From Pseudomonadota bacterium (GTDB lineage: Bacteria; Pseudomonadota; Gammaproteobacteria; Acidiferrobacterales; Acidiferrobacteraceae), in NCBI GenBank assembly GCA_021816625.1, contig JAKAXM010000013.1, positions 1-64,000 on the forward strand: DNA of 64,000 bases, in the 5' to 3' direction. Positions 1 to 64,000 of the stretch are shown here, piece after piece; position 1 is the stretch's first letter, and the number at the start of each line of letters is the position of its first letter. Made by a program: the position numbers and the translations under genes. The notes under the pieces were generated by a model that was not told where the DNA came from, did no database searches, and worked only from the letters and a program-made list of their open reading frames with translations.

Positions 1-2
1 TG

Positions 3-176
3 CGCTGGCGGGAGCGGACCCACAGACGCTTGCTGTGCACCCGCGCGCGAACCCTGCGGCAGGCCGTGCGGGCGCTGCTCGTGGGCCGGCGTCATATCGA
101 AACATCCCGGCGCTCTGGTGCGTTGGGATCCTTTTCAAGGGCCGATACGGTCCTTTCGCGGAAGATCTCACCATGA
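3..176 (+). CDS. C-terminal fragment of an unidentified protein (5' end outside window)
   Basis: Frame 3 is open from the left edge to a TGA at 174-176. The first ~100 bases use mostly G or C at third codon positions, as the confident genes here do. The stop overlaps the ATG of the next gene as ATGA, a junction seen repeatedly in this window. The visible tail is very arginine-rich and shows no motif I recognise. Frames 1 and 2 are also open in this short stretch, so the reading frame rests only on codon use and the ATGA junction. Confidence 0.35.
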   Translation, partial: RWRERTHRRLLCTRARTLRQAVRALLVGRRHIETSRRSGALGSFSRADTVLSRKISP

Positions 177-745
177 CCAAGAACGCCTTGTGGACGATTG
201 TGATGCTGAGCATGGCGCAGGTTGCCTTCGCCGAACACGGATTTCAGCCCGGGCTGTGGAGGATGACGCAGATCTATTCCGGGCTGATGCAAGGGACCGG
301 TCGCAGTTCGGTATGCCTGCGCGATCTTCAGCAGGAGGCCCACACGGGCGCGACCTTCGGGCCTGCGATGCCGGTGCCTGGTGCCATGCGGATTCGGATC
401 ACGCATACGCTTCATAGCACGACGGTGACCTGGGGGGACCGCATGCGCCAAGGCTCCGCGGTGACGCGCGATCGCGGGTGGTACCGGTTCACGCGCCGCG
501 GACCCCTGTATGTCATGCGGGGCGCCTGGGTCCGGAGCCAGACGCGCAACGGACAGAAGTCTGTCATCCATGAAACCCTGCGCGGCCGCCGGGTGAGCCG
601 CGTCTGTCCCGCGGCCCTGCCGGCGCCCGTATTCGTCTCTCCGGCCCTGCAGAGCCTGAACGCCGAAAACGCCAAATTGCAGGCGGCGACGCAGCAGGCG
701 ATGGCGGCGCTCGCGAAGTTGAAGAAGGCGGGGGAGGTCCCTTGA
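173..745 (+). CDS. DUF3617-like secreted protein
   Basis: A 190-residue protein of unknown function. Residues 1-20 form a signal peptide with a likely cut after AFA, so it is probably periplasmic. The mature part opens with FQPGLW, like the PGLW start of DUF3617 proteins, and has cysteines at 48 and 145 that could form a disulfide. A short alanine/lysine-rich helical tail (about 158-187) may be a coiled coil. I chose ATG 173 rather than the upstream in-frame start at 35 because it places the signal peptide at the N-terminus and overlaps the upstream stop as ATGA. The DUF3617 assignment rests on motif memory only. Confidence 0.7.
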   Translation: MTKNALWTIVMLSMAQVAFAEHGFQPGLWRMTQIYSGLMQGTGRSSVCLRDLQQEAHTGATFGPAMPVPGAMRIRITHTLHSTTVTWGDRMRQGSAVTRDRGWYRFTRRGPLYVMRGAWVRSQTRNGQKSVIHETLRGRRVSRVCPAALPAPVFVSPALQSLNAENAKLQAATQQAMAALAKLKKAGEVP

Positions 746-1502
746 AAAGCCGCCGCCCATGCTGCGCCGAGCTGGGATAGCCGCGTCGGTCGGCAAGCCA
801 TGGCGAGCCATCCAAAGGAGGCCCTAGGCTCTGTCAGGAGATATTTGCTGCAATGACATTGGCCTGTTGCACGCAAAGCGAAGGCATGGGTTCGGGCTAC
901 AGCGCACAGTCACGCGAACCATGTGCCCTGCGACGGTGCGCTAGTCTCTATCGCGATCCGCGCCGCGTGGGTCTAGCGCTATCGGGGCCCGACCCACACG
1001 GAAGCGATCGATGACATCACCCCTGCATCGCTATCCTTAAAGACCACCGGAAACGGCGACCGGACCGACGGAGCTTGCGGTCGTTGGCCTCCCAGGCGGC
1101 GGCCGGCTGCCTCCCGAGATGGCCCGCGGCTACTATTGCCGATCGGCACGAGAGGGTCTGATAGAGGCCGTGCCTACCAAGACTTGGAAGAGCCCATCAA
1201 GTCTTCCCGCATGCCAGGAAGGGAATGGGCGCGGTCAGGCCGATACAATCCGTCTGGCGCCAGGATCGCGGTGGGTCGCTCCCGCTCGCGGACTCATTGA
1301 GGCGGGATTTGCGGGGACGTAGGAGAGGCTTCATACTAGCAGTCCCGGCTGGCCGCTCGCGCGGCCGGGGCGGGCCGTACGCGGCCTTGGCTGTCATAAA
1401 TGGGGGCCCGTAGCGCGCACGGCCAGGATGCCTTGATGGCGCCATGGGCTGGGCCTCGAGCTCGGCTGCCGGCTCGCGAGGTCCGCCACTCCTACGGAAG
1501 GC
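746..1502. other. Intergenic region without a supportable gene
   Basis: About 750 bases lie between the DUF3617-like gene and dacB. The ORFs here are short, lack Shine-Dalgarno sequences and have amino-acid compositions typical of random GC-rich frames. A GC-rich hairpin of about 13 bp with one mismatch sits near 1346-1376 (arms built around GGCCGC/GCGGCC) without a following T-run. I see no tRNA, no clear promoter and no transposase remnant. It is the longest apparently non-coding stretch in the window. Confidence 0.6.
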
Positions 1503-2927
1503 ATGATGAAGTCATTTGTCCGCACTACCGCCCTGCTGAGCGGTCTCTTGATGGGCCCAGGGCTGGTCCACGCCGATACCCTACCCCTTTCATTGCGTCG
1601 CCTGTTTGCGCGCGAACATGTTCCGCTAAACGGGATCAGCATCTATTTGCAACGCGTGCATGCATATCATCCGATCCTCGCCTATCGGGCCGACGTTCCG
1701 CGCGACCCGGCATCGGTCATGAAGCTTGTGACCGCGCTTGTGAGCCTAAATGTCCTCGGACCGGCGTACACCTGGGTCACAGGGGCCTATGCCCGTGGGC
1801 CCATTCGCGATGGCGTTCTGCATGGCAACCTGTATATTCGCGGGGAGGGGGACCCTTACCTCATTACGAAATCCTTCTGGGACCTTCTCCATGGCCTGCG
1901 ACGCCTCGGGATCCGGACGATCACCGGGGATCTCGTCTTGGATCAGGATTACCTGCAACCGCCCGTCGGGGCGCGCGGCGCCTTCGATGGTTTGCGTGAC
2001 CGCACCTATAATGTGCGTCCGCAGGCCCTGCTGGTTAATTTTCAGGCGGTGGAGTTCCGGTTCTTGCCCGGCCGGCGGCGGGTGCGGGTGTTGCCAGATC
2101 CTTTTCCGGCGACACTCACGGTGAGAAATGAACTGCGTCTTGGCGGCGGGGCTTGCGGGGACTGGCGGTCGGACGTGCATCTGCGCCTCGAGCACCGGCC
2201 GGATGGTAACGTCGCGATCTTTACGGGCCGCTATCCGCGGGCTTGCGGGCCGCAGCATCTCTACCGGGTTACGGACAACGACCGCCGCTACGTGGGCGGG
2301 GTCTTTGAGGAGCTGTGGCGCGAGCAGGGCGGAATCTTCCATGGCCGCTTCCGTGAAGGCGGTTTGCCCCCCCATGCGCGGCTTTTGTATCAGGTCCATT
2401 CGCGGCCCCTAGCCGATATCCTGCGTAGCGTCGACAAGTACAGCAACAACGTGATGGGCCGCCTTCTCGTCATGACCTTGGGCGCTGTGGAGGAGGGTAC
2501 GCCGGGCACGAATGCCAAAGGTCTGCAGGTGATGCGCCGATGGTTGTCGGCTCACGGTCTGCGGCTTCGGCATCTCGTGCTGCGCAACGGCGTGGGCCTG
2601 TCGCGTTCCGAACGGATCACGGCGGCGGAGGTAGGAGAGGTACTCCGCTATGCCTATAATGGCCGCTACATGCCAGAGTATGTTTCGTCGCTACCGATCG
2701 CGGGGATCGACGGGACACTGCGGTATCGTTTTTTGGGCTCACCGGTGGTCGGAAATCTACACGGCAAGACGGGCACGATCAACGGCGTAGACACCCTAGC
2801 TGGGTATCTGCAACGGGGCCGGCGGCGGTATATTGTCGTGGTGCTCGAGAATTACCCGGATGCCGACACAGAGCGCGGGTTTCGCGCCGAAGATGGCGTC
2901 ATCAAGTGGCTATATGCCCGTAAGTGA
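1503..2927 (+). CDS. dacB: D-alanyl-D-alanine carboxypeptidase/endopeptidase (PBP4 family)
   Basis: A periplasmic serine peptidase that trims D-Ala from peptidoglycan stem peptides and cuts DD-crosslinks. A signal peptide spans about residues 1-24 (ending VHA). All three penicillin-binding signatures are present: SVMK with catalytic Ser71 and Lys74, SNN at 314-316, and HGKTG with Lys422. The large insert between the first two motifs and the length of 474 residues fit the class C PBP4/DacB family. The start is the first of two adjacent ATGs (1503 and 1506), preceded by ACGGAAG. It lies 9 bases upstream of gltA on the same strand. Confidence 0.95.
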   Translation: MMKSFVRTTALLSGLLMGPGLVHADTLPLSLRRLFAREHVPLNGISIYLQRVHAYHPILAYRADVPRDPASVMKLVTALVSLNVLGPAYTWVTGAYARGPIRDGVLHGNLYIRGEGDPYLITKSFWDLLHGLRRLGIRTITGDLVLDQDYLQPPVGARGAFDGLRDRTYNVRPQALLVNFQAVEFRFLPGRRRVRVLPDPFPATLTVRNELRLGGGACGDWRSDVHLRLEHRPDGNVAIFTGRYPRACGPQHLYRVTDNDRRYVGGVFEELWREQGGIFHGRFREGGLPPHARLLYQVHSRPLADILRSVDKYSNNVMGRLLVMTLGAVEEGTPGTNAKGLQVMRRWLSAHGLRLRHLVLRNGVGLSRSERITAAEVGEVLRYAYNGRYMPEYVSSLPIAGIDGTLRYRFLGSPVVGNLHGKTGTINGVDTLAGYLQRGRRRYIVVVLENYPDADTERGFRAEDGVIKWLYARK

Positions 2928-2936
2928 GGAGGCGTT

Positions 2937-4223
2937 GTGACGAAATACGTAAGTGCGGTCATGGGTGATGATCCGGGGGACGGGACCTTGCCCGTGCTCG
3001 AGGGGACCCTAGGACCGCAGGCGGTCGACATCCAGTCGCTCTACGCCCGCCACGGCTTGCTTGCCTACGATCCTGGGTATCGCTCTACGGCTTCTTGCAA
3101 GAGCGCCATCACCTTCGTCGATGGCGACGCCGGTATCCTGGCGTACCGGGGCTATCCCATCGAGCAGTTGGCCCAAAAAAGCCGCTTTACGGAAGTGGCC
3201 TACCTGCTCATGTTCGGCGAACTCCCGACGCCTGCCGAGGAGGCCGCCTTTCGTAATTCGATATGCGAGCACAACCTCCTGCACGAGCAGGTGATCAGCT
3301 TCTATCGAGGTTTTCGCCGCGACGCGCACCCGATGGCCGTCATGGTCGGCGTGGTCGGGGCCTTGTCGGCTTTCTATCACGACGATATGGATATCCGGGA
3401 TCCTGAGCAGCGCATCAATGCCGCGATCCGGCTTGTGGCAAAGATGCCGGCGATCGCGGCGGCGAGCTATACCTACAGTATCGGCAGGCCTTTGCGCTAT
3501 CCGCGCAACGACTACGATTACGCCGCGAATTTCATGCAAATGCTATTTGGTATGCCGAACCGGGAGTTCGTGCTGGATCCGGTCCAAGCCCGCGCCATGG
3601 ATCGTATCCTCATCCTCCATGCCGATCATGAACAGAACGCGTCGACTTCGACTGTGCGCATGGCGGCCTCGTCGGGCGCCAATCCGTTTGCCTGCATAGC
3701 AGCCGGCATCGCAAGCCTCTGGGGTCCCGCCCACGGGGGGGCCAACGAGGAGGTCGTGAAGATGCTTATGGACATCGGGTCTCCCGAGAACATTCCGAAG
3801 GCGATTGCCCGCGCCAAGGACAAGAACGACCCGTTTAGGCTCATGGGGTTCGGCCATCGCGTCTACAAGAATTTCGATCCCCGCGCGCGGATGATCCAGG
3901 AGAGCGCGCGCGAGGTGCTCGCGCATCTGGGTCTTGAGAACGATCCCTTGATGGCCGTGGCCATGGAGCTTGAGCAGATCGCTCTCAAGGACGAATATTT
4001 CATCGAACGCCGGCTCTACCCGAACGTGGATTTCTACTCGGGGATACTGTTGCGTGCCATGGGCATACCGACAAAGATGTTCACGGCCGTCTTTGCGGTG
4101 GCGCGTACGGCGGGCTGGGTGAGCCAGTGGCTCGAACTGCACAACGATTCGACGCACGGTATCGACCGCCCGCGGCAGCTGTATATCGGCAAGGGCTTGC
4201 GCGACTATCCGGCCGGCCGCTGA
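2937..4223 (+). CDS. gltA: Citrate synthase
   Basis: Condenses acetyl-CoA and oxaloacetate to citrate at the entry of the TCA cycle. The 428 residues match the hexameric, NADH-sensitive type II enzyme of gammaproteobacteria. The catalytic triad is intact: His266 in PAHGGAN, His307 in GFGHRVYKN and Asp365 in YPNVDFYSG, nearly the E. coli numbering (264/305/362). It starts at GTG 2937, just after a GAGGAGG Shine-Dalgarno and nine bases past dacB. A strong hairpin follows the gene. icd and sucCD elsewhere in the window belong to the same cycle. Confidence 0.97.
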
Positions 4224-4252
4224 CCCCGGGACGCGGTTTCGTCAGTAAGAGC

Positions 4253-4280
4253 GCAGGCCGCCCGGACGGGGGCGGCCTGC
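4253..4280. terminator. Perfect hairpin between convergent gltA and DAHP synthase genes
   Basis: An 11-bp perfect stem (GCAGGCCGCCC with GGGCGGCCTGC) around a 6-base loop lies between the two converging stop codons. There is no run of T on the gltA side and only a short TCTT on the other side, so it may act in both directions as a barrier or 3'-end stabiliser rather than as a classic intrinsic terminator. Confidence 0.6.
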
Positions 4281-4308
4281 TGTGGCGGCAACGATATGTC
4301 CTTGTCGC

Positions 4309-5436
4309 TTAGGACGCGGTTTCGGCCAGGAAGCGGCCGGCCGCCGCCACGCGGCGCAGATAGGCCTCGCGGGCGATGGCGATGTCTTCGAGAAAGTAGG
4401 GGAGTTCCCGTAGCAAGAGGGCCTGCGGGCCGTCGACGAGGGCCTTCTTGGGTTCGGGATGGAAGTCCACGAGGACCATGTTGGCGCCTGCAATGACGCC
4501 CTGCGCCGTGACCTGTTGGATGTCGAGCAGGCCATCCGGTCCACGGTCCCGGGACCCCACGGAATGCGAGGGATCGATGCACACGGGCATGCGCGTGAGC
4601 CGCTTGACGACCGGCACATGGGCGAAGTCTACGAAGTTGCGGTGTGGGTCGCCCATATTGGTCTTCATGCCGCGCAGGCCGAAGATGACATTACGGTTGC
4701 CCTCGCTCGCGACATACTCAGCGGCGTTCAAAGACTCTTCCAGGGTAATACCGAAGCCGCGCTTAAGGAGTACCGGGAACTCGTTCTGGCGCCCGACGAT
4801 CTTCAAAAGCTCGAAGTTTTGCGTATTGCGGGTCCCGATCTGGAGCATAACGCCGGTCGGCGAGCCCGTTTTGTGGAGTGCCTCGCGGATCTCGTCTAGA
4901 TGCGAGTCGTGGGTGATCTCCATGGCAATGACGCGAATGCCGTGCTTGCCGGCAATCTCGAAGACCCACGGCAGACACGAGGCCCCATGGCCCTGGAAGG
5001 AATAGGGGTTGGTGCGCGGCTTGTAGGCCCCCATGCGCGTACAGACCTGCCCGTTGTCGGCCAGCGCTTTCATCATCTGATCGACGTGGAGTGGGTTGTC
5101 GACGGCGCAGAGCCCGGCAAAGACGTTCAGGGTGTCCTGGGCGAACCGTACGCCCTTATACTCAAAGCCCGTCGGGCGTTTGTCGTCGTGGTGGCGCCCC
5201 AGGATGCGGTATTCCTCCTCGATGCTCACCACGCGTTCGACCCCCGGGAGGGTCTCGATCTCTTTTTGATCGAAGGCGCTGGTGTCGCCAATCAAATAGA
5301 CCTCGGTCAGCGTGACTAGGGCGCCCACCTCTTCATGGACGCGCAGGCTGATGCCTGGCTTTTGGGCCAGAAAGGCCATCAGCTCCCGAAATTCGGGGCT
5401 GTCTTTTGTTACGTGGGACTTTAACACGACAATCAT
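4309..5436 (-). CDS. 3-deoxy-7-phosphoheptulonate (DAHP) synthase, type I-beta with N-terminal regulatory domain
   Basis: Joins phosphoenolpyruvate and erythrose-4-phosphate in the first step of the shikimate pathway; aroC, which encodes the last step, is also in this window. Residues 1-~75 look like the ferredoxin-like/ACT-type regulatory domain of Thermotoga-type enzymes. The TIM-barrel signatures are RMGAYKPRTNPYSFQG (134-149), VLLKRG (222-227) and CIDPSH (276-281). The usual ERGIRT phosphate-binding motif reads LRGMKT (244-249): the arginine is kept but the glutamate is lost. The length of 375 residues is normal for the two-domain form. It stands alone on the minus strand. Confidence 0.9.
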   Translation of the reverse strand: MIVVLKSHVTKDSPEFRELMAFLAQKPGISLRVHEEVGALVTLTEVYLIGDTSAFDQKEIETLPGVERVVSIEEEYRILGRHHDDKRPTGFEYKGVRFAQDTLNVFAGLCAVDNPLHVDQMMKALADNGQVCTRMGAYKPRTNPYSFQGHGASCLPWVFEIAGKHGIRVIAMEITHDSHLDEIREALHKTGSPTGVMLQIGTRNTQNFELLKIVGRQNEFPVLLKRGFGITLEESLNAAEYVASEGNRNVIFGLRGMKTNMGDPHRNFVDFAHVPVVKRLTRMPVCIDPSHSVGSRDRGPDGLLDIQQVTAQGVIAGANMVLVDFHPEPKKALVDGPQALLLRELPYFLEDIAIAREAYLRRVAAAGRFLAETAS

Positions 5437-5565
5437 GAGTGATCCTTAAAGCGGCGCCACAGGCCGGCGCGGCGCTATTCTAGCAAGTCCGGGGGCGGGC
5501 GCCTATCGCCGATGCGCGGTGGTGCGGGGTACCGATCGCAGGCCGGACGCAAGCCCATCCCAGGA

Positions 5566-5594
5566 TTGTTTTGCCCACGCTGTTGACGTAGCAT
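5566..5594 (+). promoter_or_regulatory. Candidate sigma-70 promoter of the first cold-shock gene
   Basis: TTGTTT, a 17-base spacer and TAGCAT precede the csp ORF. Predicted transcription start is near 5601, leaving a leader of about 100 bases, as is usual for cold-shock mRNAs whose 5' UTR controls translation. The -35 match is weak (3 of 6), so the call relies on spacing and context. Confidence 0.35.
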
Positions 5595-5699
5595 AAATTT
5601 TGCGTTCCTGGGAGCGTGGCGCAGGTGGACGCGGCTGTGTACCCCGGGGCGAGGGATAGGGTCGCCCGCGGGGCGAAAGGGAAGAAAATAAGAGGTTTT

Positions 5700-5903
5700 A
5701 TGCAGACCGGTACCGTGAAGTGGTTTAACGATGCAAAGGGTTTTGGGTTCATTACGCCAAGTGACGGGAGTGCCGATGTATTCGTGCACTTTTCCACGAT
5801 CGAAGGCGAGGGGTTCCGGACCCTGAGCGAAGGCCAGCAGGTCGAGTTCGAGTCGACTCGTGGTCCTAAAGGGATGCAGGCGGCGCGGGTCGTGCCCCGC
5901 TAG
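5700..5903 (+). CDS. Cold-shock domain protein (CspA family)
   Basis: A 67-residue single OB-fold protein that binds single-stranded RNA/DNA and melts mRNA structure. RNP1 (KGFGFITP) and RNP2 (DVFVHF) are intact. I chose ATG 5700 because it gives the canonical [10 protein letters not shown] start; an upstream in-frame ATG at 5616 would add 28 unrelated residues that lie in the leader. It is one of two paralogues here, the other being at 32457-32660. It stands alone, so it is probably transcribed by itself. Confidence 0.93.
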
Positions 5904-6073
5904 ACCGCCGTCGGCAGCGCGGGCCGGAGACCGGTCGCGCCAGGCGGGGATCGTACGGAAGGACGCGTCGGCGATCCCGCCCCGCTGCCTGGAAGGCGCG
6001 ACCAATCGGCGGTCGCTGGCATCCCTCACAAGAGCCGTATCGAGCGGCCGCTTGCAGGCGGCTTTAGGATGCT

Positions 6074-6619
6074 ATGTCGCTGGTTGGACTCATTCACGGC
6101 TATGGTTACGCGGCGGTCTTGGTGGGCTGCTTCTTTGAAGGGGAGACCATTCTGTTGCTGGGCGGTGTTGCCGCCGAGCAAGGTTATCTCGTATTGCCCG
6201 GGGTGATTGCCGCCGCCTTCGTAGGTAGCCTGAGCGGCGACCAGGTGTTCTTTTATTTGGGACGGCGCTACGGTCCCGACTTCGTGGCGCGCAAGCCCCG
6301 GCTCAGGCGGGCCTCCGAGCGGCTGCAGGGCTGGGTCGGCCGCCACCAGACACTGCTGGTCCTCGGATTTCGTTTTCTCTATGGCTTACGGAGTGCGGCC
6401 CCGTTCGTGTTCGGGGCAAGCCCCATCGGGCGCGCGCGCTTTGCCTTGCTGAATGCGGTTGGGGCCGCCGTGTGGGCCGTAGCCGTAGGCTACGCGGGCT
6501 ATGCCGCGGGAGACGCGTTTGCCGCCGCCCTCGCGCGCTTCGGGCATTACGAGTTGATGGCGCTTTTCGCCGCCGCCCTCGCCGCTGGCATCTGGCTCTG
6601 GTCGCGCTATCGCTCCTAG
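6074..6619 (+). CDS. DedA/VTT-domain membrane protein
   Basis: A 181-residue integral inner-membrane protein of the DedA family, implicated in lipid flipping (undecaprenyl phosphate or phospholipid) and membrane homeostasis. The typical pattern is visible: an early hydrophobic segment with FFEGETILLLGG (acidic residues in a re-entrant loop), GDQVFFYLGRRYG, and the basic motif FRFLYGLRSAAPFVFG. The C-terminus is a strongly hydrophobic helix ending in a positive tail. A second VTT domain occurs in the phospholipase D fusion at 17209-19329. It stands alone; the ligand is unknown. Confidence 0.85.
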   Translation: MSLVGLIHGYGYAAVLVGCFFEGETILLLGGVAAEQGYLVLPGVIAAAFVGSLSGDQVFFYLGRRYGPDFVARKPRLRRASERLQGWVGRHQTLLVLGFRFLYGLRSAAPFVFGASPIGRARFALLNAVGAAVWAVAVGYAGYAAGDAFAAALARFGHYELMALFAAALAAGIWLWSRYRS

Positions 6620-6632
6620 GCCCGGTAAGGCC

Positions 6633-6658
6633 CCCGCGGGCTGTGTCGGCGGGTTTTT
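6633..6658 (+). terminator. Candidate intrinsic terminator after the DedA gene
   Basis: CCCGC and GCGGG arms around an 11-base loop are followed by TTTTT, 14 bases past the DedA stop. The stem is only 5 bp, but the T-run is one of the few in this GC-rich sequence. Confidence 0.4.
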
Positions 6659-6691
6659 AGGTCAGGGTCCGGGACGCGATGCCGGGGCCCT

Positions 6692-7966
6692 TCACGACCG
6701 GGGCGGCGTGGCGATGCGCTCCAGGGCCTGCGCATAGAAGCCGTCGGTCCCGTGACGATGTGGCCAGAGCCGTAGGCCCGGGCCCTCGCCGCCGGCCGGC
6801 AAAGGGATCGCGCGGCGCGCAAGGATGGCGGGGGTGTCGAGGGCCGTAAACTCGGGGTGGCTCGCGAGGAAGGCGGTAATGACGTCTTCATTCTCGGCCG
6901 GCAGCAGGCTGCAGGTGGCATAGACGAGACGGCCGCCGGGACGCACGAGACGGGCGGCATCGGCCAGGATCTGGCCGGCTTCGTGCGCGAGTCGTGCGAC
7001 GCGCTGGGCATCCAGCCGCCATTTGATATCCGGGCTGCGGCGCAAGGTGCCGGTGCCGCTACAGGGGGCGTCTACCAGGACCCGGTCGATCTTGCCATGA
7101 AGGCGTTTGAGACGCGTGTCGGTGCTACCGCTTAGGGTCAAGATGCGCAGGTTATCGCAGCCGGCGCGCGCGGCCCGTTCCCGGAGGCGATCCAGGCGCC
7201 GCTGGGCGGTGTCGCACGCATAGATCGTCCCCGTGTTAGTGAGCAGGGCGGCGATATGCAGGGTTTTGCCGCCGGCGCCCGCACAATAATCGACCACGCG
7301 TTCTCCGCGTCGGGGTTCGAGCAAGGGCGCTATGAGCTGGCTGCCCTCGTCTTGGATCTCGAAATGGCCGGCGGCGAACTCCGCCGTCCGAAAAAGCCCG
7401 GCCCGTGAGGTGCGCCGCAAGCCCCAGGGCGACAGAGGTGCCGCGTGCAGCTCATGGCCGGCCCGGGCCAAGGCCGCCTGCAAGGCGGCGCGGTCGGTCT
7501 TTAGGGTATTGCAGCGCAGGTCGAGGGGCGCGGGCGCGAGCAGGCTTTCGGCGAGTGCTGCGGCCTCGGCGGGACCGAGCAGGGCGAGCAGGTCTTCGGC
7601 AAACCAGTCGGGTAGGCTCGCGCGAATGGCAAACGGATAGTCGGCGCGCGGACGGCGGGCCGCGGCTATGAGACCGTCGGGATCGGCCACCCCGAGCGCG
7701 CGCAACTGGCGCGCGTTATAGCCAGACTCGGCGGCGAGGTAGGCCGCCAGCACGGCGGCCGGGGCCTCGCTGTGGGCGATGGTGGTCAGCAGGCGGTGAC
7801 GCCGCAGGGTGCCGTAGACGAGTTCGGCTATGGTGCCGCGGTCGGCCGTTCCGAGCTTGGGCTCGGAGCGGAAGAATCGGTCCATGTGGGCATCAGCGGC
7901 CCCGGGGCTCGCGAGTATGCTCCCAAGCAGCCGGATGCTGGCCTGGTAGAGGCCGCTCGTGATCAA
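6692..7966 (-). CDS. rsmB: 16S rRNA m5C methyltransferase, RsmB family
   Basis: Methylates a cytosine (C967 in E. coli) of 16S rRNA using S-adenosylmethionine. An N-terminal NusB-like RNA-binding region is followed by a Rossmann methyltransferase with SAM motif DYCAGAGGKT and the two catalytic cysteine motifs DAPCSGTG and ATCSLLPAE. Family similarity begins only at LYQASIRLLG, so I prefer the TTG at 7966, whose TTGA overlaps the stop of aguB. An in-frame start at 8029 would add 21 residues inside aguB. It is the third gene of the run aguA-aguB-rsmB. About 424 residues, normal for the family. Confidence 0.88.
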   Translation of the reverse strand: MITSGLYQASIRLLGSILASPGAADAHMDRFFRSEPKLGTADRGTIAELVYGTLRRHRLLTTIAHSEAPAAVLAAYLAAESGYNARQLRALGVADPDGLIAAARRPRADYPFAIRASLPDWFAEDLLALLGPAEAAALAESLLAPAPLDLRCNTLKTDRAALQAALARAGHELHAAPLSPWGLRRTSRAGLFRTAEFAAGHFEIQDEGSQLIAPLLEPRRGERVVDYCAGAGGKTLHIAALLTNTGTIYACDTAQRRLDRLRERAARAGCDNLRILTLSGSTDTRLKRLHGKIDRVLVDAPCSGTGTLRRSPDIKWRLDAQRVARLAHEAGQILADAARLVRPGGRLVYATCSLLPAENEDVITAFLASHPEFTALDTPAILARRAIPLPAGGEGPGLRLWPHRHGTDGFYAQALERIATPPRS

Positions 7967-8841
7967 TCGCGGTAACGCTTCTGGAGATCGGCGTAGGCGT
8001 CGATACGCCGGTCGCGGAGAAACGGCCATATCTGACGGGTCCGTTCGCTATGCCCCGGGTCGATCTGTGCCAGCACGATACCGGGCTCGGCACCGGCGCG
8101 GGCGAGCCATTCCCCTTGGGGGCCGCAGGCAAAGCTTCCGCCCCAGAAGGCGATACCGGAGGTGGCGCCACTTGGGTCGTTTTCGAGTCCACAGCGATTG
8201 GCGACCAGCACCGGGATCCCGTTGGCGACGGCGTGACCGCGCTGGACAAGCTCCCAGGCCTCTTTCTGGCGCGTCTTTTCGGCATCATCGTCGCGCGGAT
8301 CGAAACCGATCGCCGTGGGATAGACGAGCATGTCGGCGCCGGACAGCGCCATGAGGCGCGCGGCCTCCGGATACCACTGATCCCAACAGACGAGGACGCC
8401 CAGACGGCCGACGCTCGTGGAGATGGGGTGAAAGCCGAGATCCCCGGGCGTGAAGTAGTATTTCTCATAGAATCCCGGGTCGTCTGGGATGTGCATCTTG
8501 CGGTAGCGGCCGACCAGCCGCCCATCGTTTTCAAAGACCACGGCCGTATTGTGGTAGAGACCGCTCGCCCGGCGCTCGAACAAGGACCCTACGATCACCA
8601 GGGACAGGTCGCGCGCGAGCGCCCCGAGGCGCTCCGTGGAGGGTCCTGGTATGGGTTCGGCCCGCGCGAATTCCGCCGCATTCTCCCATTGGCAAAAGTA
8701 GGGCCCGTTATGCAGTTCCTGCAGCACGGCAAGCTTGGCACCCTGGGCCTTGGCCGCCCGCAGGCCTCCCTCGATACGGCCCCATACGTCGTCTGGGCTG
8801 CCGCTCGCGCTGTGTTGAATCAAGGCCGCGCGCAGGCTCAT
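7963..8841 (-). CDS. aguB: N-carbamoylputrescine amidase
   Basis: A nitrilase-superfamily hydrolase that converts N-carbamoylputrescine to putrescine, CO2 and ammonia, the second step of the agmatine route to polyamines. The catalytic Glu42 (QELHNGPYF), Lys115 (YRKMHIPDDPGFYEKYYF) and Cys152 (VCWDQWYPEAARL) are all present, and the flanking sequences are typical of AguB rather than generic nitrilases. It has 292 residues. The ATG at 8841 overlaps the aguA stop as ATGA, and its own stop overlaps rsmB as TTGA. Its immediate partner is the agmatine deiminase gene. Confidence 0.95.
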   Translation of the reverse strand: MSLRAALIQHSASGSPDDVWGRIEGGLRAAKAQGAKLAVLQELHNGPYFCQWENAAEFARAEPIPGPSTERLGALARDLSLVIVGSLFERRASGLYHNTAVVFENDGRLVGRYRKMHIPDDPGFYEKYYFTPGDLGFHPISTSVGRLGVLVCWDQWYPEAARLMALSGADMLVYPTAIGFDPRDDDAEKTRQKEAWELVQRGHAVANGIPVLVANRCGLENDPSGATSGIAFWGGSFACGPQGEWLARAGAEPGIVLAQIDPGHSERTRQIWPFLRDRRIDAYADLQKRYRD

Positions 8842-9911
8842 GTCAGCACCCCGGCCGGTATTTGCATGGTCACGCAGTGCAGGCTGCCATGTTGGGCGAT
8901 CAAGGTGAGGCACGGAATGCCGATGATACGCCGTCCCGGGAAGCAGGCGCTTAGGATGGCGAGGGCCTCCGTATCTTTGCTGTCGTCGTAGGTCGGGACC
9001 AACACGGCGCCGTTTAGGATCAGGAAATTGGCATAGGTCGCCGGCAGGCGCGTCCCGTCGTTCGCGAGTTTGGCGCTTGGCCACGGCAGCGGCACGAGCC
9101 GGTAGGGCTGGCCGTCGGCCGTGCGCAGTGTCTTCAATTCCTGTTCCATGGCCTGCAGGGCCGGGTAGTGTTCGTCATCGGCGTAGGGGCATGCGCAATA
9201 GGCGATGGTCGCGGGGTCACAGAACCGGGCGAGCGTATCGATATGACCGTCGGTGTCGTCGCCGGCGAGGTAACCGTGGTGCAGCCAGAGGATGCGCTGG
9301 GCGCCTAGCTGAGCGGCGAGGATCGCCTCGATGTCGGCGCGCGTATGCTGGGGATTGCGGGTGGGGGCGAGCAGGCAGCTTGCGGTGACGAGGAGGGTAC
9401 CGGCCCCGTCGGAGTCGATGCTGCCGCCCTCCAGCACGAAGTCGACCGCCTCCCGCGGGATGTGTCCGAACGCCCCTTGTTCATAGAGGGTGCGCGTGAG
9501 GGCATCGTCCCGCTGATAGGGGTATTTGCGCCCCCAGCCGTTGAAGCTGAAATCCAAAAGCTTAAGGCCGTGGGATGTTGCGACCGTGAGGGGGCCATGG
9601 TCGCGCACGAAAACGTCGTCCGAGGGGGCGTTTGCAAAGCGCACGTGGGCTCGATCGGCCCCTGCTTCTTGTAGGGCCGCCTCCACGCGCTCGCGCTCGG
9701 CGCTACGGGCGAGCGTCACAAGCACTGTCTGATGATGGCTTATCGCGGCGGCAATGGCCGCAAAGGTGCGATCGGCTGCGGCCAGCGTGTCGGCCCAGTC
9801 GCTATCGGCGTGAGGCCAGGTCAGCATGACGGCCGATTGCGGTTCCCATTCGGCGCTCAGCCGGCGGTCTTCGGCCGGACGGTCGGCGCGGCGCATCATG
9901 ATTGTGGTCAT
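8838..9911 (-). CDS. aguA: Agmatine deiminase
   Basis: Hydrolyses agmatine to N-carbamoylputrescine and ammonia; AguB completes the path to putrescine. It is a member of the guanidino-modifying (peptidyl-arginine deiminase fold) superfamily. Substrate and catalytic motifs are visible: DVFVRDHGP near residue 100, FNGWGRKYP, LEGGSIDSDG, GDDTDGHID, and the nucleophile Cys346 in GSLHCVTMQIP near the C-terminus. It has 357 residues, close to the family size. It is the first gene of the minus-strand run. An arginine decarboxylase to supply agmatine is not in the window. Confidence 0.95.
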   Translation of the reverse strand: MTTIMMRRADRPAEDRRLSAEWEPQSAVMLTWPHADSDWADTLAAADRTFAAIAAAISHHQTVLVTLARSAERERVEAALQEAGADRAHVRFANAPSDDVFVRDHGPLTVATSHGLKLLDFSFNGWGRKYPYQRDDALTRTLYEQGAFGHIPREAVDFVLEGGSIDSDGAGTLLVTASCLLAPTRNPQHTRADIEAILAAQLGAQRILWLHHGYLAGDDTDGHIDTLARFCDPATIAYCACPYADDEHYPALQAMEQELKTLRTADGQPYRLVPLPWPSAKLANDGTRLPATYANFLILNGAVLVPTYDDSKDTEALAILSACFPGRRIIGIPCLTLIAQHGSLHCVTMQIPAGVLT

Positions 9912-9943
9912 TGCGGATGGATCCGAAGGGAAAGCCCGGGATC

Positions 9944-10645
9944 TTAACGGTTTAGGGCCGCCGCGCCAAGGCCGGTCGCGCCCAGGGCCGCAGTCAGGAA
10001 GTCCTTGAGGTCGGCCAGTTCCGGCGCGCTTACGGTATGCGCCATCGGGTAGGTGTGGAGCTTGGCGGGCACCCGGTGCTGGGCGAGCACGGCCTGGGTA
10101 CGTACGGCCGCGCTGTAGGGGATCATGGGGTCCTGGGTGCCATGGCCCAGGAATACCGGGGTCTGGTCGTTGACGGGGAACCCGTCGCCCAGGCGATGGG
10201 CAAGAGGCAGGTACGTCGATAATCCAACCGTGGCGGCCAGCCGGACGGGGGCCGTGAGCATGGTGTAGAGAGCGACGGCGCCGCCCTGGGAAAATCCACC
10301 GAGCACGATCCGCTCGCCCGGCACGCCCTGGCGCTCCTGGTCCCTGATGAGCTCGAGCACGGCACAGGCCGCCTGGCGGATACCGACCTCGTCTTGCGGG
10401 TCTTCGGGACGCGTGCCGTAAAGATCAAACCAAGCGGGCATCGCAGCGCCGCCGTTTAGAGTCACGTTTTGGATCGGTGCGTGGGGAAACACGAAGCGGA
10501 GGTCCTGGTCGGTAATCCCCGCCAAGCTGTCCACGAGGTCGGTGAAGTCGTGACCATCGGCCCCCAGGCCATGGAGCCAGATGAGCGCGTAACGCGGATG
10601 TGGCCCGGAGACGAACTGAAGCGGCGGTCTGACGAAAAAAGCCAT
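9944..10645 (-). CDS. Carboxylesterase/phospholipase family alpha/beta hydrolase
   Basis: A 233-residue cytoplasmic serine hydrolase of the Abhydrolase_2 (EstB/acyl-protein thioesterase-like) family. The catalytic triad reads Ser119 in GFSQGG, Asp172 in GHGTQDPMIPY and His203 in YPMAHTVS. The oxyanion-hole region LHGLGADGHDF is present. No signal peptide is seen. The natural substrate cannot be predicted; family members cut short acyl esters. It lies 57 bases downstream of the CsrA-like gene on the same strand, and aguA begins 32 bases beyond its end. Confidence 0.88.
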   Translation of the reverse strand: MAFFVRPPLQFVSGPHPRYALIWLHGLGADGHDFTDLVDSLAGITDQDLRFVFPHAPIQNVTLNGGAAMPAWFDLYGTRPEDPQDEVGIRQAACAVLELIRDQERQGVPGERIVLGGFSQGGAVALYTMLTAPVRLAATVGLSTYLPLAHRLGDGFPVNDQTPVFLGHGTQDPMIPYSAAVRTQAVLAQHRVPAKLHTYPMAHTVSAPELADLKDFLTAALGATGLGAAALNR

Positions 10646-10702
10646 GCCCCATTATAGCCCGCGGCGACCGGTCGCGAGAAGGCCGGGACGGGTATCGGGG
10701 GC

Positions 10703-10918
10703 TCAGCGGCTGGGGACGTCGGTACGCGCAGCGGCCCGTCGCACGCGCAGGGGTCGTGCGGTCGTCACGGCCAGACGCGCCGCTGCAGCGCTCGTGTGGG
10801 CCACGACGATCTCAATGGGACCCGTTGCGAACAAGGCCGCGGCGGTCAATGTGGGATCGGTCTCGGGATCGAGGGCGATCAGGATGCGTTCACCGCGCTT
10901 GCGGGTGATCATGAGCAT
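10703..10918 (-). CDS. Divergent CsrA-like protein
   Basis: A 71-residue protein whose N-terminus MLMITRKRGERILIA matches the start of CsrA, the global post-transcriptional regulator that binds GGA motifs in mRNA leaders. The middle and end differ: the usual VRIGIxAPxxxxVxREE segment, which carries the key RNA-contacting Arg44, is replaced by an alanine-rich stretch (IEIVVAHTSAAAARLAV). A short insertion precedes that strand. It may be a paralogue with altered RNA specificity, a heterodimer-forming regulator or a decaying copy. It lies upstream of the esterase gene and divergent from the DUF1015 gene. Confidence 0.65.
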   Translation of the reverse strand: MLMITRKRGERILIALDPETDPTLTAAALFATGPIEIVVAHTSAAAARLAVTTARPLRVRRAAARTDVPSR

Positions 10919-11096
10919 AAGGTCTTACGTCCCGGGTGAGCCAAGCGGCGCCGGCCCGACGCGCTTTCTCCTACCGTTGTAGCTGGAGGCGATGTCGCAG
11001 TCGATAGCTTTTCGGCGACAAAGTGAGCGGGCCCGCCCCGTTTACTTGGGCCGTGAAATCAGATTGAATGGCGGTCTTTTGAGAGCAGGGACACCC

Positions 11097-12311
11097 ATGA
11101 GCCTGATTCATCCCTTTCGTGGCTTGCGACCGCAAGGCAACCGTGCCGCCGAGGTCATAGCCCCGCCTTACGACGTCTTGAGTAGTGCCGAGGCGCGCGC
11201 TGCGGTGGCCGGTCGGCCCTTGAGTTTTCTGCGCGTCTCAAAGGCGGAAGTGGATCTGCCGGAGGCCACGGCCCCTACCGACGAGGCCGTGTTTCGGCAG
11301 GCCGCCGCAAATTGGGCACGGCTACGTGCAGCCGTACTGATCCGGGATGAAAAGCCCTGCTACTACTGTTACGAGCTGACCATGGGTCAGCACGTCCAGC
11401 GCGGCTTGGTCGCGGCCGCCTCGGTGGCCGCCTATGAGGCAGGCCGTATCCGCCGCCATGAGCTCACGCGGCCGGACAAGGAGCGCGACCGGGCCCGCCA
11501 CATCGAGGCCTTGAATGCCCAGACGGGACCGGCCTTCCTTACCTTTCGGGCCGACCCCGAGATCACCGCTTTGTTGCAGGAGGCGGCGCGCGGGGAGCCG
11601 GCGGTCGATGCGCTGTTGAATGATATCCGTCATCGCCTCTGGGTCGTGGCCGACGCGGGCCTGGTGGCGCGCTTGACCGACGCCTTCGAAGCGCTCCCGC
11701 GTGTCTATATCGCCGACGGCCACCACCGGACGGCCGCGGCCCGGGTGGTGGCGCATGGGCGCGGGGGCGTGGACGGGCCCCATCACCGTTTTCTTGCGGT
11801 GCTGTTTCCCGACAACGAGATGCAAATCCTGAATTACGACCGGCTGGTCACCGACTTACATGGGCACACCGTCGCGGCCTTCCAGTCGGCGCTCGCCCCG
11901 TCTTTTGCGCTCACCGAAGCGCCTGGCCCGGTTCGGCCGCAGGGTCCCGGGGAGTTTGGTATGTATGTCGCAGGGCGCTGGTATCACCTGCGCTACCGGG
12001 GCGTCCTTCCCGCCGATCCGGTAGCGCGGCTCGATGTGAGTCTGTTGCAGGACCGCGTATTGGCGCCGATCCTGGGGATTAGCGATCCGCGCCGTGACCA
12101 GCGCATCGATTTCGTGGGCGGGGTGCGGGGACCGCAGGCCCTGGCGGAGCGGGTGGATCGCTCCGGGGGTGTGGCCTTCGTGCTGTTTCCGACGCGGCTG
12201 GCCGATCTCATGGCCGTCGCCGATCAGGATGGGGTGATGCCGCCGAAGTCGACTTGGTTCGAGCCCAAGCTCGCCGACGGCCTCGTCTCTTATACTTTGG
12301 AGGACGATTAG
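11097..12311 (+). CDS. DUF1015 family protein
   Basis: A conserved bacterial/archaeal protein of unknown function; here 404 residues. Characteristic family motifs are present: an N-terminal PFRGLRP and APPYDVLS, a central RHELTRPDKERDR, and YIADGHHRTAAA, which resembles a nucleotide- or phosphate-binding HH motif. No signal peptide or membrane helix is seen, so it is cytoplasmic. ATG 11097 is chosen because the family begins at MSLIHPFRG; in-frame upstream codons from 10992 are unrelated. Its 3' end overlaps that of the convergent DUF3579 gene by 4 bases. Confidence 0.85.
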   Translation: MSLIHPFRGLRPQGNRAAEVIAPPYDVLSSAEARAAVAGRPLSFLRVSKAEVDLPEATAPTDEAVFRQAAANWARLRAAVLIRDEKPCYYCYELTMGQHVQRGLVAAASVAAYEAGRIRRHELTRPDKERDRARHIEALNAQTGPAFLTFRADPEITALLQEAARGEPAVDALLNDIRHRLWVVADAGLVARLTDAFEALPRVYIADGHHRTAAARVVAHGRGGVDGPHHRFLAVLFPDNEMQILNYDRLVTDLHGHTVAAFQSALAPSFALTEAPGPVRPQGPGEFGMYVAGRWYHLRYRGVLPADPVARLDVSLLQDRVLAPILGISDPRRDQRIDFVGGVRGPQALAERVDRSGGVAFVLFPTRLADLMAVADQDGVMPPKSTWFEPKLADGLVSYTLEDD

Positions 12312-12631
12312 GCCGGACAGAGCCGGGGGGTAATCATCTCGTGGGGGTTTTCGCCCCCGTCAAGCCCGCGGATCTTCAGTTTATTGCCCTTGGCGAAGTC
12401 CACGAGAAAGCTGAAAGCGCTCGGATTCACGGACTTTAGCGCCGGATCGAGGACTAGGCATTTACGGCCGTCGATCATCTGCGGTTGCACATAGTGAGAG
12501 TAGCGGATGCGGCGATCCATGCCAAAGGTCGAAAGGCTGCCACTGATGCGCTCTATCCAATCACTGGGCCGAAAGGTCCGGCCATCTTCCGTTACGCCCT
12601 CGATCACGATCATGTTACGGGCTTCCGTCAT
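12308..12631 (-). CDS. DUF3579 family protein
   Basis: A small (107 residues) soluble protein of unknown function found mainly in beta- and gammaproteobacteria. Diagnostic segments are FRPSDWIERISG, YSHYVQP and KCLVLDPAL. ATG 12631 is preferred over the in-frame GTG at 12646 because GTGAGGT upstream serves as its ribosome site and the family begins close to IVIEGVT. It lies downstream of pyrD on the minus strand, with a gap of 66 bases to the pyrD stop on the other side. No function is proposed. Confidence 0.8.
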   Translation of the reverse strand: MTEARNMIVIEGVTEDGRTFRPSDWIERISGSLSTFGMDRRIRYSHYVQPQMIDGRKCLVLDPALKSVNPSAFSFLVDFAKGNKLKIRGLDGGENPHEMITPRLCPA

Positions 12632-12697
12632 CGTCTTGTACCTCACGTGCTTTCTATCGATTCTGTCGTCGTTTCTGACAGCAAGGATAGCGCGTTT

Positions 12698-13798
12698 TTA
12701 AGAAAGTTCGTGCCCATTGGGCCTCTGGCCGGACGAATGGTTCACGCGCGCCGCGGAAAGCGCACTGGCGAGATCCGCATGACCCGAGGCCGCTACCCGA
12801 TGGGCGAGATCGGCTTGGATCGCGCGCACGAGTCCGGGCCCTTCGTAAATCAGTCCGGTATAAATCTGTAACAAAGACGCCCCCGCGAGCAGATGTTTCC
12901 AGGCTTCCTCTGCATTAATGATGCCACCGGCGCCGATGATCGGAATATCCGGTAAGGCTTTGAAAACTTGGGCAATGATCTCCCGGGCTCGGGGAGCTAA
13001 GGGGGCTCCGCTCAAGCCCCCTTGCTCCTGACCGGCGCGCGTCCGCCCCACACCGGGGCGGCCGACCGTCGTATTGGTGGCGATCACGGCCTCGCAGCCC
13101 ACATCCCCAAGGACCGCCAGCAAGGCCGCGAGTTCGGCGGCCGTGAGGTCCGGGGCGATCTTGACGGCGATCGGCACATGGCGTCCGCGCCGCGCCAGCG
13201 CCCCCTGATCCTCTTTCAGGGCCCCGAGGAGCTCCCGGGCGGCCTCCGGTTCCTGCAGGCTGCGCAGTCCCGGGGTGTTCGGTGAGGACAGGTTGATGGT
13301 GATGTAATCGGCGTACGGGGCGAGGGCGCCAAACCCCAGCCGGTAGTCGTCGACGGCCCGCGCAAGCGGCGTCTCGCGATTTTTCCCTATGTTAACACCA
13401 ATGGGTATGGAAACACCACGGCCGCGCAGGCGCCGGGCGAGCTCATCCATGCCTTTATTGTTAAAGCCGAGTCGATTGATGAGGGCGCGCTCCTCACTGA
13501 GCCGAAACAGGCGCGGCCGGGGGTTGCCGGGCTGGGCACGCGGGGTGACCGTACCGACCTCGAGGAAGCCAAAGCCGAGTGTAGCGAGCCCGCGCAGGGC
13601 TTCACCGTTTTTGTCGAAGCCTGCCGCAAGGCCCAGGGGATTGCCGAAGTGCAACCCCAGGGCGTCGACCTCAAGGCCCGGCACGGCCGGGCGCCCGGCC
13701 GGACCGAGTGTCCCGCGGGCCCGCAGGGTCGCGAGGCCTGCGGCATGGGCCAGTTCGGGCGGCAGCCGAAAGAGCCAAGGACGCAGCCCCTTGTACAT
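12698..13798 (-). CDS. pyrD: Dihydroorotate dehydrogenase (quinone), class 2
   Basis: Oxidises dihydroorotate to orotate in pyrimidine synthesis and passes electrons to ubiquinone; FMN enzyme bound to the inner membrane surface. The N-terminal amphipathic extension (MYKGLRPWLFRLPPE) is the hallmark of class 2. FMN and active-site motifs are GLAAGFDKNG, INRLGFNNKG, NLSSPNTPGLR (catalytic serine) and GAGGI. ATG 13798 is chosen over 13822 because the family starts there and it just clears the pseudouridine synthase stop. The C-terminal ~15 residues extend beyond the usual end and look unstructured. Confidence 0.95.
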   Translation of the reverse strand: MYKGLRPWLFRLPPELAHAAGLATLRARGTLGPAGRPAVPGLEVDALGLHFGNPLGLAAGFDKNGEALRGLATLGFGFLEVGTVTPRAQPGNPRPRLFRLSEERALINRLGFNNKGMDELARRLRGRGVSIPIGVNIGKNRETPLARAVDDYRLGFGALAPYADYITINLSSPNTPGLRSLQEPEAARELLGALKEDQGALARRGRHVPIAVKIAPDLTAAELAALLAVLGDVGCEAVIATNTTVGRPGVGRTRAGQEQGGLSGAPLAPRAREIIAQVFKALPDIPIIGAGGIINAEEAWKHLLAGASLLQIYTGLIYEGPGLVRAIQADLAHRVAASGHADLASALSAARVNHSSGQRPNGHELS

Positions 13799-13799
13799 A

Positions 13800-14516
13800 T
13801 CAAAAGCGCTCGCCGGCCCCAAGGAGGCGCCACTGGCCAGGCTTCAGACCGCCTAGGCGGACGCGGCCGATGCGCACCCGCTTCAAGGCCCGTACCTCAC
13901 GGCCCACCAGTTTCAGCATGCGCCGGATCTGGCGCTTGCGGCCTTCGGTCAGGGTCATGGCCAGATGATCGGGGCCGAGCCGCTCGACTCGCACCGGGCG
14001 CAAGGGTCGCTCGTCCAAGGAGAGGGGGCCCCGGAGGGTGGAAAGCTCGCTATCGGTGATGGGTGCGTCGAGACGCACGAGATATTCCTTTTCGATGGTG
14101 TTGCCGCCGATGAGGAGGCGGGCTATGCGGCCGTCGTCAGTGAAGACGAGTAGGCCCTGGGAGTCGATGTCGAGACGCCCGGCTACGGCGAGACCCGGTG
14201 GTACCCGCGGCGCGGGACGGGCGCCCGCATAGGCGGTCGGGGTAAGCAGGACATGGGCGCTTTGATAGCCGTCTTCCGGCTGCCCCGAGACGTAGCCTAG
14301 GGGTTTGTTTAAAAGGAGCGTGAGCCGGCGGTCTTGCTGTTTCCGGGCGGCGGCCGACAACGTGATGCGCGCGGTCGGGGCGACCCGTTCGCCCAGGACC
14401 GCTAGGCGTCCGTCGACCTGCACAAGCCCTCGTTCGAGGTAGGAGTCGGCCTCGCGCCGCGAACAGATGCCACGGGCCGCCAAGAGTTTGGATATGCGCA
14501 CGAGGGTATCGGTCAT
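13800..14516 (-). CDS. rRNA pseudouridine synthase, RsuA/RluF family
   Basis: Isomerises a uridine in rRNA to pseudouridine. An N-terminal S4 RNA-binding domain (residues ~6-60, [17 protein letters not shown]) precedes the catalytic domain, with the nucleophilic aspartate in [12 protein letters not shown] and the C-terminal [11 protein letters not shown] motif. The variant [10 protein letters not shown] places it nearer RluF than RluB or RsuA, but the target base cannot be set from sequence. ATG 14516 was chosen because the S4 domain starts right after it; a start at 14753 would add 79 non-homologous residues and run into ilvD. 238 residues. Confidence 0.88.
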
Positions 14517-14591
14517 CGGGGCGGGCGGTTTTCCGGTCGTGAGTTGTCCTGGCCCCAAGGCGGTCGTTACAATGGGGCTCGCGGAGGACTT

Positions 14592-16268
14592 ATGATAAAG
14601 CTTAACCGTTACAGCGCAAAGATCACGGCACCAAAATCGCAGGGCGCATCGCAGGCGATGCTGTATGGGACCGGTCTTAGACCCGAGGACATGGACAAGG
14701 CGCAGGTCGGTATCGGGAGCGTGTGGTTTGAGGGTAACACCTGCAATATGCATCTCCTAGATCTCGCGGCCCTCGTCAAAGAAGGCGTGGTGAAGGCGGG
14801 CCTTGTCGGTATGCGCTTCAATACGGTGGGCGTCTCCGACGGAATATCAATGGGAACCGATGGGATGAGTTATTCCCTACAGTCCCGCGACCTCATCGCC
14901 GATTCGATCGAAACCGTCATGAGCGCGCAATGGTACGATGGCCAGGTGACCTTGCCGGGCTGCGACAAGAACATGCCCGGTTGCATCATTGGGATGGCGC
15001 GCGTGAACCGCCCCGGGCTCATGATCTATGGCGGGACGATCAAGCCCGGCCACAGTCATGGCGAGACGCTCGATATCGTCTCGGCCTTCCAGGCCTACGG
15101 CGCCTATCTCGTCGGCGCGATCACCGAGGAGCAGCGCAGCGACGTCATCCGGCATGCCTGTCCAGGCGCCGGCGCCTGTGGGGGCATGTACACCGCAAAC
15201 ACCATGGCGTCGGCCATTGAGGCCCTCGGGATGAGTCTCCCGTATAGCTCCTCCACGCCGGCAGTCGATCCCGCCAAGCGTGCCGAATGCCTGCGCGCGG
15301 GCGCGGTCGTGCGTATGTTGCTCGAGCGCGACATCAAGCCCCGCGACATCATGACCCGCGCCGCCTTCGAGAATGCACTGACCCTCATCATGGTCCTGGG
15401 CGGCTCGACCAACGCGGTTTTGCACCTGATCGCCATGGCCCGCGCCGTCGATGTCGAACTCACCCTGGCGGATTTTCAGCGTGCCAGCGACCGCGTGCCC
15501 CTGCTCGCGGACCTAAAGCCGAGTGGCCAGTACGTCATGGAAGATCTCCATGAGGCCGGCGGTATCCCCGCCGTGATGCGCCTGCTGTGGGAGCGCGGAC
15601 TCATAAACGGCGAGTGCCTGACCGTGACGGGTAAGACGATGGCCGAAAACCTCGCCGACGTGGCGCCCCTGCGTGCCGGGCAAAAGGTGATACGGCCCTG
15701 GGATCAGCCGATCAAGGAGACTGCGCATATCCAGATCTTGACCGGTAACCTCGCGCCCGGCGGATCGGTCGCCAAGATCACGGGCAAAGAAGGTTTGTCG
15801 TTTACGGGGCCGGCGCGGGTTTATGATTCCGAGGAGGCCATGTTAGCCGCGGTTGAGGCGGGGGCCATTCGGCGCGGAGACGTCGTCATTATTCGTTATG
15901 AAGGGCCCAAGGGCGGGCCGGGCATGCCGGAGATGCTGACCCCGACCTCCGTACTCATGGGGGCCGGTCTGGGCCATGATGTGGCCTTGATCACCGACGG
16001 GCGTTTTTCCGGGGGGTCGCATGGCTTTATCATCGGGCATGTCGTGCCGGAGGCCCAGGAAGGCGGGCCGATTGCCCTGATCCAGGATGGCGATGTGGTA
16101 ACCATCGACGCGCAGGCCCGTGAGCTGTCGGCGGCGGTGAGTGACGCGGAGTGGGCGCGCCGCCGCGCCGCCTGGCGCATGCCGCCCTACAAGGCTACGC
16201 GAGGTACCCTGCGCAAGTACATAAAGATCGTCCAGGACGCATCGCACGGCTGTGTGACCGACGAATGA
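14592..16268 (+). CDS. ilvD: Dihydroxy-acid dehydratase
   Basis: Dehydrates 2,3-dihydroxy-isovalerate and its C6 homologue to the 2-keto acids of the valine and isoleucine pathways; its valine-branch product also feeds leucine synthesis by leuCDB. Iron-sulfur ligands are visible in [17 protein letters not shown] and CPGAGACGG. The 558-residue length and sequence style fit the shorter form, often a [2Fe-2S] enzyme, rather than the ~615-residue E. coli [4Fe-4S] type. ATG 14592 follows GGAGGA closely. A CDGSH iron-sulfur protein gene begins 31 bases downstream. Confidence 0.96.
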
Positions 16269-16299
16269 GAACAACAACGATGCAACACAAGGAGGCGGC

Positions 16300-16512
16300 A
16301 TGGCAAAGGTCACGGTAAGGGCCAACGGCCCATATCTCGTCGAGGGCGCGGAGATCCGCGACGCCAATGGGGCGGTATTTCCGGTAGAACCGGGGAAACC
16401 GGTGGCCTTGTGCCGCTGTGGCGCCTCCCAGCGTAAACCGTTTTGCGACGGTAGCCACCTGAAGATCGGCTTTCAGGCGGCAGAGACTGCGGCCTCGTTC
16501 ACGGCAAAGTGA
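16300..16512 (+). CDS. CDGSH-type iron-sulfur domain protein
   Basis: A 70-residue soluble protein with the complete 2Fe-2S ligand set CxC-(x)10-CxxxH, seen as CRCGASQRKPFCDGSH. CDGSH proteins (mitoNEET relatives) carry labile [2Fe-2S] clusters with three cysteines and one histidine and act in cluster transfer or redox sensing. AAGGAGG precedes the ATG. It follows ilvD on the same strand, so a link to the ilvD cluster is possible but only inferred. Its last 14 bases overlap the convergent EEP hydrolase gene. Confidence 0.92.
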   Translation: MAKVTVRANGPYLVEGAEIRDANGAVFPVEPGKPVALCRCGASQRKPFCDGSHLKIGFQAAETAASFTAK

Positions 16513-17200
16513 CCGTCGCGCACAGCGGCAGGTGATCCGAGCAGATGCGCGTGAGCGGGGAGGCCTCGGTGTGGATGGCGACCGTCGCCTGCGCGGGGCT
16601 CACGAAGATCCGGTCGAGTGGCAGGAGCGGGAAAAACGCCGGAAAGGTCGGTGGGGCGGGCTGGGGGCGCAGGATCTGCCGGAGGGCGTCGAGCCCCGGA
16701 CCCTGCGCCCGCCACTCGTTTAGGTCTCCCATCACGACGAGCGGTTCATACGCCGTGGCGGCCAGATGCGTCGCCAGCCGCGTTGCCTGGAGGCGCCGTT
16801 CCCGCGGAAACAGGCCGAAATGGGTGACGACGGCGCGGAGCACGAGATCGGGGAGCTGGATATCGCAATCGAGCGCCCCGCGAGGCTCGTGACGCCCGAT
16901 CGAGAGGTCGAGGTGGCGCACGGCGAGGATGGGGTGCGGTGTCAGTAAGAGATTGCCATAGTGGCCGTGGTGGCGGCTCAGGAGCGGGCCGCGGGCCGCA
17001 TTGAGGCCGGTGGCATGGGGCAGGTAGTCCATTTGGGCGCTGTCTAGCCCAGGGCCCGAATGGGTGTCGACCTCCTGTAGGCCGACCACGTCGGCGCCGA
17101 AGTCGCGGATCGCCGCCGCGACCCTATCGGCATCGCGGGTCCGGTCGCGCCCCACGCAGCCATGCACATTGTAGGAAACCACGGTAAACGCCCGGCGCAT
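16499..17200 (-). CDS. Endonuclease/exonuclease/phosphatase (EEP) family hydrolase
   Basis: A 233-residue metal-dependent phosphodiesterase-fold protein. Family motifs appear in order: SYNVHGC near the start, GLQEVDTH (metal-binding Glu), VMGDLNEW, DRIFVS and a C-terminal SDHLPL with the catalytic Asp-His. No signal peptide is apparent. It lies eight bases after the phospholipase D-VTT gene; this pairing recurs in proteobacteria and suggests a joint role in phospholipid or other phosphodiester metabolism. The substrate cannot be named from sequence. Confidence 0.87.
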   Translation of the reverse strand: MRRAFTVVSYNVHGCVGRDRTRDADRVAAAIRDFGADVVGLQEVDTHSGPGLDSAQMDYLPHATGLNAARGPLLSRHHGHYGNLLLTPHPILAVRHLDLSIGRHEPRGALDCDIQLPDLVLRAVVTHFGLFPRERRLQATRLATHLAATAYEPLVVMGDLNEWRAQGPGLDALRQILRPQPAPPTFPAFFPLLPLDRIFVSPAQATVAIHTEASPLTRICSDHLPLCATVTLP

Positions 17201-17208
17201 GGTCGAGC

Positions 17209-19329
17209 CTAGGTCACGGAGCCGTCTTTGGCGCCATGCGTCCGCAGGAAACGGCGCATGCCGAGGGCCAGCGCCGCGAGTGCTGCCGCAATGAGCGCCA
17301 GGATCGCGATCTGCTTGATCGCGGGGTGCCTGAGGGCGGCGGCGAGGCTATGGGTAAAGAGGGTCACCGCCACGATGCCGGGCGCGACGCCGATGGCCGT
17401 TCCGATGACGAGGTCGCGATAGCGGATCTTCAGGGCCCCGGCACTGGCGGTGACCAGGGTGAAGGGGGCGATGGGTACGAGGCTTACGGCAATCATGGCG
17501 CTCAGGCCTTGGCGGCGCAGGCGGTGGCGCAACTCGTGCCAGTGGTTCTGGCCGAAGCGGTCGAGGGTCTGGTGGCCGATTACGCGGCCGACCATGTAGT
17601 TCAAGGACGCGCTCAAGAGGCAGCCGAGAAAGGCATAGACGAGACTCTGGGGCGGCGCAAAGGTGAGCGCCGTCACGACGATCAGCAGGGTCACGGGGAA
17701 AAAGAGCAGGCCACCGCAGAGGTAGGCCGCCGTGACGATGAGGGGCGTCAAGGCGTAATGGCTCGCCCGGTGGAGCAGGCCGACGAGCCGCGGGACGTTG
17801 AGCCAGACATGCAGGGGCGTGAAATGCCAGAGGGCCCCGAGCGAGGCGAGTCCCGCGATGAGCAGGGCGTTGCGCAAGAGGCGTCCGGCGGCATGCGCAC
17901 GGGCGGTCTCGGGGACATAGCTTTCCACGAGCTCGCGCGCGCTAATCGGTCGCTCCGGGTCGGCGATCACGGTATCGGCTACGGGCGACAAGGTCTCTTC
18001 CGGCGCTTCCGTCAGGGCCTCCAGGTGGCGTTCCTGGCCACGGGCCTTGGCGATGACGGTAAGCCACGAGCCTTCCTGCGCCACCCGCCGGCGCAACTGG
18101 GCAGGGCTTAGCCCCAGGTGTTCGCCGAGCAGGTCGTGGCGCAGATGATCGATCGCCGCCGCGATCCGCGGCTCGCCTGCGCTTTCGATACTGAGGTTGC
18201 ATTCGCTGTCTAGACCCATGGATCGGTTGTTGATATTGGCAGAACCGAGGGTCACAAAGATGTCATCGACGATGAGAACCTTGGAGTGGATCTTTACGCA
18301 GTCGCTACCGAGCCCCGCGATCGCCGGATAGCCGACGTAGAGGCGGTGTTGGTGGTCAGCGGCGCGCAACTTCTTCAAGAGGCGGGCGCGCAGGACCCCC
18401 ATGGTATGGCGCTGGAGCCAGCCTGGGACGGTGTGCGGCAGCACGATCACGATCTCGGGCGGATCGGGCCGGGCGAGTAGGGCGCACAGGGCGTCGCCGG
18501 CGGCCACGCTGGTAAGATACTGGTTTTCGATATAGACGAAGCGTTGGGCCTGGGCCAAGGCATCGATGTACAAGGCGCGGATCTCGGCGATCCCGGGGCG
18601 CCCCTCGTAGGCGCCTTCGGTGCGGCTCAGTGCGATTGGGACGTGGGTGAGCAGCGGGCGTGCCGAGGGCGGCCAGGGCGGGGCTGCCACGGGAGGCGCC
18701 GGCGGGATCTCGCGCCCCGTGGCGCGCCGCCAGCGATCCTGCACGAGCGCGCCGAGCGCCTGGGCGGCAGGCCCACTCACGCAGGCCTGGACGTCATGAA
18801 AGGGCGCATAGGGCCGGCCGGCGGGACCGATACGCCGCGGATCGTGGGGGAGGTGGGCGCGAGTATCCCAGCGGTGGATCGTGAGGTCGAGCCCCCCGAG
18901 GAAGGCCACCTGGTCGTCGATGACGACGATCTTCTGATGATGCGAGCCGGCCGGCGGGTGATGGCCGTCGAGATAGAAGTGCAGGCGCCGATGCGTGCGC
19001 CAGCCGAGCTTGAACGCGGGAAAGGGTTCGCGCTCGAGCGCAAAGATGAGCGAAAAATCCCAGCTTAGGATATGGGCCCGCAGGCTCGGGGTACGCCGGA
19101 TGGCGGCGTCCAGAAAAGGGCCCAAGGGCACGCCGGTTGCCGGATCGGCACCGCCGTTTAGGTGCATGCGGCTGTCGATGTCCCAGCCGCAGATCAACAG
19201 GCGATGACGGGCGCGCGTCACCGCCTCCTGGAAGGCCTCAAAGTACGCCTGACCGTCGATCAGGATACTGAGCGCGTCGGCCTGGACGATGCGCCAGCAG
19301 TTGCGGCCCTCCTTTAGGATTGTGCCCAT
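17209..19329 (-). CDS. Phospholipase D-like protein fused to a VTT/DedA membrane domain
   Basis: A 706-residue two-part protein. The N-terminal half is a phospholipase D/cardiolipin synthase-type enzyme with both HKD motifs intact: His131, Lys133, Asp138 (HQKIVVID) and His348, Lys350, Asp355 (HSKVLIVD), followed by GSANINNRSMG. From about residue 490 the chain becomes strongly hydrophobic with several transmembrane segments and the VTT signature, as in DedA proteins. The fusion tethers phosphatidyl-transfer or hydrolysis chemistry to the membrane, perhaps with lipid transport. It is the first gene of a pair with the EEP hydrolase. Confidence 0.9.
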   Translation of the reverse strand: MGTILKEGRNCWRIVQADALSILIDGQAYFEAFQEAVTRARHRLLICGWDIDSRMHLNGGADPATGVPLGPFLDAAIRRTPSLRAHILSWDFSLIFALEREPFPAFKLGWRTHRRLHFYLDGHHPPAGSHHQKIVVIDDQVAFLGGLDLTIHRWDTRAHLPHDPRRIGPAGRPYAPFHDVQACVSGPAAQALGALVQDRWRRATGREIPPAPPVAAPPWPPSARPLLTHVPIALSRTEGAYEGRPGIAEIRALYIDALAQAQRFVYIENQYLTSVAAGDALCALLARPDPPEIVIVLPHTVPGWLQRHTMGVLRARLLKKLRAADHQHRLYVGYPAIAGLGSDCVKIHSKVLIVDDIFVTLGSANINNRSMGLDSECNLSIESAGEPRIAAAIDHLRHDLLGEHLGLSPAQLRRRVAQEGSWLTVIAKARGQERHLEALTEAPEETLSPVADTVIADPERPISARELVESYVPETARAHAAGRLLRNALLIAGLASLGALWHFTPLHVWLNVPRLVGLLHRASHYALTPLIVTAAYLCGGLLFFPVTLLIVVTALTFAPPQSLVYAFLGCLLSASLNYMVGRVIGHQTLDRFGQNHWHELRHRLRRQGLSAMIAVSLVPIAPFTLVTASAGALKIRYRDLVIGTAIGVAPGIVAVTLFTHSLAAALRHPAIKQIAILALIAAALAALALGMRRFLRTHGAKDGSVT

Positions 19330-19493
19330 GATGCGAGCTTAAGCTCTGGGCGTGGACGCGGCATCGGGCGTACGGTTCCGCGCGCCCGTACCGCGTATAA
19401 GGGCCTAGGGCAGCGCAGGCGGGTCCTCCCAGCCGACAAGCGCACCTTCAAAAGGGCCCGGTCCGTTCTATAGTTGAGGGGGAAGGAGGTCCC

Positions 19494-20129
19494 ATGACTG
19501 ACGATTCGATTTCGACGCTCTATCGCAAAGCCTGCCCCTCGTGTGCGCGCCAGTATGCCCGGGACTCGCGGGCCTGCCCGTACTGTGGTTACGTGGACAC
19601 GCTTACGAGCGAGACGGAGGAGGATCAAGAACGGCTCTACGGGGAATACCTCATGGCCCGCTACAAGCAGTGTCACGACGAGGTCGAAAGGCTGCGCCGC
19701 GAGCTCGCCCTTCATCCGCAGGACCGCGCACGCGACCGCGCCTTGGCGCTGGCCGTGGCCGATTGGCAGGGTGTGAAGCGCGAGCTCGATGCGTATCGCG
19801 ACGGCCGTGATCGGGTAATCGAGGAGCCGCCGCAGCGCGCCGCCGGCAACAAGGAGTATCCGGTCCGCACCGCACCCCTACCCATAGCAGAGGAGCCGCC
19901 GCAGCGCGCGGTCGGCGACAAGGAGTGTCCGGTCTGCACCGCGACATTACCCAACACTGTAAGCCGCTGTGCGTGCGGTTTTGTGTTCGGGGCCGAGGTC
20001 ATACCGGCCGTCACCCTCTGCCCGCATTGTACGGCCACCGTGGCGCCGGGCGCCCATCGCTGCGGCTGCGGCTATATCTTGGCCGCGACGGCGCCGGCCG
20101 CCGGTATCCCGGGGCTGCGCAGGCGCTGA
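19494..20129 (+). CDS. Multi-zinc-ribbon protein with a tandem duplication
   Basis: A 211-residue protein I cannot name. It has three apparently intact zinc-binding knuckles: Cys14/17/28/31, Cys145/148/159/161 and Cys176/179/190/192. Between the first and second lies a charged helical stretch (about 45-105), probably coiled coil. Residues 110-132 and 133-155 are a 23-residue tandem repeat (EEPPQRA start); in the first copy the Cys-Pro-Val-Cys knuckle reads Tyr-Pro-Val-Arg, so metal binding is lost there. GGAAGGAGG precedes the ATG. It is convergent with cbpM and divergent from the PLD gene. It could be a scaffold or nucleic-acid-binding protein. Confidence 0.75.
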   Translation: MTDDSISTLYRKACPSCARQYARDSRACPYCGYVDTLTSETEEDQERLYGEYLMARYKQCHDEVERLRRELALHPQDRARDRALALAVADWQGVKRELDAYRDGRDRVIEEPPQRAAGNKEYPVRTAPLPIAEEPPQRAVGDKECPVCTATLPNTVSRCACGFVFGAEVIPAVTLCPHCTATVAPGAHRCGCGYILAATAPAAGIPGLRRR

Positions 20130-20147
20130 GGAGCGCCTCTGCGGGTC

Positions 20148-20471
20148 TCAGGCCGGCTCGTCGTCGCGCGCGTACAGACTGCGGGCCCTGAGGCCTGCCA
20201 GTTCGCGGCGTAGACCGTCGATCTCCTGCAGCAGATCCATGATGACGGCGACCAGCTCCCAGTCTGTGTCGAGCCCGTGCTTTAGGCGCAAGGCGCGGCG
20301 CACCGCGCGCAGGCAGGAGGCCGGGTAGCGGTCGTCGGCGACGCCTTGTGGGATCAGACCCAGGGCCGTAAGGAGGTCTAAGTCGGCGGCGCTTATGCGA
20401 CCATGGGAGCAGAGTTCGGCGCGCGTGACCGTCGTGAGCTCATCCAATAGGATCGTCTTTATATCGTTCAT
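20148..20471 (-). CDS. cbpM: Chaperone modulator CbpM
   Basis: A 107-residue MerR-like helix-turn-helix protein that binds the J-domain of CbpA and blocks its co-chaperone activity. An N-terminal winged-helix-like region (AELCSHGRISAADLDLLTALGLI) is followed by a C-terminal helix (LLQEIDGLRRELAGLRAR). ATG 20471 overlaps the cbpA stop by one base (TGATG), so translation is probably coupled and the two are made together. The start at 20486 would extend into cbpA and was not used. Identification relies mainly on the cbpA neighbour. Confidence 0.85.
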   Translation of the reverse strand: MNDIKTILLDELTTVTRAELCSHGRISAADLDLLTALGLIPQGVADDRYPASCLRAVRRALRLKHGLDTDWELVAVIMDLLQEIDGLRRELAGLRARSLYARDDEPA

Positions 20472-21403
20472 CAGACAGTCCCCCAATGGGCGCGCGGATC
20501 AAAGGTGAACTCGCGTCCCATGTGCCGAAATAGATCCCGGGCCCGCTCGCTGGTGACGGGGGGATTGACTATCTCGATCAGTACGTACTGGTCCCCCGCC
20601 GGGGTTCCCGGCATGCCGCGCCCCTTCAAGCGGAGCTTCTGGCCGCTCTGCGAGCCTTCCGGCAGACGCAGTTCGACCGGGCCGCCCAGGGTCGGTACCG
20701 TGAAGCGGGCACCGAGCGCCGCTTCCCACGGTGTCACCGGGGCCGTGATATAGAGATCGCGCCCGTCTAGGCGATAAAGCGGATGCGGCGCGATGCCGAT
20801 CTCGAGATACAAGTCACCCGCACCACCCGGTCCGGGATTGCCTTGGCCGGCGAGACGGATCTGCTGTCCGGCCTGTATACCCTTGGGGATACGGACGTTC
20901 AGGGTACGCACTTCGGGTATGATCCGTCCCCGCGCGTCGCGCTGCGGCACCGTCAGGCGGACGGCGCGCGTTGCGCCCTGGAAGGCCTCTTCGAGCGTGA
21001 TCGTGAGGTGGGCATTCTCGTCAGCGCCCCGCGCCTGGCCGCGGCTGCGTCCTCCGCCAAAGAGGCTCTCGAAGAAATCGCTGAATTGGGCACCGTCAAA
21101 GCCGTAGGCGCTGCCTCCCGCCCCCGCCCGCCCTGCGGCGCTTTGCCAGCCTGGCGGCGGGGTGAACTCTTGCTCGGCCTGCCATTGATTGCCGAGCTGA
21201 TCGTAGGCAGCGCGTTTTTCGGGATCCCGCAAGACCTCGTAGGCCTCGCCGATCTCTTTGAAGCGCTCCTCGGCCCGCGGCTCTTTGCTGACGTCTGGGT
21301 GATATTTACGCGCAAGCTTACGGTAGGCCCGCTTGATCTCCTCGGGGCTTGCCGTTCGCTCGACGCCCATGATCTGGTAGTAGTCGCGATAGCGCATGGC
21401 CAT
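20471..21403 (-). CDS. cbpA: Curved-DNA-binding protein / DnaJ-type co-chaperone
   Basis: A 310-residue Hsp40: an N-terminal J-domain with the HPD motif ([10 protein letters not shown], ~35-44), a Gly/Phe-rich linker, then two beta-sandwich substrate-binding domains and a C-terminal dimerisation part. It lacks the cysteine-rich zinc centre of DnaJ, as expected for CbpA. It stimulates DnaK ATPase and binds curved DNA in E. coli. It lies 25 bases after purB on the same strand, with cbpM immediately after it. Start at ATG 21403; a second ATG two codons later is possible. Confidence 0.93.
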
Positions 21404-21428
21404 TACGTGCGGGCGATACCGCGCACAT

Positions 21429-22799
21429 TCAAGTCTCGGGGCCGCCGCGCGCCTGGAGTTCCGCGTTACCCGTGTAGCGATCGGGGCTGAGCGCGAGCAA
21501 GCGGGTCTTGACCTCGGGTGGCAGGGAGAGCTTGGCGATGAAGTCCTGTAAATCGCGCGCCGTGAGCGTCCGGCCTCGGCTCAGGTCCTTTAGGTCCTCG
21601 TAGCCGCGGGCAAGTCCGAAGCGGCGCATGACGGTCTGGACCGCTTCCGTGAGGACCTCGACATGGGCGGCCAGGTCCTCCTGAAGGCGGGCGGTATTGA
21701 CCGTGAGCTTGGCCAGACCCCGGCTTAAGGAGCGGTAGCCGAGCAGGGCATAGCCAAAGGCGCTGCCGACATTGCGCAGGACGGTCGAGTCGCTCAAGTC
21801 CCGCTGAAAGCGGCTTATGGGCAGTTTGGCGGCGAGATGCTCGAGGAGGGCATTGGCGAGCCCCAGATTGCCCTCGGCATTCTCGAAGTCGATAGGGTTG
21901 ACCTTATGGGGCATGGTCGATGATCCGACCTCGCCGGCGCGGGTCTTTTGACCGAAATAGCCGAGCGCGATATAGCCCCATAGGTCACGGGCGGCATCGA
22001 TCAGGATGGTGTTGGCGCGCGCGACGGCATGGCAGAGGGCCGCGAGATCGTCGTGGGGCTCGATCTGGGTCGTATGGGGGTTTTGGGTGAGACCGAGGCC
22101 GGCCAGTACCCGGGCCGCCAGCGCGGGCCAATCGACGTCGGGATAGGCGGCATAATGGGCATTGTAGTTGCCGACCGCCCCGTTCATCTTGGCCTGCAGC
22201 GTGATCGCCGCCATGTGGTCGCGGGCGCGCTGGAGACGGGTCACGAACACCCGGATCTCCTTGCCGACGGTGGTCGGGGAGGCCGGCTGGCCATGGGTGC
22301 GGGCGAGCATGGGGGTGGCGGCGGCGTTGCGCGCAAGCTCGTCGAGGGCGCTTATGAGGGCATCGAGCGCCGGTTGCAGTACGCCATCGCGCCCGGCACG
22401 CACCATGAGCGTGTAGGCTACGTTATTGATGTCTTCGGAGGTCAGGGCGAAATGCACGAACTCCGCGGCCGCCTGTAATTCGGGGTGGCCCTGCATGAGG
22501 CCGCGCAGATAATATTCGATGGCCTTGACGTCGTGGTTGGTCGTGGCCTCGAGGGTCTTGATCGCTTGCGCCGCCTCTTCATCGAACGTATTGACGAGGC
22601 GCGCCAGTTCCGCACGCGCCGCGGGGCTGAAGGCCGGCAGCTCAGGCACGCCGGTTTCCTCGCTGAGCCCGATGAGCCAGGCGACCTCGGCCTCCAGACG
22701 GGCCCGCATGAGCCCCTGTTCGCTGAAGATGGGGCTAAGCGCCTGAGTCTCGCGGGCGTAGCGGCCGTCCAAGGGGGAGAGTGCAGAGAGTTGCGTCAC
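21429..22799 (-). CDS. purB: Adenylosuccinate lyase
   Basis: Acts twice in purine synthesis, cleaving SAICAR to AICAR and adenylosuccinate to AMP, with release of fumarate. The superfamily signature [11 protein letters not shown] is present in the flexible loop carrying the catalytic serine. GTG 22799 is preceded by AAAGGA and gives 456 residues, the E. coli length, beginning [13 protein letters not shown]. The longer frame to 23018 has no homology in its first 73 codons. It is divergent from a uracil-DNA glycosylase-like gene; in E. coli hflD and mnmA follow purB. Confidence 0.97.
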
Positions 22800-22857
22800 A
22801 AAATATCCTTTCGGCAGCGAGCCGCCATGGTGCGTTGTCAGTGATAGCGAGGTCCTT

Positions 22858-23457
22858 ATGGCCGACCCCTTGTCCCCCTTGAGCCGACTGCTGGCTGAGG
22901 TACGCTCCTGCCAGGCCTGCCCTGACCTACCGCAGGGCCCGCGCCCCATCGTGCAGGCCCATAGTGCCGCCCGCATCCTGATCATAGGCCAAGCCCCCGG
23001 GCGCCGCGTGCATGCCACCGGGATCCCCTGGAACGACCCGAGCGGCGACCGCCTGCGAGGATGGCTGGGCGTGGACCGCGCCGGCTTCTACGGACCGTCC
23101 TTCGCCATCATCCCTACGGGTCTTTGTTACCCCGGCTCCGGCCCCCGCGGCGATCTGCCGCCGCGCGCCCGATGCGCGCCGCTCTGGTTTGCGCGCCTAC
23201 GCGCCCAGTTGCCCGCCATTCGGCTCACGTTGGTTATCGGCCAGTATGCGCAAGCCTACCACCTCGGCACTCCCGCGCGCGGCGCCGTCGCGCCGAACGT
23301 CCGGCGCGCGGCCGATTATGGCGCGTTCTGGCCCTTACCGCACCCCTCCGGGCGCAACAACCAGTGGCTCGCGCGCCACCCGTGGTTCCAAGCCGAGATC
23401 GTCCCGGCGCTCAGGGCCCGGGTGGCGGCGATCCTGGCGGGCGAGCCAGTTCTATGA
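22858..23457 (+). CDS. Uracil-DNA glycosylase superfamily protein with probable Fe-S cysteines
   Basis: A 199-residue protein of the UDG fold. Motif A is GQAPGRR, where family 4 enzymes have GEAPG followed by acidic residues; motif B is HPSGRNN. Cys18, Cys21, Cys90 and Cys106 match the spacing of the [4Fe-4S] ligands of family 4 UDGs (CxxC, then two cysteines 16 apart). The changed motif A makes uracil excision uncertain; another lesion base or a structural role is possible. It is divergent from purB (58-base gap) and its 3' end overlaps mnmA by 47 bases antisense. Confidence 0.82.
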   Translation: MADPLSPLSRLLAEVRSCQACPDLPQGPRPIVQAHSAARILIIGQAPGRRVHATGIPWNDPSGDRLRGWLGVDRAGFYGPSFAIIPTGLCYPGSGPRGDLPPRARCAPLWFARLRAQLPAIRLTLVIGQYAQAYHLGTPARGAVAPNVRRAADYGAFWPLPHPSGRNNQWLARHPWFQAEIVPALRARVAAILAGEPVL

Positions 23458-24511
23458 CTGCCCCGCCCAGGCAGGTGGTGCCGTCATAGAACACCGCCGA
23501 CTGTCCGGGCGTTACCGCGCGCTGGGGGCGGGCAAAATGCACGGTATAGCCGCGGCGGTCGTCGTGCGTAAGGCGCGCCGGCTCCGCCTCTTGGCGATAA
23601 CGGATCTTGACGGATCCGCACCACGGAAGGGCTGGCGCGCGCCCCAGCCAGTGGGGCGGGGCGACCGGGCAGCTCGCCTGGAAAAGACGCGGATGGTCGG
23701 CCCCCTGGGCGATGACGAGGGTATTCTCCCGTAGGTCTTTCTCGGCCACGTACCAGGCCGCGCCGGGACCCCCTATGCCGAGCCCTGAGCGCTGTCCCAC
23801 CGTGTAGAAGATGAGGCCCGGGTGCTCGCCCATGGGGACCCCGTCGACGGTCACGATCGGCCCCGGCTGCGCGCTCAGGTAGCGCTTCAGAAAAGGCGGG
23901 AAGCGCCGCTCGCCGATGAAGCAGATACCGCTGCTGCTGCTGCGCGCGAAATTCGGCAGGCCCAGGGCACGCGCCTCCGCGCGCACGGCGTCCTTGGAGA
24001 GGGCGCCGATCGGAAAGCGTACGTACGGGAGGATTGCGGGGTCCAGGGTGTGCAGAAAATAACTCTGATCCTTGGCGGCATCGCATCCGGCGAGGAGCTG
24101 GGGGCCGTCGGGACCCGGGGCGATGCGGGCATAATGCCCAGTGGCCATGAGGTCCGCGCCAAGCCCCTGGGCATGACGCCAGAAGACGTCAAACTTGATC
24201 TCGCGATTGCACAATACGTCCGGGTTGGGCGTGAGTCCGGCCGCATAGTCGGCGAGGAAGCGCGCAAAGACGCGCTCGCGGTATTCGGCCGCGAAATTCG
24301 CGGCGTGCAGGGGGATCTCCAGGTGTTCGGCCACGGCCCGCGCCGAGGCGTAGTCGGCGGCCGATGCGCAAAAGGTCGCGGTGTCGTCGTCTTCCCAGTT
24401 CTTCATGAAAAGTCCGCTGACGCGCAGACCCGAGGCGAGCAGGCGCGCGGCGGCCACGGCGGAGTCGACTCCGCCGGATAGCGCGACTATGACGTGGGTG
24501 TTCTTGATCAC
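23411..24511 (-). CDS. mnmA: tRNA 2-thiouridylase
   Basis: Thiolates uridine 34 of tRNA-Lys, -Glu and -Gln using ATP and persulfide sulfur. The PP-loop ATP site is ALSGGVDSAVAA at the N-terminus. Catalytic cysteines appear in DVLCNREIKF and SSGICFIGERRF; the central and C-terminal beta-barrel domains follow. GTG 24511 behind a GGGGGCG sequence gives 366 residues, the normal size. The frame extending to 24835 would run into nudJ and has no homology there. purB-mnmA-nudJ-rluE-icd matches the order I recall from E. coli, apart from hflD. Confidence 0.95.
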   Translation of the reverse strand: MIKNTHVIVALSGGVDSAVAAARLLASGLRVSGLFMKNWEDDDTATFCASAADYASARAVAEHLEIPLHAANFAAEYRERVFARFLADYAAGLTPNPDVLCNREIKFDVFWRHAQGLGADLMATGHYARIAPGPDGPQLLAGCDAAKDQSYFLHTLDPAILPYVRFPIGALSKDAVRAEARALGLPNFARSSSSGICFIGERRFPPFLKRYLSAQPGPIVTVDGVPMGEHPGLIFYTVGQRSGLGIGGPGAAWYVAEKDLRENTLVIAQGADHPRLFQASCPVAPPHWLGRAPALPWCGSVKIRYRQEAEPARLTHDDRRGYTVHFARPQRAVTPGQSAVFYDGTTCLGGAVIELARPPGSPPPGP

Positions 24512-24576
24512 TGCGCCCCCGCAGGCGGCCGGCGGCCCGGGACCGGCGCCAGTATAACCGATCCGCGCATCTGGTT

Positions 24577-25017
24577 TTAGGGGTAGGCGAGTGCCGTGAG
24601 CGGGTAACGGCGGCCCTGTTCGTAGTCGCAGACGGCGCGCAGCACCTGCGGCCCGCGGTGGTCGGCACTGCGCGCCGTGAGTTCGGCCCGGGTCAGCCAG
24701 AGTGCCCGACAGATCCCGGTATCCAGGGGGCGTTCGGGGTGGTGAGTTGTGACCGCGCCCGTGAAGGCAAAGCGCAGATAACAGATCCCGTTGGCGGCCT
24801 CGTAGTGGTAGATGCCCAGCAAGGCCTGCGGGCAAAAGTCCCAGCCGGTCTCTTCCAGGGTCTCACGGACCACGGCGTCGATCAGGGATTCGCGGGCCTC
24901 GAGATGGCCGGCGGGCTGATTGATGACGAGCCGGCCGCCCACGGTTTCCTCAACCAGCAGGAAGCGGCCGTCCCGTTCCGTGACCGCGGCTACTGTGACG
25001 TGGATGTCAGCGGCCAT
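24577..25017 (-). CDS. nudJ: NUDIX hydrolase, NudJ type
   Basis: A 146-residue Mg-dependent pyrophosphohydrolase. The NUDIX box [20 protein letters not shown] (residues ~38-57) has all consensus acidic residues. NudJ of E. coli removes phosphates from nucleoside triphosphates and from the thiamin precursor HMP-PP. Assignment to NudJ rests on its position between mnmA and rluE, as recalled from E. coli, and on size. Its start overlaps the end of rluE by 11 bases. Confidence 0.9.
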
Positions 25018-25558
25018 AAGGGACGTCAGTCGAGCGGTATTGGCCGACCGGGAGGCCGTCTAGGGTGTAGGGGCCCACAGCGTACCGGATGAGCCGCAGG
25101 GTGGGGTGTCCGATGGCGGCCGTCATGCGCCGGACCTGACGGTTGCGGCCCTCACGGAGGGTGAGCGCAATCCAACTCGTCGGGATGTAGCGGCGTGTGC
25201 GTATCGGCGGCGTGCGTGGCCACAGGGCGGGTTCCGCGAGCGGCGCGATCAGCGCCGGACGCGTGGGTAGGCCATCGAGCACGACGCCGCGCGCAAGCCC
25301 TGCGAGGGCGTCGGCGCTGGGCACCCCCTCGACCTGCGCCCAGTAGGTCTTCGCCCAGCCTTCGCCGGGGCGCGTGATCCGGGTGGCGAGCGCCGCGGAG
25401 TCGGTCAGCAACAGCAGTCCCTCGGAGTCGAGATCCAGGCGGCCTGCCGGATAGACATGGGGTATGGGTATGAATTCCTTCAAGGTGGCGCGCCCATGGG
25501 GGTCCGTAAAGCGCGTCAATACGCCGTATGGTTTGTTAAAAAGTATCAACTGTGCCAT
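25007..25558 (-). CDS. rluE: 23S rRNA pseudouridine synthase RluE
   Basis: Makes a pseudouridine in 23S rRNA (position 2457 in E. coli). It lacks an S4 domain, as RluE does, and starts directly with the catalytic fold: [11 protein letters not shown], the nucleophile motif [14 protein letters not shown], and [13 protein letters not shown] 25558 gives 183 residues; the start at 25573 adds five non-conserved residues. Neighbours mnmA, nudJ and icd are in the order recalled from E. coli. A TATAAT hexamer lies 40 bases upstream. Confidence 0.92.
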
Positions 25559-25580
25559 GTCCTGTCTGCGCAAGGTTCGC

Positions 25581-25603
25581 TACAATCGGCCTTGGGCATT
25601 ATA
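25581..25603. promoter_or_regulatory. Divergent -10-like elements between rluE and icd
   Basis: The 80-base gap carries TACAAT on the plus strand (25581-25586, toward icd) and a perfect TATAAT on the minus strand (25598-25603, toward rluE). I see no good -35 box for either, so these are candidates only. Confidence 0.3.
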
Positions 25604-25639
25604 TCGCGCGGCGCGGCCCGCGGCTAAAACGAGGACGAC

Positions 25640-26872
25640 ATGGGCAAGGAATCAACGGTAGGGGCGAAGATCACGGTCGGACCGGATTTCAGTTTACAGG
25701 TCCCCGACCACCCTATCATCCCTTTTATCGAAGGTGACGGCATTGGTGTCGACATCACGCCGGTCATGCAGACCGTGGTGGATGCGGCGGTGGCGCGTGC
25801 CTATGACGGCCGGCGGGGCATCGTCTGGCACGAGATCTATGCGGGCGAAAAGGCTCATGCACGTACGGGCGAGTATCTCCCGAAAGAGACGCTTGCGGGG
25901 ATCGCCGATTATGGGGTATCGATCAAGGGTCCTTTGACCACCCCCGTGGGGGGCGGTCTGCGGTCGCTGAACGTGACCTTGCGTCAAGAGCTCGATCTCT
26001 ATGTCTGTTTGCGGCCGGTGCGGTACTTCGCGGGGGTACCGAGCCCCCTCCGGGAGCCCGAGAAGACCGACATGGTGATCTTTCGGGAGAACTCCGAGGA
26101 TATCTATGCGGGCATCGAGTGGCCGGCGCAATCGCGCGAGGCCAAGCAGCTCATTGGGTTTTTGACCGACACCCTCGGGGTCCGGTCGATCCGTTTTCCA
26201 GACAGCGCCGGCATCGGGGTAAAGCCGGTGTCGCGTGAAGGCACCGAACGTCTGGTACGGCGGGCGCTGGCCTATGCCATCGCGCATAAGCGTCCCTCGG
26301 TGACGCTGGTGCACAAGGGCAATATCATGAAATTCACGGAAGGCGCGTTCCGGCAGTGGGGCGTAGACCTCGCACGGCGCGAATTCGGGGCCACGGAACA
26401 GGAGGGGCGGCTTGTCATCACGCGTCCCGATGGTGGTCTCGTGGTCGTAAAGGATGTGATCGCCGATGCCTTTTTGCAACAGATCCTCTTGCGGCCCGAG
26501 GACTACAGCGTCATCGCCACTTTGAACCTAAACGGCGACTATATCTCGGATGCGCTCGCCGCCCAGGTGGGTGGGATCGGCATGGCGCCGGGCGCGAATC
26601 TCTCGGATCGGGTGGCCCTGTTCGAGGCCACGCACGGCACGGCCCCCCGCTACGCCGGGCAGGACAAGGTGAATCCGTCGTCGCTCATTTTGTCGGCGGA
26701 GATGATGTTGCGTCATATGGGATGGGGCGAGGCGGCCGACCTCGTGATCCGAGGCATAAGCGGGGCCTTGGCGGCAGGACAGGTTACTTACGATCTGGCG
26801 CGGCTGCGGCCGGGGGCGACCGAGCTCAGTTGTTCGGGCTTCGGGGCCGCGGTCGTGTCGTTTATGGATTAA
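25640..26872 (+). CDS. icd: Isocitrate dehydrogenase (NADP-dependent type)
   Basis: Oxidatively decarboxylates isocitrate to 2-oxoglutarate in the TCA cycle. It is the E. coli-type homodimer (410 residues): [18 protein letters not shown] carries the serine equivalent to Ser113, the AceK phosphorylation site, and [14 protein letters not shown] the substrate and metal contacts. In the coenzyme pocket Tyr (HGTAPRYAG), Val (DKVNP) and the Tyr/Arg pair of VTYDLARL are kept, while E. coli Lys344 is arginine; both are basic, so NADP use is the best call. It is divergent from rluE. An efflux operon starts 11 bases downstream. Confidence 0.96.
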
Positions 26873-26883
26873 GACCGGACGTC

Positions 26884-28305
26884 GTGGAAGCTGCCGAACT
26901 CCCCGTACGGCCTTGTGGACGGCGGTCCGCTGGCCTACGCCAGGCACTCGGGGGGCTTGCGGTATTGGCCCTCGGCGCGTGCGCGCACTATACACCCCGC
27001 CCCCTCACGGCGGCCGCCGTACAGAAGGCCTTGGCCCCGCGGCCCGTCTCCCGTCTGTGGGTGCGGCGCAGTCGGCTCTTGCTGCCGGCCCTGCCGGCGC
27101 TGCGCGTGCACCGGGGGCAGGCCTTGACGCCAGACCTCGCTGCCGTCGTCGCGGTCGTCGCCGACCCGGCCTTACGGGCCTTGCGGGCCCGCCAAGCGGT
27201 GGCTCAGGCGCAGGTGCTGGCGGCCGGGCTCCTACCCAATCCCACGTTCAGCTATGGGGTCGGGGTACCTATGAGCGGGGTGGGACTCGTCAAGGCCTTT
27301 CGGGTCGCCCTGGGGCTGCCGATACGCGCGCTCATGACCCGCGCGGCCCGGCAGCGGGTGGCCCGACTGCATGCCCAGGCGGTGGACCTGACAGTGGCCT
27401 GGCAAGAGTGGCAGGTGGCGGCGCAGGCCAAGGCCCTCGTGTATGCGATCGAGGCCGGGCGAGCTGAACGCCAGCTGCTCGGCCGCGAGGTCCGCCTCTT
27501 GCGGCGCAGCGTCGCGATGCTCGCAGACGGGGAGGCGGCCGGCTATGTGACGGCGGGCGTGACGGCGTCGGCGCGCATGGCCTTGCATCAGACCCAAGTA
27601 CTCGCCCTGACCGTGGCGCGCCATGTGGCGGCCCAGTCGCTTGCCTTACACGGGCTGCTCGGGTTGCGCGGCAAGGTGCCCTTGCATTTGGCCGCCGCCG
27701 CTCGGCACCGGACTTTCACGCGGTGCCTATCGCAGCGTTTCTGGCAGCAAGGCGTCAGTCATCGCCGCCTCGATCTCTTGGCCCTGCGCCGGGGCTACCG
27801 TAGTCAGGATGCGGCCCTGCGGCTTGCCATCGCCGACCAATTTCCGCGCCTCACCCTCGGGCTAAACCGCGCACGCGACACGAGCGACATAAACACCCTG
27901 GGGGCCGGGATCGGCATTAGCCTGCCGATCTTCAATCACAACCAAGGGGCGATCGCGATCGCCCGGGCGAGCCGGGCGGCCTTACTGCAGGCCTATGCCG
28001 CGCGTCTCTTTACGGCCCGGGCGCAGATCCAGGGTCTACTGACGCGGCTTGCCAATCTCCGCCGCACGCGCGCGGCGACCGCCGCGGCGGTGAGGAGTCT
28101 CGCGCGGCTGCATACGATCTACCGCGTGGCACTGGCCCATCATCGCATCCCGGCCCTTACGTATTATCGGCTCCTGGAGAGACTGACACACGAGCGGTTG
28201 GCGCAACTCAAGGACCGCGCCCTTCTGGATCAGACGGCAGTCGCCCTCGAGGCGGCGAGCGGCCGGTTTACGTGGCCGATCGCCGGCTGCAAGGGGTCGG
28301 CATGA
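26884..28305 (+). CDS. Outer-membrane efflux lipoprotein, TolC/CusC family
   Basis: An outer-membrane channel subunit of a tripartite efflux pump. GTG 26884 gives 473 residues with an arginine-containing N-region, a hydrophobic core and a lipobox LGAC with Cys33, so it is probably acylated. Two repeats of long helices rich in alanine, arginine and glutamine follow (outer membrane efflux protein fold). The ORF extends upstream into icd, but that part lacks homology. Its stop overlaps the next gene as ATGA. First gene of a three-gene efflux operon. Confidence 0.85.
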   Translation: MEAAELPVRPCGRRSAGLRQALGGLAVLALGACAHYTPRPLTAAAVQKALAPRPVSRLWVRRSRLLLPALPALRVHRGQALTPDLAAVVAVVADPALRALRARQAVAQAQVLAAGLLPNPTFSYGVGVPMSGVGLVKAFRVALGLPIRALMTRAARQRVARLHAQAVDLTVAWQEWQVAAQAKALVYAIEAGRAERQLLGREVRLLRRSVAMLADGEAAGYVTAGVTASARMALHQTQVLALTVARHVAAQSLALHGLLGLRGKVPLHLAAAARHRTFTRCLSQRFWQQGVSHRRLDLLALRRGYRSQDAALRLAIADQFPRLTLGLNRARDTSDINTLGAGIGISLPIFNHNQGAIAIARASRAALLQAYAARLFTARAQIQGLLTRLANLRRTRAATAAAVRSLARLHTIYRVALAHHRIPALTYYRLLERLTHERLAQLKDRALLDQTAVALEAASGRFTWPIAGCKGSA

Positions 28306-29357
28306 GGCGGATCCTCGGCATCCTCGTCGTACTGGCCGCGTGTGTCGGCCTGTGGCTTCAGCTATCGTCGGCCGCCCCGGTCCCGGCCCACCGCCTGGGT
28401 CCTCCGACTGCGCGGGTCGTCGTCGCCCCGATCCAACGCGGCCCGGTCGTCAATCACCTGGTGGCCTATGGTCGGGTGGTCCCGGCGCCGTGGGCCGTGC
28501 ATGCCTTGGTGGAGCCCTTCGAGGTCTCGGTTCGGCGGGTGCTTGTAAACCGCGGACAAAGCGTCGGCCGGGGCGCGGCACTCTTGCAACTTGCGCCGGC
28601 GCCGGCCGCGGAAAGTGCCCTGTGGCAGGCGCAGAATACCTTTCGGCTCGCGCGCCTGGCCTTACAGGAGGCGCGTGCCCGGCTGCGCCTCCAGTTGGCT
28701 ACCCGTAGCCAACTCCTCCAGGCCCAGAAGGCCTTCATGGCGGCGCGCCTGTCGCTGCAGGTCTTTCGTAAGGAGGGTCTGCGCCGGCGCATGGTGGTAC
28801 GGGCGCCGGTGGGCGGTGTCGTGAACCGCATCTTGGTCCAGGAAGGGGCGGCGGTCCCGGCGGGGCAGCCGCTCATGGATGTCATTGCGGGCAACCGTCT
28901 GGAGGTGCGGCTCGGCGTCGAGCCCGAGGATGTGCCGCTTATCCGCTTGGGCGAGCGCGTCCGGCTCACGTCGTTTGAAGGGGCAGGCCAGGAACGCGTC
29001 CATGGACTCGTCGCCGTCATTGCCCGGGTCATGGACCCGGTGACACATATGATCAATGTGTTCGTGACCCTGCCGGCGCACAACGCCTACCTTCTCGGTG
29101 AGTATGTGCAGGGCCGGTTTACGACCGTGTCGGGCCCCGGCCTGCTCGTGCCCCGTCAAGCGGTACTGCCGGTCGGCCATCATTTCGTCCTCTATACCGT
29201 AGCCCATGGCCGGGCCGTGGCCCATACCGTCACGCTCGGAGCGCACAACGGCCGGGTCGGGCAGGTGCTCGGCCCGCATCTGCGTCCCGGGATGCGGGCC
29301 GTGGTGCAAGGGAATTTCGAGCTCAAGCCCGGTATGCCGGTGCGTGTAAGACCCTGA
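28302..29357 (+). CDS. RND efflux periplasmic adaptor (membrane fusion protein)
   Basis: A 351-residue periplasmic adaptor linking the RND pump to the TolC-like channel. An N-terminal membrane anchor or signal (ILGILVVLAACVGLWL) is followed by a lipoyl half-domain (FEVSVRRVLVNRGQSVGRG), a helical hairpin (~residues 100-155), the second lipoyl half (VRAPVGGVVNRILVQEGAAV) and beta-barrel and membrane-proximal parts. ATG 28302 overlaps the upstream stop (ATGA), and its own stop overlaps the pump gene (TGATG). The cargo cannot be read from the sequence. Confidence 0.9.
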   Translation: MRRILGILVVLAACVGLWLQLSSAAPVPAHRLGPPTARVVVAPIQRGPVVNHLVAYGRVVPAPWAVHALVEPFEVSVRRVLVNRGQSVGRGAALLQLAPAPAAESALWQAQNTFRLARLALQEARARLRLQLATRSQLLQAQKAFMAARLSLQVFRKEGLRRRMVVRAPVGGVVNRILVQEGAAVPAGQPLMDVIAGNRLEVRLGVEPEDVPLIRLGERVRLTSFEGAGQERVHGLVAVIARVMDPVTHMINVFVTLPAHNAYLLGEYVQGRFTTVSGPGLLVPRQAVLPVGHHFVLYTVAHGRAVAHTVTLGAHNGRVGQVLGPHLRPGMRAVVQGNFELKPGMPVRVRP

Positions 29358-32300
29358 TGCCCGCGCTTTGGATCCAGCGCCACCGGCGTTCGCTGCTATT
29401 CCTGCTGGCCCTGCTCGTTTTGGGGGGCGTGTATACCGGTCAGAGCTTGCCCGTGGCCTTGTTGCCGCATGTCGCCTTTCCGCGTGTCGAGATCTATGCC
29501 AACGCCGGGGACCGGCCGGCCAAGCGTATGCTGATCGAGGTCACCTATCCCGTCGAGCAGGCGGTGCGCGGCATACCCGGGGTCGTAGGCGTGCGCTCGA
29601 CGACGAGCCGGGGCAGCGCCGACTTCTTCATCAATTTCCGGTGGGGCGAAAACATGACCACCGCGACCCTGGAGGTGCAGGCCGCGCTCGCCGACATCGG
29701 GCGGCGGCTGCCGCCCGATACGAACTTCGAGGTGCGGCGCATGCGCCCGACGATCTTTCGGATGCTGGCCTACACCTTAACATCGCAGCGCGTCTCGCAG
29801 GTGCGGCTGCGCGATATCGCCCGCTACCAATTGCGTCCTTTGCTGTCGGCGATCCCGGGCGTGGCGCGGGTTGGCGTCATCGGGGGGCGCGTCGAGGAAT
29901 ATCGCGTTACGGTCAATCCGGCGCGGCTCGCCGAATATGCCTTGACGATAGGCGACGTGGCGCGCGCGCTTGCGCACAGCAACGTCTTGCACACCGTGGG
30001 CCATCTGCAGCGCAACTACCAGTTCTATCTCATCATATCGGACACCCGGTTGCACCGCCTGCACGACATCCGGCGCACCGTGCTGCGCTCCGGCGGCAAC
30101 GGCATCGTACGCCTCGATGAGGTGGCAACGGTGGCGCGCGCCCTGAAACCGCAGTGGACACAGGTCGTGGCCGACGGCAAGCCCGCGGTGAGCGTGCAGA
30201 TATATCAGCAGCCGGGGGGCAATACCGTCGCCATCACTCATGCCGTTAAAAAGGCCCTGCATACCTTCGAGAAAGGGCTGCCGCGGGGTGTGCATATCAC
30301 GAAATGGTACGACCAAAGCGTGCTCATACAGGCCGCCGCGCACAGCGTGCGAGACGCGGTCTTGATCGGCGCCGTTCTGGCGGCGCTGGTGCTATGGGTG
30401 TTTTTACGCAATGCGCGCATCACCTTTATTGCCCTGATCGCCGTCCCGAGCGTGCTCGCAGCCACTATCCTTTTGCTCTATGCCCTCCACATGAGCTTTA
30501 ACATCATGACCCTAGGCGGCATGGCGGCCTCGGTCGGACTCATCATCGACGATACGATCGTGATGCTAGAGCACATCATGCGCAGGCTGCATGAGGAGCG
30601 CGCGGGGCCTCGGGGCGAACAGGTCATGACGGCGGTCGCCCAATTTACCCGCCCGCTCGCCGGATCCTCGGCCTCCACCATCATCATCTTTACGCCGCTT
30701 GCGTTTCTGTCCGGGGTGACGGGGGCATTTTTTCGGGCGCTGTCGCTTACGATGGCGGCCAGTCTCGTCATCTCGTTTTTCGTGGCCTGGCTTGCGGTGC
30801 CCATCCTGGCCGACCATCTCTTGCAGGCGAAGGATGTCGAGGCGGGCGAGGATGGGGCCTGGACGCGGCGTGCACACCGGCTCTACGAGCGTCTGATGCG
30901 CGCGGTCTTGCGCACCCCGGCGCGGCTTTTTGCGGTGATCGCCGTGTTGCTCGCACTGGGACTTGCCGGGTACAGCTTCACCGGTTCCGGGTTCATGCCG
31001 TCCATGGATGAAGGAGGCTTCGTCTTGAACTACCGGGCGCCACCGGGTACGTCCTTACAGGAGACGGCGCGCCTTTTGGATCAGGTGCAGAAGATATTGT
31101 TGGCGAACCGCTCTGTTCAGACCTTCTCCTTGCGCACGGGTCTGCAGCTCGGCGGGGGCATCACGGGGACCAACGAGGGCGATTTCTTCGTCCTGCTAAA
31201 GCCCTTTCCGCGACCATCGATATGGACCATCATGAATGCCGTGCGCCGTCGCATCCGCGCCCGGGTGCCGGGGCTTACCGTGAGCCTCGATCAGCCCATG
31301 CAAGATCTGATCGGCGATCTAACTGGGGCGCCCCAGCCCGTCGAGATCAAGGTATTTTCCGACAACGGCCGCCTGCTGCGACGCCTGGGCCCGCGTATTG
31401 CGAGCCAGCTGCGCCGTATCCGGGGGATCGTGAACGTGCGCGATGGTATCGTCTATGCCGGCAATGCGATCGACATCCGCATAAACCGGGCCAAGGCGGC
31501 CCTCGAGGGGGTCGACCCGCAGAGCGTGACGCGCGAGCTCAGCGCCTACCTAAACGGCACCGTCGCTACGGCCGTGCAGCGCGGTGTCCGCATGATCGGC
31601 GTGCGCGTGTGGGTCCCGCGGCGTCTGCGCCGGTCGCTCCACGCCATTCGCAACCTGCGGCTGCGGGCCGCCAACGGGCAGCTCTTTCCTCTGCGCGCGA
31701 TCGCCGCCGTCACCCGCCTAAACGGCCAGCCGGAGATCGCCCGCGACAACTTGAAGCGAATGATCCCGATCACGGCACGGATCGCCGGGCGCAGCCTAGG
31801 CGGGGTCATGCATGACGTCAAACGACTCATGGCGCAACGGCATTTTCTGCCCCATGGAGTCTACGCTACGCTGGGCGGTCTTTATGTGCAGCAGCAAATC
31901 GCGTTTGCCGGCCTCATGGCGGTGTTCGGGGCGGCGGTGGCGCTCGTGTTCCTGCTGCTGCTCTTTTTGTATGAACGTTTTCTGGTCGCCTTGGCCTTGA
32001 TGGCGACGACCTTGCTCGCGTTGTCGGCCGTATTCGTAGGGCTTTGGGTCACGGGGACGGAACTCAATATCTCGTCGATGATGGGCATGACCATGGTCGT
32101 GGGTATCGTGACGGAGGTCTCTATTTTCTATTACTCCGAATACCAGGACTTAAAAATCGAGGATATGAGCGAGCGCCTGATCGCCGCCGGCAAGAACCGC
32201 CTGCGGCCGATCGCGATGACGACGCTCGCCGCCATCCTGGCCTTGCTGCCGCTCGCGGCGGGCTGGGGCCAGGGGTCGGCCATGCAGCAGCCGCTCGCCA

Positions 32301-32404
32301 TCGCCATCATATCGGGGCTCTTGGTGCAGCTGCCGCTTGCGCTCGTCGCTTTGCCGCTTTTCCTTTCATGGGCCCGGCCAAGCCGTTTATCCGATACCCG
32401 ATAA
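29357..32404 (+). CDS. RND-family efflux transporter, inner-membrane pump
   Basis: A 1015-residue proton-driven exporter with the AcrB/CusA duplicated architecture: one N-terminal membrane helix, a large periplasmic domain, six helices, then the same pattern again. The proton relay carries a double aspartate in GLIIDDTIVMLEH (fourth helix), which resembles multidrug (HAE-1) pumps more than heavy-metal (HME) pumps. Its TGATG junction places it last in the operon with channel and adaptor genes. No regulator gene is adjacent. Substrate class is therefore a guess. Confidence 0.93.
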   Translation: MPALWIQRHRRSLLFLLALLVLGGVYTGQSLPVALLPHVAFPRVEIYANAGDRPAKRMLIEVTYPVEQAVRGIPGVVGVRSTTSRGSADFFINFRWGENMTTATLEVQAALADIGRRLPPDTNFEVRRMRPTIFRMLAYTLTSQRVSQVRLRDIARYQLRPLLSAIPGVARVGVIGGRVEEYRVTVNPARLAEYALTIGDVARALAHSNVLHTVGHLQRNYQFYLIISDTRLHRLHDIRRTVLRSGGNGIVRLDEVATVARALKPQWTQVVADGKPAVSVQIYQQPGGNTVAITHAVKKALHTFEKGLPRGVHITKWYDQSVLIQAAAHSVRDAVLIGAVLAALVLWVFLRNARITFIALIAVPSVLAATILLLYALHMSFNIMTLGGMAASVGLIIDDTIVMLEHIMRRLHEERAGPRGEQVMTAVAQFTRPLAGSSASTIIIFTPLAFLSGVTGAFFRALSLTMAASLVISFFVAWLAVPILADHLLQAKDVEAGEDGAWTRRAHRLYERLMRAVLRTPARLFAVIAVLLALGLAGYSFTGSGFMPSMDEGGFVLNYRAPPGTSLQETARLLDQVQKILLANRSVQTFSLRTGLQLGGGITGTNEGDFFVLLKPFPRPSIWTIMNAVRRRIRARVPGLTVSLDQPMQDLIGDLTGAPQPVEIKVFSDNGRLLRRLGPRIASQLRRIRGIVNVRDGIVYAGNAIDIRINRAKAALEGVDPQSVTRELSAYLNGTVATAVQRGVRMIGVRVWVPRRLRRSLHAIRNLRLRAANGQLFPLRAIAAVTRLNGQPEIARDNLKRMIPITARIAGRSLGGVMHDVKRLMAQRHFLPHGVYATLGGLYVQQQIAFAGLMAVFGAAVALVFLLLLFLYERFLVALALMATTLLALSAVFVGLWVTGTELNISSMMGMTMVVGIVTEVSIFYYSEYQDLKIEDMSERLIAAGKNRLRPIAMTTLAAILALLPLAAGWGQGSAMQQPLAIAIISGLLVQLPLALVALPLFLSWARPSRLSDTR

Positions 32405-32425
32405 AAAACCCGGCGAGGCCGGGTT
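32401..32425 (-). terminator. Intrinsic terminator of the minus-strand cold-shock gene
   Basis: AACCCGGC and GCCGGGTT form a perfect 8-bp stem with a 3-base loop; read on the minus strand it is followed by a run of T (complement of 32403-32408). The hairpin overlaps the last codon of the RND pump, so it may also delimit the converging efflux transcript. Confidence 0.85.
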
Positions 32426-32456
32426 CAATGGTGTTAGACTAGCGCCATGTTCCGTT

Positions 32457-32660
32457 CTAGAGCGCCCGGATGTTCGAGGCCTGGGGCCCCTTGGGACCGT
32501 GCTGGACTTCGAACTCCACTTCTTGGCCTTCTTTCAGAGTCTTGTAGCCCTCCATCTGAATCGCCGAGAAGTGGGCAAAGACGTCGTCGCCACCACTGCT
32601 TGGCGAGATGAAGCCGTAGCCCTTGCTGGCGTTGAACCACTTCACAATACCCGTTGCCAT
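32457..32660 (-). CDS. Cold-shock domain protein in the cspD position
   Basis: A 67-residue OB-fold RNA-binding protein with RNP motifs KGYGFISP and DVFAHF. It lies divergent to clpS, the place cspD holds in E. coli and Pseudomonas, where CspD is a stationary-phase inhibitor of replication. The sequence is equally CspA-like, and E. coli CspD is a little longer (74 residues), so I leave the symbol empty. ATG 32660 is preceded by GGGGGAG. A consensus-like promoter about 110-130 bases upstream implies a long leader; a strong terminator follows. Confidence 0.92.
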
Positions 32661-32765
32661 GATGATTACTCCCCCTACTGATAGTGCTGCGCCCGTGATG
32701 CTTGTGCTTGATGACGGGTCGTGTTTTAGGTAATGCTAATGTACTGGCCCGCGAGCGGACCCGGC

Positions 32766-32793
32766 ACTATTCATGCCTTTAATCCCGTGTCAA
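32766..32793 (-). promoter_or_regulatory. Candidate sigma-70 promoter of the cspD-position gene
   Basis: On the minus strand a perfect TTGACA (complement of 32788-32793) is followed by 16 bases and AATAGT (complement of 32766-32771, four of six). The predicted start near 32759 gives a 5' UTR of about 100 bases, the same length as predicted for the other csp gene. Confidence 0.5.
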
Positions 32794-32912
32794 GTCAAGG
32801 CGACCAAAAAGCGACCGGCGGTCGCTGGACGGGGGGCTACGATGGGCAGAGAATCGGGCTTGCAAGCGTAATGGTGGTAAGGAGGTGACGGTGCGGGTGG
32901 GGCAGTGGCGAT

Positions 32913-33230
32913 ATGGCAATTAAGCGGTCGCATGATCTGGCGGATCTGGACGTCAAAGAGGCTAAGCCCGAGGTCGCTTTACCGCCGCTTTACAAGGTGA
33001 TTATCCTAAACGACGACTATACTCCTATGGACTTCGTCGTCCTGGTGCTGGAGCGGTTTTTCAACAAGAACCGCGAGGAGGCAACGCGCATTATGTTGCA
33101 CGTCCATCAGCGTGGTGTCGGCGTTTGTGGCGTATATACAAGGGAAGTCGCCGAGACTAAAGTAAGGCAAGTGACGATCTTTTCGGGTGAGAACCAGCAT
33201 CCGCTGCAATGTACGCTGGAACCCGAGTGA
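32913..33230 (+). CDS. clpS: ClpS adaptor protein (N-degron recognition)
   Basis: Binds proteins with bulky hydrophobic N-terminal residues and hands them to ClpAP. The pocket-forming residues are visible in [10 protein letters not shown] and in the [14 protein letters not shown] strand; the conserved ending VAETKV...[12 protein letters not shown] is present. The flexible N-terminal arm of ~25 residues is present, as required for ClpA engagement. 105 residues, normal size. The next gene, clpA, starts 36 bases downstream. Confidence 0.97.
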
Positions 33231-33266
33231 GGCGCGGACATTACGTAATTGGAGGTGTTCCTTCCC

Positions 33267-35528
33267 ATGTTATCCCAGGAACTCGAATTTTCTCTCAACA
33301 TGGCTTTTCAGGAAGCGCGCGAGAAGCGCCATGAGTTCATTACTGTCGAGCATCTCCTGGCCGCGCTTCTCGACAATCCGAGCGCCGCGCGCGTACTGAG
33401 GGCCTGCGGGGGAAATATCGAGGAATTGCGCCGCAGTCTGACGGCGTTTCTCCGCGAAAACATCCCGACGCTGGCCCCGGGAAGCCAGGTCGAGACCCAG
33501 CCCACGCTGGGCTTCCAGCGTGTCATTCAGCGCGCCGTTTTGCACGTGCAGGGGGTGGGCAAGAAGGAGGTGACGGGCGCCAACGTGCTTGTCGCGATCT
33601 TTAGCGAGAAGGAGTCGCACGCCGTATATTTCCTGCAAAAGCAGAACATCACGCGCTTTGACGTCGTCAATTACATATCGCATGGGATCTCCAAGGTCCC
33701 GGGCGAGGCGCATGAATTGTCGGCGTCCGAGGAGCAAGACGAGGCGCAGCCCGCGAGCGAACGGGGCGCCCTCGATATCTTTGCCGTGAACCTGAATGAA
33801 CAGGCGCGGCTTGGCAAGATCGATCCCTTGATCGGTCGCGATCATGAAATGAACCGGACGGTGCAGATACTCTGCCGGCGCCGGAAGAATAACCCCCTCT
33901 ATGTGGGCGAGGCCGGGGTCGGCAAGACCGCGATCGCTGAGGGTCTTGCGAAGAAGATCGTCGACGGCGATGTGCCGGAGGTCCTGGCGCACAGCACGAT
34001 CTACGCCCTGGACATGGGCGCTTTGCTCGCCGGCACGAAATACCGCGGGGACTTCGAGAAGCGGTTGAAGGCGGTCATTACCCACCTGAAGAAGCAGGAG
34101 AACGCGGTCCTCTTCATCGATGAGATCCATACCATCATCGGGGCCGGTGCGGCATCGGGGGGCGCCATGGATGCCTCCAACCTGCTAAAGCCGGCGCTTG
34201 CCTCGGGCGAGCTCAAGTGCATCGGGTCTACGACCTACCAGGAATACCGTGGGATTTTCGAGAAGGACCGTGCGCTTGCGCGGCGGTTTCAGAAGATCGA
34301 TGTGCCGGAACCCTCGATCGAAGAGGCGGTTCAGATCTTGCGGGGCCTTAAGGGACACTTCGAAAAGCACCATGGCGTCCGCTACACTCAACAGGCGTTA
34401 CGTACGGCCGTCGAACTCTCGAGCCGTTATATCGGCGACCGCCATCTGCCGGATAAGGCGATCGACGTCATCGACGAGGCCGGGGCGAGCGTGCATCTGG
34501 CTGCCCCCAGCAAGCGCAAGAAGACCATAGGGGTGCCGGAGATCGAAGAGATCGTGGCGCGCATTGCGCGCATCCCGCAAAAACATGTTTCGAGTTCGGA
34601 CCGCGAGGCGCTGCGTAATCTCGAGCGCGATCTGAAGCTCGTCGTCTTTGGGCAGGACGCGGCCGTCGAGGCCTTGGCGGCCTCCATCAAGATGGCGCGT
34701 TCAGGGTTGCGCGAGGGCGACAAGCCGATCGGGTCCTACCTGTTTTCAGGGCCGACCGGGGTGGGTAAGACCGAGGTCACGCGCCAACTGGCCTATGTCC
34801 TCGGCTTACAGCTCGTGCGGTTTGATATGTCCGAGTACATGGAGCGGCATACCGTGTCCCGCTTGATCGGGGCGCCGCCGGGCTATGTCGGTTTCGACCA
34901 GGGCGGGCTCTTGACGGATGCGATCAGCAAACACCCGCATTGCGTCTTGCTGTTAGATGAGATCGAAAAGGCCCATCCCGGCGTGTTCAATCTGCTGTTG
35001 CAGGTCATGGACCATGGGACCCTGACGGACAATAATGGCCGCAAGGCCGATTTCCGCCACGTGATCATCGTCATGACGACCAACGCCGGCGCCGAGCAGA
35101 TGGGCCGCTCGAGCATGGGATTTATGCCGGGTGAGCGGGCGGGTGAGGAATTCGCGGTGATAAAGCAGACGTTTACGCCGGAGTTTCGTAACCGCCTGGA
35201 CGCCATCATAAGCTTCAGCGCGCTTACGCCCGAGACCATAGCGCATGTGGTCGACAAATTCGTGGTCGAACTCGAGGGGCAGCTCGAAGAGAAGGGGGTT
35301 GCGATCGACGTCGAACCGTCGGCCCGACGCTGGCTTGCCCGCCACGGCTATGATCCGGCCATGGGCGCGCGGCCCATGGCCCGCATCATACAGGAGCGAA
35401 TCAAAAAGCCTCTGGCCAACGAGCTTCTGTTTGGCCGGCTCGCCCATGGCGGTAGTGTGAGCGTGCGTGAGGAGAACGACGGCCTGGTCTTTGAGTATGC
35501 CGAAAAGCCTGTGGACGTTCAGGAGTAG
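33267..35528 (+). CDS. clpA: ClpA, ATP-dependent unfoldase subunit of ClpAP protease
   Basis: A Hsp100 hexamer that unfolds substrates into ClpP. The N-domain (two ClpN repeats, residues ~1-145), NBD1 with Walker [13 protein letters not shown]2 with GPTGVGKTE and a sensor-2 region ([10 protein letters not shown]) are in order. There is no long coiled-coil middle domain, which separates it from ClpB at 52659. The ClpP-binding loop has MGF in place of the E. coli IGL tripeptide, still the hydrophobic-Gly-hydrophobic form. ATG 33267, behind GGAGGTG, is chosen over upstream TTG 33249; 753 residues. Confidence 0.97.
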
Positions 35529-35646
35529 CGCCCAGGCCACGTCCGGCCAGAACCTGCGCGGGGCACGCGCCGGTCTACGGCCGGCCTGCCCCCTTTATGA
35601 GCGCGTACCGACGCGTGATGAGAGTGGCCATTTCCTGAGCGACTTC

Positions 35647-35880
35647 ATGATCCTGTTTCCGGGTCTCAGGCAACGGCCCCAGGCGGAATGTCAGATCGTG
35701 GTGGCGCGCATCAATGGCGTGCTCAAGGGCTTCCCCGAGGTCGTGTTCGCGGATCTCAACCTGAAGCTCAATCTGCTCTGGGTGAGCGTACGCGCCCGGC
35801 CGGGGGTCATCCTCGACATCGCGTGTTGTGTGAAATTTCACGTCCCGGAGGCCCTGCTCGTAGGCCCCAAGACCGCCTAA
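35647..35880 (+). CDS. Small conserved-looking hypothetical protein
   Basis: A 77-residue ORF filling the gap between clpA and infA. Third codon positions are almost all G or C, as in the confident genes, which supports real coding. The product is rich in Val, Leu and Ile with two adjacent cysteines (IACCVKFHV) but no clear membrane helix. No strong ribosome site precedes the ATG, and the frame is open well upstream with no better start. It is convergent with infA (8-base gap). Function unknown. Confidence 0.55.
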   Translation: MILFPGLRQRPQAECQIVVARINGVLKGFPEVVFADLNLKLNLLWVSVRARPGVILDIACCVKFHVPEALLVGPKTA

Positions 35881-35888
35881 AGGCGCGC

Positions 35889-36107
35889 CTAACGCGCGCG
35901 AAAGACGATGCGCCCCTTGGTCAGATCGTAGGGGGTAAGTTGCACGGTGACCTTATCACCCGTGAGGATGCGGATGTAGTTCTTGCGCATCTTCCCGGAG
36001 ATGTGGGCGGTGACGACGTGGCCGTTGTCGAGTTTGACGCGAAACAGGGTATTGGGCAGGGTATCGACGATGGTACCCTCCATTTCAATATGTTCTTCCT
36101 TTGACAC
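35889..36107 (-). CDS. infA: Translation initiation factor IF-1
   Basis: Binds the 30S A site and helps IF-2 and IF-3 during initiation. The OB-fold sequence is nearly that of E. coli ([40 protein letters not shown]). GTG 36107, eight bases after GGAG, gives 72 residues, the canonical size; an in-frame GTG at 36113 is possible. Its place after clpA and near aat follows the order recalled from E. coli and Pseudomonas. Confidence 0.97.
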
Positions 36108-36230
36108 TCTCACGCTCCCGAAGATCGCGCTATGATGCCCTAAGGCTCGGGCGTCGTAAAGCCATTTTCCGCTGGCGGGGACCGGAAGATCGTTCCGGGC
36201 ATCCCCCGAGCGGTGCGAAGCCGACGGCTT

Positions 36231-36947
36231 TTAGGGCGGGGTAAAGGGGGCCCAGCGCCCGTTGCGGTAGGCCTCGAGGGCGGCGAAGCGCGCCTTATAG
36301 GCCATCTTGGCGCTGTCTTTGACCCAGTAGCCAAGATACAGATAGGGCAGGCCCAAGCGCCGCGTCTCGGCGATCTGCCAGAGGATGGCGGCGGTGCCCA
36401 GGCCGCGCTCGGGAAAACGGGGGTCGAAAAAGGTATAGACGGCCGAGAGGCCGTCGGTCAGATGATCTACGACCGCGACCGCATAGAGCTGGCCCGCTAC
36501 GCGAAACTCATAGAAACCGGTATCGGCATGGCGTCCCACAAGGAAACGCAGATAGGTCGGCGGATCGGGGTTGGCCATGGTGCCCCCCGGGTGTCGCGCA
36601 TGCTGGTAGCGTAAAAACAGCAGGAAGTGCTCGGCATCGAAACCCGCGGGTTGGCGACTGATCGTAAGATCTTGGTTGCGCTGGGCGGTCCGTCTTTGCG
36701 CGCGGCTCGCCGCGAACCGGCGGACATCGATGCGGACCGGGATGCAGGCCTGGCAGCTCGGGCAATGGGGACGGTAGATGAGATCGCCGCTGCGGCGAAA
36801 CCCGCGCCGGTTGAAGTCGCCAAAGAGTTCGGGCGTGACGGGGAAGCGCGGATCGATGAAGAGCGTGCTCGCCGTTTGCTGAGGCAGGTAGCTGCAGGGG
36901 TGGGCCGTCGACAGAAAGAGATGCGGCGCGCTCTTGGCAACGGTCAT
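36231..36947 (-). CDS. bpt: Leucyl/arginyl-tRNA-protein transferase (Bpt/Ate family)
   Basis: Adds leucine (Bpt) or arginine (Ate) from tRNA to N-termini beginning with Asp/Glu, creating or extending N-degrons. The N-terminal CSYLPQQTASTLF and the cysteine motif HCPSCQACIPVR are typical, as is the C-terminal acetyltransferase-like fold (GLPYLYLGYWVKDSAKMAYK). Bacterial members are mostly Bpt; sequence alone does not settle the amino acid. ATG 36947 overlaps the aat stop (ATGA); a start at 37106 lies within aat and was rejected. 238 residues. Confidence 0.92.
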   Translation of the reverse strand: MTVAKSAPHLFLSTAHPCSYLPQQTASTLFIDPRFPVTPELFGDFNRRGFRRSGDLIYRPHCPSCQACIPVRIDVRRFAASRAQRRTAQRNQDLTISRQPAGFDAEHFLLFLRYQHARHPGGTMANPDPPTYLRFLVGRHADTGFYEFRVAGQLYAVAVVDHLTDGLSAVYTFFDPRFPERGLGTAAILWQIAETRRLGLPYLYLGYWVKDSAKMAYKARFAALEAYRNGRWAPFTPP

Positions 36948-37639
36948 GGACGATCCTCTGCGGCTTGCGGCCAGCGGCCGACCGCCATCGATCGCGCGAC
37001 GGCCTCGCGCAATTGCGACAGGAACTCCGCGCGGGGCATCACGCGCGCGCCGAGGGTGGCCATGTGGGCCGAGGGGACTTGGCAATCTATGAGCAGATAC
37101 CCCCATCGATCGAGCGCCAAGGCGAGTTCAACAAATGCGATTTTTGAGGCGTAGCTTACCGTACTGAACATGGATTCACCAAAAAAGGCCGCCCCCAGCG
37201 CGACACCGTAGAGCCCCCCCACGAGGATGTCGTCCTGCCAGATTTCCACGCTGTGGGCGTGGCCGGACTGAAAGAGCCGCGCGTAGGCGGCGATCATGTC
37301 GGGAACGATCCAGGTCCCGGTCTGCCCCGGGCGCGGCGCCGCACAAGCACGCATCACCGCGAGAAAGGCGGTGTCGAAAGAGACGTCGAACCGGTTTTTA
37401 CGGCGCGCCTTGGCGAGGCTGCGGTTAATGCACAGATCCTGGGGGCGCATGGCCATCCGCGGGTCGGGCGACCACCACAGGATCGGTGAGTGCTCGTCGT
37501 ACCAGGGGAAGATGCCGGCGGCATAGGCGCGCAGCAAGCGCGCCGGTGACAGGTCGCCGCCGGCGGCAAGGGGTGCTTTTGCGGGCGCGTGATCGGGACA
37601 GGGGAAGTCCAGCGTGTCCGGCGGCAGCCAATAGGTCAT
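36944..37639 (-). CDS. aat: Leucyl/phenylalanyl-tRNA-protein transferase
   Basis: Transfers Leu or Phe from tRNA to N-terminal Arg or Lys, making primary destabilising residues that ClpS recognises. Diagnostic segments are FPCPDHAPAKAPLAAGGDLSP, YAAGIFPWY, WWSPDPRM, HSVEIWQ and the GESMFS/ASK motif. 231 residues, E. coli-like. It is upstream of and coupled to bpt. clpS and clpA, which degrade its products, are about 2-4 kb away. Confidence 0.96.
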   Translation of the reverse strand: MTYWLPPDTLDFPCPDHAPAKAPLAAGGDLSPARLLRAYAAGIFPWYDEHSPILWWSPDPRMAMRPQDLCINRSLAKARRKNRFDVSFDTAFLAVMRACAAPRPGQTGTWIVPDMIAAYARLFQSGHAHSVEIWQDDILVGGLYGVALGAAFFGESMFSTVSYASKIAFVELALALDRWGYLLIDCQVPSAHMATLGARVMPRAEFLSQLREAVARSMAVGRWPQAAEDRP

Positions 37640-37700
37640 GGCCGGCCCCGAGCGGCCCCATCGGGACCCTTGGCGCGCAGCCGGTGGGCGCAGGGCATGC

Positions 37701-38849
37701 TCACGAGGGCGCGCGAAACGGCGAATGTTCGTTTAACTCATGCATGGTGATCTCAAGGCCCGCGTTCTCGCGATCCAGGAAGTCGGCGACGGCCGATTGG
37801 AATTCATGATGGTCCAGCCAATGCATGGAGTAGGTGGGCGTGGGCAGAAAGCCGCGGCTCAGTTTGTGGCCGCCTTGCGCGCCGGCCTCGAAACGGTTGA
37901 GCCCGTGGGCCAGGCAGTAGTCGATGGCCTGATAGTAGCAGGTCTCGAAATGGAGTCCGGAGAGCTCGCGGCGGGTCCCCCAGTAGCGTCCGTAGAGGGT
38001 ATCTTGGTCCCGGAAGAAGAGTGCCGCCGCAATCGATTCCTGGCCCCGCCGGGCGTGGACTAGGACGATGCCGGGCACGGTCGCCCCGATCCGGGAAAAG
38101 AACTCCCGGGTGAGATAGGGGGTGCCGCCGTACTTGAAGATGGTGGTGAGATAGAGATCGTAGAAGTCGTCCCAAAGGGTCTCGCTCACTGCCTGGCCTT
38201 CATGCACCGTGTACTGGACGCAGGCTTCGGCCACGGCACGGCGCTCGCGTTTTATGTTCTTGCGCTTGGGCGCTGAAAACGCCTCCAGGTAGTCGGCAAA
38301 TCCCGTCCAGCCACGGTTTTCCCAATGGAACTGAAACCCCGTGCGCCGGATGAGCCCTGCCTCTGCGAGCCGCACGCAGTCGGCGGTGCTTGGGAAAAGC
38401 CAGTGTACCGAGGACGCACAGGTTGCCTGGGCGCGTGCGCAGATCGCCTGTACGGCTGTCTCGGTCAGGGTTTTCGAAGCCCCGTTCGGACCGGCCAGCA
38501 GGCGAGGCCCCGTCACGGGCGTGAAGGGCACTGCGGCCACGAGCTTCGGATAGTAGTTGAGGCCGGCGCGGCCATAGGCCTGGGCCCACGCCCAATCAAA
38601 GACGTATTCCCCGTAGGAGTGGCGTTTGCGATAGAGCGGCACCGTGCCTATAAGGGTGCCGTGCTGGTAGAGGGCCAGCGGTTCCGGGGACCAGCCCGTA
38701 CCGGCGCCGACCGACCCGCTGTCTTCGAGGGCCTGCAGAAATTCGTGACGCAAGAAGGGTTGTGAACCGGAAAGACTATTCCACATGTTCCTTGGTACCT
38801 CCGCCACGCTGCCGAGAAAAGCGCAGCTGATCGCGGCGGAGTCTATCAC
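37701..38849 (-). CDS. DUF482 / FemAB-like GNAT-fold protein
   Basis: A 382-residue protein of the family labelled peptidoglycan biosynthesis/recognition (PF04339), built of two acetyltransferase-like domains. Motifs include GSQPFLRHEFL, the basic APKRKNIKRERR, and GAQGGHKLSRGFLPTPTYSMHW near the C-terminus. Its biochemical role is not established; a FemX-like aminoacyl transfer to a cell-wall or other acceptor is one guess. GTG 38849 overlaps the stop of the TolC gene upstream as GTGA. Confidence 0.85.
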   Translation of the reverse strand: MIDSAAISCAFLGSVAEVPRNMWNSLSGSQPFLRHEFLQALEDSGSVGAGTGWSPEPLALYQHGTLIGTVPLYRKRHSYGEYVFDWAWAQAYGRAGLNYYPKLVAAVPFTPVTGPRLLAGPNGASKTLTETAVQAICARAQATCASSVHWLFPSTADCVRLAEAGLIRRTGFQFHWENRGWTGFADYLEAFSAPKRKNIKRERRAVAEACVQYTVHEGQAVSETLWDDFYDLYLTTIFKYGGTPYLTREFFSRIGATVPGIVLVHARRGQESIAAALFFRDQDTLYGRYWGTRRELSGLHFETCYYQAIDYCLAHGLNRFEAGAQGGHKLSRGFLPTPTYSMHWLDHHEFQSAVADFLDRENAGLEITMHELNEHSPFRAPS

Positions 38850-40246
38850 GGCCTCTGTCCATGCCCGGGCGCTCGGCCTGCGCCGGTCTGCGCGGCGGGG
38901 CCGCCGGGCGGCAAAAGGCGCGCATTGACCCGCTCGATATCGCCTGCCGTCAGATGGCTTACGGCGGCCTTCAAATCGAGCCGGCTCAGGATGTAGCCAT
39001 AGGTCGCGCGGGCGAGATTACGGCGTGACCGGAAATAGGCCTGCTCGGCGCGCAATACATCCACGTTATTACGTACGCCAACCCGTACCCCCAGGCGTTC
39101 GGAAGCGAGCGCAACCTGTGCTGCCTTCTCGGCGGCCTGCAGGGCGCGGATCTGACGGTAACCGGTGCGGACATTGAGGAAGGCCTCATGGACGTCGAAG
39201 GCGACCTCGCGCGCCGTGCGTAGTTCAGCAACGCGTGCCTTGAAGGCCGCGGCCGCGGCGCGCGCCTCTTGGGCGGACAGCTCGCCACCCTGATAGATGG
39301 GGACTGCGAGGTCGATGCCGATCGTCTTGTCGTGCAACACCGTACCAAAGCCAAATTCGCTCGCGCCGGCACGGCTGTAGCTATAGGCGGCCTCGGCCGT
39401 GATCGTGGGATAGCGGGCGGCGCCGGCGGCGCGGGCCTGGGCGGTAGCGACCCGGGCCTCGAGGCGCGCGGCTTGCAGTACCAGGTTTTCACGCCGGGCC
39501 TTGGCCTCATAGACACTGAGTGCGCCGCGCCGGGGCCGGGGCAGGGGGGCTGCCAGATTGAGAGACCAAAGCCCATAGGCAGGGCCGGCCGTCATACGCT
39601 CGAGGCGGGCACGCGCCAGCCGGACCGCGTTTTGGGCAGCGACCTGTTCGGCGCGCACCGCGTCATAGCGCGCCCGGGCCTCGTTAGCGTCGGTAATCGT
39701 GGCCCGGCCGAGGCGGAAGCTGCGTAGGGCGCGCGCGTACTCGGCATGGAGGGCACGCCCTTCGGCGCGCTGCAGATCAAGGTCGTCACGCGCCAAAAGA
39801 AAGCCGAAATATCGGTTGCAGACCGCGAGGATGAGTTCGCTTTTGGCAAGCGCATGGCGAACGGCGGCCGCGCGCACGCTACGGCCAGCGGCCTGGTAGG
39901 CATAGAGGGCGTGGATATCGAGCAGCGCTTCGCTTACCGAAATCCCATAGCCGTTGGAGTTGAACGTGAAATGCCCGCTCGGGAATGTGAAACCGGGCGT
40001 GCCCCCGAGGATACGGCTGGTGAGATCGTTATAGGTACTGTTGGCTTGCGCGCTTATGTGGGGCAGGAACGCGGACCGGGCCGCGGGCGCCAGCGTCCGG
40101 GCCTCGCGATAGCTGGCGCCGGATTCCCGGTAGCTCATGTCGTGGCGGCGCGCCGCCTGATAGATCTGCGCCAAATCGAGGGCCTGGGCCGCGGCGGTGC
40201 CGGCCAGGAAGGTGGATATGAGCGCAAGTGCGCGGCGCCGTACCAT
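38846..40246 (-). CDS. TolC-family outer-membrane efflux channel
   Basis: A 466-residue type I secretion/efflux channel. The signal peptide ends near AAAQA (residue ~22); two repeats of beta-strand plus long alpha-helix hairpins follow, with the typical NxxxARxxYDAVRAEQVAAQNAVRLAR helix and NVRTGYRQIRAL in the second repeat. The C-terminus is proline/glycine-rich. It lies downstream of a membrane-fusion lipoprotein on the same strand, but no inner-membrane transporter gene is between or next to them. It is coupled to the DUF482 gene by GTGA. Confidence 0.9.
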   Translation of the reverse strand: MVRRRALALISTFLAGTAAAQALDLAQIYQAARRHDMSYRESGASYREARTLAPAARSAFLPHISAQANSTYNDLTSRILGGTPGFTFPSGHFTFNSNGYGISVSEALLDIHALYAYQAAGRSVRAAAVRHALAKSELILAVCNRYFGFLLARDDLDLQRAEGRALHAEYARALRSFRLGRATITDANEARARYDAVRAEQVAAQNAVRLARARLERMTAGPAYGLWSLNLAAPLPRPRRGALSVYEAKARRENLVLQAARLEARVATAQARAAGAARYPTITAEAAYSYSRAGASEFGFGTVLHDKTIGIDLAVPIYQGGELSAQEARAAAAAFKARVAELRTAREVAFDVHEAFLNVRTGYRQIRALQAAEKAAQVALASERLGVRVGVRNNVDVLRAEQAYFRSRRNLARATYGYILSRLDLKAAVSHLTAGDIERVNARLLPPGGPAAQTGAGRAPGHGQRP

Positions 40247-40352
40247 GAGGCTTACTCCTTGGTGCTCGAGAGTGCACGCAGCGGATCCCCGGTGTGCGCC
40301 GTGTCGCCGCTACGCTGTTTTGGGAAATCATCATGCCATGGGGCGTCGCCTC

Positions 40353-41228
40353 TCACGAGGCGGGCTCGCGACCGACGATGCGTACCCGGTCGCCTCCCGT
40401 AAGCCCCGATTGTCCGCGGGTTACGACCAAGGCCCCGGCCGCAAGGCCTGCCCCGATTACCGCCTTGCGACCCCACAAGACGACCCGGCGGACCCGCTGT
40501 TCGCGGACCGTATGGCCCGCTACCGTGAAGACGACCGCGCCCGCGCGCTTAAGGAGTACGGCGCGCCGTGGCACGACGATCGCCCGACGGTTGCCGATCT
40601 GTACATCAATGCGTACCGGGCTGCCGGGGGTAAAACCGGGGCGTCCTGGCAGGGCGATGAGGGCGTAGACCGCCCCGTGTGCCGGATGCGGGTGCAGCGC
40701 CGTTATGCGGCCGACGAGCGGCGCGCGCGGTGCAAGCGGGCTGTGGATCAACACCGGCATGCCCACCGCCAGCAGTGCGGCCTTTGTGATCGGAAAAGGC
40801 GCGCGCGCCGCGCGGATACCCGGTCCGGCGAGGGTCATGAGTCCTTGGCCGCGCCCTACGGTTTGTCCTACGTGTACGGCGATGGAACGCACGACGGCCG
40901 CGGCCGGCGCCCGCACGCGCCAGTGACTACGAGGGCCGGATCCCGTACGCGCGCCGATCCCGCGCACCAGGATGGTGTGGGGCGCGACCGCCGTCCCCGG
41001 CCCCACCGCGACCGACAGGATACGGCCGGCGGCCGGGGCTTCTACCGCAGGGCTTGCGCCCGGCCCGATATTTCCGACCGATGTGACCCATTGGGGGACG
41101 GAGGCCGTGACGGCGCTACGGACATGGACCGGGACCACAGGCCCCCGCGGGCTTGCGCTGGACCGCGAACAGGCGCACAACGCCGCGCCCAATACGATGA
41201 GCGAAGCCGGACTTCTCGTGACGCGCAC
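40353..41228 (-). CDS. RND-type efflux adaptor lipoprotein
   Basis: A 291-residue periplasmic adaptor. GTG 41228 behind GAGGA gives a compact lipoprotein signal (two arginines, ASLIVLGAAL core, lipobox LCAC with Cys20). Lipoyl-type halves are seen around ILSVAVGPGTAV and VRSIAVHVGQTVGRG, without a long helical hairpin between them, then barrel domains with VVPRRAVL. An alternative ATG at 41306 also has an excellent GAGGAGG site but would place a 26-residue extension before the signal. It pairs with the TolC gene downstream; no pump gene is adjacent. Confidence 0.78.
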   Translation of the reverse strand: MRVTRSPASLIVLGAALCACSRSSASPRGPVVPVHVRSAVTASVPQWVTSVGNIGPGASPAVEAPAAGRILSVAVGPGTAVAPHTILVRGIGARTGSGPRSHWRVRAPAAAVVRSIAVHVGQTVGRGQGLMTLAGPGIRAARAPFPITKAALLAVGMPVLIHSPLAPRAPLVGRITALHPHPAHGAVYALIALPGRPGFTPGSPVRIDVQIGNRRAIVVPRRAVLLKRAGAVVFTVAGHTVREQRVRRVVLWGRKAVIGAGLAAGALVVTRGQSGLTGGDRVRIVGREPAS

Positions 41229-41342
41229 CGCTTTTCCTCGTGATCGATGGGTCCATGGTAGCTGCGTGGCGCCTGTGGCTGCAAGATGGACGATGGCTCG
41301 TGGCATAATGGCCTCCTCGGTCAGCGAGAAAAGGAGAATCGG

Positions 41343-42491
41343 GTGCGCCTGCATGAGTACCAAGCCAAGGCCTTATTGGCGGCCTGGGGGATCGCGACAC
41401 CGCGCGGTGTCGTGGTGCGTAGCCCAGACGAGGCGGCTGCGGCGGCCGCGGGTCTTGGCGGGACGGAGTGTGTGGTGAAGGCGCAGATCCACGCCGGCGC
41501 TCGCGGCCAGGCCGGCGGTGTGCGGGTCGTACCACACGCGCAGGCTCCGGAGGTCGCGCGGGCGCTCCTGGGGACGCGGCTCGTCACCCGCCAGACCCCG
41601 CCGGGTGGGCTACCGGTAGACGTCGTGTTGCTCGAGGCCCCGGTCGCGGCGGTGCGGGAACTCTACCTGGCGTGCACGCTCGACCGCCGCGGAGGTACGC
41701 GGGTTTTGCTGGCGAGCGGGGCGGGGGGCATGGGGATCGAGGAGGGCGCCGCGCCGCAGGCGTGGCCCATCGACACGGTGAGGGGCTTTTCCGCGTACGA
41801 GGGGCGCGCCTTAGCCAAAGCGATCGGCTTGAACGGGCGCGCGGTGGCGGCCTTTGGAGAGCTTACCGCGCGGCTCGTCGATCTTGCGCTTGATAAGGAT
41901 GCCTTGTTGGTCGAGATCAACCCCGTCCTCGTAACCGCTGATGGCGAGCTCATCGCCGGGGACGCCAAGATGGAGATCGACGATAACGCGCTATTCCGCC
42001 AGCCGACCATCGAGGCCTTGCGCGACAGCCGCCAGGGCGATCCCCGCGACGAAGAGGCGCGCATGCGCGGCGTGCAGTACATCGCCCTAGAGGGGGACAT
42101 AGGCTGCCTCGTAAACGGCGCGGGGCTTGCCATGGCCACCATGGATTTGATCGCCGCGGCCGGGGGCCGGCCGGCTAACTTTTTGGATGTGGGCGGCGGT
42201 ACGACGGCCCAGAAGGTCGCGGAGGCGCTGGATGTAATCGCGGGCGATCGCCGCGTGAAGGCGGTGCTCGTGAACATTTTTGGCGGTATCGTGCGCTGCG
42301 ACCTCATAGCCGAGGGTTTGTTGGTGGCCGCGCGACGTTTTGAACGTCGCTTACCCATCGTGGTGCGGCTCGTGGGCACGCGGGCGCAAGAAGGGCGCTT
42401 GGCGCTCGCGAGCGGAGGTCTCGAGGGTGATGTCACAGACAGTCTTGAGGAGGCGGCGCAGCTTGCGGTGCGCCGGGCGCGGGCGTCATGA
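41343..42491 (+). CDS. sucC: Succinyl-CoA synthetase beta subunit
   Basis: Nucleotide- and succinate-binding subunit of the TCA-cycle enzyme that makes ATP (or GTP) from succinyl-CoA. ATP-grasp region [16 protein letters not shown], metal residues [26 protein letters not shown] (split by strands) and the carboxy-domain loop FGGIVRCD are present. GTG 41343 behind AAGGAGA gives 382 residues, near the E. coli 388. ATGA overlap with sucD. The oxoglutarate dehydrogenase genes that usually precede it are absent here. Confidence 0.96.
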
Positions 42492-43363
42492 GCGTTTTGA
42501 TCGATAAGGATACCCGAGTCATCTGCCAGGGTTTTACGGGCAAACAGGGGACCTTTCACTGCGAGCAGGCGATCGCCTATGGCACGCAGATCGTAGGCGG
42601 GGTGACGCCGGGTAAGGGCGGGGGCCGGCATCTGGATAGGCCGGTGTTCGATACCGTGGCGGAGGCGGTCGCGGCGTTGCGGCCTGACGCCTCGGTGATC
42701 TACGTGCCGGCGGTGGCCGCCGCCGATGCGATCTTCGAGGCCGCGGCCGCCGGCATAGGCCTTATCGTATGCATCACCGAGGGCATACCCGTGGCCGATA
42801 TGCTGCGCGTCAAGGCCTGTCTGCCGGCACACACGCGGCTCATAGGCCCCAATTGTCCCGGCATCATCACCTCGGGGGCCTGCAAGATTGGCATCATGCC
42901 CGGGGCGATCCATAGACCCGGTGTGGTTGGCATCGTCTCGCGCTCCGGGACCTTGACCTACGAGGCGGTGGCGCAGACAACGGCGGCGGGGCTTGGCCAG
43001 ACCACCTGTATCGGCATCGGCGGTGATCCGGTCCATGGTCTGGGTTTCATCGATTGTCTCGCGCTTTTCGAAGCGGATCCCGCAACCCAAGGGATCGTAC
43101 TGGTCGGTGAGATCGGAGGGACGGAGGAGGAGGCCGCCGCGGCCTACATCCGCGAGCATGTGCGCAAGCCCGTGGTCGCCTATGTGGCCGGCATGACCGC
43201 GCCGCCGGGCCGGCGCATGGGGCACGCTGGCGCTGTGATCGCTGGCGCCCAAGGCACTGCGCGCGCCAAGAAGGAGGCCCTGATGGCGGCCGGTGTGACC
43301 GTCGTCGATTCACCGGCGCGTATGGGCGAGGCCATGGCGTCGCGGCTCGCGCGGCCGTGTTGA
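42488..43363 (+). CDS. sucD: Succinyl-CoA synthetase alpha subunit
   Basis: CoA-binding and catalytic subunit. CoA-binding Rossmann motif [10 protein letters not shown] at the N-terminus; the phosphohistidine is in [10 protein letters not shown] (C-terminal domain). Glu of GEIGGTEEE is also kept. 291 residues, near the E. coli length. Translationally coupled to sucC by ATGA, and its end overlaps the nadE start by seven bases, so the three genes form one transcript. Confidence 0.97.
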
Positions 43364-44964
43364 CCCTGGCTTTGTGTCAGATGCGCTGCGCGGTGGGCGA
43401 CATCGCTGGTAATGCCGCGCGTATCGCCGAGCGTGCCCGCGTAGCCCGCACGGCGCATCAGGCGGCGCTCATCGCCTTTCCGGAACTCGCGCTCACAGGC
43501 TACCCTCCCGAGGATCTTCTGTTGCGTCCCGACTTTGTGGCACAGGCCCAGCGGGCGCTCGCAGCCCTAGCGCACGAGTCCACGGACATCGATCTGCTGG
43601 TCGGTCTGCCATGGGCCGAGGATGGGCAGGTCTATAACGCCTTGGCATGGCTGCACGCAGGCACCGTCGCGGATGTCTATCGCAAACAGATCCTGCCGAA
43701 CTACGGGGTCTTCGATGAGCGCCGTTATTTCAGTCCGGGCCGCGACGCCCTGGTGCGTACCGTGGCGGGCGTCCGCGTGGGCGTGACGATCTGCGAGGAT
43801 CTCTGGGAACCAGGGCCAGTCGCGCAGTGCGCTGCGCAAGGCGCGCAGCTCGTCGTGAATATCAATGCCTCGCCCTATCATCGCGGCAAGGCGCCGCTGC
43901 GTCTTACGGTGGCGCGCGAGCGGGTCGGCGCGTCCCGGGCGGCGTTGGCCTATGTGAACATGATCGGCGGCCAAGATGAGCTCGTATTCGATGGCGCCTC
44001 GTTCATCCTCGATGCGGGCGGGGCCGTGGCCGCGCGCGGTGCGGCCTTTGCGGAAGATCTGGTGGTCGCCCGCTGCGCGCCGAGCGGCACGGTGGCCGAG
44101 GGTAGTTGCGCACCCTGGCCGGAGGCGGAAGCGGAGCTCTACGCGGCCTTGCAACTTGGACTTGCCGATTATGTGCGCCGCAACGGTTTTCGGACGGTCG
44201 TGCTGGGCCTGTCTGGGGGCATCGATTCAGCGTTGACGCTGGCCTTGTGCCACGACGCCTTGCCCGACGTCACGCTAAAGCCGGTCATGATGCCCTCTCC
44301 CTATACGCAGGCAATCAGCCGCGCCGATGCGCAGGCGCAGGCGCAGGCGCTGGGCCTAGACCTTGCCGTGATCCCGATCGATAAACTGTATGCCGCCTTT
44401 GCCGAGGCCTTGGACGGGCAGTGGCAGGGTCCCGGGCACGCGCTTGCCTTGGAAAACGTCCAGGCCCGCGTGCGCGGCACTTTGCTCATGGGGATCGCCA
44501 ATGCCCATGAGGGCCTCGTGGTCGTAACCAGCAACAAGAGCGAGCTCGCGGTGGGCTATGCGACCCTTTATGGCGATATGGCCGGCGGCTACAGCCCGCT
44601 CAAGGATGTGCTGAAGACCGATGTCTATGCGCTCGCCCGGTGGCGCAACCGGTGCAGTCCGGTGATTCCGCAGCGTGTCCTCGAGCGCGCCCCGAGCGCC
44701 GAATTGCGCCTGGATCAGAAAGACAGCGACAGTCTGCCGCCCTATGATCTCCTAGATCAGGTATTGGCGCGCTATATCGAGGACGGTTGGGGCCGCGAGC
44801 GCCTGCTTGCCGATGGCTTCGAGGCCCCCTTGGTGGATCGTGTCCTGATGCTCGTACGCCGCGCCGAGCACAAGCGCCGTCAGGCCCCGCTCGGCACGCG
44901 CGTCACCGTCCGCGCCTTTGGCCGCGACTGGCGCTACCCGGTTACAGCCGCTTACGAGGCCTGA
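43357..44964 (+). CDS. nadE: Glutamine-dependent NAD+ synthetase
   Basis: Last step of NAD synthesis: amidates deamido-NAD using glutamine. The N-terminal nitrilase-type glutaminase domain has Glu ([13 protein letters not shown]), Lys ([18 protein letters not shown]) and Cys ([11 protein letters not shown]); the C-terminal ATP-pyrophosphatase domain has [14 protein letters not shown] and [17 protein letters not shown]. 535 residues, the two-domain type. GTG 43357 lies inside sucD; TTG 43360 would make a TTGA overlap and is an alternative. nadC at 48037 serves an earlier step of the same pathway. Confidence 0.95.
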
Positions 44965-45734
44965 AGGATGTGGGCGTGACGCAGGCGCTTTAGATAAGGG
45001 CTGTTTGGGAAATTGCGGGCCAGGATACGGGCCGTATCGTAGCTCAAATGGGTCATGCCCATGCGTTCATAGGACATGGCCATGAGACCCAGGGCGTCGG
45101 CTACGGCCGGCGTCCGCGGGTAGTGCTCGATCACACGCTTGCACCGGTTGACGGTCGCGACGTAGGCCCCATGGATATAGTAATAGCGGGCGACCTCGAT
45201 ATTGTTGCGCGCGAGCATATCGATCAGGTAATTGGCGCGTTCGGCCGCGTCCACGGCGTAGCGGCTTTCGGGGTATTTCTTCATCACGGTTTCGAAGGCC
45301 CGCAGCGCCGCGCGTGCCGCCGTACTATCGCGGCCACGCAGCGGGTTGACCCCGAAGGCGCGTTCTATCAGGCTTCGGTTCTTGTTGAAATCTATGATGC
45401 CTTCGAGGTAATAGGCATACGCGACCCGGCGGTCCGTGGGGTGGAGGCGTATGAAGCGTTTGACGGCGGAGACCGCGGCAACCGAGTCGCCGTGTTTATA
45501 ATAGGCGTAGGCTATGACGATCTCGGCCTGGGCCGCATAGCGTCCGTAGGGATAGCTCGCCTCGAGCTCCTCGAAAGAGCGGATGGCATGATGGTAGTTA
45601 CCGGCTTTGAGGGCCGCGACGCCGCTGGCGTACAATCGCTGCGCTGGCCAGTGATGGACCTTGTGGTGATCACGGCCGCAGGCCGCGAGGCTTGCCAGGG
45701 CTAGGATGATACTTACGCGAAACAGGCGACGCAT
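44952..45734 (-). CDS. bamD: Outer-membrane assembly lipoprotein BamD
   Basis: Essential partner of BamA in folding outer-membrane proteins. ATG 45734 gives 260 residues with a lipoprotein signal ending LAAC (Cys19), then tetratricopeptide-like helical repeats (YASGVAALKAGNYHHAIRSFEELEASYP; AYYKHGDSVAAVSAVKRFIRLHP, each part of five repeats). It is divergent from rluD with a 59-base gap, the arrangement recalled from E. coli. Its 3' end overlaps nadE by 13 bases. Confidence 0.95.
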   Translation of the reverse strand: MRRLFRVSIILALASLAACGRDHHKVHHWPAQRLYASGVAALKAGNYHHAIRSFEELEASYPYGRYAAQAEIVIAYAYYKHGDSVAAVSAVKRFIRLHPTDRRVAYAYYLEGIIDFNKNRSLIERAFGVNPLRGRDSTAARAALRAFETVMKKYPESRYAVDAAERANYLIDMLARNNIEVARYYYIHGAYVATVNRCKRVIEHYPRTPAVADALGLMAMSYERMGMTHLSYDTARILARNFPNSPYLKRLRHAHILQAS

Positions 45735-45793
45735 GGCGACCTCTCTGATATGCCAGCGCAAGCTTAACCGGATTTGGACTGAGCGGAAAGGGT

Positions 45794-46711
45794 TTGGACG
45801 AGGAGCGCATCTTTAGTCTGCAATTGTCGGCGGCCGAGGCCGGGCTGCGCCTGGACCGGGCCTTGGCCCAGCGTTTGCCGCAGTTCTCGCGCACGGCCCT
45901 TCAGGGCTGGCTGCGGGCCGGCTGCATCACAGTCGATGCGGCCCCGGCCGAAGCCGCCGCGCCTGTGGCCGGGGGGGAATGCGTGCAGTTTCACCTGCCG
46001 GAGCCTGCTGGCTCCGAGGTGACGGCCGAGGCGATCCCGCTCGCCGTAGTCTTCGAAGACGAGACGCTGATCGTGGTGAATAAGCCGGCAGGCCTGGTCG
46101 TACACCCGGGGGCCGGCTGCCCCGCCGGCACGCTGCAAAACGGGCTACTCCACTACGCCCCGGAGCTTTCCGCGCTGCCGCGCGCCGGGATCGTGCACAG
46201 GCTGGATAAGGACACGTCCGGCCTGCTCGTGATTGCACGCACGGAGGTCGCGCGACTGTCTTTGATCGAGCAGTTGAAGACCCGGGAGATGGGCCGGGAA
46301 TACCTGGCGCTCGTAATCGGCACGCCAACCGCCCAAGGTTTCGTGGAGGCCCCGATCGGCCGGGATGCCCGGCACAGGACGCGGATGAGCGTGCGCCGGG
46401 ATGGACGTGCGGCGCGGACCGATTACACGGTCGTGGAGCGCTTTACAGGCTATAGCCTGGTGCGGCTTAAATTGCATTCGGGCCGTACGCACCAGATCCG
46501 CGTGCACATGAGTCATATCGGCTTTCCCCTCGTGGGCGATGAGGTCTACGGGGGCGGTCGGTCGCGTCATATCGTAAACCGGCAAGCCCTACATGCCCGC
46601 AGGCTCGCCCTGTGCCATCCCCGGACCGGCGCACCCTTGGTCTTCGAGGCCGCGCTGCCCGCCGACTTGGAGGGCGCGCTCGCGGCGCTGCGCGCCGGCG
46701 CCCCGCCATGA
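45794..46711 (+). CDS. rluD: 23S rRNA pseudouridine synthase RluD
   Basis: Forms pseudouridines 1911, 1915 and 1917 in helix 69 of 23S rRNA (E. coli numbering). An N-terminal S4 domain (AAEAGLRLDRALAQRLP onward) precedes the catalytic core with VNKPAGLVVHPG, the nucleophile motif HRLDKDTSGLLVIA and GRTHQIRVHM. Start is TTG 45794 after GGAAAGGG; no ATG is available. 305 residues. The ATGA overlap with pgeF and the divergent bamD support RluD over RluC. Confidence 0.95.
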   Translation: MDEERIFSLQLSAAEAGLRLDRALAQRLPQFSRTALQGWLRAGCITVDAAPAEAAAPVAGGECVQFHLPEPAGSEVTAEAIPLAVVFEDETLIVVNKPAGLVVHPGAGCPAGTLQNGLLHYAPELSALPRAGIVHRLDKDTSGLLVIARTEVARLSLIEQLKTREMGREYLALVIGTPTAQGFVEAPIGRDARHRTRMSVRRDGRAARTDYTVVERFTGYSLVRLKLHSGRTHQIRVHMSHIGFPLVGDEVYGGGRSRHIVNRQALHARRLALCHPRTGAPLVFEAALPADLEGALAALRAGAPP

Positions 46712-47430
46712 TTATGATACGGCAAGCGACCTGGCCGCTTACCCGTGTGCGCGCGTTGACGACCACGCGCGGCGGGGGCGTAAGCCAGGCGCCCTACGAT
46801 GCCTTGAATCTCGCCCAGCACGTGGGCGATGACGCGCAGGCGGTGGCGGCTAACCGGACGGCGTTGGCCGCGGCGCTCGCGCTGCCCGCCACCCCTTGCT
46901 GGCTGCAGCAGGTGCATGGGTCGACCGTAGTCGATGCCGGTACGACCCCGCCGGGGTCCGTGAGTGCCGATGGCGCCTTTACGACGCGTCCATCGGTGGT
47001 CTGTGCCGTACTGACGGCCGATTGTCTCCCGATCGTGCTCGCCGCGCGCGACGGAACGGCGCTTGCCGTACTCCACGCCGGGTGGCGCGGCTTGGCCGGC
47101 GGCATCATCGAGGCCGGGGTCGCGGCGCTCCCGGTCGATCCGGGGCGGCTCGCGGCCTGGCTCGGGCCGGCCATCGGGGCCGCCGACTATGAGGTGGGCG
47201 CCGAGGTGCCCGCGGCCTTTGGTGAGGATTATGCGGGCGCGTTCCGGCTGGTGCGGCCCGGCAAATACCAGGCCGATCTCTACGCCGTGGCGCGTTTGCG
47301 GCTGCGGTGGGCGGGGGTCAGCATGATCTACGGGGGCGGGGCCAACACCTTCCAGGATCCGGAGCTCTATTCCTATCGCCGCGACAGCGTCTGCGGCCGG
47401 ATGGCGACGCTCGCGTGGCTGCTTCCATAA
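46708..47430 (+). CDS. pgeF: Peptidoglycan editing factor PgeF (YfiH/laccase-domain family)
   Basis: A 240-residue cytoplasmic protein reported to prevent misincorporation of serine into UDP-MurNAc peptides; formerly called a polyphenol oxidase. Metal/active-site residues are seen in QQVHGSTVV, LTADCLPIVLAA and LHAGWRGLAGGI. ATG 46708 overlaps the rluD stop (ATGA). In E. coli clpB follows directly; here five kilobases intervene. Confidence 0.93.
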   Translation: MIMIRQATWPLTRVRALTTTRGGGVSQAPYDALNLAQHVGDDAQAVAANRTALAAALALPATPCWLQQVHGSTVVDAGTTPPGSVSADGAFTTRPSVVCAVLTADCLPIVLAARDGTALAVLHAGWRGLAGGIIEAGVAALPVDPGRLAAWLGPAIGAADYEVGAEVPAAFGEDYAGAFRLVRPGKYQADLYAVARLRLRWAGVSMIYGGGANTFQDPELYSYRRDSVCGRMATLAWLLP

Positions 47431-47466
47431 TGGGGGGCGCACGAACCCCTGTAACGGAGGTAAGTC

Positions 47467-48027
47467 ATGAAGAGCTTACAAGGCAAGCGGGTCGCCATGT
47501 TATTGACCGACGGTGTCGAGCAGGTGGAATACGAGAAGCCGCGGGCGTTTCTCGAAGAGCATGGGGCGAAGGTCGAGCTTGTGGCGCCGAAGGCCCGCGG
47601 CGAGAAGATCCAGGCCTTCAATCACTTGACGCCCGGTGCGCAGTTTACCGTGGAAAAGGCGGTGCAGGAGGCGCGCCCCGAGGATTATGACGCGCTCGTG
47701 CTGCCAGGAGGTGTCGCCAACCCCGACCAGTTGCGCCTGAGCGACGCGGCCATCGGTTTCGTCAGTCGCTTTGCGCAGACCGGACAGCCCCTGGCGGCGA
47801 TCTGCCACGGCCCATGGCTGCTCATAAACGCAGGCCTCATGTCCGGGCGCCATGTGACGAGCTGGCCGAGTCTCGAGACGGATATCGCCAATGCCGGCGG
47901 CCGCTGGACGGACGAGCCGGTAGTAGTCGATGGGCGCTTCATAACGAGCCGCAAGCCCGATGACATACCGGTCTTCAATCAACAGATCGAAAAGGCGCTG
48001 CTAAAGCCTCATGCCGCTCATGCCTAA
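47467..48027 (+). CDS. DJ-1/PfpI family protein (YhbO-like)
   Basis: A 186-residue cytoplasmic protein of the class I glutamine amidotransferase-like fold. The nucleophile elbow is Cys113-His114 in AICHGPW, and the acidic partner is probably Glu18 in TDGVEQVE. Relatives (YhbO, PfpI) have been reported as stress-protective deglycases or glyoxalases, and earlier as proteases; which applies here is unknown. GGAGG precedes the ATG. It follows pgeF by 36 bases and converges on nadC. Confidence 0.9.
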   Translation: MKSLQGKRVAMLLTDGVEQVEYEKPRAFLEEHGAKVELVAPKARGEKIQAFNHLTPGAQFTVEKAVQEARPEDYDALVLPGGVANPDQLRLSDAAIGFVSRFAQTGQPLAAICHGPWLLINAGLMSGRHVTSWPSLETDIANAGGRWTDEPVVVDGRFITSRKPDDIPVFNQQIEKALLKPHAAHA

Positions 48028-48036
48028 GGGCGCCGA

Positions 48037-48882
48037 CTAAGGTGCCTGGAAGCGCAAGGACAGATCGAGGGCACGTACGGATTTGGTGAGTTCACCTACG
48101 GACAGGAAGTCAACCCCGGTCTCGGCGTAGGCGGCGACGGTCGCGAGCGTGATGCCTCCCGAGGCCTCGAGCACAGCGCGCCCGGCGGTTTGGGCCACGG
48201 CGCTGCGCAGTTGATCCAGCGGGAAATTATCCAACAGGATACGCCGGGCCCCGGCGCCGATGGCCGCTTCGAGCTGCGCTAGGGTCTCGACCTCGATGGC
48301 CACCATTAGCCTGTCCTGCGCAAGGGCCTGGGCTGTGGCGAGCGCGGCGGTAAGGGAGCCTGCCGCGGCGATATGGTTTTCCTTGATCAAGATGCCGTCG
48401 TAGAGGCCGATACGGTGGTTCATACCGCCGCCGCAGCGGACGGCGTACTTTTGTGCCAAACGCAGACCCGGAAGGGTCTTGCGGGTATCGAGGATCCGCG
48501 CCTTGGTATGGGCAATGGCATCGGCGTAGCGACGCGTGAGGGTCGCCGTGCCCGATAGGGTCTGCAGGAAATTGATGGCGCTACGCTCCCCTGTGAGCAG
48601 CGCCCGGGCTGGACCGTCGAGCGTGCAGAGCGTGGCACCGGCACGGATGCGGTCGCCGTCTTGCGCTTGCCAGTCGATGCGCACCGCTGCGTCGAGTTGG
48701 GCAAATACCTCCGCAAACCAGGCCTGCCCGCACAAAACGCCGTCTTCGCGTGTTATGAGCGTAGCCCGGGTGCGAGCCTGCGGCACGAGACCGGCCGTGA
48801 GATCGCCGCTGCCTACGTCTTCGGCAAGCGCTGCAGCGACCTGGGTTGCGATTACGGCGTGAGCTAGGGATTCTGGCGGCAC
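48037..48882 (-). CDS. nadC: Nicotinate-nucleotide pyrophosphorylase (quinolinate phosphoribosyltransferase)
   Basis: Converts quinolinate and PRPP to nicotinate mononucleotide in de novo NAD synthesis. Signature segments are EDVGSGDLTAGL, TRKTLPGLRLAQKYAVRCGGGMNHRIGLYDGILIKENH (split across strands), VEVETLAQLEAA-type sheet and LEASGGITLATVAAYAETGVDFLSVG. 281 residues from GTG 48882, which lies 19 bases inside the end of egtB, so nadC is the last gene of the egtC-egtB-nadC run. Confidence 0.96.
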   Translation of the reverse strand: MPPESLAHAVIATQVAAALAEDVGSGDLTAGLVPQARTRATLITREDGVLCGQAWFAEVFAQLDAAVRIDWQAQDGDRIRAGATLCTLDGPARALLTGERSAINFLQTLSGTATLTRRYADAIAHTKARILDTRKTLPGLRLAQKYAVRCGGGMNHRIGLYDGILIKENHIAAAGSLTAALATAQALAQDRLMVAIEVETLAQLEAAIGAGARRILLDNFPLDQLRSAVAQTAGRAVLEASGGITLATVAAYAETGVDFLSVGELTKSVRALDLSLRFQAP

Positions 48883-50024
48883 AGGCGGACTCCGGCAAAT
48901 ATATGGCGCTTATGGGCGCTATGGAAATTTCGGAATGTATGGCGACGGACGGGGGCCGGTGTTTTCGCGCTCGCACCGCGCAAGCTCGTGTGGGCACCGT
49001 CGAACCACGGCATCGAATAACCCCGATAGGGAAACGGACGGAAGCCGGGATAGGGGTAAAAGCGGTTGGCGCACCATTCCCAGACCGCGCCGATATCGCC
49101 TACGAGGCCTGCGTGCGCCGCCGTCTCCCATTCCCCTTCGTGCGGAAGCCGGGCGCCGGCGTAGCGCGCTAAGGCGTGCGCCTCGTAGGCACTCAGGCCT
49201 TGGACGGCGGCCTGATCCTCCAGCATGATGGGGCCGTCCGTGTCTACGCCATACCAGTGGCCGGCTGGATCTTGGCGCCAATGCCACGGGGCCTCGACCT
49301 TGTTCTGGTCTTTCCAGTGCCACGCCTCGTGGCTCCAGTAGCGCGGCTCACGGTAGCCGCCGGCCTCCATGAAGCCCAGGTATTGGGCATTCGTGACCGG
49401 TGTTGTCGCGATGGCGAACGCGGGCAGGGACAGCAGATGCCGGGGCCGTTCGTTGTCATAGCAGAAACCCTCGTCATCGGCCCCGATGGCCGTGCATCCC
49501 CCGGGCCATAGGGCATAGGCTGCGTTCAGAGGGGCGCTTGCCGGACTGCGCGCCACCGCGAAATCCGGAGGGCAGAGATTTAAGGCCCGGGCACAGAGGA
49601 TCTGATGCATGGTCTCGATGTGCTGGCTATGGTGCTCGATGAGGAAGTGGACGATGAAATCGAGCCTAAGGAGCGCGTCGGCGGGCCGCTGCCGCTGCGC
49701 GGTCACAATGAGTTCGGCGCAGCGCCCGTCCCACGTGCGCCATTCCTGCTCCAGTACATCACTGCCGGGCAGGGCCGCGCCCCGCAAAGGCTTGGGCATA
49801 CCATCGGGGCGATAGAGGCGCGCTTCCCGTTCATCGCCGGGCTCACCGCCGATGCGTTCGCCGATCCACAACCGTTCGATGTAGAGCATGTGTCCGAAAT
49901 GCCATAGCAGCGGGCTCAAGTCCGGGTGGTGCGTGCGTCGGCGCTCATCGGGGGCGACGCCCAAGACGAGGGCGCGGGCCGTGGCGCGCAGGTCTTGCAG
50001 GACCGCATAGAGCGAAGCGTCCAT
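48864..50024 (-). CDS. egtB: Ergothioneine synthase EgtB (hercynine oxygenase/sulfoxide synthase)
   Basis: A non-haem iron enzyme that joins hercynine to a cysteine donor with O2. The N-terminal DinB-like domain has the iron triad: His in the WHFGH segment (42-45) plus His131 and His135 of the HxxxHxE motif. The C-terminal half is a formylglycine-generating-enzyme-like domain (GDIGAVWEWCANRF, GASAKTPAPVRRHTFRNFH, GVRLC). 386 residues, somewhat shorter than mycobacterial EgtB. It lies four bases after egtC, which suggests use of gamma-glutamylcysteine as donor. Confidence 0.93.
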   Translation of the reverse strand: MDASLYAVLQDLRATARALVLGVAPDERRRTHHPDLSPLLWHFGHMLYIERLWIGERIGGEPGDEREARLYRPDGMPKPLRGAALPGSDVLEQEWRTWDGRCAELIVTAQRQRPADALLRLDFIVHFLIEHHSQHIETMHQILCARALNLCPPDFAVARSPASAPLNAAYALWPGGCTAIGADDEGFCYDNERPRHLLSLPAFAIATTPVTNAQYLGFMEAGGYREPRYWSHEAWHWKDQNKVEAPWHWRQDPAGHWYGVDTDGPIMLEDQAAVQGLSAYEAHALARYAGARLPHEGEWETAAHAGLVGDIGAVWEWCANRFYPYPGFRPFPYRGYSMPWFDGAHTSLRGASAKTPAPVRRHTFRNFHSAHKRHIFAGVRLCRQNP

Positions 50025-50028
50025 AAGC

Positions 50029-50802
50029 TTACAGTGAAATGAGCTCGACGGGTTTATTACCGTCGACGGTGAGGATATGATGCTCGGGAATGGTTTGCCA
50101 ATACGGTCCGTCTGTCACAGGCTCGGAGGCGATGAGCACCGCGCCGGGATAGTCCTCGTCGTCGCTCGTGAAGTAGAGGGTCGGAGCAGGGGCATTGATG
50201 GCATGGCGCAGCGCGTAGATGCGTTCGCCGTCGGTGACGACGATATTGAGTAGGCCCCGTTCGACCGCTAGGTCATCGATTGCGCGCCGCGCGAACTCGC
50301 GTAGCGCCTCGCGGACATCAAAGTCGGCGGCGCTCAGGATCTGCCGCAGCAAGGCAAAGACGTATTCCGAATCGGTCGTGCCCGCGATCGCCGTTTCGAC
50401 CTCAGCCGACAGCATGCGCCGGATGCGGGACCGGACCGCCGGGAAATTCGCCAAATAGCCGTTGTGCAGAAAGAGTAGGCCGTCGGCAAGGTAGGGCTGG
50501 GTATTGGCGGGGTGATTTGCAAGCCCCGAAGTGGCGCTGCGTACCGTGGCAAGCCATACGGGGGAATGGAGGTGCGGCGCGAGCGTCCCGAGGTTGTGGT
50601 CGGCCCATATCGGCAGGCTGTAGGTAAGCCGGGCGAGTTCGTCTGTGGGGGTGAGCCAGCCTATGCCGTAGCCATCGGCGTTGACATGCCCCTCGCGCAT
50701 CTCTCGCGGGGCATAGGATTGGGGCAGTAGGCCATGGGGCGGCGCGAGCAGGAACTGCGCCAGCGAAATCGCGGGTCCGAGGTAGGTGGCGAGTCGACAC
50801 AT
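50029..50802 (-). CDS. egtC: Class II glutamine amidotransferase-type hydrolase EgtC
   Basis: Removes the gamma-glutamyl group from the EgtB product in ergothioneine synthesis. ATG 50802 exposes Cys2 (MCRLATYLGP) after Met removal, the N-terminal nucleophile of this family; the in-frame start at 50841 would bury it. Other motifs are NADGYGIGW, HPANTQPY and FLHNGYLANF, then DSEYVFALL. 257 residues. It is the first gene on the minus strand, divergent from egtD by 50 bases; context separates it from YafJ-like paralogues. Confidence 0.9.
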   Translation of the reverse strand: MCRLATYLGPAISLAQFLLAPPHGLLPQSYAPREMREGHVNADGYGIGWLTPTDELARLTYSLPIWADHNLGTLAPHLHSPVWLATVRSATSGLANHPANTQPYLADGLLFLHNGYLANFPAVRSRIRRMLSAEVETAIAGTTDSEYVFALLRQILSAADFDVREALREFARRAIDDLAVERGLLNIVVTDGERIYALRHAINAPAPTLYFTSDDEDYPGAVLIASEPVTDGPYWQTIPEHHILTVDGNKPVELISL

Positions 50803-50852
50803 GCGGGCATGATACTGCAAGGGAACGTCTGGGTGCATCACGAGGAGGTGTC

Positions 50853-51896
50853 ATGGAGCAGAATTTGCAACGACAGGAGGTCTACGAGTACGACGACGGC
50901 GCGCGCGGAAAGACGCCATGGCGCGTGGTGCGGCTCCCTGGGGCCTTACGCCCCTCGACGCTTGAAGCCGATGCCGCTACGGGCCTTAGCGCGCCTCGCA
51001 AGCACCTGCCGCCGAAATACTTCTATGACGCACGCGGATCGGCCTTGTTTGAGCGGATCTGCGCCACCCCGGAATACTATCCGACACGGACGGAATCGGC
51101 CCTGCTCGCAGCATACGCGCGCGGTATCCTCGAGGAGGTCCGCCCGGCGACGCTCGTCGAATTGGGCAGCGGGTCCTCGCACAAGACCGATCATTTCTTT
51201 GCCGCCTGCGAACAACTGAACCGGCGTGTGTTCTATCAACCACTCGATGTGTGCGCGGAGGCCTTGAGTTTGGCTGCCATGCGGCTAAAGCGTCGCTATC
51301 CATGGCTGGATATGGAGCTCCTGGTAGGCGATTACGGGGTGGATCTCGCGGCGCTCCCCAGTACCACGGGGCGGCGGCTCTTTCTATTCCTGGGGGGAAC
51401 GATAGGCAACCTCACGCACAGTGAGGCCCTTGAGTTCTTGCATAGCTTACGCGCGGTCATGCACGACGACGATTACTTCCTGCTGGGCTTCGATCGGGTG
51501 AAGGACAAACAGACATTGGATGCGGCCTACAACGACCAGGCGGGTTACACCGCCGACTTCAATGGCAACGTCTTGCATGTCCTGAATGCGCGACTAAACG
51601 CAAGCTTCGATCCCAGCCTGTTTTCCCACGAGGCCTTTTTCAATCCTGATGCAAGCCAGGTCGAGATGTACCTGCGTGCCGGGCGCGCTCACGAGGTGGA
51701 GCTGCGGTCGCTTGCGCTACGGGTCCGTTTCGCAGACGGCGAGACCATCCTGACCGAGATCAGCCGCAAGTTCACGCCGGAGGGCATGCGGGCGCTGCTC
51801 GAGGCGGCCGGTTTTCGGTGGTGCCGGCACTGGGAACCGGACAACGGATTTTTCTCCTTGGCGCTCGTCGCTTTGCACCCCCGTGGCGCCGATTAA
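50853..51896 (+). CDS. egtD: L-histidine N-alpha-methyltransferase EgtD
   Basis: Trimethylates histidine to hercynine with three SAM, the first step of ergothioneine synthesis. Family features: PPKYFYDARGSALFERIC and TPEYYPTRTE at the N-terminus, the SAM site ELGSGSSHKTDHF, FLGGTIGN, and the substrate region YNDQAGYTADFN; the C-terminal EISRKFTPEGMRALLEAAGF is typical. GAGGAGGTG-like sequence lies just before the ATG. 347 residues. Divergent from egtC-egtB, so both transcripts share a short promoter region. Confidence 0.95.
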   Translation: MEQNLQRQEVYEYDDGARGKTPWRVVRLPGALRPSTLEADAATGLSAPRKHLPPKYFYDARGSALFERICATPEYYPTRTESALLAAYARGILEEVRPATLVELGSGSSHKTDHFFAACEQLNRRVFYQPLDVCAEALSLAAMRLKRRYPWLDMELLVGDYGVDLAALPSTTGRRLFLFLGGTIGNLTHSEALEFLHSLRAVMHDDDYFLLGFDRVKDKQTLDAAYNDQAGYTADFNGNVLHVLNARLNASFDPSLFSHEAFFNPDASQVEMYLRAGRAHEVELRSLALRVRFADGETILTEISRKFTPEGMRALLEAAGFRWCRHWEPDNGFFSLALVALHPRGAD

Positions 51897-51947
51897 GCCT
51901 GCGGCGTGCCCCCGATCGGCGGAGGGCTTTGCCGGAAAGCGGCGGCC

Positions 51948-52574
51948 ATGACCCTGGATTTAAAGGATTTGGTCGGCGTTTTTGCCATCCTAAACCCCGT
52001 GGGGGCGATCCCGCTTTTTTTGACCTTGACGGCCGGGCGCCCCAGCGCCGACCTGCGCCGGATCGCCGCCAAGACAGGGGCCGCAGTGGCCGTGATCCTC
52101 GTGCTCGCCGTCTGGTTGGGGCAGAGTCTGCTCGCGGTATTCGGCATCGGGGTTCCGGCGTTCCGGATTGCCGGGGGATTGCTGGTGCTTTTGATTGCCA
52201 TTGCGATGTTCCACGCGAAGTCCACGCCGGCGCGCCATACCCGCGAGGAGGATGCCGAGGCCGAGTCCAAGGAAGATATCTCGGTAGTCCCCTTGGCGAT
52301 ACCGCTTTTGGCGGGCCCTGGGGCGATCAGTCTCGTGATCGTCGACGCCCAGAAGACCGCGGGGATCGTGGGAGAATTCGTGCTCACGACCGGCATCCTG
52401 ATCGTGGCCTTGCTGGTCTGGCTCATTCTGCGGCTCGCCGCCCCCATTGGGGCGCGGCTTGGCACGGCCGGCCTCAATATTGTCACCCGTGTCATGGGTC
52501 TTATCCTCGCGGCGATGGCCGTGCAGTTCATGGCCGCGGGGCTCGTGGCCTTGTTGCCGGGATTGGCGCGTTAA
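51948..52574 (+). CDS. MarC family integral membrane protein
   Basis: A 208-residue inner-membrane protein with about six transmembrane helices; FAILNPVGAIPLFL at the N-terminus and VPLAIPLLAGPGAIS are the family hallmarks. The central loop is hydrophilic and rich in Glu (about residues 88-112). The function of MarC proteins is not established; an earlier link to multiple antibiotic resistance was withdrawn. ATG 51948 starts at the usual place; the in-frame 51906 codon was not used. Same strand as egtD and clpB. Confidence 0.88.
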   Translation: MTLDLKDLVGVFAILNPVGAIPLFLTLTAGRPSADLRRIAAKTGAAVAVILVLAVWLGQSLLAVFGIGVPAFRIAGGLLVLLIAIAMFHAKSTPARHTREEDAEAESKEDISVVPLAIPLLAGPGAISLVIVDAQKTAGIVGEFVLTTGILIVALLVWLILRLAAPIGARLGTAGLNIVTRVMGLILAAMAVQFMAAGLVALLPGLAR

Positions 52575-52597
52575 GGCCCCCGAAACCGCCCGCAGCC

Positions 52598-52623
52598 CTT
52601 GAAACCGCCCGCAGGGCCCCCAT
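52598..52623 (+). promoter_or_regulatory. Heat-shock (sigma-32) promoter of clpB
   Basis: CTTGAAA (52598-52604), a 13-base spacer and CCCCAT (52618-52623, followed by TT) reproduce the sigma-32 consensus exactly. The predicted start is about 30 bases before the clpB ATG. A 14-base direct repeat (GAAACCGCCCGCAG at 52582 and 52601) overlaps the element; the second copy begins inside the -35 box. Confidence 0.82.
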
Positions 52624-52658
52624 TTCGGAGTCAACCGAAGTTATAGAGGGCAGCCGCG

Positions 52659-55262
52659 ATGCGGATGGACAAGCTTACGAACCGATTTCAGCAGGCACTG
52701 GCGGACGCCCAGTCCCTGGCCGTGGGGCGCGATCATCAGTTCATAGAACCGGCGCACTTGTTGGCGGCGCTATTGGATCAGGAAGGCGGCGTGCGGCCGG
52801 TGCTCGCCAAGGCCGGTGTCGCCGTGGATGCCCTGCGGACGCGTCTCGACGCCCTATTGGATCGTCTCCCGACGGTCGAGGGGTCGGCCGGGGAGGTCCA
52901 TATCGGCAACGATCTCGCGCGGCTTTTGAACCTGACGGACAAGTATGCGCAACAACGCGGCGACCAATACATCGCAAGCGAGCTCTTTTTACTTGCCGCG
53001 CTCGAAGACAAAGGTGATGTGGGGCAACTGCTGCGCGAGGCGGGCGGTACGAAGCGGGCCTTGGAGCAGGCGATCAACGAGTGGCGCGGCGGCACGAAGG
53101 TGGACGACCAGAATGCCGAACAGCAGCGCGGGGCCCTGGAGAAGTATACGATCGATCTGACCGAGCGCGCGGCGCAAGGTAAGCTCGATCCAGTCATCGG
53201 GCGCGACGACGAGATCCGCCGTGCCATCCAGGTTCTGCAGCGGCGCACGAAGAACAACCCGGTCCTGATCGGCGAGCCCGGCGTCGGTAAAACGGCCATC
53301 GTGGAAGGACTTGCCCAGCGCATTGTAAACGGCGAGGTCCCGGAGGGTCTGCGTGGCCGCCGGCTGCTGGCACTCGACCTTGGCGCCCTCATCGCCGGCG
53401 CCAAGTTCCGCGGCGAATTTGAGGAGCGCCTCAAGGCGGTGTTGGCCGATCTCGGCAAGCAGGAGGGGCGGGTCATCCTGTTCATAGACGAGATCCATAC
53501 CATGGTCGGAGCAGGCAAGGCCGAAGGCGCGATGGACGCAGGCAATATGCTAAAGCCGGCGCTTGCGCGCGGCGAACTGCATGCGATCGGCGCCACGACC
53601 TTGGATGAGTACCGTCAATATATCGAAAAGGATGCGGCCCTCGAGCGCCGCTTCCAGAAGGTGCTGGTCGATGAACCGAGCGTGGAGGACACGATCGCGA
53701 TCTTGCGTGGTCTGAAGGAAAAGTACGAGGTGCACCATGGGGTCGATATCTCGGATCCGGCGCTGGTCGCGGCCGCAACCCTATCGCATCGCTATATAGC
53801 GGACCGCCAGTTGCCGGATAAGGCGATCGATCTAGTCGACGAGGCGGCCGCCCGCATTCGCATGGAGATCGACTCGCGTCCCGAATCGATGGATCGTCTC
53901 GACCGACGCCTGATACAGCTCAAGATCGAACGAGTCGCCCTCGACAAGGAATCCGATGAGGCGTCGCGCAAGCGCCTTGCGGCCCTGCAAGAGGAGATCG
54001 TGCGGCTCGAGCGTGAATACGCGGAGCTCGAGGAGGTGTGGCGGTCGGAGAAGGCGGCCCTCCAAGACGAGCAGCGTATCAAGGAGGAGATCGATCGGGC
54101 GCGGGTCGAGATCGAGACCGCGCGCCGCGCGAATAATTTGGACCGGGTGGCGGAGCTCCAGTATGGCCGCATCCCGGAACTCGAGAAACAGTTGGCCTCC
54201 CGCGCCAAGCCCATGCCCACGAAGCTCTTGCGCAAAGAGGTCGGCGAAGAAGAGATCGCCGAGGTGGTCTCGCGCGCGACCGGGATCCCGGTGTCGCGCA
54301 TGATGGAAGGCGAGCGCCAAAAGTTATTGCGCATGGAAGAGGAATTGCACCGGCGGGTCGTCGGGCAGCGCGAGGCCGTGCAGGCGGTGGCCAATGCCAT
54401 CCGCCGGTCGCGGGCTGGGCTTTCCGATCCGCGCCGGCCGAACGGATCGTTCTTGTTTCTGGGGCCGACAGGCGTCGGTAAGACCGAACTGTGCCGGACG
54501 CTTGCCGCCTTCTTGTTTGACGCCGATGAGGCCATGGTGCGCATCGACATGTCGGAATTCATGGAGAAGCACTCGGTCGCGCGGCTGATTGGGGCGCCGC
54601 CGGGCTACGTCGGTTATGAACAGGGCGGTTATCTGACGGAGGCCGTGCGCCGGCGTCCCTATTCCGTGATCCTTCTCGATGAGGTGGAGAAGGCCCATCC
54701 GGATGTGTTCAATGTCCTGCTCCAGGTCCTAGACGAAGGCCGACTCACCGATGGTCAGGGGCGTACGGTCGACTTTCGCAACGCCATCATCGTAATGACC
54801 TCCAATTTGGGGTCGCAGGTGATCCAGGAGTTGGCGGGCGAGGACAATTACCAGCGCATGAAGGATGCGGTCATGGAGATCGTGGGGCAGCATTTTCGGC
54901 CGGAATTCATCAATCGCGTCGACGACATCGTCGTCTTCCACCCCTTGAACCGCGAGGACGTGCGGCACATCGCCGGCATCCAGATTGCAGGCCTCGTGGA
55001 GCGGCTGCGGGCGCGCGATCTGGGACTTGTCTTGACCGATGCTGCTACCGATAAGTTGGCCGCCGCGGGTTTCGATCCTGTTTATGGGGCCCGGCCCTTG
55101 AAGCGGGCGATCCAGCAGTATGTGGAGAATGCGCTCGCGCAGGAGATACTCAAGGGCCGCTTCGTTCCCGGCGATGTGATCGAGGTCGGGGTCAACGAGG
55201 AAGGTTTCGTCTTCGCGGCGCGGCCTGCCGAGCACCCGGCGCGTCCCGCGCGCCGGGCCTAA
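52659..55262 (+). CDS. clpB: ClpB disaggregase
   Basis: A Hsp100 hexamer that, with DnaK, rescues proteins from aggregates. Residues 1-~145 form the N-domain; NBD1 has [13 protein letters not shown]; a long coiled-coil middle domain (~410-530, with [19 protein letters not shown]) distinguishes it from ClpA; NBD2 has [10 protein letters not shown]. The ClpP-binding loop is absent, as expected for a disaggregase. 867 residues; the start [11 protein letters not shown] matches the family. Its sigma-32 promoter and the cbpA gene in this window fit a heat-shock role. Stop overlaps the convergent yciA by four bases. Confidence 0.97.
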
Positions 55263-55660
55263 TCCTCGCCGGCAGCGGGCACGGGGCGCGGTTTGCGATC
55301 AGGCCCCATGGCGACATAGGTTAAGGTGGCCTCGGTGACGCGCACCCGCTCGGCATGGGCGTGGTCGCGGAAACGTTCGGCATAGACGGTCACATCCACG
55401 GTAAGCGAGGTCGTGCCGACCCGGACGACGTGGGCGTAGAGGCTCACGAGATCGCCGACGAAGACCGGCTTGTGGAACTGTACGGCATTGACGGCGACCG
55501 TGATGACGCGCCCGCGAGCGCGGGCATGGGCGGCGACGCTGCCTGCGATATCGATTTGCGAGAGTATCCAGCCGCCGAAGATATCCCCGGCCACATTGGT
55601 GTCAGCCGGCATGGGTACCACTCTCAAGGTCGGGATGTCGCTTATGTGGGCGTCGGGCAC
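55259..55660 (-). CDS. Acyl-CoA thioesterase, YciA-like hotdog fold
   Basis: A 133-residue hotdog-fold thioesterase that hydrolyses acyl-CoA to free acid and CoA. The active-site region [19 protein letters not shown] and the conserved [16 protein letters not shown] match YciA and relatives (acyl-CoA hydrolase, medium/long chain). The C-terminal tail is basic and proline-rich. It is minus strand, alone between clpB and the small acidic gene. Confidence 0.9.
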
Positions 55661-55754
55661 AGCACCTCCTGGAAGCCGGGGCCCGTTCCCAGTAAACTTG
55701 GATGCGGAAAAAACGGGACGGGGTCACCCCCAATCTAACCGAAACGCGAGGACT

Positions 55755-56060
55755 ATGCATACCCCCGGCAACAGAGATGAGTTTTTGGACCTCCTCGACC
55801 AGGCGATCTTTGAAACACGCGATATGTTGAGCGTGATCGAAAGCGAGGGCGAGGAGTGCGAGCTCGGCGAATATGTGGGGGTTTTCGAGGCCCTCGAAAA
55901 GATGCTACTCGCCCTGCATGCGGACATACTGGGGGGCAGGCATGCGTTCGATGGTGCGCCGCTTGCCTATAGCGAGCTCGTGGCGCGTTTCCGGGCCCGG
56001 ATCCCCTTTGTCGACGTTCTCGATATGCTCAATCAAGTACAAAAGGGCGGTTTGTCGTGA
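55755..56060 (+). CDS. Small acidic protein of unknown function, coupled to aroC
   Basis: A 101-residue, strongly acidic, mostly helical protein ([40 protein letters not shown]). I do not recognise a named family. It overlaps aroC as GTGA, so the two are probably translated together; it might modulate or accompany chorismate synthase, but that is inference from position. ATG 55755 follows a weak GCGAGG site. Confidence 0.75.
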
Positions 56061-57157
56061 GTGGAAATACCTTTGGGCGGCTGTTTTGCGTGACCAGTTT
56101 CGGCGAGAGCCATGGGCCGTCGATTGGGTGCGTGGTCGATGGCTGCCCGCCGGGGCTGCCGCTATCGGAGGCCGATATCCAGCCCGACCTCGATCGCCGG
56201 CGCCCCGGTACCTCCCGGCACACGACCCAGCGCCGCGAGGAAGACCGGGTGCGCATCCTTTCGGGGGTGTTCGAGGGTGTGACCACCGGCGCGCCAATCG
56301 GGCTTTTGATCGAGAACACGGATGCGCGGTCCCAGGACTATGCGAAAATCGCCGAGGTCTTCCGGCCCGGCCATGCCGACTATACCTACCAGCAAAAATA
56401 CGGGCGGCGTGATCCCCGGGGCGGAGGTCGGTCCTCGGCGCGCGAGACGGCCACTCGGGTGGCGGCTGGGGCGATCGCGCGGGCCTATCTGCGCAATCGC
56501 TACGGGATCTCGGTATATGGTTACCTGGCGCAGCTCGGCCCTTACCGGGCGGCGGTCCATGATCGGGCCGCGATCGCAACGAACCCGTTCTTCTGTCCGG
56601 ACCCCGCCCTGGTACCAGAGCTCGAGGCCTATATGGATGCGCTGCGCCGCACCGGGGATTCCGTGGGGGCGCTCATCACCGTGATCGCAGAACAGGTCCC
56701 CCCGGGACTCGGCGAGCCCGTTTTTGACAGGCTCGATGCCGACATCGCGCACGCCATGATGAGCATCAATGCGGTCAAAGGCGTGGAGATCGGCGACGGT
56801 TTTGCGGTCGTGACCGCGCGCGGCTCCGAGAATCGCGACGAGATCACCCCGGAAGGTTTTCTGTCGAACCATGCCGGCGGCATCTTAGGGGGCATATCCT
56901 CGGGGCAGGACATCGTCGTACGTCTGGCGTTGAAGCCGACGGCGAGCATCCGCATCCCGGGTCGGACGGTAAACCGGGCCGGACAGTCGGCGGAGATCGT
57001 GACCACCGGGCGCCATGATCCCTGTGTCGGTATCCGGGCGACCCCCATCGCCGAGGCCATGCTCTGCCTCGTGCTCATGGATCATATGCTGCGCCATCGC
57101 GCACAGAACGAGGGCGTGGTGAGCGGCACCCCCCGGATCCCCGCCGGACATCCTTAA
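56057..57157 (+). CDS. aroC: Chorismate synthase
   Basis: Last step of the shikimate pathway: eliminates phosphate from EPSP to chorismate using reduced FMN. Family signatures [14 protein letters not shown] and [14 protein letters not shown] near the N-terminus and [19 protein letters not shown] in the middle are present. 366 residues. GTG 56057 overlaps the small acidic gene's stop. A DAHP synthase gene lies at 4309. An MFS gene follows after 158 bases, a neighbour I also recall from Pseudomonas. Confidence 0.97.
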
Positions 57158-57315
57158 AAGGCCCCCGCGACAAGGTCCGCGCCCCACGGTAAGATGGGGC
57201 GCTCGCCAGACCCCCACTTTAAGGATAAGCCTGTCATCGTGATCGTCGCGACGCCGGCCGCCGGCCGAACTTGCCTAGCAAGCCTGGGCGGGTGTGTGCG
57301 CCCCCATCCTTCGGC

Positions 57316-58491
57316 ATGACAGGGGCTGGGGAGGGCGGGTCGGCGGTCGGCCGTCACGGGCCGCAGGGGTCTCGTTTCGATGGGCCGCGGTCGGCCTTTT
57401 ACTGGTTTTATTTCAGCGCGCTCGGCGCCCTATTACCGTATTGGCCCCTATATCTGCGCGCCCGGGGCTTTGGGCCGCGGGCGCTCGGCGATCTCATGGC
57501 GTTGCTCGCGCTATCGCGTATCGTGGCCCCGCATGCCGGCGGTTATCTCAGTGACCGCTTTGGGCATAAGATGGCGGTGGTGCGCGTCGCGGCCCTGTTG
57601 GCGCTCCTGCTTTTCCTGTTGATCGTAGTCGCCCATGGCTTCTTGGCCGTCGGGGCCGTCATGATGGGTTTTAGTTTCTTCTGGTACGCGACCCTGCCGC
57701 CGCTCGAGGCCAGTACGCTCGCGACCCATGGCGACCGTTATGGCCGCATCCGTCTCTGGGGGTCGGTGGGATTCATCGTCGTCGTGCTCGGGCTAGGCCC
57801 CTGGCTCGATCGTGCGGGCCCGGCCATCGTCGTACCGGTGATCGCCGTACTGCTCTTGGGTTTGTGGCTTACGACTCTGAGGCTGCCGCCGCTCGCGCCC
57901 ACGGCCCCGCCCCCGCGCGCATTGTCGCTTAAACCCGGGCTCGCGCCCTTCCTCGGTGCGTGTTTTCTCATGCAGGTGAGTTTCGGGCCGTATTACACCT
58001 TTTACTCGGTCTACCTCGCCCATTACGGTTACGATAAGACCACCATCGGGATCCTGTGGGCGCTCGGGGTGATCTGCGAGATCTTGATCTTTTGGCAGGC
58101 GCCACGGCTCTTTGCGCGCTTTCGGGATCGCCCGCTTTTTGCCTTTGCGTTCGCGCTCGCGGTGGCCCGCTGGCTCGCCATCGCCTTATTCCCCCGGTCC
58201 TGGCCGGTCCTCGTGGTCGCGCAGACCTTCCATGCGATCACCTTTGGGCTCTATCACGCCGTGGCCGTGCGCTTGGCCGCCGCTTATGTCGGAGGGGCGG
58301 GGCGCTCACGCGCCCAGGCGTTTTATGGGAGTGCTGCGGGGGCCGGCGCCGCCGTCGGCGCGGCCCTGAGCGGTTATCTCTGGGCCGCGGTCGGACCTCA
58401 GGGGATGTTTATTGCGGCGGCCTTGGTCGCGGCCCTGGCCTGGGTGGTCGTGGTGGCGGTGCTGCCCGCCGTGGAACGCCACGTGCCCTAA
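57316..58491 (+). CDS. MFS transporter (HcaT-like family)
   Basis: A 391-residue inner-membrane transporter with 12 predicted helices. YWFYFSALGALLPYWPLYL opens the first helix, and the RxxGHKMAVVR loop (DRFGHKMAVVR) and RIRLWGSVGFI match the MFS_1-like/3-phenylpropionate permease group. The substrate is unknown. The start is uncertain: ATG 57316 lacks a ribosome site, and GTG 57292 or TTG 57271 are alternatives; all leave a short hydrophilic N-terminus. It follows aroC and converges on arsC. Confidence 0.85.
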   Translation: MTGAGEGGSAVGRHGPQGSRFDGPRSAFYWFYFSALGALLPYWPLYLRARGFGPRALGDLMALLALSRIVAPHAGGYLSDRFGHKMAVVRVAALLALLLFLLIVVAHGFLAVGAVMMGFSFFWYATLPPLEASTLATHGDRYGRIRLWGSVGFIVVVLGLGPWLDRAGPAIVVPVIAVLLLGLWLTTLRLPPLAPTAPPPRALSLKPGLAPFLGACFLMQVSFGPYYTFYSVYLAHYGYDKTTIGILWALGVICEILIFWQAPRLFARFRDRPLFAFAFALAVARWLAIALFPRSWPVLVVAQTFHAITFGLYHAVAVRLAAAYVGGAGRSRAQAFYGSAAGAGAAVGAALSGYLWAAVGPQGMFIAAALVAALAWVVVVAVLPAVERHVP

Positions 58492-58511
58492 ACAGCCGGC
58501 AGCAGGCCCCC

Positions 58512-59009
58512 TCACGAGGCGTGGGTGGGCCCGGCGCCCAGGAGTCCGATAGCGTCCAGGTGCGGCTTTAACGCGGCCGGCCGACCCGCCAAGCGCGCAA
58601 GCGGTAGTGCGAAGAAGGCCTCGATACGGCGGCGCAGAATGAGGTAGGCCTCCTGAAAGGCCGCCTCGATCTGGGCGGGGGTGCCGGTCACATGGGCGGG
58701 GTCTGCCACGCCCCAGTGGGCGCGCACGGCAGGGCCGAGATAGGCCGGGCAGGTCTCGCCAGCGGCCCGCCCGCAGACCGTGATCACGATGTCAGGCGAG
58801 CTTGCGAGACCGTCCCAGGATTTGCTCCTAAGTCCTGTGGTATCGATGCCCTCGCGCTCGAGCAGGGCGAGGGCCTTTGGATGGACGAAGCCCGTGGGAT
58901 GACTGCCGGCGCTGACGGCGGTCATGCCCGGGGGCGCCAGGTGATTGAAGGTCGCCTCCGCCAGGATGGAACGGCACGAGTTACCGGTACAAAGAAACAG
59001 TAGGTTCAC
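58512..59009 (-). CDS. arsC: Arsenate reductase, low-molecular-weight-phosphatase type
   Basis: Reduces arsenate to arsenite. The P-loop CTGNSCRS starts at Cys7; Cys79 and Cys87 (VCGRAAGETCP) supply the redox shuttle, a layout like the thioredoxin-linked S. aureus ArsC (Cys10/82/89) and distinct from the glutaredoxin-type E. coli enzyme. 165 residues from GTG 59009, which overlaps the arsR stop as GTGA. No arsenite exporter (arsB or acr3) follows; the next gene is convergent. Confidence 0.9.
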   Translation of the reverse strand: MNLLFLCTGNSCRSILAEATFNHLAPPGMTAVSAGSHPTGFVHPKALALLEREGIDTTGLRSKSWDGLASSPDIVITVCGRAAGETCPAYLGPAVRAHWGVADPAHVTGTPAQIEAAFQEAYLILRRRIEAFFALPLARLAGRPAALKPHLDAIGLLGAGPTHAS

Positions 59010-59368
59010 GGTTCTGGATCCACAGGGTGGGTGAGAGGGAACGAACAAGGTGTCGACGGGTAGTGCGGCACGCAGCGCTCCGGCTGGTGGTCGCAACACT
59101 CGGCGGTCAGATAGGCGATCAAGGCATTCATGACCTCGAAACGGGCCCGATAGCGCTGAAAACGGCCCTCGGCCGTGACCGAGACGAGCTCGGCATGGGT
59201 CATGGCCTTCAGGTGAAACGAGGCATTGTTGGCGGCCAGGCCAAAGGCGCGCGCGATCTCGCCTGCCGTTGCCCCCTCGGGCCCCCGCCGCACGAGCAGG
59301 CGGTACATGTCGAGCCGTACCCCCGAGGCCAGCGATTCAAACAAACGCACTGCGCTATCCCGATCCAT
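59006..59368 (-). CDS. arsR: ArsR-family arsenic-responsive repressor
   Basis: A 120-residue winged-helix repressor. The recognition helix region is AGEIARAFGLAANNASFHLKAM. The usual ELCVC metal site of the E. coli type is missing from that helix; instead three cysteines cluster near the C-terminus (Cys91, Cys92, Cys99), as in the As(III) sensor of Acidithiobacillus ferrooxidans ArsR. It is cotranscribed with arsC. Its start codon lies in a perfect inverted repeat, and its promoter suggests a leaderless mRNA. Confidence 0.9.
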   Translation of the reverse strand: MDRDSAVRLFESLASGVRLDMYRLLVRRGPEGATAGEIARAFGLAANNASFHLKAMTHAELVSVTAEGRFQRYRARFEVMNALIAYLTAECCDHQPERCVPHYPSTPCSFPLTHPVDPEP

Positions 59369-59403
59369 GTTACAAGATTACATGGATACTTGGAATATTG
59401 CAA
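59363..59403 (-). promoter_or_regulatory. arsRC promoter and operator
   Basis: On the minus strand TTGCAA (59398-59403), 17 bases and TAATCT (complement of 59375-59380) form a sigma-70-like promoter. A perfect inverted repeat ATCCATGT-N9-ACATGGAT (59363-59387) spans the -10 box and the arsR start codon and is the likely ArsR site. Only six bases separate the -10 from the ATG. Confidence 0.6.
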
Positions 59404-59431
59404 TGAGCGGGGGCGGCCGGATGGCCGGGGC

Positions 59432-59833
59432 TTAACGGCTGGGGCGGCGCCGGAGGACCGGGAAGGGCAGGATCTGGCCGCGGAGTCCGGGGGCGCGGGC
59501 CGGTCGGGGGCGCGGGCCCTGCCCAAAGGCCGCCTGGATCGCGGCGACGAAGGCCTCGGAAAAGCGATAGGTATCGATATCGGTGTGGTCGGCATGGCTC
59601 ACCGCCGCATGGATAGGGCCGACGGCGCGCAGACAGGCCTCGACGGTCACGGCGTCTTTCAAATGGCGGCATTGGTTTTCGGTGTACACGGCGCGGACCA
59701 GGGCGAGCGTGAGCTCATGATGGAGGCCGCAGCCTTCGAAGAGCTCGGACAGCGCCTTGGCCTGCGGCTTGAGCGGCAGATGGACGTGGCCGAGCCGGTC
59801 TTCGAGGGTCTGAAGCAGTTGCAGGAAGGTCAT
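59432..59833 (-). CDS. Hypothetical protein
   Basis: A 133-residue soluble protein of unknown function. The N-terminal two thirds look helical ([48 protein letters not shown]), with three histidines in [12 protein letters not shown]; the tail is basic and proline-rich. ATG 59833 is chosen because CAGGATC lies seven bases before it and codons upstream to 59875 are proline-rich filler. It is divergent from the leu operon and upstream of arsR on the same strand. A coding frame on the other strand is much less convincing. Confidence 0.65.
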
Positions 59834-59965
59834 TGGCAGATCCTGGGGTCTCTGGGGAGCGGCCGCGCGTGCCACCGCTCGTCATCATTGTCGGCCAAGC
59901 CTTGCGGACTGTCGAGGGAGCAAACGACGGGTTGCCGGCCGGCCGAAGCCGAATGCCGGGAAAAG

Positions 59966-59994
59966 TTGGCATTACCCCGCCCATTCAGTACCAT
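59966..59994 (+). promoter_or_regulatory. Candidate sigma-70 promoter of leuC-leuD-leuB
   Basis: TTGGCA (five of six), a 17-base spacer and TACCAT (four of six) place a transcription start near 60001, about 20 bases before leuC. There is no room for a leucine attenuator peptide, so regulation is not of the enterobacterial leuL type. Confidence 0.5.
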
Positions 59995-60020
59995 GGGCAC
60001 ACTTTTTTCGGTGGGTCTCG

Positions 60021-61424
60021 ATGGCTAAGACGCTCTATGACAAGTTGTGGGATAGCCACGTGGTGCGCGAGCTCCCGGATGGCACCTGTCTCCTTTATAT
60101 CGACCGGCAGCTCGTTCATGAAGTGACGAGCCCGCAGGCCTTTACGGGTCTGCGCACCGCGCACCGCGCCTTGTGGCGGCCGCAGGCGCATCTGGCGGTG
60201 CCCGATCATAACGTGCCGACTAAGGATCGGGACCACGGCATCGCCGATCCGACGTCGCGGCTGCAGGTGGAGACCCTAGAACGCAACTGCGCGGATTTTG
60301 GGGTCCCGTTGTTTCCCATGCAGGACCTGCGCCAAGGGATCGTGCATGTGGTGGGGCCCGAACAGGGGGCCACGCTGCCGGGCATGACGATCGTGTGCGG
60401 GGATTCGCACACCTCGACCCTGGGGGCCTTCGCGGCCTTGGCCTATGGCGTGGGGACCTCCGAGGTTGAGCAGGTGATGGCGACCCAGTGTCTGCTCCAG
60501 AAGCGCTCGAAGACGATGCGCGTGCGGCTCGAGGGGACGCTCGCCCCCGGGGTAACCGCCAAGGATATGGCGCTCGCCGTGATTGGCGCCCTGGGCACGG
60601 CCGGCGGGACGGGTTACGCCATCGAATTTGCCGGTAGCGCTGTGCAAGCCTTGTCCATGGAGGGCCGCATGACCCTCTGCAATATGGCAATCGAGGCCGG
60701 GGCGCGCGCCGGCCTCGTGGCGGTCGATGACGTGACGCTCGCCTATCTGGACGGACGGCCGTTCGCCCCGCGCGGGGCGCTGTGGGATCAGGCCGTGGCT
60801 GCCTGGCGTACCCTTGTGAGCGATCCCGACGCGGTCTTTGATCAGGAGCGGCGGCTCGATGTCAGCACGCTCGCGCCGCAGGTGACCTTCGGCACGTCGC
60901 CAGAGATGGTCGTGGCCATCGACGGCTGCGTGCCGGATCCGGTCAAGGAGGCAGACCCGGCCCGCCGCGACGCCATCACCGCGGCCCTCCGCTACATGGA
61001 TCTAAAGCCCGGGACCGCGATGACCGACGTGCCGATCGATGTCGTCTTCATCGGATCATGCACCAATGGCCGGCTCGAGGATCTGCGGGCAGCGGCACAG
61101 GTGGTGCGGGGCCGGCGCGTGGCGGCCCATGTGCGCCGCGCGCTCGTGGTGCCGGGTTCGGGGCTCGTGCGCCGAGCCGCGGAATCGGAAGGTCTCGACC
61201 GCGTCTTTAGGGAAGCAGGATTCGAGTGGCGAGAGCCGGGCTGCTCAATGTGCCTGGCCATGAACGCGGACCGGCTGGAGAGCGGTGAACGGTGCGCGTC
61301 TACCTCGAACCGAAATTTCGAAGGGCGCCAAGGTGCCGGTGGCCGCACGCATCTCGTAAGCCCGCAGATGGCCGCGGCCGCCGCGATTGCCGGCCATTTC
61401 GTTGATGTCCGCCAATTGGTTTAA
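60021..61424 (+). CDS. leuC: 3-isopropylmalate dehydratase large subunit
   Basis: With LeuD, isomerises 2- to 3-isopropylmalate in leucine synthesis; aconitase family with a [4Fe-4S] cluster. Cluster cysteines are in [12 protein letters not shown] and [17 protein letters not shown] near the N-terminus and [11 protein letters not shown] in the middle are family signatures. 467 residues, the usual bacterial length. First gene of leuC-leuD-leuB, with leuD starting 11 bases beyond its stop. Confidence 0.97.
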
Positions 61425-61435
61425 GGGGAGGTTAC

Positions 61436-62086
61436 TTGCAGCGCTTTGAGAAGGAAACGGGGCTTGTAGTCCCCCTTGACCGTTTGAATGTAGATACTGA
61501 CGCAATCATACCCAAGCAGTTTTTGAAGGCCGTGGGCCGTGCCGGTTTCGGGGCCAATCTCTTCGATAACTGGCGTTATCTCGAGACCGCCGAACCCGGC
61601 GATACCCGGCCCCGGAGGCCCAACCCGGATTTTGTGCTGAACAAGCCGCGTTATAAAGGGGCGTCCATCCTGCTTGCGCGCGCCAATTTCGGGTGTGGAT
61701 CGTCACGCGAGCACGCCCCCTGGGCGCTCATGGAATACGGTATACGCGCGATCGTGGCGCCGAGTTTTGCCGATATCTTTTATCAGAACAGCCTAAAGAA
61801 CGGCCTCCTGCCGGTGGTCTTGCCCGAGTCTACGGTCGAGCGGCTCTTTCAGGCAGTGGAGGTGACGGTCGGCTATACCTTGACGATAGACCTGCGTGCC
61901 GAGAAGGTCCTGGCCGGGGATGAGGAGGTCGGCCGCTTTGCCATCGACCCCTTCCGCCGGGATTGTCTTTTGAATGGGCTCGATGACATTGGCTGGACCC
62001 TGCAGCAAGCGGCGGCGATCCGAGATTATGAGGCCCGCCGACGGGGCGAGGCGCCCTGGCTTTTCGCGCAGGACGAGACGACATGA
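61436..62086 (+). CDS. leuD: 3-isopropylmalate dehydratase small subunit
   Basis: Swivelling-domain partner of LeuC. Motifs include [15 protein letters not shown] near the N-terminus, [14 protein letters not shown] and [26 protein letters not shown] 61436 behind GGGGAGG is the start (216 residues); family proteins begin at this point. ATGA overlap with leuB. Confidence 0.96.
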
Positions 62087-63171
62087 CGAAAAAAGTGCTG
62101 GTTTTGCCCGGTGACGGCATAGGGCCGGAGGTGGTCGCAGAGGCGGCCGCGGTTTTGGACTGTCTGCGGACCGATTACGGATTGGCCGTGGAGTTGGAAT
62201 ACGGTCTCGTGGGCGGGGCTGCCTATGACGTTCATGGCCTACCGCTGCCCGAGGAGACCGTACGGCTTGCCCACGAGGCGGACGCGGTGCTCCTGGGGGC
62301 CGTCGGCGGTCACCAATGGGAGTCTTTGCCGATTGCCTTGCGTCCCGAAAAGGCCTTGCTCGGCTTGCGGGCTACGCTCGGCGTGTTCGCCAATCTGCGT
62401 CCGGCGGTCTTATACCCCCAGCTTGCCTCGGCCTCGAGCTTGCGCGCCGATGTGGTGGCAGGCCTCGACATCATGATCGTGCGCGAACTGACCGGCGGGA
62501 TCTATTTTGGCGAGCCGCGCGGCGTGCGGACGTTGGCGAATGGCGAGCGTCAAGGCTTCAATACCCTCGTCTATTCGGAATCGGAGATCGAGCGGGTGGC
62601 GGTGCGGGCCTTCGAGATCGCGCGCACGCGCGCCCGTAAGGTCTGCTCCGTAGACAAGGCCAATGTGCTGGAGGCGACCGAGCTCTGGCGGGAGGTCGTG
62701 ACGCGGGTAGCCGGCCGTTATCCCGACGTCACGCTCGCGCACATGTATGTGGATAATGCCGCCATGCAGCTCGTGCGCGCCCCCAAGCAGTTCGATGTGA
62801 TCGTGACGACAAACATGTTCGGCGACATCCTGTCCGATGAGGCGGCCATGTTGACGGGCTCGATCGGCATGCTGCCATCCGCTTCGCTAAACGAGACGGG
62901 CCGTGGTCTCTACGAGCCCATCCATGGTTCGGCGCCGGATATCGCCGGGCAGGGCGTGGCCAATCCCTTGGCGACCATCCTGTCGGTGGCCATGATGCTC
63001 CGCTACAGCCTGGAAGAGCCGATCCTGGCGGGGCGCGTGGAGCAGGCGGTGGGCGCGGTGTTGGACCAGGGTTTGCGCACCGCCGACATTCAGCGTGAGG
63101 GGCAGCCGCGGGTCACAACCGGGGAGATGGGGGAGGCGGTGGTGGCGGCCTTGCGCGCTCGCCTATCTTAA
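62083..63171 (+). CDS. leuB: 3-isopropylmalate dehydrogenase
   Basis: NAD-dependent oxidative decarboxylation of 3-isopropylmalate, the third leucine-specific step. [14 protein letters not shown] opens the protein; substrate-binding [14 protein letters not shown] and [24 protein letters not shown] are present, and [15 protein letters not shown] binds NAD (aspartate selective for NAD). 362 residues. It is related to icd in this window but clearly of the LeuB branch. asd follows 57 bases on. Confidence 0.97.
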
Positions 63172-63228
63172 CAAGGGCTTCCCAACTGGTGATGACCTCG
63201 GCCGACCGGCCAGGGGTTCTGGAGCGTT

Positions 63229-64000
63229 ATGACAAAAACCTTTGATGTGGCGGTGGTGGGTGCGACGGGTGCCGTGGGCGAGGTGATGCTCGCACTCTTG
63301 GCGGAGCGCCGGTTTCCGGTCGGTACGGTCTACGCCCTGGCCTCGCAGCGGTCCGTGGGGACCACGGTGCGGTGCGGCGACCGCACGCTTACCGTGCAGG
63401 ACCTGGCGACTTTTGATTTCCGCAAGACCCAGATCGGGCTGTTTTCCGCGGGCGGCGATATCTCGGCCATCTACGCCCCCAAGGCCGCCGCCGCCGGTTG
63501 TATCGTGATCGACAATACGGCCCATTTCCGCTACGACGACGACATCCCGCTCGTGGTCCCGGAGGTCAATCCGGGCGACATCGGCCGCTACCAGGCCCGC
63601 GGCATCATCGCCAACCCCAATTGCTCGACCATTCAGATGGTGGTCGCCCTGAAGCCGATCTACGACGCCGTCGGGATCGAACGGATCAATGTCTGCACCT
63701 ATCAGTCGGTGTCCGGCACCGGGAAAGAGGCGATCGAGGAGTTGGCGCTGCAGTCGCGGGCGGTGCTTGCGGGGGATCCGGTCGTGGCCAAGGTGTATCC
63801 GAAGCCCATCGCCTTCAATGTCCTGCCACACATTGATGTCTTTCTCGAGAATGGCTATACAAAAGAAGAGATGAAGATGGTGTGGGAGACCAATAAGATC
63901 ATGGGGGACCCCTCGATCCGGGTGAATCCTACGACCGCGCGAGTGCCTGTGATGTACGGCCATTCCGAGGCCCTGCATATCGAGACGCGGGAAAAGCTGA
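63229..64000 (+). CDS. asd: Aspartate-semialdehyde dehydrogenase (3' end outside window)
   Basis: Reduces beta-aspartyl phosphate to aspartate semialdehyde, the branch point for lysine/diaminopimelate, threonine and methionine. NADP Rossmann motif VVGATGAVGEVML lies at the N-terminus; the active-site cysteine is in NPNCSTIQMV, with QSVSGTGKEAIEEL after it. The frame is open to the window edge (257 codons of an expected ~340). leuCDB followed by asd is an order I recall from Pseudomonas. Confidence 0.95.
   Translation, partial: MTKTFDVAVVGATGAVGEVMLALLAERRFPVGTVYALASQRSVGTTVRCGDRTLTVQDLATFDFRKTQIGLFSAGGDISAIYAPKAAAAGCIVIDNTAHFRYDDDIPLVVPEVNPGDIGRYQARGIIANPNCSTIQMVVALKPIYDAVGIERINVCTYQSVSGTGKEAIEELALQSRAVLAGDPVVAKVYPKPIAFNVLPHIDVFLENGYTKEEMKMVWETNKIMGDPSIRVNPTTARVPVMYGHSEALHIETREKL

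Follow-up and report, generated by a model that had tools for sequence, protein, structure and literature searches.

The gene csrA2 (an rsmN-type csrA) is an open reading frame at positions 10703..10918 (-) of the window, the stretch of 64,000 nucleotides that was analysed, and encodes a protein of 71 amino acids from an ATG start codon at 10918. A gene of the carboxylesterase family (Abhydrolase_2; 9944..10645 (-); Pfam E=1.1e-51), possibly co-transcribed with csrA2, begins 57 bp downstream and is followed by a gene of the agmatine deiminase family (PAD_porph; 8838..9911 (-); Pfam E=1.1e-119), while a DUF1015 gene lies divergently upstream (11097..12311 (+); Pfam E=8.2e-90). The assignments of the last two genes are also supported by synteny: nearly all loci of the genus (Acidiferrobacter-like) that are reached by the fetched stretch, and three loci from genera g2 and g3 as well, share the arrangement of a divergent DUF1015 gene, csrA2, the esterase gene and the agmatine deiminase gene. 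The exceptions were locus L009, which yielded no esterase match, and locus L012, which yielded no match on its short side.

The csrA2 product matched the Pfam model CsrA over residues 1-62 (E=1.9e-4) with 21.8 bits, a score that for the single sequence lies below the curated cut-off of the family (PF02599, 27 bits). An earlier note on this DNA had described the first 15 residues as CsrA-like, which they are, and the protein as a second, divergent copy of CsrA. The canonical csrA that the note had suggested looking for is indeed present at another location of the same genome (G000:C5; 90.5 bits), and the protein considered here (insert-type, after the insertion described below) is far more divergent than the canonical CsrA of the same genome.

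Orthologues of csrA2 were found in all 13 other genomes of the genus, i.e., the gene is kept in 14/14, and canonical and insert-type csrA each occur once in every one of these genomes. The pairwise dN/dS of csrA2 was 0.11-0.32 for the ten closest pairs within the genus (Nei-Gojobori, with many synonymous sites near saturation). The median pairwise value was 0.28; for the canonical csrA of these genomes it was 0.057, and by this measure csrA2 evolves about five times faster. Because orthologues occur in 13/13 genomes, next to the same neighbours and with dN/dS well below 1, csrA2 is not a chance ORF; it is a real, maintained gene under purifying selection. That csrA2 is a decaying copy drifting towards loss, as the faster rate and the lack of a match in an 80%-complete genome, one of the three from genus g2, might suggest, is highly improbable for a gene that is intact in 14/14 genomes, shows dN/dS values this low and has kept both its promoter and its RNA-contact residues. 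Plasmid and phage records searched for relatives of csrA2 yielded no match, which gives no support to a mobile origin.

Insertion, RNA-contact residues and predicted fold

Alignment with canonical CsrA and RsmN places an insertion of 17 residues, P18-P34 (PETDPTLTAAALFATGP; 10817..10867 (-)), between beta2 and beta3; an insertion had also been reported in the earlier note. When it is opened in the alignment, residues A54-R55-P56-L57-R58-V59-R60-R61 pair with the CsrA strand P37...V40-x-V42-x-R44, and R61 (codon at 10736..10738 (-)) becomes the equivalent of Arg44 of CsrA/RsmA and of Arg62 of RsmN. R61 is present in 14/14 genus members and in 24/27 other insert-type proteins, and in an alignment of 20 relatives it is invariant together with G9, I14, L29, P34 and E36. 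The strand with the universal arginine had been thought to be replaced, which the alignment contradicts. Regarding the APxxxxVxREE segment, likewise reported as replaced, the strand aligns across the insert, but the second Glu of the REE motif is gone: position 63 is P, S, G or A in 14/14 genus members, and its equivalent is Glu in 18/27 other insert-type proteins. Judged by the alignment, the RNA-binding half is displaced by the insertion, not replaced, and retains its contact arginine; what has really changed is that 17 residues are inserted between beta2 and beta3 and that the REE glutamate and the C-terminal helix are missing.

RsmN of P. aeruginosa has 71 amino acids, carries a 16-residue insert between beta2 and beta3, is without a C-terminal helix, contacts RNA through Arg9, Arg49, Arg56 and Arg62, and, unlike RsmA, does not dimerise by domain swapping (PMC3791407). 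These contacts correspond to K7, R48, R55 and R61 of the window's protein, and the equivalent positions in the genus are occupied by K/R (14/14), R (14/14), R/K (11/14) and R (14/14), respectively. RsmN and RsmA also have in common an Arg8-Glu64 salt bridge, a pair that is conserved in ten published RsmN sequences. Its arginine is kept as R6 in 14/14 genus members; its glutamate partner is lost, and the protein is for that reason described here as RsmN-like and not as RsmN itself. In a csrA mutant of E. coli K-12, assayed by glycogen staining, RsmN does not complement.

Similarities to RsmN/RsmF (PDB 4kji, 4k59, 4krw) comprise the length of 71 amino acids, an insert of 16-17 residues at the beta2/beta3 junction with Gly at its end and Ile/Leu close after, the absence of the C-terminal helix of RsmA, the basic contact residues including the Arg62 equivalent, the predicted monomer fold, and the position as a second paralogue beside a canonical RsmA/CsrA. 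The differences are an identity of only about 23-25% in structural alignments, an insert that is one residue longer and has a GP(I/L)E motif, the loss of the Glu64 equivalent in the genus, a different genomic place (linked to XRE-type genes in related families), and a transcript that is predicted to be leaderless in most of the genus. With canonical CsrA/RsmA (PF02599) the protein shares the beta1 motif MLxxTRKxGE, the order beta3-beta4-beta5 and the Arg44 equivalent, but it has the insert instead of a short turn between beta2 and beta3, has neither the REE glutamate nor the C-terminal helix, scores under the family cut-off and evolves faster.

A profile of 20 relatives compared with the PDB yielded RsmF/RsmN as the best matches (4k59, E=5.1e-8; 4kji, E=6.4e-8), with an alignment that continues through the insert, whereas canonical CsrAs are matched in separate blocks around it. 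A phmmer search of the PDB with the single csrA2 protein yielded only unrelated designs. The AlphaFold monomer model (41-sequence alignment; pLDDT 91.7, pTM 0.71) shows strands at residues 2-7, 11-16, 36-42, 46-52 and 57-62, i.e., a predicted five-stranded unit, together with a short insert helix of four residues (26-29) and no helix after residue 62, where the tail is of low confidence. The inserted segment of RsmN/RsmF-type proteins is an alpha helix, of which the model shows only these four residues. Foldseek placed RsmN/RsmF entries at ranks 1-4 with probability 1.00, no other entry exceeding 0.11; the E-values (0.04 to 0.3) are weak for so short a chain. In VIA-align the RsmN/RsmF structures 4kji, 4k59 and 4krw gave Z 8.0-8.8 (rmsd 1.8-2.0 Å over 62 residues), and the next, unrelated chain gave Z 2.3. 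The structure prediction suggested in the earlier note, run for the monomer, thus returned a CsrA-family fold of the RsmN/RsmF type, and the insert-type chain is predicted to close alone as a non-swapped sheet like that of RsmN.

This model also bears on the proposal, made in the earlier note, that the csrA2 product is a modifier which heterodimerises with canonical CsrA and blunts or redirects it. Such a role would agree with the co-occurrence of both genes in 14/14 genomes and with the CsrA-like sequence of the beta-strands, but it is disfavoured, and we consider it improbable, since the monomer model is self-contained and its only good structural matches are RsmN/RsmF, the former of which does not strand-swap (PMC3791407). 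A monomer control with canonical CsrA, which left beta1 and beta5 outside any sheet, points in the same direction; the control is weak because its alignment held only 8 sequences, and its confidence is low (pLDDT 73). The other reading offered in the earlier note, binding to different RNA, may hold.

Distribution and descent of insert-type CsrAs

Genome contigs scanned with the single csrA2 protein yielded no relative; the scan that found relatives used an alignment of 11 sequences as query. Matches occurred in 34/57 genomes of the order at E 1e-4 and in 27/370 genomes of the class sample at E 1e-6. In the phylum sample, full-length insert-type matches were restricted to the class, the other matches covering just the canonical second half; the six best matches from outside the genus all come from a single family, f149, and resemble relatives of Pseudomonas RsmN. 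Insert-type CsrAs therefore span many gammaproteobacterial families, RsmN having been described as a rearrangement within Pseudomonas.

Regarding the origin of the insert, free trees placed the f149 proteins and Pseudomonas RsmN with canonical CsrAs and not with the Acidiferrobacter group. This topology would be expected if similar inserts had arisen independently, at one and the same junction, in the Acidiferrobacter group and in Pseudomonas RsmN, in which case the csrA2 product would function in the manner of RsmN but would not share its insert by descent. A single clade of all insert-type proteins was not rejected, however (p-AU 0.63, insert columns left out), the tree constrained to one clade had a slightly higher likelihood than the free tree, and the insert sequences look alike (e.g., LSLKPGADEEQVLDQLFNGGI in L102 and IDLDPGADPDLRAADLFAWGPLEI in L003). 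Separate gains are a rather unlikely reading, but the insert may have arisen once or twice.

At two loci a canonical csrA is immediately preceded, on the same strand, by an insert-type csrA, an arrangement resembling a tandem duplication (L050:1501-1948 and L051:1501-1933). One genome of the order, G018, contains eight insert-type csrA matches (L040, L063, L087-L090), several of them beside XRE genes or fragments.

Predicted promoter, XRE-type partner and proposed role

A predicted promoter of csrA2 lies at 10976..11009 (-), 57 nt upstream of the ATG, and consists of the -35 region AGCTATCGACt, a spacer of 17 nt and the -10 element CTACAAC. At 16/17 family loci, from the genus itself and from genus g2, the DNA upstream of csrA2 contains the pattern GGCTATCGAC-N17-CTACAA, in one case with an 18-nt spacer and in one case starting with AGC; the elements were read by eye as -35 TCGACg, 17 nt, -10 TACAAa. 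In a pattern search of the window's genome the promoter site was the only place with one mismatch, all others having three. A scan for sigma-70 promoters and terminators yielded nothing above its thresholds, the csrA2 promoter included. Directly upstream of the promoter the DNA alignment revealed a conserved box (11010..11025 (-); cactttgtcgccgaaa here, TTGTCGCCGATC in most relatives), which is perhaps the site of a regulator.

The predicted -10 element precedes the ATG by 5-6 nt in 10/14 species of the genus and by 29-65 nt in the other four (57 nt in the window). A Shine-Dalgarno match of four bases or more is absent from csrA2 in 12/14 species, and canonical csrA has AAGGAG or AGGAG in 14/14. 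Given the short distance and the missing Shine-Dalgarno sequence, a leaderless csrA2 mRNA is predicted in 10/14 species, i.e., in most of the genus, though not for the window's own copy. The latter has a predicted leader of about 57 nt (10919-10975 (-)) with two GGA motifs, GGTAGGAGAAA and CCCGGGACG, as possible CsrA-type sites; most relatives have no such leader. An Rfam scan of the neighbourhood yielded nothing, and a search of the genome for the RsmZ family yielded only a chance-level match.

Among the insert-type loci of the order outside the genus, 22 of 29 have an XRE-type HTH domain within 170 bp upstream of csrA2, in 18 of these 22 on the same strand, and in many loci the xre stop codon abuts or overlaps the csrA2 start. 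Families f1, f2, f5 and f7 are represented; several of the loci are close relatives or paralogues, and the independent cases are therefore fewer than 22. Elsewhere in the class just 1/29 insert-type loci had an XRE neighbour, and canonical csrA loci had none (0/29; about 3 kb searched). The XRE neighbour of the related families matched the C proteins of restriction-modification systems (C.AhdI, E 4.5e-9; C.BclI, E 5.1e-9), but its partner gene is an insert-type csrA, and in the window's genus no XRE gene was found at the csrA2 locus. XRE relatives at other places in genomes of the genus (60-67 bits) were not taken as the missing partner, and XRE relatives in the class sample had no CsrA-like gene within the stretch fetched. 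In genus g2 it is the xre ATG that the promoter precedes, by a similarly short distance, and the best site for a matrix derived from the genus lay 6-8 nt upstream of the xre start codon in 15/17 loci of the order (200 nt scanned); single matrix scores are often no better than those of shuffles, and the evidence is thus the common position, not the scores. Since xre is widespread in the order, we infer a loss in Acidiferrobacter and not a gain in the other groups. The titles and abstracts of an incomplete literature collection contained no description of a csrA-XRE pair or of a leaderless csrA.

Taken with the fold, these features make csrA2 probably an RsmN/RsmF-type paralogue whose product acts as a non-swapped, GGA-binding homodimer regulating translation, and whose gene would have taken the place of xre at its promoter and, in most species of the genus, be transcribed without a leader. 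The insert between beta2 and beta3 would allow a single chain to complete the five-stranded sheet without a partner, and the resulting RsmN-like homodimer would present two GGA-binding surfaces, formed by K7, R48, R55, R61 and the beta5 strand. By binding GGA near translation starts, as the fold and the conserved residues suggest, it would repress or modulate the translation of mRNAs that may overlap only partly with the targets of canonical CsrA. The related families of the order would have csrA2 as second gene of an xre-csrA2 operon. In Acidiferrobacter, where xre is absent and csrA2 occupies its place at the same promoter, transcription would begin only a few bases from the ATG in most species, giving an mRNA that lacks the Shine-Dalgarno region, the usual site of action of CsrA-type repressors. 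More tentatively, and as a possibility we would not favour at present, an old leaderless operon of xre and an RsmN-type gene may have formed a combined transcriptional and post-transcriptional module, of which Acidiferrobacter lost the DNA-binding half from start codon to start codon, csrA2 thereby escaping Shine-Dalgarno-directed control by CsrA. The spread of insert-type CsrAs over many families, together with their link to a small DNA-binding regulator in one order, provides naturally occurring variants with which to study how an inserted segment can convert a strand-swapped dimer into a self-contained one, and what use cells make of having two CsrA proteins.

In another order of the Gammaproteobacteria, one genome encodes an insert-type CsrA that is fused in frame to a C-terminal XRE-like HTH (L042:1246-1695 (-)). 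Both parts of the fusion score above their cut-offs (CsrA, 42 bits; HTH_31, 30.6 bits), and a further XRE gene lies divergently upstream of it.
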